Assembly (NCBI GenBank): GCA_009787115.1
Contig: WRGQ01000168.1
Location: 1 to 36,753, forward strand
Source of the DNA: Bacteroidota bacterium
GTDB taxonomy: Bacteria; Bacteroidota; Bacteroidia; Bacteroidales; WCHB1-69
Length of the DNA: 36,753 nt
Direction: 5' to 3'
This document shows positions 1 to 36,753 of the stretch, in pieces. How positions within the stretch are numbered: the first letter of the stretch is position 1; the number at the start of each line of letters is the position of its first letter. The notes under the pieces were generated by a model that saw only the letters and a program-made list of their open reading frames with translations, searched no databases and was not told the origin of the DNA. The position numbers and the translations under genes were made by a program.

Positions 1-372
1 GGTACCGATTTCATTGTGAAGATAAAGATAAGCAACACCAACGGCACCACCAAATATGAAAATCTGGCTTTGACCCACATTCTTCCCTCCGGTTGGGAGA
101 TTTTCAACACGCGATTGACAGATGACGCGCAAACTTACCCAAACACAGGCAAAACGCGCGAATATTCGGAAGGAATTACCTATCAAGACATTCGCGACGA
201 CCAAGTGTTGAGTTACTTTGACCTTCCGCCCGGAAGGAGCATCACGATAAGCATACGGGCGCAGGCAGCCTATTTGGGACGCTTTTTTATGCCCGCAATC
301 GCTTGCCAGGCAATGTACGATAATACGGTCTATGCCCGAACGGAAGGTGTTTGGGTGGAGGTGGGGAAGTAG
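1..372 (+). CDS. alpha-2-macroglobulin family protein, C-terminal fragment (5' part outside window)
   Basis: Frame is open from base 1 (GTDFIVKIKISN...). C-terminal motif content (LPSGWEIFNTR, YQDIRDDQVLSYFDLPPG, FFMPAIACQAMYD) resembles the last domain of bacterial A2M-like proteins. Confidence 0.8.
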   Translation, partial: GTDFIVKIKISNTNGTTKYENLALTHILPSGWEIFNTRLTDDAQTYPNTGKTREYSEGITYQDIRDDQVLSYFDLPPGRSITISIRAQAAYLGRFFMPAIACQAMYDNTVYARTEGVWVEVGK

Positions 373-461
373 TGATTAGTCTTATTGGTTAATTTTTCAT
401 AGCACCTCAAAAAAGAATTAACCTATTTTAAACTGCCACAAGAATAATAGAAAAATATAAA

Positions 462-469
462 TACTTTTG
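462..469 (+). promoter_or_regulatory. Bacteroidetes -7 promoter element TACTTTTG upstream of flippase gene
   Basis: Matches TAnnTTTG, 44 bp before the ATG at 513; no convincing -33 element seen. Confidence 0.5.
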
Positions 470-512
470 CACTTTCAAAAAACTGTTTACATATTCAGTC
501 TAAATAACCAGA

Positions 513-1964
513 ATGAGCAAAACCTTAAAAGAAAAAACAGCGCACGGCATTTTCTGGAATTTTCTCGACAAGTTTGGGCAACAAGCGCTAAATATCTTAG
601 TGACAATTGTGCTTATGCGTTTCTTTTTGACTCCTGACGATTACGGTTTGGTAAGTGTGATATTTATTGTGAATGCTTTAGGGTTTGCATTTATTGACAG
701 CGGTTTTTCCAATGCGCTCATTCGCAAAAAAGAGGTTACCCAAACCGATCTATCCTCCGTTTTTTATTTTAATATTGTTATTAGTTTATTGTTTTATCTG
801 CTCATTTTCTGTACAGCGCCTCTTATTGCCCATATTTATCACAAACCTGTTTTAACAGGTTTAGTACGCGTTATGGCACTGAGTCTTCCATTATGTTCAA
901 TGGCTTTAGTACAAACCACATTATTAACAAAATCTATTGATTTTAAACGCTTAGCAAGTACAAATCTGATTGCCATTTTTTGTTCAGGCGCTTTGAGTTT
1001 GTTTTTGGCTTGGAAAGGATATGGAGTTTGGGTATTGGTAATTCAACCGTTCTCAATTACATTAGTGAGAAATATCTGTTTATGGAGTATCAGTTCCTGG
1101 CGCCCAAGTTTAATTTACAGCCGACAAAGTATTCAAAATTTATGGAAATACAGTTCAAAACTGTTGATATCTTCAACCGTCAGTATTATTTGTAAAAATA
1201 TTTATTCATCGCTTATTGCTTTTTTTTACCCGTTTAAAGAAGCGGGATTTTATTTTAATGCCAACAAATATTCCGAAATACCCCATCAAACCATTATCCC
1301 TGCAATACATACAACCGTTTATCCTGCTATGACTAATCTTGGCGACAACCCGGAATCATTAAAAAACGCTTTCAGAAAAATGATACGGGTTGCATCTTTT
1401 ATTTTCTTTCCGGTTATGCTGGGTTTAATAGCTACGGCAGATCCTTTAATGTTAACGGTATTTGGAGTAAAATGGATTCCCATTGTACCTTATTTTAAAG
1501 TATTATGTGTTGGGTATCTATTTATGGGAATCAATTCGCTTTATACGGTTATTCTCTTTCTTAAAGGAAAATCTTCAGCCGTTTTATTTTTTAATCTTCT
1601 GTATAGTATTGCATTACTATTAAGTATTGTTCTCACTGTAAGAATAAGTGTATGGTCAATGGCAATCAGTTGGACTATGGTTGGCGTGATTTATACTATT
1701 GTTTATACTTCTTATGTGAGAAAAATGATTCAATATACAGTTATTGAACAACTCAAAGATATTCTGCCCTATTTTATTTTGGCAACAACAATGGGAATAG
1801 GAATTTACTTGTTTTCTGCTCTTATTCATAATAATTTTATATTGGTGAGTGTGCAAATTATTACCGGGGCTATTTTTTACATAAGCGCCTGTTATTTACT
1901 CGGCTCGAAAGTATTTCGCGAAGCAATTGAAATGATTAAAAACAAAACTGTTAACGTGAAATGA
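513..1964 (+). CDS. polysaccharide flippase / oligosaccharide transporter (Wzx/WzxC-like)
   Basis: 483 aa multi-pass membrane protein starting MSKTLKEKTAHGIFWNFLDKFGQQALNILVTIVLMRFF, typical of the Wzx/MOP lipopolysaccharide flippase family. Confidence 0.88.
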   Translation: MSKTLKEKTAHGIFWNFLDKFGQQALNILVTIVLMRFFLTPDDYGLVSVIFIVNALGFAFIDSGFSNALIRKKEVTQTDLSSVFYFNIVISLLFYLLIFCTAPLIAHIYHKPVLTGLVRVMALSLPLCSMALVQTTLLTKSIDFKRLASTNLIAIFCSGALSLFLAWKGYGVWVLVIQPFSITLVRNICLWSISSWRPSLIYSRQSIQNLWKYSSKLLISSTVSIICKNIYSSLIAFFYPFKEAGFYFNANKYSEIPHQTIIPAIHTTVYPAMTNLGDNPESLKNAFRKMIRVASFIFFPVMLGLIATADPLMLTVFGVKWIPIVPYFKVLCVGYLFMGINSLYTVILFLKGKSSAVLFFNLLYSIALLLSIVLTVRISVWSMAISWTMVGVIYTIVYTSYVRKMIQYTVIEQLKDILPYFILATTMGIGIYLFSALIHNNFILVSVQIITGAIFYISACYLLGSKVFREAIEMIKNKTVNVK

Positions 1965-2845
1965 AAAATTATATAAAACAAACAATTATGAATAAAGAAC
2001 CTCTATTTTCAGTACTTATAGCCAGTTACAATAATGGGCGCTACCTTGCCAAAGCGCTGAACAGCGTGCTGTCGCAAACCTATAAAAATGTAGAAATTAT
2101 TGTGGTTGATGATGGTTCTACCGATCATTCGCTTGAAGTGTTAGCCTCATTTAAAAACAACCCTGCGATAAAAATTGTACTGAATGAAACCAATAAAGGG
2201 TGTGGATATACCAAACGCAGGTGCGCACAACTCGCTACCGGAGAACTTTGCGGCTTTTTAGATCCCGATGATGAATTGATGCCCACTGCCATTGAGACGA
2301 TGGTACAAGCGCATATTCAAAACCCAAACTGTAGTTTAATAGGGTCGCAACACTACATTTGCAACAAAAACTTAAAACCTATGGGCATATCTGAACATAT
2401 TACCATTCCTGAGGGATATTCCTATTTAACATACGGACGTCATATAACTATTGCTTTCGCTACTTTTAAAAAATATTTATACGATAAAACTTCCGGAATT
2501 TCCGAAGAAATAACGCACGCTGTGGATCAGGATTTGTATTTTAAATTAGATGAAGTAGGAGATGTTTTGATACTCAAAAAAGTTTTATCTAAATACAGGC
2601 GTCATGAAGGTGGAATTTCGGTGGGTAAAAAAGGATTTGGAAAAGCCATGTATTGGCATATCATTTTAATACGCGAGGCATACAAACGAAGAGGTATTTC
2701 GGGCGCAGAACAACAAGCGGTAAAATTAATTACACGCCCTTATCATACTTATAAATACCGGTTTGGAAATCTTGTTCTATCTCCTGTAGAATGGTTACTC
2801 CAATGGATGAAAGTTATCCGGTTTTTATTTTTGAAAAAAAAATAA
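1961..2845 (+). CDS. glycosyltransferase family 2
   Basis: FSVLIASYNNGRYLAKALNSVLSQTYKNVEIIVVDDGSTD and LDPDDELM are GT2 hallmarks; 4-bp overlap with the upstream gene. Confidence 0.92.
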   Translation: MKNYIKQTIMNKEPLFSVLIASYNNGRYLAKALNSVLSQTYKNVEIIVVDDGSTDHSLEVLASFKNNPAIKIVLNETNKGCGYTKRRCAQLATGELCGFLDPDDELMPTAIETMVQAHIQNPNCSLIGSQHYICNKNLKPMGISEHITIPEGYSYLTYGRHITIAFATFKKYLYDKTSGISEEITHAVDQDLYFKLDEVGDVLILKKVLSKYRRHEGGISVGKKGFGKAMYWHIILIREAYKRRGISGAEQQAVKLITRPYHTYKYRFGNLVLSPVEWLLQWMKVIRFLFLKKK

Positions 2846-2874
2846 CATAATCTCGCAACATAATATTTTTCACT

Positions 2875-4089
2875 GTGAAAATGGAAAAACTTAATATCCT
2901 TTTTATAACAAGTTCCGATGTTTCTCCCTTAAATGGGGGAATAGACAGGGTAGTAATTCTATTGGCAGAAGAATTAAATAAATTACCACAGTATCAGGTT
3001 TTTTCCGCCTATTTTGAGATAAAACACACATCTGCCAACATTTTTAAAAAGAAAATAAAAGTAGATGAAAAGAATATGCTTTCCGAATTATCCGATTTTA
3101 TAAGAGAAAATGAGATTAACATAATCCTTAATAATGTTTTAGAGCGTAAAAAACTCAAATTTCTTTTACCTGCATTAGAAAAAATATCCAAACAGGAGCA
3201 TACTTGTAAAATTTTATATCACTATCATAATCTACCCGGTTTTGAAAAAGCTTCCATCTATCCCAAAATGTATTGGATGCGTTTAAAGAATGGTCAATAT
3301 AAACTACATTATTTTTATAAATTGATGTTACAACTTATGGCACGTTTGACAAGAAACAAATTATTAATACGCTATTGGGTTAAAAAATATCGTGCTCTTT
3401 ATCAATTTTCCGATAAAATAGTTCTACTGTCTCGTGCTTATATCCCTGTTTTTGCAAATTGCGCTCAAGTTTCTGTTAATGATAAACTTGTAGCCATTAA
3501 CAACCCATTATCCTTTTCTGAGAGTATAAAAATTGATTCTATTTATAGCAAACAAAAAGAAGCGCTTATTGTTTCCCGTTTAGATGAAGAACAAAAACGT
3601 TTATCGCTTGCACTGAAAATTTGGAAAAAAATTGAATCTAATGCTCTTCTGTCGGAATGGAAATTAACAATTGTTGGCGATGGAGAAGATAAACTTTATT
3701 ATCAGAACCTTGTAAAAAAATTAAAATTGCAACGCGTATTTTTTGAAGGCGCTCAGAATCCTGAAATCTATTATAAAAGATCTTCTATTTTCATAATGAC
3801 CTCCGCTTATGAAGGGTGGGGATTAACACTAACCGAAGCACAACAAATGGGCGTTGTGCCTGTTGCTTTCGACACTTTTGGCGCGGTGCACGATATTATT
3901 GAAGATAAATATAATGGACTAATTATCCCCAATAATGATATTGAGAGATATGCAGATAAACTTGCATGGCTGATGCAACACGATGAAGAACGTCAAACGA
4001 TGGCTTGTAATGCCGTTGAAAGTTCCAAAAAATTTCATCCGTCTGAAATTGGGAAACAGTGGGTTAAATTGCTTTTTGCTCCCTCATAA
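2875..4089 (+). CDS. glycosyltransferase family 4
   Basis: GT-B C-terminal motif SAYEGWGLTLTEAQQMGVVPVAFDTFGAVHDIIEDKYNGLIIP. Start could be GTG 2875 or ATG 2881. Confidence 0.88.
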   Translation: MKMEKLNILFITSSDVSPLNGGIDRVVILLAEELNKLPQYQVFSAYFEIKHTSANIFKKKIKVDEKNMLSELSDFIRENEINIILNNVLERKKLKFLLPALEKISKQEHTCKILYHYHNLPGFEKASIYPKMYWMRLKNGQYKLHYFYKLMLQLMARLTRNKLLIRYWVKKYRALYQFSDKIVLLSRAYIPVFANCAQVSVNDKLVAINNPLSFSESIKIDSIYSKQKEALIVSRLDEEQKRLSLALKIWKKIESNALLSEWKLTIVGDGEDKLYYQNLVKKLKLQRVFFEGAQNPEIYYKRSSIFIMTSAYEGWGLTLTEAQQMGVVPVAFDTFGAVHDIIEDKYNGLIIPNNDIERYADKLAWLMQHDEERQTMACNAVESSKKFHPSEIGKQWVKLLFAPS

Positions 4090-4206
4090 TAACAAGTATA
4101 ATGGTCTAACAAATGGGGTGCAGTACACTTGATTTTAAAAAAACAAAAAGCATAATAAACCCAGTGCTTGAAAAAATATTGCCAAAAAAAATCAAATTTT
4201 TGAATT

Positions 4207-5400
4207 ATGAATATACTCTTTGTAACCAATTCTGAGATTGTTGCTACTTGTGACGGAATCCATCGGATAACATCAACACTTTCACAGTATTTTACCATAA
4301 AACATGAATATAAATGTTTCCTTGCATACCTTGCACATAACAAAGCAGAACCAAAAACTGAGTTTGAAGAAAAATTTCAAGTTGACAAGAGTAATATTTA
4401 TGAACAGTTTAGCGATTTTTTGACAAGAAATAAGATTGATATTGTGATTTGTCAGCACGTAGTTGGTACCCGAAAAATATTTGAACAAATGAAACTTGCA
4501 GTAAATAAAACACAAAACTGCAAGTTTGTTTATTGTTTTCATCTTGCACCCGATTATTATTTTGTCCACCCAAATCTCAACGCAGAAATTTTTCGCTTTT
4601 TTGATACATTTAAGAATTTTAGAAAAATCGTGGTTGGTCTATTACCAAAATTATTGTATAACATTTTAGTCAGTAAAGAAATACAAAAAGAACTTGCAAT
4701 TTACAATGATTATTTTGATAAAATAGTTTTATTGTCCAAGCGATATATTCAGGATTATAACAAATTATCAAATATTCCTGCATGGAAACAGAAAGATGTA
4801 GTTGCCATACCTAATATTCTGACTTTTAATGAAAAAATTTCCGAAAAGGATATTGAAAGTAAAGAAAATATAGTTCTAATTGTAGCCCGTTTGTCTGAAC
4901 GGCTAAAACGAATTTCCCAAAGTCTAAAGATTTGGAAAAAAGTGCAACAAAGAACTGACATAAAAGATTGGCGACTTATTATTCTCGGTATTGGCGATGA
5001 CGAAAAGTATTATAAAAAACTTGTGAAAAAACTTGATATAAAAAAGGTTTATTTTGAAGGCAGACAAAATCCGATTGAGTATTACAAAAAAGCATCTGTT
5101 TATATGATGACATCTGCTTCAGAAGGTTGGGGATTAACCCTAACCGAAGCACAACAGATGGGCGTTGTGCCGATTGTTTTCGATAGTTTTGGCGCGGTGC
5201 ACGATATTATTGAAGATAAGTATAATGGACTAATTATCCCCAATAATGATATTGAGAGATATGCAGATAAACTTGCATGGCTGATGCAACACGATGAAGA
5301 ATGTCAAACGATGGCTTGTAATGCCGTTGAAAGTTCCAAAAAATTTCATCTGTCTGAAATTGGGAAACAGTGGGTTAAATTGCTTGAAGATACTCTATGA
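4207..5400 (+). CDS. glycosyltransferase family 4 (paralogue of the preceding gene)
   Basis: Same GT4 motif SASEGWGLTLTEAQQMGVVPIVFDSFGAVHDIIEDKYNG; co-linear similarity with the upstream gene. Confidence 0.88.
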   Translation: MNILFVTNSEIVATCDGIHRITSTLSQYFTIKHEYKCFLAYLAHNKAEPKTEFEEKFQVDKSNIYEQFSDFLTRNKIDIVICQHVVGTRKIFEQMKLAVNKTQNCKFVYCFHLAPDYYFVHPNLNAEIFRFFDTFKNFRKIVVGLLPKLLYNILVSKEIQKELAIYNDYFDKIVLLSKRYIQDYNKLSNIPAWKQKDVVAIPNILTFNEKISEKDIESKENIVLIVARLSERLKRISQSLKIWKKVQQRTDIKDWRLIILGIGDDEKYYKKLVKKLDIKKVYFEGRQNPIEYYKKASVYMMTSASEGWGLTLTEAQQMGVVPIVFDSFGAVHDIIEDKYNGLIIPNNDIERYADKLAWLMQHDEECQTMACNAVESSKKFHLSEIGKQWVKLLEDTL

Positions 5401-6125
5401 AACAACTTCTGTACGTATTAATCATAGTATTATCTGTAAATCACGCATTTGCAAATGATAATGTTCGCAGGGACACTGTGCCTTTTTCCTATTACATTGT
5501 ACCTTCGGCTTTGATAACTTATGGCATAATAACAAGATTCTCATGTGATTTGCAGAATTTTGACCATAAGATTGACGATAAAGTTCAACAAAATATTCAC
5601 CGCCGATATAAATTTGATGACTATATTCAATTTGTGCCATACGTTGGCATTTACGGATTGGATTTGTGCGGTGTAAAGGCTAAACATAATTTTTTAGACA
5701 GAACGCTTGTACTTGGTACTTCATTGATTTTTGCAACTGCTACCGTTCAAGGTACAAAATATCTTACTCACATAGAACGTCCTGACGGCTCAAATAAACA
5801 TTCTTTTCCGTCAGGTCATACGAGTACGGCTTTTTTGGGTGCGCATATTTTGTTTAGAGAATATAAAGATGTGTCGCCCTGGATTGGCGTAGCAGGTTAC
5901 GGCTTTGCCTTTACAACTGCTTCAATGCGTATCATCAACCGCAAACACTGGTTTAGCGATGTGGTTACAGGGGCAGGCATTGGTATTCTTTGTGCGGAAT
6001 TAGGGTATTTGATGTTGCCTGTCTGGCATAAACTTTTTAAAATAAAACAAAAAGATAAAGGTCTGGCAATTATGCCAATAATCACTGTAGATAATTTTGG
6101 AATAGGCGGAATAATGATTTTCTAA
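5397..6125 (+). CDS. PAP2 superfamily phosphatase, secreted/membrane
   Basis: Signal peptide, KYLTHIERP, FPSGHTS and NRKHWFSDVVTG correspond to PAP2 motifs C1-C3; overlaps the upstream stop by 4 bp. Confidence 0.87.
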   Translation: MKQLLYVLIIVLSVNHAFANDNVRRDTVPFSYYIVPSALITYGIITRFSCDLQNFDHKIDDKVQQNIHRRYKFDDYIQFVPYVGIYGLDLCGVKAKHNFLDRTLVLGTSLIFATATVQGTKYLTHIERPDGSNKHSFPSGHTSTAFLGAHILFREYKDVSPWIGVAGYGFAFTTASMRIINRKHWFSDVVTGAGIGILCAELGYLMLPVWHKLFKIKQKDKGLAIMPIITVDNFGIGGIMIF

Positions 6126-6141
6126 ATAGAAAAAAGTTTTC

Positions 6142-8604
6142 TTATTTTGCTATTATTGTTTTCATTTTTTTGTTTCTCACAAAGCCATAAGCAATTCCCC
6201 CAACAATCGTTCCATACATAATAATGATACACAGTATTGAAACCGGCTCCGCTTTTTTCAGGGTGTCGGGTTTAAATTCAAAACGGATATGATGTTCGCC
6301 GGCGGGCACGTTCAATGCTCTTAATGTGTAGTTTACCCTGAAATGTCCGGTCGGTTGTCCGTCAATAAAGGCATGCCAGCCGTAGGGATAGTAGATTTCG
6401 GAAAAGACTACGATGCCGTCTTTATCGGAGTGCGTTTGGTATTCAAGTGCATTCGGTGCGTATGAAAGAAATGTTATCTGCGCTGTTGTATCTTTTCCGG
6501 CAACAAAATCTTTCACAAAATCGGCAAATTTGACATCTAAAACAGCCGTTGTTTTTAAGTCAATCTCATTTAATGCGTCGCATTCTTCGTTTGGCGTGTT
6601 TACAACGAGCACAGAGTCAATGTACCACGCATTACCCATAGCAAGCGGATTGTATTGTGGTACCGGATTTTTATTGGCATCGGGCACAATGAAATATTTC
6701 GTATTGAGCATATTGATTACACTCATATTCATTTTAGTAGAAATATGTTCGGAAATTAAATCCTGATACCGGCGCAATTTTGCAGCGTGATATCCGCCGA
6801 TATGTTTCAAATAGTAAGAAGTTCTAGATTCATTAAACGTGTTGGTTGTGAGGTTTAAAACTCTGAAATGCGGATCCGGATCCTGCAAAATACGTTCCTC
6901 ATAAGGTTGTTTTTTAAAGTAACTGTTCTCCGATTTTGGAGAAACGAAGTTATTATCATTAAAAAAACGCTTACTTACCGTCCACATATCTGCCAAGATT
7001 AAAATACCCAAAATGCCAATAAAATAAGGGAGTTTCAGTTTTTCTTTTACAAACAGCCACAATGTTCCGGCACCCAACAAAATAAAGGCAAACGAACGGA
7101 AAGCATCAGTTCGCAGCATAGAGGCTCTTTCTGCAACAATAGCATTGCATAGCCATTCCGGAAGTTGAGCAAAAACAGATTCGTCATTCGGAGAAGTGAA
7201 ATCGTAGAACATACCTCCGAACAGAGCAATTATGAGACAAATTCCTGCAGTAATTCCGGATGAAATATAGATATTTTTAATTAATTTCTCTTTTGTAATT
7301 TGTTTCTCCATAATTGCTTTAATCGCCAGAAAACCCAGCAGCGGCATCGTTACTTCGGCAACTACCAAAATAGAAGAGACCGTCCTGAACTTGTTATACA
7401 TCGGAAAATAGTTGAAAAAGAGTTCGGTAAGCGGCATAAAGTTTTTCCCCCACGAAAGCAGAATAGAGAAAAGAGTTGCCACCAGCAAAGCCCATTTGTA
7501 GGGACCTTTCACGATACATAATCCTAACACAAACAGAAAACAGATGATTGCGCCGATATAAACGGGACCGGATGTAAAAGGTTGGTTTCCCCAATAAACA
7601 GGTACATTCTTACAAAAATCTGTCGAATTTTTTTTAGAGACACCGTTTTTCATTAATTCATCATAAACGATAGAGTTTGTGCCCACATCATAATTGGAGG
7701 AAGCGCCCATAAAGTTGGGAATGAGCAGTGTCATTGTTTCATCAATACCATAACTCCATTGGGTAGCATAATCCAAATCTAACCCTTTTGTTTTATTTTG
7801 ATTGTCAGTGTCTTTCACCAACTCGGAGTGTCCGCCCCGCATGGTTTCTTTTGCATATTCCTGATTTAATTTTATGGTCGTATAACGCGTTCCCAAACCA
7901 ATGCCAACGGCAGCGCCGAAAAGGAGTGTTGCAATCAAAAAATCTTTTATTCTCTTCTCTTTAATATGAATAAAGAGTTCAGCTATGAGCAAGCACCCAA
8001 TAAGCATAAAATAATAGTATGCCATTTGGGGGTGTTTGGTAATTCCCATTATACAGCCAATCATTGTAAATACTGCACCCCATATATGGTTTTTATTAAA
8101 AATAAAGAAGAACCCTGCAATAACCGGTGCCATTTGTGCAATGGCAATCGCTTTGTTCACGTGTCCGGCTTCAATAATAATAAAGAAATAGGAAGAGAGT
8201 GTAATCGCCATAGCGCCCACAATACTAAGCCAGGTGTTCACTTTGAATGCTTTGAGTAATATAAAGAAACCGAGCAGATACCAAATCAGCAGTTTCAGAG
8301 TATCTTTAAATCCAAGTGAAACAACCATACTCACAGGTTTCAGATAGGTTTCGGATTGAATTTTTCCACCCCCAGTCTGGTAAGTGGGCATTCCCGAAAA
8401 CATAGAACCTGACCAAAAAGTATCATCTCCTGTCTTTTCATTATACACTTTTGCTTCCTGATACATTCCTTTCCAACTTAGAATATCGCCGCTCTGCACA
8501 ACCTTCCCCTCTAAAATAGGAGAACAGTAAATAATAGTAAACAGAATGAAAATCACTATGGCTATTAAGTAAGGAAGCCATTTTCTTAATAAATCTTTAT
8601 TCAT
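6142..8604 (-). CDS. YfhO-family large membrane protein
   Basis: 820 aa with many TM segments. N-terminal YCSPILEGKVVQSGDILSWKGMYQEA and C-terminal YYPYGWHAFIDGQPTGHFRVNYTLRALNVPAGEHHIRFEFKP are typical of YfhO proteins. Confidence 0.85.
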   Translation of the reverse strand: MNKDLLRKWLPYLIAIVIFILFTIIYCSPILEGKVVQSGDILSWKGMYQEAKVYNEKTGDDTFWSGSMFSGMPTYQTGGGKIQSETYLKPVSMVVSLGFKDTLKLLIWYLLGFFILLKAFKVNTWLSIVGAMAITLSSYFFIIIEAGHVNKAIAIAQMAPVIAGFFFIFNKNHIWGAVFTMIGCIMGITKHPQMAYYYFMLIGCLLIAELFIHIKEKRIKDFLIATLLFGAAVGIGLGTRYTTIKLNQEYAKETMRGGHSELVKDTDNQNKTKGLDLDYATQWSYGIDETMTLLIPNFMGASSNYDVGTNSIVYDELMKNGVSKKNSTDFCKNVPVYWGNQPFTSGPVYIGAIICFLFVLGLCIVKGPYKWALLVATLFSILLSWGKNFMPLTELFFNYFPMYNKFRTVSSILVVAEVTMPLLGFLAIKAIMEKQITKEKLIKNIYISSGITAGICLIIALFGGMFYDFTSPNDESVFAQLPEWLCNAIVAERASMLRTDAFRSFAFILLGAGTLWLFVKEKLKLPYFIGILGILILADMWTVSKRFFNDNNFVSPKSENSYFKKQPYEERILQDPDPHFRVLNLTTNTFNESRTSYYLKHIGGYHAAKLRRYQDLISEHISTKMNMSVINMLNTKYFIVPDANKNPVPQYNPLAMGNAWYIDSVLVVNTPNEECDALNEIDLKTTAVLDVKFADFVKDFVAGKDTTAQITFLSYAPNALEYQTHSDKDGIVVFSEIYYPYGWHAFIDGQPTGHFRVNYTLRALNVPAGEHHIRFEFKPDTLKKAEPVSILCIIIMYGTIVGGIAYGFVRNKKMKTIIAK

Positions 8605-8629
8605 AAACTAATTTTAAAATTTGGAAGTG

Positions 8630-8637
8630 CAAAAATA
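8630..8637 (-). promoter_or_regulatory. -7 promoter element TATTTTTG for YfhO-family gene
   Basis: Minus-strand TAnnTTTG 26 bp upstream of the start at 8604, in the divergent YfhO/rfbF intergenic region. Confidence 0.5.
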
Positions 8638-8706
8638 AACATTATTTAAAAGCAATTTAGAAAAACTTAAAAAGGGATGTAAAGGAGATTTATGATTAAA
8701 AACTCC

Positions 8707-8714
8707 TATCTTTG
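8707..8714 (+). promoter_or_regulatory. -7 promoter element TATCTTTG for rfbF operon
   Basis: TAnnTTTG match 20 bp before the ATG at 8734. Confidence 0.55.
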
Positions 8715-8733
8715 CACGTCAAAATAAAATTGT

Positions 8734-9507
8734 ATGAAAGCAGTGATTTTAGCCGGCGGTTTAGGCACCCGAATGAGTGAAACAACCGCCACGATACCCA
8801 AACCTATGGTGGAAATCGGCGGAAAACCTATCTTATGGCACATCATGAAAATTTATAGTATGTATGGTGTCAATGAATTTATTATCTGCTGCGGTTATAA
8901 GCAATACATGATTAAAGAGTATTTTGCCAATTATTTTCGTTATAATTGCGATATGACAGTAAATCTGACGGACAATAGCGTGCAAATTCTGAATAATCGC
9001 TCCGAAGATTGGAGAGTTACCATGATAGATACGGGATTAAATACCATGACAGGTGGGCGTATCAAACGCATACAACAATATATTGGAAATGAAACATTTT
9101 TGCTTACTTACGGCGATGGCGTAGCAGATGTCAACATTCATAAAACAATTGAAAAACATAAAAATTCAGGGAAAATATTAACCATGATGGCTTATCAACA
9201 CACCATTCGATTGGGCGTACTGAATATTGACAAACAGGATCTCGTTGAATCTTTTACCGAAAAACCTGCCGAAAGTGGCTCATGGATCAATGCCGGCTTT
9301 TTTGTTTGCGAACCTCAACTGTTCGATTATTTGGAAGGGGATCACGAAATGTTGGAGTGCGAACCTATGGAACGCCTAATGAAACAAAACCAAATCCATG
9401 CCTACAAGCATTATGGCTTTTGGAAACCAATGGATACACTGCGCGATAACACTGAACTTAATGAATTGTGGTATCAGGAGAAGGCCCCTTGGAAAATTTG
9501 GAAATAA
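8734..9507 (+). CDS. rfbF: glucose-1-phosphate cytidylyltransferase
   Basis: MKAVILAGGLGTRMSETTATIPKPMVEIGGKPILWHIMKIYSMYGVNEFIICCGYKQ is characteristic; followed directly by rfbG. Confidence 0.95.
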   Translation: MKAVILAGGLGTRMSETTATIPKPMVEIGGKPILWHIMKIYSMYGVNEFIICCGYKQYMIKEYFANYFRYNCDMTVNLTDNSVQILNNRSEDWRVTMIDTGLNTMTGGRIKRIQQYIGNETFLLTYGDGVADVNIHKTIEKHKNSGKILTMMAYQHTIRLGVLNIDKQDLVESFTEKPAESGSWINAGFFVCEPQLFDYLEGDHEMLECEPMERLMKQNQIHAYKHYGFWKPMDTLRDNTELNELWYQEKAPWKIWK

Positions 9508-9522
9508 TTTGTACATATTTAT

Positions 9523-10599
9523 ATGAATAATATTGATATATTTGATCATTTTTATAAAGGTAAAAAAGTATTCATAACCGGACATACAGGATTTAAAGGT
9601 TCATGGTTATCGCTTTGGCTTCATGAGTTAGGCGCTGAAGTAACCGGATTTGCTTTAGCCCCATACACTGTTAAAGATAATTTTGTTTTGTCGGAACTCT
9701 CTTCAAAGATAAATGATATTAGAGGGGATATTCGAAATGCTGAGTTTTTAGATGAAAAAATACAACAAGTTCAACCTGATATTATTTTTCACTTGGCGGC
9801 TCAACCTTTAGTGCGCTTGTCGTACCAACTGCCTGTGGAGACTTATCAAACCAATCTCATGGGGACTCTTCATGTTATGGAATCTTTTAGACGTTGTGCT
9901 TCTGCAAAAGTGGCAGTGATGATTACAACCGATAAATGTTATGAAAATAAAGAACAGATGATTGCCTATAGTGAGAATGAACCTATGGGAGGCTACGATC
10001 CGTACTCTTCTTCTAAAGGCGCTGCCGAATTAGCCATTGCATCATGGCGCAATTCCTTCATAAATCCAAATAATTATATTAATCACGGGAAAACTATTGC
10101 CAGCGCACGCGCCGGAAATGTAATCGGTGGCGGTGACTGGACACCCGACAGGATTATCCCCGATTGTATTCGTGCTTTAGAAGCCCATGAAGATATTTGT
10201 ATAAGAAACCCTAAAGCGATACGTCCGTGGCAGCACGTTTTAGAGCCCCTGAGCGGTTATCTGTTGCTGGCAAGTAAAATGTGGCAAGATCCCACCGGCT
10301 ATTGCGAAGGATGGAACTTCGGACCCGATATAGACGCCGTCGAAAATGTTTGGTCAGTGGCATCCAAAGTGATACAATGCTATGGAAAAGGAACATTGAA
10401 AGAAATGTCGGATCCGAAAGCACCCCACGAAGCCAATCTCCTGATGCTTGATATTCATAAAGCAAAATCCAAACTAAATTGGCACCCCAAACTGAATATT
10501 GATAAAACTATTGAGATGACCATTGACTGGTATCGGAATTACCAAAGTCAAAATGTTTACAAGTTGTGTCTGCAACAAATTCAACAATATTGCTTATGA
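9523..10599 (+). CDS. rfbG: CDP-glucose 4,6-dehydratase
   Basis: KKVFITGHTGFKGSWLSLWLHELGAEVTGFAL (Rossmann) and YDPYSSSKGAAELAIASWR (YxxxK); adjacent to rfbF. Confidence 0.95.
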   Translation: MNNIDIFDHFYKGKKVFITGHTGFKGSWLSLWLHELGAEVTGFALAPYTVKDNFVLSELSSKINDIRGDIRNAEFLDEKIQQVQPDIIFHLAAQPLVRLSYQLPVETYQTNLMGTLHVMESFRRCASAKVAVMITTDKCYENKEQMIAYSENEPMGGYDPYSSSKGAAELAIASWRNSFINPNNYINHGKTIASARAGNVIGGGDWTPDRIIPDCIRALEAHEDICIRNPKAIRPWQHVLEPLSGYLLLASKMWQDPTGYCEGWNFGPDIDAVENVWSVASKVIQCYGKGTLKEMSDPKAPHEANLLMLDIHKAKSKLNWHPKLNIDKTIEMTIDWYRNYQSQNVYKLCLQQIQQYCL

Positions 10600-11141
10600 T
10601 TTTTGAACCAACATATATTAATGGACTTTCTGTAATTACATTAAATCCTTTTCAAGATATAAGAGGAGAATTACTTAAACCGTTTAATACAGAGATGTAT
10701 CAGTATGGAATTTCAAACAATGTAAACCTGAATATTAAGGAAGTCTGGTTTACAAAATCAAAAAAAGATGTCATTCGTGCCATGCATTTGCAAGTAGGAG
10801 CATTTGCCTGTGAAAAAATTGTTACCATTATTCAAGGTAAAGTGCATGATGTTGTTTTGGATATTAGAGATAACTCCCCCACGTATGGACAATATTTTGA
10901 TATTATTTTGGACGAAAAATCTCCAAAAGCGCTCTACATTCCAATAGGATGCGCACATGGATATAAAATTTTGAATAACAATTCTATAGTAATGTACATG
11001 GCAACACAATTGCATGTAGCGAAAGATGATGTGGGTATTCGATACAATAGTTTCGGATTTGACTGGGGTATTGAAAACCCAATTTTATCGGAGAAAGATA
11101 AAAATTTACCTCTCTTTGGCGAATATAAATTTAATTATTAA
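10596..11141 (+). CDS. dTDP-4-dehydrorhamnose 3,5-epimerase-like (RmlC/cupin) protein
   Basis: KEVWFTKSKKDVIRAMHLQ, VHDVVLDIRDNSPTYGQ, LYIPIGCAHGYKILNN are RmlC-like. The ORF track starts at 10566, but ATG 10596 forms an ATGA overlap with the rfbG stop and gives MIFEPTYINGLSVI. Confidence 0.82.
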   Translation: MIFEPTYINGLSVITLNPFQDIRGELLKPFNTEMYQYGISNNVNLNIKEVWFTKSKKDVIRAMHLQVGAFACEKIVTIIQGKVHDVVLDIRDNSPTYGQYFDIILDEKSPKALYIPIGCAHGYKILNNNSIVMYMATQLHVAKDDVGIRYNSFGFDWGIENPILSEKDKNLPLFGEYKFNY

Positions 11142-11146
11142 ACAAA

Positions 11147-12079
11147 ATGAAAATACTAGTAACCGGTGCAACCGGATACGTTGGACAAAATTTTATACCA
11201 AAGTTACTTCAGATTTTTCCGGAGTTGGAAATTTTAACAGTAAATCTTTCTGTTGAAGAAGCAAATACGCTGTTCCCATTCCAACAATGCAAACATATTT
11301 CTACCCAAGAAATGGCTTTCATTCAAGATTTTAACCCTCATCTTGTATATCATTTGGCAACCCTTTCAACCAGCAGAAACGATGAAGCTATTATCCATCC
11401 CATGTTGCAAGCCAACATTGAGTTTGGCGTAAAGTTGTTGCATCATCTCTCTTTTTGTAGCAATTTACAACTTTTTGTAAACATTGGTTCTTTTGCAGAA
11501 TACAATCAAGGTACCCAAAAAATAAGTAATAGTTACCTTTATTCTGCAACAAAATCTGCATTTCGACAATTCGTAGAATATTATGCTGTATTGTCCGGTT
11601 ATAAGGCTATTCATTTAGTTCCCTATTCTCTCTATGGAGGAAAAGATACTGCAAAAAAAATCATTGATTATATTCGCGAGTCTTTTGATTCGGAAACGCC
11701 GGTCAAAATGTCAAAAGGAGAGCAAATATTAGATTTTACTCATGTACAAGATCTTGTTTTTTTCTTTTTGTTAATTATTAAACAATTAGACAGATTTCTC
11801 CTATTCCCTGTTGGAGAAGAGTTTCATATTGGAACAGGCACAGGTACTTCCATTAGAGATTTAGCGAAGAAAATGGAAAAAGTTTTTGGGAAACAGTGCA
11901 ATGCTGATTGGGGTGGAATTCCTTATCGCCCATTAGATACTATGTATGCAGTGGCTCCTATTGAAAAAAATATTAAGTTATTGAATTGGAAAACCGCAAT
12001 CTCTCTTGATGAAGGTCTTGAAATGTATAAAGAAGCACATATTAAAACTATCCGTACAATTCCTCCTGAGTTACTTTAG
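11147..12079 (+). CDS. NAD-dependent epimerase/dehydratase (extended SDR), probable nucleotide-sugar reductase
   Basis: MKILVTGATGYVGQNF, NIGSFAEYN, YLYSATKSAFRQ (YxxxK); follows rfbFG and the RmlC-like gene. Confidence 0.85.
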   Translation: MKILVTGATGYVGQNFIPKLLQIFPELEILTVNLSVEEANTLFPFQQCKHISTQEMAFIQDFNPHLVYHLATLSTSRNDEAIIHPMLQANIEFGVKLLHHLSFCSNLQLFVNIGSFAEYNQGTQKISNSYLYSATKSAFRQFVEYYAVLSGYKAIHLVPYSLYGGKDTAKKIIDYIRESFDSETPVKMSKGEQILDFTHVQDLVFFFLLIIKQLDRFLLFPVGEEFHIGTGTGTSIRDLAKKMEKVFGKQCNADWGGIPYRPLDTMYAVAPIEKNIKLLNWKTAISLDEGLEMYKEAHIKTIRTIPPELL

Positions 12080-13034
12080 ATGCCTTTTTGGTAATCCATT
12101 CCGAAAGAAAGCCAAAACCATAACCGAATAATTGAATATAACTGGTTAGAATTGACATCAAAGCGATGTTAATTTTTTTGTTTTTAAATAAAGATTCAAG
12201 AAACAGAGCCAATACAAATATTCCTATCGGCAATAGCGGCAATGGATTGAATAAAATTAAACTTAACAGCAATAATGCAACATTTCCCAATGCAAAACAG
12301 GCAGGAAAAAGATGTATTAATTTTAATGATCCCGGATGTAACCTTGACAATAAAACCCTTGCTTTCCCAAAAGTAGTAACCTGTTTTAAAAATTTCTTCA
12401 AATCAAGTTTACGTTTGTGAAAAACAAAAGCATCTTTAAAGAGCATTACACGAAAACCGGCATTTTTAATGCGAATACTCAAATCTAGATCTTCTCCTAT
12501 CACATTTCTAAAACCGCCAACTGTTTCAAACACTTGTTTCGACATTCCCATATTAAAAGAACGGGGAAAAAACTTCTCAACTTTGTAGGTATTTCCTCTA
12601 ATCCCACCGGTAGTCATCAAAGAGGTCATTGCAAAATTAATTGCTTTTTGTGTGTTGCTGAACGATTGATCGGCATTATCGGGACCACCGTAGCAATCCA
12701 CATAATCGGAAGTTAATTTTTTTCTAACAATTTCAAAATAACGAGGAGGAACAATACAATCGGTATCAAAAATGATAAAGTAATTTCCTTGTGCGTGTTG
12801 CATAGCAAAATTTCGTTTTTCGCTACGTCCCGAAGGAGGAACAAAATAATAGGCAATATTCAATTTACCGGCATATTGCTCACAAACCTTTTTACAAGGC
12901 GCTTGTAAACTGTCTTCTACTACAATGACATCAAAATTTAAATCCGTCTGAGTGGTTAGGCTATTTAGAAATTCTATAACCTCATCGGGCGTATTATAAA
13001 CAGTAATAATAATAGAAAAATATAAATCGGTCAT
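12048..13034 (-). CDS. glycosyltransferase family 2 with C-terminal membrane segments
   Basis: YFSIIITVYNTPDEVIEFLNSLTTQTDLNFDVIVVEDS, FDTDCIVPP, and C-terminal hydrophobic helices. Confidence 0.88.
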   Translation of the reverse strand: MTDLYFSIIITVYNTPDEVIEFLNSLTTQTDLNFDVIVVEDSLQAPCKKVCEQYAGKLNIAYYFVPPSGRSEKRNFAMQHAQGNYFIIFDTDCIVPPRYFEIVRKKLTSDYVDCYGGPDNADQSFSNTQKAINFAMTSLMTTGGIRGNTYKVEKFFPRSFNMGMSKQVFETVGGFRNVIGEDLDLSIRIKNAGFRVMLFKDAFVFHKRKLDLKKFLKQVTTFGKARVLLSRLHPGSLKLIHLFPACFALGNVALLLLSLILFNPLPLLPIGIFVLALFLESLFKNKKINIALMSILTSYIQLFGYGFGFLSEWITKKASKVTQEELYG

Positions 13035-13080
13035 TCTGTTTTTGTGCGCAAAATAAGTAGAAATAATGAATAAATTTTGC

Positions 13081-13088
13081 TACTTTTG
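13081..13088 (+). promoter_or_regulatory. -7 promoter element TACTTTTG upstream of ugd
   Basis: TAnnTTTG 31 bp before the ATG at 13119. Confidence 0.5.
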
Positions 13089-13118
13089 CACTTTTATTTT
13101 AATAAAACCTAAATAAGT

Positions 13119-14441
13119 ATGAAAATTGCAATAGTAGGAACAGGATATGTGGGTTTGGTAACTGCCACTTGTTTGGCAGAAGTAGGTCTTAATTTAATCT
13201 GTGTTGATGTAGATGAGGCTAAAATAGAGAAACTTAAAAAAGGAATTTCTCCGATTTATGAACCCGGATTAAATGATATGCTTCAACAGAATATCAAAAA
13301 AGGGAGATTAATTTTTACTACCTCTTTGGCTGAGGTTATGCCGGAAGTAGATGTACTTTTTTCCGCAGTAGGAACGCCACCCGATGAAGACGGTAGCGCC
13401 GATTTGCAATATGTGCTCGATGTTGCTAGAACCATTGGCGCAAATATGCAGAAATATGCACTTGTTATCACTAAAAGTACGGTACCTGTGGGTACTGCAA
13501 AATTGGTCAGCAATGCAGTGCAACAGGAACTTGATAAACGAGGAGCCCGAATAGAATTTGATGTAGCCTCAAATCCCGAATTTTTGAGAGAGGGAGATGC
13601 GATTAATGATTTTATGAAACCCGATAGGATTGTTTGCGGCGTAAGTTCAGCCAAAGCACAGAAAATATTAGAAAAAATTTATGCCCCCTTCATTTTGAAT
13701 GGACACCCTGTGATTTTTACAGATATTGCTTCTGCTGAGATGATTAAGTATGCAGCAAATGCCATGCTGGCTACCCGAATCAGTTTTATGAACGATATTG
13801 CAAATCTTTGTGAAATTGTGGGTGCAGACGTAAATATGGTGCGAAAAGGAATCGGCAGCGATACCCGCATCGGCAGCAAATTCCTCTATGCCGGCGTTGG
13901 CTACGGCGGCTCCTGTTTCCCAAAAGATGTGAAAGCGTTGATTAAAACTGCCGACGGCTACGGATACACTTTGGAAATCTTAAAAGCGGTTGAAAAAGTG
14001 AATGATAAACAAAAAATAGTTTTGTTTAATAAACTAAACAAATATTTTCAAGGAGATTTAAAAGGGAAACACATCGCTTTGTTGGGTTTGGCATTTAGAC
14101 CCAATACCGATGATATGCGGGAAGCCCCCGCTCTGTCGCTCATCGAAAAATTGAACGAAGCCGGTTGCTCCATCTATGCTTACGATCCGGTTGCTATGGA
14201 AGAGTCCAAACGCAAAATCGGCAATGTCGTACATTATTGCAAAGATTTATATGAAACTTTGAAGAATGCCGACGCCATGTTGCTCGTAACCGAATGGACG
14301 GAGTTTAGAATTTTAGATCTGAAAAAAGTAAAATCATTGATGAAAAACGCTGTTATTTTTGACGGTAGAAATATTTATAACGAACAGGAAATGAAAGATA
14401 ACGGCATAGTTTATTTCTGTATCGGCAAAAAATCAAAATAA
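13119..14441 (+). CDS. ugd: UDP-glucose 6-dehydrogenase
   Basis: MKIAIVGTGYVGLVTATCLAEVG, GYGGSCFPKDVKAL (catalytic Cys), GLAFRPNTDDMREAPAL. Confidence 0.96.
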   Translation: MKIAIVGTGYVGLVTATCLAEVGLNLICVDVDEAKIEKLKKGISPIYEPGLNDMLQQNIKKGRLIFTTSLAEVMPEVDVLFSAVGTPPDEDGSADLQYVLDVARTIGANMQKYALVITKSTVPVGTAKLVSNAVQQELDKRGARIEFDVASNPEFLREGDAINDFMKPDRIVCGVSSAKAQKILEKIYAPFILNGHPVIFTDIASAEMIKYAANAMLATRISFMNDIANLCEIVGADVNMVRKGIGSDTRIGSKFLYAGVGYGGSCFPKDVKALIKTADGYGYTLEILKAVEKVNDKQKIVLFNKLNKYFQGDLKGKHIALLGLAFRPNTDDMREAPALSLIEKLNEAGCSIYAYDPVAMEESKRKIGNVVHYCKDLYETLKNADAMLLVTEWTEFRILDLKKVKSLMKNAVIFDGRNIYNEQEMKDNGIVYFCIGKKSK

Positions 14442-14470
14442 AATTAAGATCAAAAGTTTATAACAGAATA

Positions 14471-17400
14471 TTATAACTCATAAAATGCCCCCGCAGGCGT
14501 AATTTTTCCATTTACCTCATCAGAAAGCGTTGCAGAAAATATAATTACCTTTTTATCTTTGGGTAAAACAATCTGGGTAGTTTCCGATGTAATCGGAATA
14601 GCAATTTTATACATATAGGTATAGATATACGATTCGTTTCCGGTGGTGCGGTCGTGGCGGTGAGTTCCTACGTATGCCACATTGGCATCACGTTGATAAG
14701 CAGGCTTTTCTGCCGTGTACCACTGTCCGTAAAAGTCTGAAAAATAAGGAATATGACAGGTTACTGTTTTTTCATTAACAATATATGTTGCATCACTGCC
14801 CTCTTTTTCAGCGGACGCCGCCAGCAAATACAATGTTTTGTAGTTCTTTGCCTCGGCAGGCAGCGTAATGATGTTGCTGTCGCATAAAATAATGTTGTTC
14901 CAGCCAAACTGTCCGAATTTAAAAGGAGTTCCTTCGCTGTACAGCGTTTCGGGAAGCAGTTCGTAAGCGTAAGTATGTTCTTTCCCGTCCACATTGCCGG
15001 TGCGCAAAAAGTTGTCCATAGTGTAACCCTCCGCATTAAAGGGCAAGTCTATTATCAATGATTTTGGAGTAGCGAGTTTGGTGGCGGACGTTTCAAACCA
15101 CACACGATAAGTTTTTGGTTTATATGCAGTTGTATTGACAATTAATTTATTACCGGAAAATGTTGCCGCGCCGATCTCCTCCTCAATTCCGTTTGTTTCT
15201 ACCGCTTTTTTAATCGGAAAAGCAAATATAATTTCTCCATTATTAACCGATTGACCGGCAGTTTCATAAATACGAACCACATAGCCGTTGCCGTCATCCG
15301 CTTTTTTAAACGCTTTGATTTCCATATTGGCAACGTCGTATTTTACAAAAGAGAACATTTTTGTTTTTCCGGTGTGTGCGTTTGTGTTAAAAGCGAACAG
15401 CGGATTATTCATAGCGTCTGCCTTACGCACAGAGCCTGCCTCTGCAAAATCACCCTGATGTCCCATAATGGAAAAGGTAAAATGGTGTTTTCCCAAATCC
15501 TGTCTATTTTGATAGATATATCTTTTCTCGGTTTTCGGCGTGTGCAACAACGTTAAACGCAGGGTGTTGTCGTTGGGTTTGTCCCAGCCGTACTTGCAGT
15601 TATTCATAATGGTAACGCCATATTCACCGGAAACATCGGTTAAGTCTGCCCATTGCTGTGCAAAAACTTCGTAGGCAATATCGGTGTTGTTTCCGCGCTC
15701 TATAGAACCCATTCCAATATCGTAACGTGCATTGGGATTGGATACTGCAAGCGGGAACTCCGCTTTTAGCAGTGCATTTTGGGTCTGCCAGTCAATATCA
15801 TTCATAATATCAATTCTGTCGTCGTTTGCGCCTTCGGTTAAACGGATGGTTTGCTTAAATGTAGAGTTACCATACGTTTTTTCAATGATTAAAGTAGCAA
15901 AAACCTCGCCCACTGTGCCTTTGCTGATTTTCACATTTTCGGTAATGGAAATAGGCTCTCTGTCAATGGTTTCTTTAAGGATTTCCCACGCAGGCCAATT
16001 TTTCGATTCATTTTCGGTGAACAGTGCCAAACGGATGGGGTGGTTGGCTTTCACCAATTCTTTTTTTGCTTTTTTATCGTAAATAGAAACAATGTCACCG
16101 TTATTATCCAACGTTATTTTGTAACAACTGTTTTCAATGGCGCTGAGATTGTCGCCCACGCTAACTTTCAGATTTGTAGATTTTCCTTGCGCTCCCGGAC
16201 AAACATCATACACCGAAAAACTCATGGGGGGTACGTTTGCCGCGAAAGCAACGGTGGCTTTTCTGTCTTCGTAATTATAATCCATAAGTTGTGCTTTTAT
16301 TTTTTCGCCGTTGGGTGCGTAAACAGTTACTCCTAAAACATTACTCTGCATAGGCACTGTTGCCACCACCACCTCTTTTCTTTGTTGTGCCAATGAATTA
16401 TACACAATCACAGGCTTCCCTTTTCCCTGTGTATTCAATTGTTGTGCAATATTTTGTGTAGAAGCCGTAATCATATCGCTGAGTTGATTCATACACAAAA
16501 TCTCATCATTCCACGAGTAGGTATAGGCTTCGGGGATGCTGGTGCCGGTCAGGTCGTCGTGAAACTGATGCCACAGAAAACGTTTCCAATTCTCCGTCAA
16601 TTTTTCTGCAGGATAAGATAATCCGCCCATTTGGTCTGCAATAGCGGCTGTGGTTTCGGCGGCAACCGCCAACTGTTCGTTTCTTCTGTTGTACTGTTTC
16701 ATAGCAGCCTGCGAAGTGTAGCAACCGGTGGCGTGTACATCCATCGTAAGTTCTCCGTTATAAACCGGCAGTTCGGGATGATCTTCGTAGGGCAGGTACT
16801 CCTTAAAAAGTTGGTCGGAGGTAGCGCTAACAATTTTTAAAGGACCTTGCGGATGGGTGATACTTTTTTCGATGGAAACCACTGAGCGCACGGTGGGCGA
16901 GCCGCCGATATCGCCGGTGCCATAATACCGAAATGCCTTATTGTTAGGTGATTCAGCCGCTAATTTCAATAACTCTTCATCAGCGGTAATATCGTTCCCA
17001 TCGTAGCGCTTTACGTATGCCCTACCATCTAACGCGGCAATGATTTTCGAGCCGTCAATCCCTTGCCACAAGCCTATTTTGAAAGGCATTTTCAAATCTC
17101 CGTGAAACGGTTTGGCGCGCCATTGCAGTTTTTGTGTAGAGAAACCTATCAATCCGCAGTGTGCAGCCAAAGTGGGCAATTGCCAACCAAATCCGAAACA
17201 GTCGGGAAGAAAAACATCGGTTGACTTTACGCCAAACTCCTCCTGATACAACTTTTGCGCCAGCAATACGCTTCTAAAGAAAGATTCCGGAGCCGGCATA
17301 TTAGGGTCGGCAGCATCCCACGAAGCGCCCGAAATGTGCCATCTGCCATTCTTAATGTAGGGTTTTATTTTTTCATATTCAGCGGGATAATACTCTTTCA

Positions 17401-17644
17401 TCCACGCATATTTAATTCCTCCTTCAAAATTGAAAACATAATCGGGATAACGCTCCAACAACCACAAATTTTGGGTTAATGTATTTTTAACAAAAGCATC
17501 AATAGAGAGGCGTACATCCCAGTTCCACTGCGAGTCTAAATGCGCATTGGAAACCATATAAACCGTGCCTTGAGGTTGCGCAAATCCTGTTGAAGTAGAA
17601 AGCAGAAGGCAGAAAACAGAAAGATAAAAAGTAATCTTTTTCAT
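14471..17644 (-). CDS. secreted glycoside hydrolase family 38 alpha-mannosidase-like protein
   Basis: NAHLDSQWNWD, SGASWDAADPNMPAPESFFRS, DVFLPDCFGFGWQLPTLAAHCG. Start placed at MKKITFYLSVFCLLLSTSTGFAQ (signal peptide) rather than the ORF-track start at 17749. Confidence 0.88.
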   Translation of the reverse strand: MKKITFYLSVFCLLLSTSTGFAQPQGTVYMVSNAHLDSQWNWDVRLSIDAFVKNTLTQNLWLLERYPDYVFNFEGGIKYAWMKEYYPAEYEKIKPYIKNGRWHISGASWDAADPNMPAPESFFRSVLLAQKLYQEEFGVKSTDVFLPDCFGFGWQLPTLAAHCGLIGFSTQKLQWRAKPFHGDLKMPFKIGLWQGIDGSKIIAALDGRAYVKRYDGNDITADEELLKLAAESPNNKAFRYYGTGDIGGSPTVRSVVSIEKSITHPQGPLKIVSATSDQLFKEYLPYEDHPELPVYNGELTMDVHATGCYTSQAAMKQYNRRNEQLAVAAETTAAIADQMGGLSYPAEKLTENWKRFLWHQFHDDLTGTSIPEAYTYSWNDEILCMNQLSDMITASTQNIAQQLNTQGKGKPVIVYNSLAQQRKEVVVATVPMQSNVLGVTVYAPNGEKIKAQLMDYNYEDRKATVAFAANVPPMSFSVYDVCPGAQGKSTNLKVSVGDNLSAIENSCYKITLDNNGDIVSIYDKKAKKELVKANHPIRLALFTENESKNWPAWEILKETIDREPISITENVKISKGTVGEVFATLIIEKTYGNSTFKQTIRLTEGANDDRIDIMNDIDWQTQNALLKAEFPLAVSNPNARYDIGMGSIERGNNTDIAYEVFAQQWADLTDVSGEYGVTIMNNCKYGWDKPNDNTLRLTLLHTPKTEKRYIYQNRQDLGKHHFTFSIMGHQGDFAEAGSVRKADAMNNPLFAFNTNAHTGKTKMFSFVKYDVANMEIKAFKKADDGNGYVVRIYETAGQSVNNGEIIFAFPIKKAVETNGIEEEIGAATFSGNKLIVNTTAYKPKTYRVWFETSATKLATPKSLIIDLPFNAEGYTMDNFLRTGNVDGKEHTYAYELLPETLYSEGTPFKFGQFGWNNIILCDSNIITLPAEAKNYKTLYLLAASAEKEGSDATYIVNEKTVTCHIPYFSDFYGQWYTAEKPAYQRDANVAYVGTHRHDRTTGNESYIYTYMYKIAIPITSETTQIVLPKDKKVIIFSATLSDEVNGKITPAGAFYEL

Positions 17645-17667
17645 GTAAAATTGTTTTTTATTGTTGG

Positions 17668-17675
17668 CAAAAATA
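17668..17675 (-). promoter_or_regulatory. -7 promoter element TATTTTTG for GH38 gene
   Basis: Minus-strand TAnnTTTG 24 bp upstream of the start at 17644; supports the downstream start choice. Confidence 0.5.
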
Positions 17676-17737
17676 GTAACTTTTGTGCAAAAAAGACTAA
17701 TAATACACAAAAAACTATTGCTATCTAAAAAAAATGT

Positions 17738-17745
17738 TATTTTTG
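17738..17745 (+). promoter_or_regulatory. -7 promoter element TATTTTTG for tRNA-Met
   Basis: TAnnTTTG about 10 bp before the mature tRNA 5' end. Confidence 0.55.
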
Positions 17746-17754
17746 CCACCGTAT

Positions 17755-17826
<72 letters not shown>

Positions 17827-17830
17827 CTTG

Positions 17831-17871
17831 AAAAATCCTAACATTTTGATTGTAAAATTGTTAGGATTTTT
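17831..17871 (+). terminator. hairpin terminator after tRNA-Met
   Basis: AAAAATCCTAACATTTT-gattgt-AAAATTGTTAGGATTTTT, a long inverted repeat (one bulge) followed by T-rich sequence, 4 bp after the tRNA. Confidence 0.8.
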
Positions 17872-18046
17872 GATTTTATGTTTTGCACCACACTTGCACA
17901 ACATCAAATTAAAATACCCCAAATTTTTATCAATTCAGGGTGTTTTTTAACAGAAAAAATTAATAATTACAAAGATTATTTAGCAGAGAGATGCACCGTA
18001 TTTATTTTCTCACGCTGTTTAAAATAAGCAACAATTTCTTCTTTGC

Positions 18047-18392
18047 TCATACGAAATAATCGGCTTTGTGAATGGTGGCTAATGCAATATGTAAACAGTC
18101 GGAATAACTTGTTTGTCCCACTACCCGTTCTGTGATATATTCTGTTGCCAATTCAACAGCTTCATCTGAGGTGTCAATAAATTGAGTAGAAGCGGCTTTA
18201 ATTTGAGTTACCAAACCTTTTACTTGTTGAGGGGTATTTTCAAGTTCATCTTGAGTAAGATTAGAAAAGAGCAAAATAAACTCATCATTGGTAATTCTAT
18301 CAAAAAGAGGTTTGGTGTATTGTTCAAACTCCTCATCGTAGTAGCCGCCAAAAACCGATGTATCTAAAATAGATTTTTATTTTGTTGGACAT
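18047..18392 (-). pseudogene. PIN-domain protein, frameshifted near N-terminus and 3'-truncated
   Basis: ATG at 18392 reads MSNKIKIY then goes out of frame. Deleting one T (A run 18366-18369 on + strand) restores MSNKIKIYLDTSVFGGYYDEEFEQYTKPLFDRITNDEFILLFSNLTQDELENTP...SYSDCLHIALATIHKADYFV*, which then stops early. Confidence 0.7.
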
Positions 18393-18462
18393 AACTCATT
18401 ATTTCAAGTACGAAAATATAATTTTTTGTTTATCAAGAGGACAATCCATACAGCATAGGAGA

Positions 18463-18490
18463 GCGGTGGGCGGTAAGCGGTAAGCGGTGA
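18463..18490. repeat. heptamer tandem array (GCGGTRR)x4
   Basis: GCGGTGG GCGGTAA GCGGTAA GCGGTGA, exact 7-bp period. Confidence 0.9.
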
Positions 18491-18555
18491 AAATCTTACG
18501 GTCTTGCGCTCTTGATAAAAATAGTGCTTTAGAAGAATACTTAACTTTTTTTTTC

Positions 18556-18563
18556 TATTTTTG
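18556..18563 (+). promoter_or_regulatory. -7 promoter element TATTTTTG upstream of the 18614 gene
   Basis: TAnnTTTG 51 bp before the ATG at 18614. Confidence 0.4.
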
Positions 18564-18613
18564 CTCGCCTTTAAGAAAGCGTTAATTGAAAATCAAATTA
18601 ATTTAACAATAGT

Positions 18614-19291
18614 ATGAAAGTTAAAACTTTATTCAACATCTTATTAATTGTAGTAGCGTTATTACTTGCGCTACTTGCGACACGTAGTATTCTACGTCCG
18701 GAAAGATACAAAACTGCTTATAATCAACGTGCCGGAGAAATAAAAGCGCGGCTGATTACCATTCGTGCCATTCAGGCAGTATATCGTGCCGAATTTAAAA
18801 AATATGCCGGCGATATTGACACTTTAGTTGATTTCGTAAATAATGGCGTAGTGCAAATTATTAAAACCACCGGTGAAATTCCTGAAAATATGACGGAAGA
18901 GGCTGCCTTCAAAGCAGGCTTGATCAAGAAATCTGTGGAGAAGATTCCCGCAAAAGATAAAATAGTAGAATCTGACCCGAATGTGAATTACGAAAGTTTG
19001 AAAAACTTTGAATTTATTCCCTATTGTGATGGCAAAAAGTTTGAAATCCAATTGGGAAAATTAACCAGTAAAACTTATGAAATCCCTGTTTATAGAATTG
19101 ATGTACCGTTAGATGATATTTTAGCTAACTTGAATAAAACCATCACGCCCAAAGAAGCTAATATGTTTACTAAACTAGCAAACAAACTGTTTTATAGTGG
19201 GTTAGCAAACGAAACGCAATATAAATCGCAATATAAACCGATGTGGTTGGGCTCATTAATGGATTCCGGTACATCGGGCAGTTGGGAATAA
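18614..19291 (+). CDS. conserved-looking hypothetical protein with single N-terminal TM segment
   Basis: 225 aa, N-terminal hydrophobic helix MKVKTLFNILLIVVALLLALLATRS; no family recognised. Confidence 0.8.
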   Translation: MKVKTLFNILLIVVALLLALLATRSILRPERYKTAYNQRAGEIKARLITIRAIQAVYRAEFKKYAGDIDTLVDFVNNGVVQIIKTTGEIPENMTEEAAFKAGLIKKSVEKIPAKDKIVESDPNVNYESLKNFEFIPYCDGKKFEIQLGKLTSKTYEIPVYRIDVPLDDILANLNKTITPKEANMFTKLANKLFYSGLANETQYKSQYKPMWLGSLMDSGTSGSWE

Positions 19292-19301
19292 TTATTTTAT
19301 T

Positions 19302-19772
19302 ATGCCTACCATAATTCGCCAAACTCCATCAGGATTAATTCCGAAAGAATTATTTACGGAAAAAAAAATTCAGGAGTATTGGAATGTTTTATGCCCCAAC
19401 CTGTTTTATGAGTCCATCAGAGTAGATGATTTAGGCGAGTTTTATTTACTCTATCCAACCCCCATTGATGCGGATACTATTCACGAAATTACCCTTATGT
19501 ATAAGAATATAAGAGAAAAATTTCCCTGCCAGACTGCTACTGTTTGTATAGATGTTTATGAAAACAATTTTAACTTGTTGGTGTTGAAAGATATGAATAT
19601 CACATTTGCCGGATATTTTAATTTTTCTGTAAGTGAAGATATTGTATATCATCTTACTAACGTTGCTCAACTTTTTTTTGATGACATTTCACAAATTAAC
19701 TTCTATTATACGCAATTATCTCGAAATATCCTGAGTTTTTTAAAAAAATATTTTAAGATGAATCAACTATGA
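19302..19772 (+). CDS. hypothetical protein
   Basis: 156 aa ORF 11 bp after the upstream gene; content vaguely like DUF3822 proteins but not confidently assigned. Confidence 0.75.
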   Translation: MPTIIRQTPSGLIPKELFTEKKIQEYWNVLCPNLFYESIRVDDLGEFYLLYPTPIDADTIHEITLMYKNIREKFPCQTATVCIDVYENNFNLLVLKDMNITFAGYFNFSVSEDIVYHLTNVAQLFFDDISQINFYYTQLSRNILSFLKKYFKMNQL

Positions 19773-20611
19773 TATTTATGAAAAAAATAATTTTATTACT
19801 TATCCTCTTTCTTTCTACTGTAACGACTGCTTTCTCACAGGAATTTTTCTTACCCAATTCAAACTATGTGGATACTGCAACCTTTATGGTTTGGGCGTCT
19901 CCGAAATTTGCTGTGCACTTTCCTTTTGATAGTGGATATTTATCTTCAACATTCGGATATAACTATGTTGCAGGGTTGGATATTACAATAAAAACAAAAT
20001 CAAACTGGACAATAAGTTTGACTTTTGACTATATGTTTGGGAGCAAACTCAAAAAAAGCCCCAAAGATATTTTAGGGGGAATGTACTTTCTTCAACAAAA
20101 AATTAGTGGTAATGATACGACATATATTCCTGTGATATTCAACAGTGTCGGCAATAATAATGTAGTTTTGGGTTATGAAGGAAGATATTGGTCTTTTGGC
20201 ACTACTGTAGGAAAGATATTTTCTGTGGATCGTTGGAAGAACTCAGGGCTTTGGCTAAAATTAGGAGCAAGTTATTTCGGACATAAAATCCATTTTACCG
20301 ACCCTAATCACTTCTTTCCGCAAATTGACCAAAATTATGGCAAAGGTTACGACCAACGCTCTTCGGGAATAGCGCTGAACCAGTTCTTCGGATATCTTTT
20401 TTTGCAAAGAAGAAGAGTATTAAGTTTTTACATCGGTATTGAAGTATGGGAAATATTTTCCAAACCTGATAGAGGCTATATTTTTGCCGGCGACCTCAAA
20501 GGTACTACAGATAAATTGCCTCGACTATTTAGTGGTTTGGTAGGTGTTAAATTGGGATGGAATTTACCTTTTTATGAAAAAAAGCGCATTACTACTCTTT
20601 ATACTTATTAA
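19769..20611 (+). CDS. hypothetical secreted/outer-membrane beta-barrel-like protein
   Basis: Signal peptide MKKIILLLILFLSTVTTAFSQ, alternating aromatic beta-strand-like segments; 4-bp overlap with the upstream gene. Confidence 0.75.
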   Translation: MIFMKKIILLLILFLSTVTTAFSQEFFLPNSNYVDTATFMVWASPKFAVHFPFDSGYLSSTFGYNYVAGLDITIKTKSNWTISLTFDYMFGSKLKKSPKDILGGMYFLQQKISGNDTTYIPVIFNSVGNNNVVLGYEGRYWSFGTTVGKIFSVDRWKNSGLWLKLGASYFGHKIHFTDPNHFFPQIDQNYGKGYDQRSSGIALNQFFGYLFLQRRRVLSFYIGIEVWEIFSKPDRGYIFAGDLKGTTDKLPRLFSGLVGVKLGWNLPFYEKKRITTLYTY

Positions 20612-20614
20612 TTT

Positions 20615-21853
20615 ATGCGGGTTTTTTATTCGCTTTTTATTACAATCCATACCTGCTTAATAAAATCGGCTTCTCTCTTTTTTAAAAAAGCAAAATTATG
20701 GAGCAACGGGAGGAAAAAATTGTGGATTTCTTTAGAAGAAAAATGTCAGGGAAGAAATGATATTATTTGGTTTCACTGCGCCTCACTTGGCGAGTTTGAA
20801 CAGGGAAAACCTTTAATGGAAAAAATCAAACAGGATAAAAATGTTTCTCTTTTGGTCACTTTTTTCTCTCCTTCAGGTTTTGAAGTGAAAAAAGATGACC
20901 CTCTCGCAGACATTGTCACATATCTACCTGTTGATACCCCACAAAATGCCAAAAAATTTATCAGTATCGTAAAACCTCAAAAAGTTTTCTTTATTAAATA
21001 TGAAATTTGGTATAACTACATTATGGAACTTTCTAAAGCCGGTATTCCGTTTTACTATGTTTCCTCAATCTTTAGAGAAAATCAATATTTCTTTAAAGGT
21101 TATGGAAAATGGTTTTTGAAACAGTTGAAAAAATGCAACTGTTTCTTTGTCCAGAATGAAAATTCGGGAAAAATATTAAGGAAGCACGGAATTTCTAATG
21201 TTGTTGTTGCAGGAGATACCCGTTTTGACAGAGTCTATGCAATTGCACAATATCCATTTGAGTTAGAGTTTATTCCATTATTCAAAAAAGAAAAAAAAAT
21301 ATTGGTGGCGGGAAGTACGTGGATGCCGGATGAAAAACTGTTAGCCCAACTATTTCAAAAAATCAGTACCCAATACAAACTCATTATTGCGCCGCATGAA
21401 GTAGAAAAAAATCATATAGAACAAATTAAAAAATTGTTTCATTCCTTTTCAGTGGTTTGCTATTCTGAAAAAGAGACAAAAGATATTTCAAATGCAGAGA
21501 TATTAATTATTGATAGTATCGGACTGTTAAGCAAGATTTATAAATATGCTGATATTTCGTATATTGGTGGGGCTTTTAAAACGGGATTACATAATATTTT
21601 GGAAGCCGTCGTTTTTGAAAAACCTATCTTCTTTGGACCTGAATATCGGAAATTTAACGAAGCCGTAGAATTAGTAAATCACGGTGCCGCATTTTCTATC
21701 ACGTGCGCCAATGAAATGGCTCAGCAACTGCTCTTTTTTGAGAATAATCCTTCCTCTTATCAAACCACCTGCGACATTTGTAAAAACTACATCGCACAAA
21801 ATCTCGGCGCTACGGATAAAATTTTGAAATACATTATAATGGTTAGTGATTAA
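20615..21853 (+). CDS. waaA: 3-deoxy-D-manno-octulosonic acid (Kdo) transferase
   Basis: IWFHCASLGEFEQGKPLMEKIK, VFFIKYEIWYNYI, GDTRFDRV, YIGGAFKTGLHNILEAVVFEKPIFFGPEYRKFNEA are WaaA/KdtA signatures. Confidence 0.95.
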   Translation: MRVFYSLFITIHTCLIKSASLFFKKAKLWSNGRKKLWISLEEKCQGRNDIIWFHCASLGEFEQGKPLMEKIKQDKNVSLLVTFFSPSGFEVKKDDPLADIVTYLPVDTPQNAKKFISIVKPQKVFFIKYEIWYNYIMELSKAGIPFYYVSSIFRENQYFFKGYGKWFLKQLKKCNCFFVQNENSGKILRKHGISNVVVAGDTRFDRVYAIAQYPFELEFIPLFKKEKKILVAGSTWMPDEKLLAQLFQKISTQYKLIIAPHEVEKNHIEQIKKLFHSFSVVCYSEKETKDISNAEILIIDSIGLLSKIYKYADISYIGGAFKTGLHNILEAVVFEKPIFFGPEYRKFNEAVELVNHGAAFSITCANEMAQQLLFFENNPSSYQTTCDICKNYIAQNLGATDKILKYIIMVSD

Positions 21854-21861
21854 TGATTAAT
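21841..21861. repeat. heptamer tandem array (GRTTARTx3) overlapping waaA stop codon
   Basis: GGTTAGT GATTAAT GATTAAT; encodes the terminal MVSD* of waaA. Confidence 0.75.
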
Positions 21862-22014
21862 TTCTATACTCACTCGTTACTATAGAGGCTAAATTAATAC
21901 TAAAATAACGTGGAGAAAAAAGGAAAAATGGGTATGCGCTATGTGAGGAAAAAAGGAAAAACAGGGCAAAATCATTAAATAAGCCTTCTTTTGCGGTAAA
22001 CCCAAAAAATAAAA

Positions 22015-22022
22015 TATTTTTG
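22015..22022 (+). promoter_or_regulatory. -7 promoter element TATTTTTG upstream of the acyltransferase gene
   Basis: TAnnTTTG; transcript would include the heptamer arrays at 22031-22107. Confidence 0.45.
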
Positions 22023-22082
22023 CACCGCTAACGAATTACGAATTAAACCCTATAGTCACTTGTCACTCGTCAAAATAAACAT

Positions 22083-22107
22083 TAATCACTAATCACTAAT
22101 CACTAAT
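22083..22107. repeat. heptamer tandem array (TAATCAC)x3 abutting a start codon
   Basis: TAATCAC TAATCAC TAATCAC TAAT|ATG; preceded by degenerate heptamers ACGAATT/ACGAATT and AGTCACT/TGTCACT. Confidence 0.9.
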
Positions 22108-23859
22108 ATGCCCCTAATCACCCCTCAGGACATCCTGCGTCAATCCAATAAATTTAGAAGGTCTTTTTCTAAAGTGATGATGCATTTGTTGGGATTCAAT
22201 CAATTAAACGATTCGTATGCTGCAACGGCGGAGTATCTGGGGAACGATGTTACGGCGCATTATCTTTTTCAACATAATATTAAATATGTAGTTGATGAAA
22301 CAAATTTGAAGAATATTCCTGAAAAGGGGAGTTGTGTCTTTATTTGCAACCACCCCACAGGTATGTTAGATGGCATTGTGCTTATAGATTTAATTTCGCG
22401 TATTCGCCCGGACGTTAAGTTCTTAGGGAATTTTCTTTTGGGAAGAATGGACGTTTTGAGTAATTTTTTTATTGAAGTTGACCCCTTTGACGCTCAAAAC
22501 GCTCAAAATATTAAAGGAATAAAAGTAGCGTTGCAGCACGTGAAAGCGGGGAATTGTTTGGCAATGTTCCCCGCTGGAGAAGTCTCAACGGTGCACGGAC
22601 TCAGAATTCAGGATAAAAAATGGCCCAACTCTATGATGAAATTTATTCGCAAAGTTCGTGTGCCGATTGTTCCTATGTTTATGTCCGGAAAAAACTCGCT
22701 CTCTTTTCATATTTTGGGATTTCTTCATCCACTTCTGCGTACTATACAGTTGGTGCGACAATTTAACAGAAAAGACAATACTATCGTAAAAGTTGCGATT
22801 GGTGCACCTATTTTGCCTGTTCGCACGGCTTCTCTTAATGAAAAAGAGTATGCCGATTTTGTACGAATGAACGTGGATTTGCTCCGCAAAACACTCACAA
22901 AAAAAACAGATACCCCGAAAGCCACTAACATTGTGAGCGCTCCTATTGCACAGTCTCAAAATAAAGATATTATTACAGAGGAAATCAATCGTTTAGCGGA
23001 AAATCATACGCTTTTTCGGCAAGGTCCTTTTACATTGTTGTTTGCACATCCAAACGAGTTAAAATATGTGATGGAAGAGATTGGACGACTGCGCGAAATT
23101 ACATTCAGAGAAGTAGGCGAAGGCACGAACAAAGAATTGGATATTGACAAATATGATGCCTATTACCACCAACTCTTTATCTGGGATCACGAACAGGAAA
23201 CCATTGTAGGCGCATACCGTATTGGAATGGGCGAAGAGATTATTACAAGATATGGAAGAACAGGATTTTATACAAATTCTATTTTTAAATTGGGAAAACC
23301 CCTTAATCCTGTGCTCCATAAAACGGTGGAATTAGGTCGTTCGTTTATCATCAAACCCTATCAGGGAAACTCTGTTGCCCTTATGTTACTTTGGAAAGGA
23401 ATTTTGCAGGTTTTAATACAAAACGATGCCTATCGCTATCTGTTAGGTCCTGTTTCTATCTCAAATGATTATTCAGACATATCTAAAACATTGATAGAGA
23501 GATATATCAAAAAACATCATTTCGACTATTATCACAGTAAATTTGTTACCCCAATCAAAGAATTACCCAAAGAAAAGTTTAGTTTCGTGAAAAGTTATTT
23601 AAAAGATGTTAATAGTTTGGAACTTTTGGATAAACTGATTATAGATTTGGAGAATAAACAGCGCGGACTGCCTGTTTTGGTAAAACGTTATTTGCAACTG
23701 AATGCCAAAGTACTGGCATTTAATATTGATGTGGATTTTAACGATTGTTTGGACGGGTTGATATTATTAGATTTAAAAGATGTTCCCGAAAAAACCTTAA
23801 AAATGCTCTCTAAAGATATGAATATTAATGTGGTAGAAAGATTTAAAACCTTAGAATAA
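22108..23859 (+). CDS. two-domain acyltransferase: N-terminal PlsC-like O-acyltransferase plus C-terminal hemolysin/OlsB-like GNAT (OlsF-type aminolipid synthase candidate)
   Basis: FICNHPTGMLDGIVL and AMFPAGEVS (PlsC-like HxxxxD and PEG-like motifs). C-terminal LREITFREVGEGTNKELDIDKYDAYYHQLFIWDHEQETIVGAYRIG is typical of the putative hemolysin/OlsB family. Confidence 0.85.
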   Translation: MPLITPQDILRQSNKFRRSFSKVMMHLLGFNQLNDSYAATAEYLGNDVTAHYLFQHNIKYVVDETNLKNIPEKGSCVFICNHPTGMLDGIVLIDLISRIRPDVKFLGNFLLGRMDVLSNFFIEVDPFDAQNAQNIKGIKVALQHVKAGNCLAMFPAGEVSTVHGLRIQDKKWPNSMMKFIRKVRVPIVPMFMSGKNSLSFHILGFLHPLLRTIQLVRQFNRKDNTIVKVAIGAPILPVRTASLNEKEYADFVRMNVDLLRKTLTKKTDTPKATNIVSAPIAQSQNKDIITEEINRLAENHTLFRQGPFTLLFAHPNELKYVMEEIGRLREITFREVGEGTNKELDIDKYDAYYHQLFIWDHEQETIVGAYRIGMGEEIITRYGRTGFYTNSIFKLGKPLNPVLHKTVELGRSFIIKPYQGNSVALMLLWKGILQVLIQNDAYRYLLGPVSISNDYSDISKTLIERYIKKHHFDYYHSKFVTPIKELPKEKFSFVKSYLKDVNSLELLDKLIIDLENKQRGLPVLVKRYLQLNAKVLAFNIDVDFNDCLDGLILLDLKDVPEKTLKMLSKDMNINVVERFKTLE

Positions 23860-23860
23860 A

Positions 23861-24376
23861 ATGAACGATTATTTTTATTTGGGAGTAGTAACCAAGACCT
23901 TCGGGTATAAAGGGCAAGTGGTGATTTACTTAGATACAGACGAGCCTGAAAAGTACAAAATGTTAGAGGCTGTGTTTGTGAAAGATGATGATGATTTTTT
24001 GCCTTATATCATTGAAGATTTTATTTACAAAGGCGTCAATCAGGCTATTGTAAAATTTACCGATGTGGATGGGGAAGCCGCCAAGAGTTTGGTAAAATCG
24101 GAACTCTATTTGCCGCTCAGTTTTTTACCGCCTTTAACGGGAAATCAATTCTATTTTCACGAAGTAATCGGTTTCGATGTGATAGACAAAGAGAAAGGCA
24201 ATATCGGCAAATGTGTTGATTTTATGGAGATCAGTCGTCAGTCTATCATGCAAATAGATTTTAACGGCAAAGAGATTTTAATACCGGCAGTGGATGAGAT
24301 TTTTGAGACAGTGGACAGAGAAAATAAAACGATTACCATTTCAGCGCCGGAAGGGTTGATTGAGGTTTATTTATGA
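23861..24376 (+). CDS. rimM: ribosome maturation factor RimM
   Basis: YFYLGVVTKTFGYKGQVVIYLDTDEPEKYKMLEAVFV...KSELYLPLSFLPPL...GKEILIPAVDEIFETVDRENKTITI. Confidence 0.92.
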   Translation: MNDYFYLGVVTKTFGYKGQVVIYLDTDEPEKYKMLEAVFVKDDDDFLPYIIEDFIYKGVNQAIVKFTDVDGEAAKSLVKSELYLPLSFLPPLTGNQFYFHEVIGFDVIDKEKGNIGKCVDFMEISRQSIMQIDFNGKEILIPAVDEIFETVDRENKTITISAPEGLIEVYL

Positions 24377-25654
24377 CATCAACCCCTCAATATCTGTCAT
24401 CTCAATCGGGACTTCAGCAAAGAGGTCTATGGGTTTTTCTCCTACTACTACATCTGTTTCGAGGCGTACGCCAATCCCTTCTTCTGCGATGTAAATTCCC
24501 GGTTCGCAACTCAGTACCATACCGGGTTGAAAAACCACTTCGCGCTGCCCTACATCGTGAACATCCAAGCCAATAAAGTGGCTGGTATTGTGCATATAGT
24601 ATTTCTTAAACAGTGGTTTATCTTTCGGTTGGTTTTTCACATCTTCTTCGGAAAAGAGTCCCAACTTAATCATCTCTTCCTCCATACGTTTAAACACGTA
24701 GTCGTTAATTTTATGGATGGTCATTCCGGGCTTAAAGAGCGGTATCGTTTCTTTATAAATATCTAAAACAGATTGATATACTTGTTTTTGTCTGGGAGAG
24801 AATTTTCCATTTACAGGTACGGTGCGTGTAATATCGGCAGCGTAGTTGGCGTATTCGGCGCCAAAATCCATAAGGAGCAGGTCGCCGGCTTGCATTTTTT
24901 TATCATTCTTAATATAATGCAAAATACAGGTATCTGCGCCTGCTGCTACAATGGGAGCAAAGGAGTGTCCGGTGGCGCCACTTTTTGTCATTTCGTAAAT
25001 CAGTTCCGCTTCAATTTCATATTCGTACATATCCGGTTTAATGGCTTTTACGGCACGCAGGAAAGCCTTGTGCGTAATTTCACAGGCTTTGCGGAGCGCC
25101 TTAAACTCTTCCGCACGTTTTACCATACGCGGCGGATATAAAACAGGTGCTAATCGTTTGTAATTATGTAATGGATATTCTTTTTTCAATTTTTCGATGA
25201 GGCGAAACTCTTGTGTTGGATGCGTAACCTTATTGCGCGGGTTTTCCGGAAAATGCAGATAAATATTTTGTGAATTGACCATTACATCGTGCAAAACGCC
25301 CTCCAAACTTTCTACAAACATTACATTTTTAATTCCTGATATTTCAGTGGCTTGCTCTTTGGTAAGACGGTGTCCGTACCAAACTACCATTTCCGGCGAA
25401 GGGTTTTTAATAAACAGAATTTCGCGGTATTCGGGATTATGATGCCAGGGGGCAATGATTAACGTAGTCTCTTCCTGGTCAATGCCGCAAAGGTAGAGCA
25501 GTTCGGCGTTTTGTTTAAAAGGGAAAGTGGTGTCGCCGGAGCGTGGATACTCGTCGTGGGAAGTAAGAATGGCAACGGAGTTTTGTTCCATTTCGCCTAC
25601 CACATTTTGGCGGTTGGTGATGTAAAAATCGGGGTGTAAAGGAGTATATTTCAT
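24371..25654 (-). CDS. pepP: Xaa-Pro aminopeptidase (aminopeptidase P)
   Basis: M24 metallopeptidase motifs LLMDFGAEYANYAADITRTVPVNG, HNTSHFIGLDVHDVG, VLSCEPGIYI. Start set at MKYTPLHPDFY because the ORF-track start lies upstream of the likely promoter. Confidence 0.93.
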   Translation of the reverse strand: MKYTPLHPDFYITNRQNVVGEMEQNSVAILTSHDEYPRSGDTTFPFKQNAELLYLCGIDQEETTLIIAPWHHNPEYREILFIKNPSPEMVVWYGHRLTKEQATEISGIKNVMFVESLEGVLHDVMVNSQNIYLHFPENPRNKVTHPTQEFRLIEKLKKEYPLHNYKRLAPVLYPPRMVKRAEEFKALRKACEITHKAFLRAVKAIKPDMYEYEIEAELIYEMTKSGATGHSFAPIVAAGADTCILHYIKNDKKMQAGDLLLMDFGAEYANYAADITRTVPVNGKFSPRQKQVYQSVLDIYKETIPLFKPGMTIHKINDYVFKRMEEEMIKLGLFSEEDVKNQPKDKPLFKKYYMHNTSHFIGLDVHDVGQREVVFQPGMVLSCEPGIYIAEEGIGVRLETDVVVGEKPIDLFAEVPIEMTDIEGLMS

Positions 25655-25672
25655 TTTTAAGGATTTTGGGGG

Positions 25673-25680
25673 CAAAGATA
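25673..25680 (-). promoter_or_regulatory. -7 promoter element TATCTTTG for pepP
   Basis: Minus-strand TAnnTTTG 19 bp upstream of ATG 25654. Confidence 0.55.
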
Positions 25681-25717
25681 TGTTAAAAATAAACACAACA
25701 ATACTACTCCTTAAACT

Positions 25718-28561
25718 CTAAATTTTCCCTTCCAAAAACTTTCCCGTGTAAGAGCGTTCGCATTTTATAAGTTCTTCCGGCGTTCCTTCAAATACGAGAT
25801 ACCCGCCTTTATCGCCCCCTTCTGGTCCTAAATCTATCACCCAGTCGGCACACTTGATTAATTCGGGATTGTGTTCTATAACAATGATAGAGTGTCCTAT
25901 CTCAATGAGTTTGTTGAACGAATGATATAAATTGTTAATATCGTGGAAATGAAGCCCTGTAGTGGGTTCGTCAAAGATGAAAAGATGATTTTTTTGGGTA
26001 TTTCCATGGCACAGGTAGAATGCCAATTTTACACGCTGTGCTTCGCCACCGGACAAAGTAGATGAGGATTGTCCCATTTTCAGATACCCTAATCCCACCT
26101 CTTGTAACGGCGCAAGTTTGTGAATGATGGAAGAAACTGTTTTAGAAACAGGCAACGACTCGAAAAACTCACGCGCTTGATTGATAGTCATCTGCAATAC
26201 ATCCGCAATAGAAATATTGTTGATTTTTACATCTAATGCTTCATCTTTAAAACGTGTTCCGTTGCAGTCGGTACATACCAAATCCACATCAGCCATAAAC
26301 TGCATTTCAACGTGAATAACGCCTTCTCCTTCGCACGTTTCGCAGCGACCGCCCGGCACATTGAAAGAGAAAAAACCGGGTTTATAGTTACGCTGTTTTG
26401 CTAACGGTTGCTGCGCATAGAGTTCTCTAATATCGTCATATACTTTGATATAGGTAGCAGGATTTGACCTTGAAGAACGCCCGATAGGATTTTGATCCAC
26501 TAAAATGACCTCTGAAATAGTTTCTTTAGAAAGATGCAGATTAGCAACGTCGTTTAGTTCTTCTCCTGCAATATATTGTAATTTTTTTTGCATTAAAGGA
26601 TAAAGTACCTCTTTTATCAGCGTACTTTTTCCCGATCCGCTTACGCCTGTTATCACCGTAAAAATATCGAGCGGAAATTTCACGGTAATATTTTTTAGAT
26701 TATGCACGGAAGCATTTTTAACTTCCACATAATTATGCCATTTGCGTCTGTGTTTCGGCAACGGAATAGAAAGTACATTTTTTGCCACTTTCTCCTCAAA
26801 TTCGTAATTCGTAATTCGTAATTCGTAATTCATGCCACGCAGGTAAGCGGCTGTTAAATTATCAGGTGTTTTCAACAGATTATCAAAAGTTCCGGTAAAA
26901 ACTATTTTTCCACCCAAACGACCTGCTTTTGGACCGATGTCAATAATATAGTCGGCGCTACGGATAATCTCTTCGTCGTGTTCAACAACAATGACGGTGT
27001 TACCGATGTCGCGCAAACGTTTCAGCACGCGAATTAAGTTCTGCGTATCTCGCGGGTGCAACCCAATGCTGGGCTCATCCAAAATGTAGAGCGAGCCTAC
27101 CAGACTGCTGCCCAGCGAGGTGGCTAAGTTAATGCGTTGCGATTCGCCACCTGACAACGTTTTGCTTAAACGATTCAGCGTTAAATAACCCAACCCGACA
27201 TCTAACAGGAAGCGCAAACGGTTTTCCAATTCCTTTACTAATTGTCGGGCAATCTGTTTTTCATGTTCCGAACTATATTGAAAATTTGCAAAAAACCGAT
27301 ATGCTTCTTCAATAGATATTAGTGTCAAATCGGAAATAGATTTTTCTTGAATTTTCACGTAATTGGCGTCTTTTCTAATGCGGGTGCCTTTACATTTGGG
27401 ACAGAGCGTTCTCCCCCTGTAACGCGCTATCAATACGCGGTTTTGCACTTTATATCCTTCATCTTCCAACATTTTAAAAAATGGAAGTACTCCAATAACT
27501 TCTTCATTTCCATTCCACAACAAGTCAAACTGTTCTTCCGTAAGATCTTCAACAGGACGATGTATCGGGAAGTTGTATTTTGCGCTTTTGTGAATGAAGA
27601 GGTTTTTGAAGTTTTGCAGTTTTTCGCCACGCCAACATACTACCGCATCATTAAACAACGATTTAGAGCGGTCGGGAATAGTCAGTTCGGGAGAAACGCC
27701 GTCCACAAAGCCTGTTCCGCCACAAACCGGACACGCGCCGTAGGGATTGTTGAAACTAAAAAACAGAGGCGACGGCTCTTCAAACGCGATGCCGTCCATT
27801 TCAAACAGATTGCTAAAAGAACGTTGTGTAATTTTGTCGTTCTCTGTTTGCACAATAGTTTCTCCCTTACCCTCCTGAAATGCGGTTTGAATAGAATCTG
27901 CGAGCCGCATCTTTTGCTCCTGAATATTTTCCGATTTAAAACGGTCAATGAGAAGTTGCAAATTGTCACTTTTCGCAATATTTTTTCTATTCAGCATTTC
28001 GTCAATATCGCACAACTTCCGGTTCAGCATCATACGGCTGAAGCCTTGCATTTTCAATATTTCCAGTTGTTGGAGCGGAGTTCTGTCGGGTGCAATTTTA
28101 AAAGGCGCAAGGATGTAGATAAGGCTGCCCGCCGGCGCTCTTTCAATATATTGAATAACATCTTGAATATTTTCCCGCTTTACTTCTTTCCCGCTTACGG
28201 GTGAAAACGTTTTGCCGATACGGGCGAAAAGCAGTTTCAGATATTCGTAAATTTCTGTGGCAGTTCCCACCGTAGAGCGCGGATTTCTTGAAATAACGCG
28301 CTGCTCAATAGCAATAGCAGGCGGGATACCTTTGATATACTCTACTTCCGGTTTGGAGAGTTTGCCCATAAACTGCCGCGCATAGGAACTTAAACTTTCC
28401 ACATAGCGCCGCTGCCCTTCCGCGTACAGCGTATCAAATGCCAATGAGGATTTTCCTGATCCCGAAAGCCCTGTGATAACTACAAGTTGATTTCTGGGAA
28501 TGGAAACATCTATATTTTGAAGGTTGTTGGCACGTGCGCCTTTTATTTCAATATAGGGCAT
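25718..28561 (-). CDS. uvrA: excinuclease ABC subunit A
   Basis: ARANNLQNIDVSIPRNQLVVITGLSGSGKSSLAFDTLYAEGQRRYVESLSSYARQF, two ABC signatures, zinc-finger Cys motifs. Confidence 0.98.
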   Translation of the reverse strand: MPYIEIKGARANNLQNIDVSIPRNQLVVITGLSGSGKSSLAFDTLYAEGQRRYVESLSSYARQFMGKLSKPEVEYIKGIPPAIAIEQRVISRNPRSTVGTATEIYEYLKLLFARIGKTFSPVSGKEVKRENIQDVIQYIERAPAGSLIYILAPFKIAPDRTPLQQLEILKMQGFSRMMLNRKLCDIDEMLNRKNIAKSDNLQLLIDRFKSENIQEQKMRLADSIQTAFQEGKGETIVQTENDKITQRSFSNLFEMDGIAFEEPSPLFFSFNNPYGACPVCGGTGFVDGVSPELTIPDRSKSLFNDAVVCWRGEKLQNFKNLFIHKSAKYNFPIHRPVEDLTEEQFDLLWNGNEEVIGVLPFFKMLEDEGYKVQNRVLIARYRGRTLCPKCKGTRIRKDANYVKIQEKSISDLTLISIEEAYRFFANFQYSSEHEKQIARQLVKELENRLRFLLDVGLGYLTLNRLSKTLSGGESQRINLATSLGSSLVGSLYILDEPSIGLHPRDTQNLIRVLKRLRDIGNTVIVVEHDEEIIRSADYIIDIGPKAGRLGGKIVFTGTFDNLLKTPDNLTAAYLRGMNYELRITNYEFEEKVAKNVLSIPLPKHRRKWHNYVEVKNASVHNLKNITVKFPLDIFTVITGVSGSGKSTLIKEVLYPLMQKKLQYIAGEELNDVANLHLSKETISEVILVDQNPIGRSSRSNPATYIKVYDDIRELYAQQPLAKQRNYKPGFFSFNVPGGRCETCEGEGVIHVEMQFMADVDLVCTDCNGTRFKDEALDVKINNISIADVLQMTINQAREFFESLPVSKTVSSIIHKLAPLQEVGLGYLKMGQSSSTLSGGEAQRVKLAFYLCHGNTQKNHLFIFDEPTTGLHFHDINNLYHSFNKLIEIGHSIIVIEHNPELIKCADWVIDLGPEGGDKGGYLVFEGTPEELIKCERSYTGKFLEGKI
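26800..26834. repeat. heptamer tandem array (ATTCGTA)x4 plus partial unit, inside uvrA coding sequence
   Basis: ATTCGTA ATTCGTA ATTCGTA ATTCGTA ATTCATG; read on the minus strand as MNYELRITNYEFE in the inter-domain linker. Confidence 0.97.
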
Positions 28562-29130
28562 GTTTGCAAAAAGTTGTTAAGTTTTTTTGTGGCTAATGCG
28601 CGATGGCTGATACTGTTTTTCTCATCTTCAGTCATTTCCGCAAACGTTTTATCATAGCCCAAAGGTTTAAAAACGGGGTCGTAGCCAAACCCATTTATAC
28701 CCTTCTCACTTTCCATTATTTCTCCGTCAATTTTACCTTCAAAGAAGTAGTTTTCTTCATTTACAATGAGTGCGATTACGGTTTTGAAACAGGCTTTTCT
28801 ATTAGAAATTCCTTGCATTTCATACAATACTTTTTGAATATTATCTTTAAAGGAACAATGCTCTCCGGCGTAGCGTGCAGAATAGACGCCCGGTTTTCCG
28901 TTTAACGCTTCAATTTCCAAACCGGTATCATCGGCGAAGCAGTTGCAATGAAATTTATCGTGAATATATTTTGCTTTTTGTAAAGCATTTGCAATCAAAG
29001 TATCTCCTGTTTCGGGGATTTCGTCGTAGCAACCAAGTTCTTTAAGACTGATAATAGAACAACGGGCGCCCGCAATAGCGCGCACCTCGTTTAATTTATG
29101 AGCGTTGTTGGTGGCAAAAACAAGTTCCAC
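28543..29130 (-). CDS. rdgB: non-canonical purine NTP pyrophosphatase (RdgB/HAM1)
   Basis: ELVFATNNAHKLNEVRAI, FADDTGLEIEALNGKPGVYSARYAG, GFGYDPVF, SHRALA. GTG at 29130 is the better start because the ORF-track start overlaps rpmF. Confidence 0.93.
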   Translation of the reverse strand: MELVFATNNAHKLNEVRAIAGARCSIISLKELGCYDEIPETGDTLIANALQKAKYIHDKFHCNCFADDTGLEIEALNGKPGVYSARYAGEHCSFKDNIQKVLYEMQGISNRKACFKTVIALIVNEENYFFEGKIDGEIMESEKGINGFGYDPVFKPLGYDKTFAEMTEDEKNSISHRALATKKLNNFLQTCPILK

Positions 29131-29131
29131 A

Positions 29132-29305
29132 CTATACTTCGATGGCTTGTTTACCTCTGTAGTAGCCACATTCGGGGCAGATTCTATGTGTAAGAATGGC
29201 GGCGCCGCAGTGACTGCAAGTAGTTAAGTGAGGAGCCGTGATAAAATCGTGCGATCTCCGTTTATCTCTACGTTGTGCGGAATGATTTCTTTTTGGATTC
29301 GGCAT
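29132..29305 (-). CDS. rpmF: 50S ribosomal protein L32
   Basis: Translated by eye: MPNPKRNHSAQRRDKRRSHDFITAPHLTTCSHCGAAILTHRICPECGYYRGKQAIEV*, 57 aa, four-Cys zinc ribbon. Absent from the supplied ORF track (all listed ORFs are 60 aa or longer). Confidence 0.97.
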   Translation of the reverse strand: MPNPKRNHSAQRRDKRRSHDFITAPHLTTCSHCGAAILTHRICPECGYYRGKQAIEV

Positions 29306-29317
29306 AATATTTATTTT

Positions 29318-29401
29318 TTAGTGATTAATGATTAATGATTAGTGATTAGATATTAGAGTTTGATGTTTTATTCGTAATTGTTAATTATTAATTGTTAATT
29401 G
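29318..29401. repeat. 12 in-phase heptamers (TTARTGA / TTAATTR family), degenerate in the middle
   Basis: TTAGTGA TTAATGA TTAATGA TTAGTGA TTAGATA TTAGAGT TTGATGT TTTATTC GTAATTG TTAATTA TTAATTG TTAATTG = 84 bp with constant 7-bp phase; overlaps the DUF177 stop codon. Confidence 0.85.
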
Positions 29402-29938
29402 TTTCAAGGCGTCCCATCGGGGGTCAGTTTCCGTATCGTTGTGTTCATCGGTTGTTGGGGCGAGTTCTGCGAGTTTTTTTAGCATTTCAGGATTGCATGT
29501 GGGATTTCCGTTTTCGTCGTTAGGGTGAATCAGTTGAGTAGGGAGGGCAAGTTCTATCGCTTCGTATAAAAAGTGAGTAAGATCAAGTTCGTGCGCTTTT
29601 TCGTGGAGTTGCCAGATGTTTTCATCATTTTCAAACGATTCATCAAGATGAGAGACAAAATTGACCACCAAAAAATCTGAAAAATCCAAAGGCAATGTCA
29701 AAAAGTCCAAACATCTATCGCAAATTACGGTTATTTCACCGTTAAAATGGAACTTGAGTGAGAGCATTTTGGCGCTTTTTTCCATCTCTATTTGCACTTT
29801 GATGTTACCCTCTTCAATTTCAGTCAATCCTGTAAGTTCAAAGAACGCTTTATCACAAATCATTGAATATTTGTGATTTCCAACATCAATGCCGGAAAGT
29901 CTCAGTACAAAATCATCTCTTAAATCGGTCATTTTCAC
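29381..29938 (-). CDS. DUF177 (YceD-like) protein
   Basis: VICDRCLDFLTLPLDFSDFLVV motif and immediate upstream position to rpmF. Confidence 0.88.
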   Translation of the reverse strand: MKMTDLRDDFVLRLSGIDVGNHKYSMICDKAFFELTGLTEIEEGNIKVQIEMEKSAKMLSLKFHFNGEITVICDRCLDFLTLPLDFSDFLVVNFVSHLDESFENDENIWQLHEKAHELDLTHFLYEAIELALPTQLIHPNDENGNPTCNPEMLKKLAELAPTTDEHNDTETDPRWDALKQLTINN

Positions 29939-30036
29939 TTTGCATTAATTGGGGCGCGAATATATACTTTTTATGTTGTTAAAAATTTATTAAATCTTTA
30001 TGGTTAAGAAAAAGTTAACAAATAACAGAATATTCC

Positions 30037-30044
30037 TATTTTTG
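30037..30044 (+). promoter_or_regulatory. -7 promoter element TATTTTTG for ABC ATPase
   Basis: TAnnTTTG 62 bp before ATG 30107; the heptamer array lies between the two. Confidence 0.45.
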
Positions 30045-30069
30045 CCACTCTAAATTATCCTCCCTTACA

Positions 30070-30104
30070 CTCTAACCTCTAACCACTAACCGCTAACCGC
30101 TAAA
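30070..30104. repeat. heptamer tandem array (CNCTAAC)x5 next to start codon of ABC ATPase
   Basis: CTCTAAC CTCTAAC CACTAAC CGCTAAC CGCTAAA then CC-ATG. Confidence 0.92.
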
Positions 30105-30106
30105 CC

Positions 30107-30856
30107 ATGCCCCCCGTTATCAAAACAGAATCCCTCACCAAGCGTTTCGGCAATTTTACCGCCGTGGATAACATTTCGTTTGAGGTAGAGAAAGGAGAGA
30201 TTTTTGGATTTCTGGGAGCGAACGGCGCGGGGAAAACTACTGCCATGAAAATGTTGATTGGCATTAGCAAACCCACCTCCGGAAGAGGATGGGTGGCAGG
30301 ATATGATATCAAGACCCAAGCCGAACAGATAAAAAAGAGCATTGGCTATATGAGTCAAAAGTTTTCTTTATACGACGATTTGAAAGTGTGGGAAAACATT
30401 CGGCTCTACGCCGGTATTTACGGTATAAAAGAGAAAGAGATAGCCGAAAAAACAGAAATCGTGTTGCAAAAATTAGGTTTTGAGAATGAGCGTAATACAT
30501 TAGTAAAATCGCTGCCATTGGGATGGAAACAACGGTTAGCCTTTTCCGTAGCCATTTTCCACGAACCGCAAATTGTGTTTTTAGATGAACCCACCGGCGG
30601 CGTTGACCCTGCTATGCGCCGCACATTTTGGGAGATGATTTATGAAGCCTCCGCACGAGGTATCACCATATTTGTTACTACCCATTATATGGATGAAGCC
30701 GAATACTGCAACCGCGTCTCTATTATGGTGGACGGCAGAATTGATGCGTTGGATTCTCCCAAAAATTTAAAACAGCATTTTAAGGTGAACAGTATGAATG
30801 AGGTGTTTCATAAACTTGCGCGAGAGGCAAAACGTGGAGATACTCGTGCTTTTTAG
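30107..30856 (+). CDS. ABC transporter ATP-binding protein (ABC-2 export type)
   Basis: Walker A GANGAGKTTAMKM, VKSLPLGWKQRLAFSVAIFHEPQIVFLDEPTGGVDPAMRR (Walker B). Confidence 0.92.
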   Translation: MPPVIKTESLTKRFGNFTAVDNISFEVEKGEIFGFLGANGAGKTTAMKMLIGISKPTSGRGWVAGYDIKTQAEQIKKSIGYMSQKFSLYDDLKVWENIRLYAGIYGIKEKEIAEKTEIVLQKLGFENERNTLVKSLPLGWKQRLAFSVAIFHEPQIVFLDEPTGGVDPAMRRTFWEMIYEASARGITIFVTTHYMDEAEYCNRVSIMVDGRIDALDSPKNLKQHFKVNSMNEVFHKLAREAKRGDTRAF

Positions 30857-30862
30857 GGAAAG

Positions 30863-30900
30863 GATAGTTATCTTTTTGGGAAGTGTTAACTATCTTTTTT
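30863..30900 (+). terminator. possible AT-rich hairpin terminator after ABC ATPase
   Basis: GATAGTTA ... TAACTATC (8-bp perfect arms, 16-nt loop) followed by TTTTTT. Confidence 0.5.
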
Positions 30901-31106
30901 GCAGGCATAGCCTACTTGTGGCTACTGAACATAATCGCAACACCTCTCACCGTACACCACCTGCCGACATTGCCGCCCGCAAACGCTTTCTGTTTCGTGA
31001 TACCGTTGTTGCAGGTTTTCGGTTGCCGTCGCGCAATAGTAAACCCCGTTTTCTTCGTACTCGTAACCGGATATAACCGGTTTTTGTACTTCAAAAATAA
31101 AATTTC

Positions 31107-31129
31107 TTATTACAGCATAACTGTAATAA
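31107..31129. other. perfect 9-bp inverted repeat with 5-nt loop in noncoding DNA
   Basis: TTATTACAG CATAA CTGTAATAA. Confidence 0.7.
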
Positions 31130-31211
31130 TCAAGGTTTAAAGCAGGAAGGGTAGGGGGGGTGTCATGAGTTTTGCTTCCTGTTCTTGAACAGTAAAATTA
31201 AAGTTATTTTT

Positions 31212-31427
31212 TTATTGGTCACACTTCCATTCTATGATTTTGCACGTTTCTTTTGAAATCTTAATATATCCACCACTACCACCCATTCTCAAGATACCGT
31301 CATTTATATAGCGATAGTCAACCAAAATAAAAGTTTCTTCTTCGGTAATTGTTCTTGTAAGGCGTGTTAGATTTTTGTATACTCTTTTCATAATACACTT
31401 AATATTTTTTGTTATTATCCGCCCCAT
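31212..31427 (-). CDS. small protein, likely C-terminal remnant of an immunity-type protein
   Basis: C-terminus TFILVDYRYINDGILRMGGSGGYIKISKETCKIIEWKCDQ resembles the end of NTF2-fold immunity proteins; too short for a full domain. Assignment is tentative. Confidence 0.45.
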   Translation of the reverse strand: MGRIITKNIKCIMKRVYKNLTRLTRTITEEETFILVDYRYINDGILRMGGSGGYIKISKETCKIIEWKCDQ

Positions 31428-31467
31428 AAATTAAAATTTTGTATTAGTCGTTGATAATTGCCTTTTT

Positions 31468-31788
31468 TCAATATTTGTTGCTATTCCTTATTTTTAAATC
31501 TGTTAGTTTAGTTAAAAAATCACAGCATTGATAATATTTATTTTTCTTACTTGGTGACCACCTGTCAACTACATGATATTGAAAATCATTTTTCCCTTCT
31601 AAAATCCATTGAGCGCCATCAAAACCCATAACTCTTTTATTGGTTTCCATATTCCAAAAATCAATTTGATTTAGCAAATTCTTAAATTCAATCCAAGAAT
31701 TTTCGTCAAGTTCTTTTTGTTTCACTATCATAATCCATTTTTCCGGATTATGCCATACATCATCACAATATTTCCAACCATAATATTT
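31468..31788 (-). pseudogene. C-terminal fragment of an immunity-like or unknown protein
   Basis: Reading frame is open upstream of the ORF-track ATG (KYYGWKYCDDVWHNPEKWIMIVKQKELDENSW...GFDGAQWILEGKNDFQYHVVDRWSP...CCDFLTKLTDL) back to the stop of the preceding ORF, with no start codon for that extra part. Confidence 0.5.
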
Positions 31789-32034
31789 TCAACATAGCAT
31801 ATATTTACAATCTTGTTTTTCTATTCGTATAATAATAGGATGATCGCGACTACGCAACCATGTAAATCTATAAATTTCATTTAAGTCATCCGGGCTATGC
31901 CATTCTATTGGTCCAGGCTGACGTGTATGGGTATGGAATGCGGTTACATCGCCGTCAGGTTTTTGTGACATACCTACTTTTCCATTTCTACCTCCAACTG
32001 ACAAACCTACTAAATTCGGAAATGTTTTTTTCAT
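31789..32034 (-). CDS. small JAMM/JAB-motif protein (possible polymorphic-toxin C-terminal module)
   Basis: MKKTFPNLVGLSVGGRNGKVGMSQKPDGDVTAFHTHTRQPGPIEWHSPDDLNEIYRF contains HxHx10SxxD, the JAMM metal-binding motif. The ORF-track start is TTG 32040; ATG 32034 also exists. Confidence 0.6.
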   Translation of the reverse strand: MKKTFPNLVGLSVGGRNGKVGMSQKPDGDVTAFHTHTRQPGPIEWHSPDDLNEIYRFTWLRSRDHPIIIRIEKQDCKYMLC

Positions 32035-32171
32035 ACGCAATAATTTTAGTTAATAAATCAGGGGTGAAAATAGAAAAATATTAATCAAAAACAAAGTACG
32101 TTTGTTTTATTAATTATACGAAAAACACTATTCCCGCGTTTCTTCCTTGGTTTTTTAAAATTTTATATTGT

Positions 32172-33920
32172 ATGAAAAAAGTTAATCTGTTTGTATTTTT
32201 CTTCCTGACTGTTATTGTTTCATTTTCACAAAACCCAACTTATCAAGTGAATAACCAAAAAATGAATCAATTGCTAAAAAATATTAACGATATGTATTTG
32301 GATACAGTGAATTTTGATGTGTTGGTAGAAAAAGGAGTAACAGAGATGCTGAAAGAATTAGATCCCCACTCTGCATATATTTCTAAAAAAGATGTGCAAC
32401 AGGCAAACGAGCCGCTCATCGGCTCTTTCGACGGCATTGGGGTTACTTTTCAAATTATTAAAGATACTATTAACGTGATGGAAGTTATAGTGAACGGTCC
32501 TTCCGAAAAAGTAGGCTTAAAAGCAGGAGATAAGATTGTAAAGGTGGACACTACAACGGCTTGTGGCAAACATGTAAATAACAAATGGGTGGCAGACCAC
32601 CTGCGCGGACCTAAAGGAACTAAAGTTGCTGTTTTTGTAAAAAGAGGAAAAAATCCTGAACTTTTAGAGTTTACTATTACCCGCGACAAGATTCCAATGA
32701 ACAGTATCAACGTGTATTTTATGGCAGATAAAAATACGGGATACATCTGTTTGGAGCGTTTTGCCCAAACCTCCACGCAGGAATTGCGCGATGCCATGAC
32801 CCGCCTCAAAGCACGCGGTATGAAAAACCTTATCCTTGACCTGCGCGGAAATACCGGCGGTTACCTGCAGGCGGCATTTGAAATTTCCAACGAATTTATA
32901 GGAGCGGACAAAATGATTGTTTATACGGATAACTTCCGAAAAACAGGCGAAACATTCAAATCCAACGGAAAAGGCGAGTTTCAAAAAGGTAAGTTAGTGG
33001 TCTTAGTAGATGAAGGCTCAGCCTCTGCCAGCGAGATTGTCTCAGGCGCCGTACAGGATTGGGACCGCGCCCTGATTATGGGACGCAGGACTTTTGGAAA
33101 AGGACTTGTGCAAAAACCCATCTACCTTGCCGATGGCTCGCAAGTACGACTCACCATCTCCAAGTATTATACTCCTTCAGGAAGATGTATCCAACGCCCG
33201 TATGAAGATGGTTTGGACAACTACTTCAACGACCTGAACACCCGCTCAAAACACGGCGAACTATTAACCGCCGACAGTATCAAATTTCCCGATTCCCTCA
33301 AATATCAAACCGCAAAAGGAAGAACTGTTTATGGCGGCGGCGGTATCATGCCCGATATCTTTATCCCGTTGGATACTTCCCGCTACTCTTCACTTTACAA
33401 TGAAATGTACAGAAAAGGGATTATCAGCGGTTTTACATTAGATTATATGGAGCAAAACAGAGAGCAACTCAAAGCTAAATATGCCACAATGGAGGATTTT
33501 AAAAACAACTTTGAAGTCTCTGAACAGTTATTTCAAGAGTTAATGGATTACACCCATAAAGAGGGAGTGAAAGATGTCATTGAGTTTCAGTTTTCCAAAC
33601 GATTGGAAGGGTTTGTAAAAGATAAAGCCTCATCATTGGATTCATTATATAATTCTTTGGAAGATTTGAATACAAATGAACAGTTTAAAGAGATGCTCAC
33701 TAAATACATTACAGAATCTTTTAACGAGTCAATGCGGTTGCGCAATTTGAATAAAGCCAATGAGTTTATTAAAGATGCTTTGAAATATGAAATAGCAAGG
33801 AATCTGTTCAGTTACGGCGAAGCACGCCAAATCTTTTTAATGAAAGATGATGGTTTTCTAAAAGCGTTGGAAGTGATTAGCAACGATAAGATTTTTAAGA
33901 AATTTAATGTAGAGCAGTAA
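32172..33920 (+). CDS. S41 family C-terminal processing peptidase (Prc/CtpA), signal peptide and PDZ
   Basis: NLILDLRGNTGGYLQAAFEISNEF, VVLVDEGSASASEIVSGAVQDWDRALIMGRRTFGKGLVQ, PDZ segment FDGIGVTFQIIKDTINVMEVIVNGPSEKVGLKAGDKIV. Confidence 0.95.
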   Translation: MKKVNLFVFFFLTVIVSFSQNPTYQVNNQKMNQLLKNINDMYLDTVNFDVLVEKGVTEMLKELDPHSAYISKKDVQQANEPLIGSFDGIGVTFQIIKDTINVMEVIVNGPSEKVGLKAGDKIVKVDTTTACGKHVNNKWVADHLRGPKGTKVAVFVKRGKNPELLEFTITRDKIPMNSINVYFMADKNTGYICLERFAQTSTQELRDAMTRLKARGMKNLILDLRGNTGGYLQAAFEISNEFIGADKMIVYTDNFRKTGETFKSNGKGEFQKGKLVVLVDEGSASASEIVSGAVQDWDRALIMGRRTFGKGLVQKPIYLADGSQVRLTISKYYTPSGRCIQRPYEDGLDNYFNDLNTRSKHGELLTADSIKFPDSLKYQTAKGRTVYGGGGIMPDIFIPLDTSRYSSLYNEMYRKGIISGFTLDYMEQNREQLKAKYATMEDFKNNFEVSEQLFQELMDYTHKEGVKDVIEFQFSKRLEGFVKDKASSLDSLYNSLEDLNTNEQFKEMLTKYITESFNESMRLRNLNKANEFIKDALKYEIARNLFSYGEARQIFLMKDDGFLKALEVISNDKIFKKFNVEQ

Positions 33921-33982
33921 AAAATAAGATTAAACTCATTAATCATTAATTCTTATTATTCAATTGCACCGATTGCAACAAA

Positions 33983-34013
33983 AAAAGGCATCAAAATTTT
34001 GACGCCTTTTTTT
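33983..34013. terminator. bidirectional hairpin terminator between convergent genes
   Basis: AAAAAGGCATCAAAATTTTGACGCCTTTTTTT: near-palindrome flanked by A run and T run. Confidence 0.8.
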
Positions 34014-34058
34014 GTAGTGTATTAGATATATTTAATACAATTATTCTTTACTGCAGGT

Positions 34059-34496
34059 TTAGTGTTTAGCGCAGCAGCCTTCTTCTTTTTCTTTGCAGCA
34101 CTTTTCTTTGTGGCATGCTAAAACTTGGTCAATGATAGCCTTTTTCTCATCTAAGGTAAGATTGTCGAAATCTTCCCATTTAGCTTTAAATTCTGCGCAT
34201 TTAGCTGCTTTCTCAGGGCATACTTCTTCTACTTCTTCACCTTCTTTTGCACAACATTTTGCTTCACATTTTGCTTTACATTCATCAATGAAAGCTTTCA
34301 TGTCAGCAACGAGAGCAGTTTGTTGAATTTCATCTAAATCAGCCCATAAGTCCCAATTTTCGAACATAGCTTCCTGTTCGGGAGTTAAAGCGCAACATGT
34401 TTCTTCTGCTACTACTTCAGTTGCTTTTTCTTTTTTTGTTCCGCATGAAACAAAAACCAGGCAAGCAACAGCCAATAAAATCATAAGTTTTTTCAT
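34059..34496 (-). CDS. Cys-rich putative lipoprotein
   Basis: MKKLMILLAVACLVFVSCGTKKEK (lipobox), then 13 further Cys with repeated CC pairs (CKAKCEAKCC, CHKEKCCKEKEEGCC). Confidence 0.85.
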   Translation of the reverse strand: MKKLMILLAVACLVFVSCGTKKEKATEVVAEETCCALTPEQEAMFENWDLWADLDEIQQTALVADMKAFIDECKAKCEAKCCAKEGEEVEEVCPEKAAKCAEFKAKWEDFDNLTLDEKKAIIDQVLACHKEKCCKEKEEGCCAKH

Positions 34497-34557
34497 AATA
34501 AAATTGTTTTTAGTTAATAAATAAATGAATGAATGATTTTCTTAAAAAATTATGTGG

Positions 34558-34565
34558 CAAAAATA
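34558..34565 (-). promoter_or_regulatory. -7 promoter element TATTTTTG for Cys-rich lipoprotein
   Basis: Minus-strand TAnnTTTG 62 bp upstream of the start at 34496. Confidence 0.45.
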
Positions 34566-34642
34566 TATAATATAATGTAATGAAGAAATAATTAAGTTTT
34601 TTTAACAATAAAATTCAAGATAAAATGCTATATAATTTATTA

Positions 34643-35449
34643 CTAACATGTTATATTAAATATTTTAATAGTTTCAGCACACTGTTTCACATCGTGAACG
34701 CGCAATATTGAGGCTCTGTGGCAAAGCGCCAGAGTATTTAATGTAACAGTTCCGGTTAAAGATTCCGCAGGAGATACCTGTAAGAGTTCTTGAATCATTG
34801 ATTTTCTTGAGATCCCTGCCAAAATTGGAAAGTTCAGAATGGAAAGTGTTTCTAATTGATTGATAAGGTAATAATTTTGTTCTATAGTTTTGCCAAATCC
34901 AAATCCGGGGTCAATAATAATATCTTTAACTCCTTTTACAATCAGTTTTTCAATATTGTTTCCAAAAAATGAGAGCATTTGAGGTATCAGTTCTTTTGTT
35001 GCAATGGGTTGGTTACGGTTGTTATGCGTTAAAACGTATGGTATCTGGTATTTACCTGCTACTTCAAACATATTGGGGTCGTTTCCTCCCGAAACATCGT
35101 TAATTATGGCAGCGCCTTCGCCAATCGCCATTTCTGCCACATTTGCCCGAAATGTATCCACAGAGATAAGGGCTTCCGGAAAATGGGAAAGAATGAGACG
35201 CAGATACTTCATTATGGATTCTAATTCCTTATTTTCATCAACATCAACAGCGTTTGGTTTGGTAGAAACTGCTCCCAGATCCACAATAGCAGCTCCTTCT
35301 TCCAATATTTGTTCTACACGTTTTAAAACAGCCGTTTCGGAAAGATACCTGCCCCCATCAAAAAAAGAATCCTCAGTAACATTGAGAATCCCCATAATTA
35401 TTGGGGTTTCTAATGATATCAGGGTTTGGTTTATGCGAAGGGAATACAT
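34643..35449 (-). CDS. folP: dihydropteroate synthase
   Basis: IMGILNVTEDSFFDGGRYL, AAIVDLGAVSTKP, IINDVSGGNDP, DIIIDPGFGFGKTIEQN. Confidence 0.95.
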   Translation of the reverse strand: MYSLRINQTLISLETPIIMGILNVTEDSFFDGGRYLSETAVLKRVEQILEEGAAIVDLGAVSTKPNAVDVDENKELESIMKYLRLILSHFPEALISVDTFRANVAEMAIGEGAAIINDVSGGNDPNMFEVAGKYQIPYVLTHNNRNQPIATKELIPQMLSFFGNNIEKLIVKGVKDIIIDPGFGFGKTIEQNYYLINQLETLSILNFPILAGISRKSMIQELLQVSPAESLTGTVTLNTLALCHRASILRVHDVKQCAETIKIFNITC

Positions 35450-35473
35450 AGTGATTAGATGATTATGATACAG

Positions 35474-35515
35474 GGTTTAAGATTTAAGGTTTAAACGTTA
35501 TACCCTAATCACTAA
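35474..35515. repeat. degenerate heptamer array (nnnnTAA)x6 between folP and A2M gene
   Basis: GGTTTAA GATTTAA GGTTTAA ACGTTAT ACCCTAA TCACTAA; overlaps the A2M stop (VSD*). Confidence 0.7.
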
Positions 35516-36753
35516 CTTTTACTCTCACCCCTTCCGAGTGGCTCGTAAATTCCGGCGCATACATGCTTTGCATCGTAGTTATGCCGTTAGAAAAATCCCC
35601 TTTCTGCGATACGCGCAAGTCGTATTCAAATACGTAAGTCCCCTTACGCAAATAATCTATGAAGAAATTCATAGAGGCATCTTTAATGGCTTGATAATAA
35701 CCGAGACCCGCTTTGTATCTGTATCCCGATAAATAATCTATCGGCTCAAAACAGGCGGCACGCATATCTTTCAGATGCACATACTCCATGTCGCGGTCGC
35801 AACGAATTTCTATTCTTACGGTAATTTTATCGCCTGCAATTAATTTTGCGTCTTTTTCAATGGGGACGATAACTGTTTTATTACCCTCTTTTCGTTCTAC
35901 AAAGAGTTGTTTGGTAATGGTTAAGGGGGTTTCTTTAAATTGCTTTATTTTGTCTAACTGTTCAAAATATTGCCAATACACTGCCCCCCATGCTACGCTG
36001 TTTTCACTTTTGGTAACGCTTATTTTTCCCCAATCGGGGGTTACGAGCGAGCCCTCCCAGCGTTTTTTAAAGTAGCCGGTGCCGGCTTCTGTCTTTATTT
36101 CAGCATCAGTAGCAGGGTCAATGGTCATATTGCCTATTTTTATAATTGGGTAATCTGTTTCTGCCAATAAATCAGTGCCTTGCAACAACAGCGCGTAAAC
36201 GGCTTCGGTGGTGGCTTTGGTCGTTTTCCAATCTTGCGTTTGCTTTTGTTTGAGCAACCACACTTTCATTTCTTCTACTGAGGTTTTGTCGTTGGCAACA
36301 TCGCTAAAAACTTCTATTAAAAGCGCTTGCGTTTCGATGGGCGCTTGATACCAATAGCAGCCGTTGTTATATTTCCAATACATACCCATTTCGTTATTAT
36401 GGATAGCGTGCTCTTTTAAAGAGGCGACAATTTTGGCGGGAACTTTCGGCTCGCCCTGTTTATACAACGCCAACGCAATCATGCCCTGCATGTAAAAATC
36501 TTTGCTCGTCCAATATTTTATTGCTTGATTTTTGTAATACTCAAACGCTACTGAGGTAGTTTGCGGTAAAGGAATATCATTCATAAAAAATGAGCGTACA
36601 TATAAATATTGAATTTGCATATAACTCAAATGGTCTTTTTCCAAACACTTTTCATCGCAATGTTTTTTCAGGTCTTCGTAACTCTTTTCCAACTGTTTAT
36701 CTAAATAGGGAATTGCCTTTTTAACCATATCCCAAACGGTTGTATTGGTTTTG
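35505..36753 (-). CDS. alpha-2-macroglobulin family protein, C-terminal part (5' part outside window)
   Basis: Alpha/alpha-toroid-like segment (IQYLYVRSFF, KQGEPKVPAKIVASLKEHAIHNNEMGMYWKYN, APIETQALLIEVFSDV) followed by MG-like C-terminus (YVHLKDMRAACFEPIDYLSGYRYKAGLGYYQAIKDASMNFFIDYLRKGTYVFEYDLRVSQKGDF). Confidence 0.85.
   Translation of the reverse strand, partial: KTNTTVWDMVKKAIPYLDKQLEKSYEDLKKHCDEKCLEKDHLSYMQIQYLYVRSFFMNDIPLPQTTSVAFEYYKNQAIKYWTSKDFYMQGMIALALYKQGEPKVPAKIVASLKEHAIHNNEMGMYWKYNNGCYWYQAPIETQALLIEVFSDVANDKTSVEEMKVWLLKQKQTQDWKTTKATTEAVYALLLQGTDLLAETDYPIIKIGNMTIDPATDAEIKTEAGTGYFKKRWEGSLVTPDWGKISVTKSENSVAWGAVYWQYFEQLDKIKQFKETPLTITKQLFVERKEGNKTVIVPIEKDAKLIAGDKITVRIEIRCDRDMEYVHLKDMRAACFEPIDYLSGYRYKAGLGYYQAIKDASMNFFIDYLRKGTYVFEYDLRVSQKGDFSNGITTMQSMYAPEFTSHSEGVRVKVSD

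What the first reader, a model, noticed from the sequence alone, without database searches (positions are those of the whole stretch)
31212..32034. Decayed toxin/immunity-like islet with a stand-alone JAMM (HxHx10SxxD) protein
Three consecutive small minus-strand ORFs read as a JAMM-motif module lacking any N-terminal delivery domain, then two immunity-like C-terminal fragments. The first fragment is in frame with, and immediately after, the JAMM ORF stop, and its coding content starts before any start codon (KYYGWKYCDDVWHNPEKW), suggesting a deletion join. Order (toxin tip then immunity) matches orphan polymorphic-toxin cassettes. The JAMM family assignment is firmer than the immunity assignment.
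Basis: partly seen in the sequence, partly recalled or inferred. Interest (0 to 1): 0.65.

Follow-up and report, generated by a model that had tools for sequence, protein, structure and literature searches.

The report
Decayed bacterial toxin–immunity gene remnant
This stretch is the broken remains of a bacterium-versus-bacterium weapon cassette (the tip of a large RHS toxin plus two protective "immunity" genes); it no longer looks functional, but intact relatives in related species point to a poorly described toxin–immunity family.

Summary
The window is a whole contig of a 1.9 Mb Bacteroidia MAG. A ~1.27 kb segment (about 30841–32110), absent between the same two genes in a congener, holds four decayed pieces on the minus strand. 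(1) A 51-residue fragment of an RHS-carried JAMM tip, 31882–32034; the catalytic Glu position reads Ser and the C-terminal half is gone. (2) The C-terminal domain of a lipoprotein family, 31471–31881, which runs across the "JAMM ORF stop". So the deletion join is inside the first ORF (residue ~51/52), and the TGA is an in-frame stop within one immunity-like domain. (3) The C-terminal half of a second lipoprotein family, 31212–31427. (4) The frameshifted leader of an orphan RHS-tip module, about 30916–31166, outside the reported interval. Intact counterparts exist: RHS-JAMM tip plus the third-ORF lipoprotein in a congener, and RHS-JAMM tip plus both lipoprotein families in another Bacteroidia genome. 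Neither Pfam Toxin-JAB1 nor Imm65 matches. The remnant itself is almost certainly dead. It is a new member of a known kind: orphan RHS toxin/immunity modules.

The parts
30841..32110 (.). Inserted/variable segment (~1270 bp) between an ABC-transporter ATPase gene and an S41 peptidase gene
   Evidence: In congener G397 (L084) the same two genes are separated by 75 bp; left homology ends at GGAGA (30840), right homology resumes at TAATTATACG (~32111)
31882..32034 (-). JAMM-type RHS toxin-tip fragment (ORF A residues 1-51), HxHx10SxxD kept, catalytic Glu position is Ser, C-terminal half missing
   Evidence: Profile of three RHS tips made without the window: E 5.4e-5, best of 1044 ORFs; alignment A4 GREVGG vs GLSVGG
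31471..31881 (-). C-terminal domain of an immunity-like secreted/lipoprotein family (ORF A residues 52-81 + ORF B), signal peptide and N-terminus missing
   Evidence: Contiguous alignment across the stop to L003, L002, L004, L012 and others, E 3e-30 to 4e-24; alignment A1; profile E 1.5e-55 with one TGA inside (the window row is part of that profile)
31789..31791 (-). In-frame TGA stop inside the immunity-like domain
   Evidence: Translation; search reports 1 TGA inside the match
31212..31427 (-). C-terminal part of a second lipoprotein immunity-like family (ORF C); lipoprotein signal and first half missing
   Evidence: 35% identity over residues 15-69 to the intact lipoprotein next to the RHS-JAMM gene in G395, E 3.1e-5; alignment A5
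30916..31166 (-). Decayed leader of a further orphan RHS-tip module (LNLDYYSYAVIRNFIFEVQKPVISGYEYEENGVYYCATATEN...), frameshifted after its ATG, no RHS core end or tip left
   Evidence: DNA match 83% over ~118 bp (E 7e-29) to leaders of orphan RHS modules in G395:C8 and 88% to own-genome C152; those modules carry TIGR03696 positions 52-76
31167..31215 (-). Non-coding upstream sequence shared with other orphan-module leaders in this genome
   Evidence: Matches to G000:C170 and C158 (query 251-355 and 230-355)
30107..30856 (+). Flanking ABC-transporter ATPase; its last codons and stop now lie in the inserted DNA
32172..33920 (+). Flanking S41-family C-terminal processing peptidase (host gene, intact)
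   Evidence: family name from the sequence/own knowledge

Best explanation
The islet is a decayed array of orphan RHS toxin-tip/immunity modules inserted between two housekeeping genes. In its ancestral form an RHS protein, or a silent orphan module that could recombine onto one, carried a C-terminal JAMM (JAB-fold) zinc-hydrolase toxin. Two lipoprotein immunity proteins encoded just downstream protected the producer and its kin. In this genome a deletion fused the middle of the JAMM tip to the middle of the first immunity gene. An in-frame stop then broke that immunity domain, the second immunity gene lost its signal peptide and first half, and the leader of a next orphan module was frameshifted and truncated. 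Shown here: the homologies, the order of the pieces, the truncations, the empty site in one congener, and intact counterparts in related genomes. Inferred: that the intact tips are toxic metalloenzymes, that the lipoproteins neutralise them outside the cytoplasm, and that the remnant is non-functional.
For: Congener G395 (L117): RHS-associated core (TIGR03696, E 4e-16) + JAMM tip (GVESAGWI...FHTHPNSSPLYLQSHNPQDV) followed directly by a 111-aa lipoprotein homologous to ORF C. G031 (L048): RHS protein + tip VIHTHAFRSAGYSPEDHI, then the homologue of ORF A-end/ORF B, then two lipoproteins ending GGGAxxTIDKKTCKI. G414 (L134): RHS + tip GREVGGWI...FHTHYINDSERAYLQHSPADL + two lipoproteins related to that of L117. 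The window JAMM fragment is found by a profile of those three tips built without it. One family alignment runs across the TGA. Orphan-module leader on the same strand next door. Empty site in G397. The islet has 31% G+C against 37% for the window and 39-44% for the flanking genes.
Against: The JAMM fragment is only 51 residues, and its similarity to single tips is weak (best single-sequence E 0.002). Immunity function is inferred from position; most of the other ORF B-family homologues lie away from toxins. The empty site is seen in one genome, so insertion versus deletion is not settled. The TGA could be an assembly error in a MAG.
Confidence: 0.85

Rival explanations
1. Only the immunity-like genes are real; the 51 JAMM-like residues are a chance open frame that became joined to a truncated lipoprotein gene.
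For: The motif alone is expected about 0.07 times in a window of this composition; no relatives of the fragment in plasmids, phages or genome contigs and only noise-level hits in 393 genomes of the order.
Against: Profile of independent RHS tips ranks it first of 1044 ORFs at E 5e-5; similarity extends beyond the motif (KKTF~QRSF, GLSVGG~GREVGG, HSPDDL~HSPADL); it sits exactly where intact loci have a JAMM tip, beside the same immunity families.
Confidence: 0.08
2. A functional single fusion protein: JAMM module plus regulatory/immunity domain, made by reading through the TGA.
For: Frame is open on both sides of the TGA and the domain after it is still well conserved.
Against: The catalytic Glu position is Ser, about half of the JAMM tip is missing, the immunity domain lacks its export signal, ORF C is also truncated and the neighbouring leader is frameshifted; no other genome examined has such a fusion.
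Confidence: 0.03
3. An orphan-immunity islet under selection (acquired interbacterial defence), with the toxin part irrelevant.
For: Orphan immunity genes protect Bacteroidales and Serratia against incoming effectors (PMC10470768, PMC10539506); two immunity-like genes are side by side.
Against: Both immunity-like genes lack signal peptide and N-terminal half and one has an internal stop; intact versions are lipoproteins that need export.
Confidence: 0.04

Closest known systems
Orphan rhs-CT/rhsI (and cdiA-CT/cdiI) toxin-immunity modules (Poole et al. 2011, PMC3150448)
   Same: Detached toxin tip without delivery domain or genuine start, followed by immunity gene(s), in tandem with other orphan modules; in-frame stops in retained sequence are reported there too
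   Different: Described in Proteobacteria; here in Bacteroidia, with lipoprotein immunity genes, and all pieces broken
Tox-JAB-1 / Imm65 (Zhang et al. 2012, PMC3482391; Pfam PF15659 / PF15582)
   Same: JAB/JAMM tip (HxH, S, D) on RHS proteins in Bacteroidetes, paired with a lipoprotein immunity gene
   Different: PF15659 finds neither the window fragment nor the RHS tips of G395, G031 or G414:C180 (it does find another RHS gene in G414); PF15582 finds none of the immunity proteins here
Tox-JAB-2 (DUF4329) / Imm-NTF2-2 (PF15631)
   Same: JAB tip on polymorphic toxins with E, H[ST]H, S, D; small immunity protein
   Different: No Pfam hit for the tips or immunity proteins up to E 10 or 1; PF15631 search of the own genome is empty
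DUF6438 (PF20033)
   Same: Faint similarity to the immunity-like domain (E 0.03-0.1, three of eight members)
   Different: Far below the gathering score of 30 bits

Membership tests
Orphan RHS toxin-tip/immunity module | Toxin tip homologous to tips carried on RHS proteins elsewhere | tested here: met
   Profile E 5.4e-5 with three RHS tips; tips are downstream of TIGR03696 cores in L117 and L134
Orphan RHS toxin-tip/immunity module | No delivery/RHS core on the tip ORF | tested here: met
   Stop at about 32050 just upstream of the ORF; no RHS sequence up to the S41 gene
Orphan RHS toxin-tip/immunity module | Immunity gene directly downstream, homologous to the immunity gene of an intact locus | tested here: met
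   ORF B and ORF C homologues lie downstream of RHS-JAMM genes in L048 and L117
Orphan RHS toxin-tip/immunity module | Functional toxin and immunity | not testable with these tools
   Sequence shows truncation of every piece, so function is not expected
JAMM/JAB metalloenzyme | HxH...S/NxxD zinc ligands | tested here: met
   HTH x10 SPDD in the window; spacing x7, x11 (N for S) and x12 in relatives; canonical JAMM spacing is x7 (own knowledge)
JAMM/JAB metalloenzyme | N-terminal catalytic Glu | tested here: not met
   Present in all three RHS tips (GVES, GREV, EREV) but aligned position is Ser in the window (GLSV); a short alignment, so the column is likely rather than certain
JAMM/JAB metalloenzyme | Complete JAB fold | tested here: not met
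   C-terminal half of the tip absent, replaced by the immunity-like domain
Tox-JAB-1 (PF15659) | Match to the Pfam model | tested here: not met
   No match in the window genome or in the tips of G395 and G031 up to E 10
Imm65 (PF15582) | Match to the Pfam model | tested here: not met
   Only an unrelated sub-threshold hit in contig C151
Imm65 (PF15582) | Lipoprotein export signal | tested here: not met
   Window copies have no signal peptide; intact homologues begin with lipobox-like signals such as LSVTSC, FAIGC, LCVSSC, read by eye

The most novel reading that the evidence does not exclude
The intact relatives define an undescribed RHS-borne JAMM toxin family with loose HxHx7-12[S/N]xxD spacing, paired with one or two unrelated lipoprotein immunity families. 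The lipoprotein location would imply that this JAMM toxin acts, or is intercepted, outside the cytoplasm of the target cell.
Probability: 0.35. Interest if true: 0.5.

Novelty: new member of a known kind. Interest (0 to 1): 0.3.

Why it matters
The remnant itself is ordinary genome decay. It does lead to three intact RHS loci whose JAMM tips and lipoprotein immunity genes match no model in Pfam or NCBIfam. What bacterial JAMM/JAB toxins act on is unresolved: they were proposed to be nucleases rather than peptidases (Zhang et al. 2012), and the lipoprotein partners would instead suggest an extracytoplasmic site. The case also shows a stepwise route of decay in Bacteroidia orphan RHS arrays.

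Tried and rejected
Pfam, NCBIfam and PADLOC on the window ORFs: nothing above threshold. PDB by sequence for the read-through protein and for the JAMM-tip profile: nothing meaningful. Genome-contig and viral-contig scans with single proteins or the immunity alignment: no relatives. Phages and plasmids with the tips: none; the second ORF has only faint plasmid hits. JAMM fragment alone in 393 genomes of the order: best E 0.0185, the level expected by chance over that many genomes. Imm-NTF2-2 in the own genome: none. AlphaFold of the immunity-like domain alone (TGA read as a residue): mean pLDDT 47, not usable, so no fold search was run. The S41 neighbour was used for synteny in 40 relatives; ABC–S41 adjacency was recovered only in G397 among the nine neighbourhoods fetched. 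Considered and rejected: a stop placed by a deletion join at the TGA, because one family aligns through it.

Full report
Setting. The window is contig C168 of a 1.89 Mb, 170-contig Bacteroidia MAG. The reported islet lies on the minus strand between an ABC-transporter ATPase gene (30107–30856, +) and an S41 peptidase gene (32172–33920, +).

Observation. The three ORFs, the shared frame of the first two, and the HxHx10SxxD motif are as described. The motif occurs once in six frames where about 0.07 are expected, so it is suggestive only.

Residues 52–188 of the read-through frame (31881–31471) align as one piece to single proteins in other Bacteroidia: L003 38% over 137 residues, E 3e-30; L002 E 3e-27; L012 E 3e-24; L005 E 2e-17 (alignment A1). 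The family consensus YRFTWLRTFHNPIxIRIE…WKxxxGxGGYxPGxL…EWxxF…FWNL…DGAQWILEG…YHxVDRWxP begins inside the 'JAMM ORF' (LNEIYRFTWLRSRDHPIIIRIEK) and continues past the stop. The TGA at 31789–31791 is therefore an in-frame stop inside one domain. The deletion join is at about residue 51/52 (near 31881/31882). In the homologues this domain follows a signal peptide and further N-terminal sequence, which is missing here.

The first 51 residues. No relative was found directly. The route was indirect. The third ORF has an intact homologue in a congener (G395 contig C19, L117; E 3.1e-5), a 111-aa lipoprotein. The gene directly upstream of it ends an RHS protein (TIGR03696, E 4e-16) with a JAMM-like tip, FAWGVESAGWI…NFHTHPNSSPLYLQSHNPQDV. 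Likewise the ORF B homologue in G031 (L048) follows an RHS protein whose tip reads EREVALQI…VIHTHAFRSAGYSPEDHI, and is itself followed by two lipoproteins ending GGGAxxTIDKKTCKI. A third RHS-JAMM locus, found with a tip profile in the same family (G414, L134; E 6e-13), has GREVGGWI…FHTHYINDSERAYLQHSPADL and two lipoproteins related to that of L117. A profile of these three tips, built without the window, ranks the window ORF first of 1044 ORFs (E 5.4e-5; next 0.27). In the alignment the catalytic Glu of the relatives (GREV/GVES) is Ser in the window (GLSV), and everything after HSPDDL is absent.

A fourth piece. DNA from about 30916 to 31215 matches repeats in the same genome and in congeners. 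On the minus strand it reads LNLDYYSYAVIRNFIFEVQKPVISGYEYEENGVYYCATATEN. Matching ORFs in G395:C8 (three in one contig), G395:C38, G397:C259 and own-genome C152 are orphan RHS modules: this leader, the last ~25 positions of the RHS core, then a variable tip with small genes between modules. In the window the leader is frameshifted after its ATG and ends before any core or tip.

Insertion site. In congener G397 the same ABC and S41 genes lie 75 bp apart. Homology to the window stops at 30840 and resumes near 32111, so about 1270 bp are extra in the window. The islet is 31% G+C against 37% for the window. Insertion here or loss in G397 is not resolved with one empty site.

Mechanism. Most likely this was an array of orphan RHS toxin-tip/immunity modules: tip exchange onto RHS carriers, with lipoprotein immunity. 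Zhang et al. 2012 (PMC3482391) describe Tox-JAB-1, a Bacteroidetes-only RHS tip strictly tied to the lipoprotein Imm65, and propose toxin JAB domains to be nucleases. Poole et al. 2011 (PMC3150448) describe orphan rhs-CT/rhsI modules, including ones with in-frame stops. The present pieces work like these but are not members of the named Pfam families: PF15659 and PF15582 do not match them, although PF15659 does find a different RHS gene in G414. All pieces in the window are broken, so present function is unlikely.

Limits. Immunity is inferred from position. The window's immunity-like domain alone gave an unusable model (pLDDT 47). The TGA and frameshift come from a MAG consensus and could be errors, although the missing N-termini and the mid-domain join are not single-base events.

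Noticed in passing
3769-4068 and 5080-5379: 300-bp direct repeat (92% identical) at the 3' ends of two adjacent glycosyltransferase genes, suggesting recent duplication or gene conversion.
   Followed up: no
about 30955-30996: Short dispersed repeat (~40 bp) also present in own-genome C170 and C152 and in two G396 contigs; at least in G396:C228 and own C152 it lies within RHS open frames.
   Followed up: partly
L119 (G395:C8) 5727-10504: Array of three orphan RHS-tip modules sharing one leader, each followed by a small gene, next to phage-integrase-like genes.
   Followed up: partly
L122 (G000:C152) 3-4827: Own genome holds a further RHS tip module with downstream small genes and an RHS gene split into several ORFs, i.e. 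more decay.
   Followed up: partly
L137 (G414:C131) 2-2161: RHS protein with a bona fide Toxin-JAB1 tip (PF15659, E 5e-17) and a neighbouring gene that PF15582 (Imm65) does not match.
   Followed up: partly
L052 (G193:C43) 4974-7627: A distant relative of the immunity-like domain overlaps the end of a 670-aa protein with a DUF4157-like HEADKVMRMP region (family recalled, not tested), possibly another toxin/immunity pair.
   Followed up: partly
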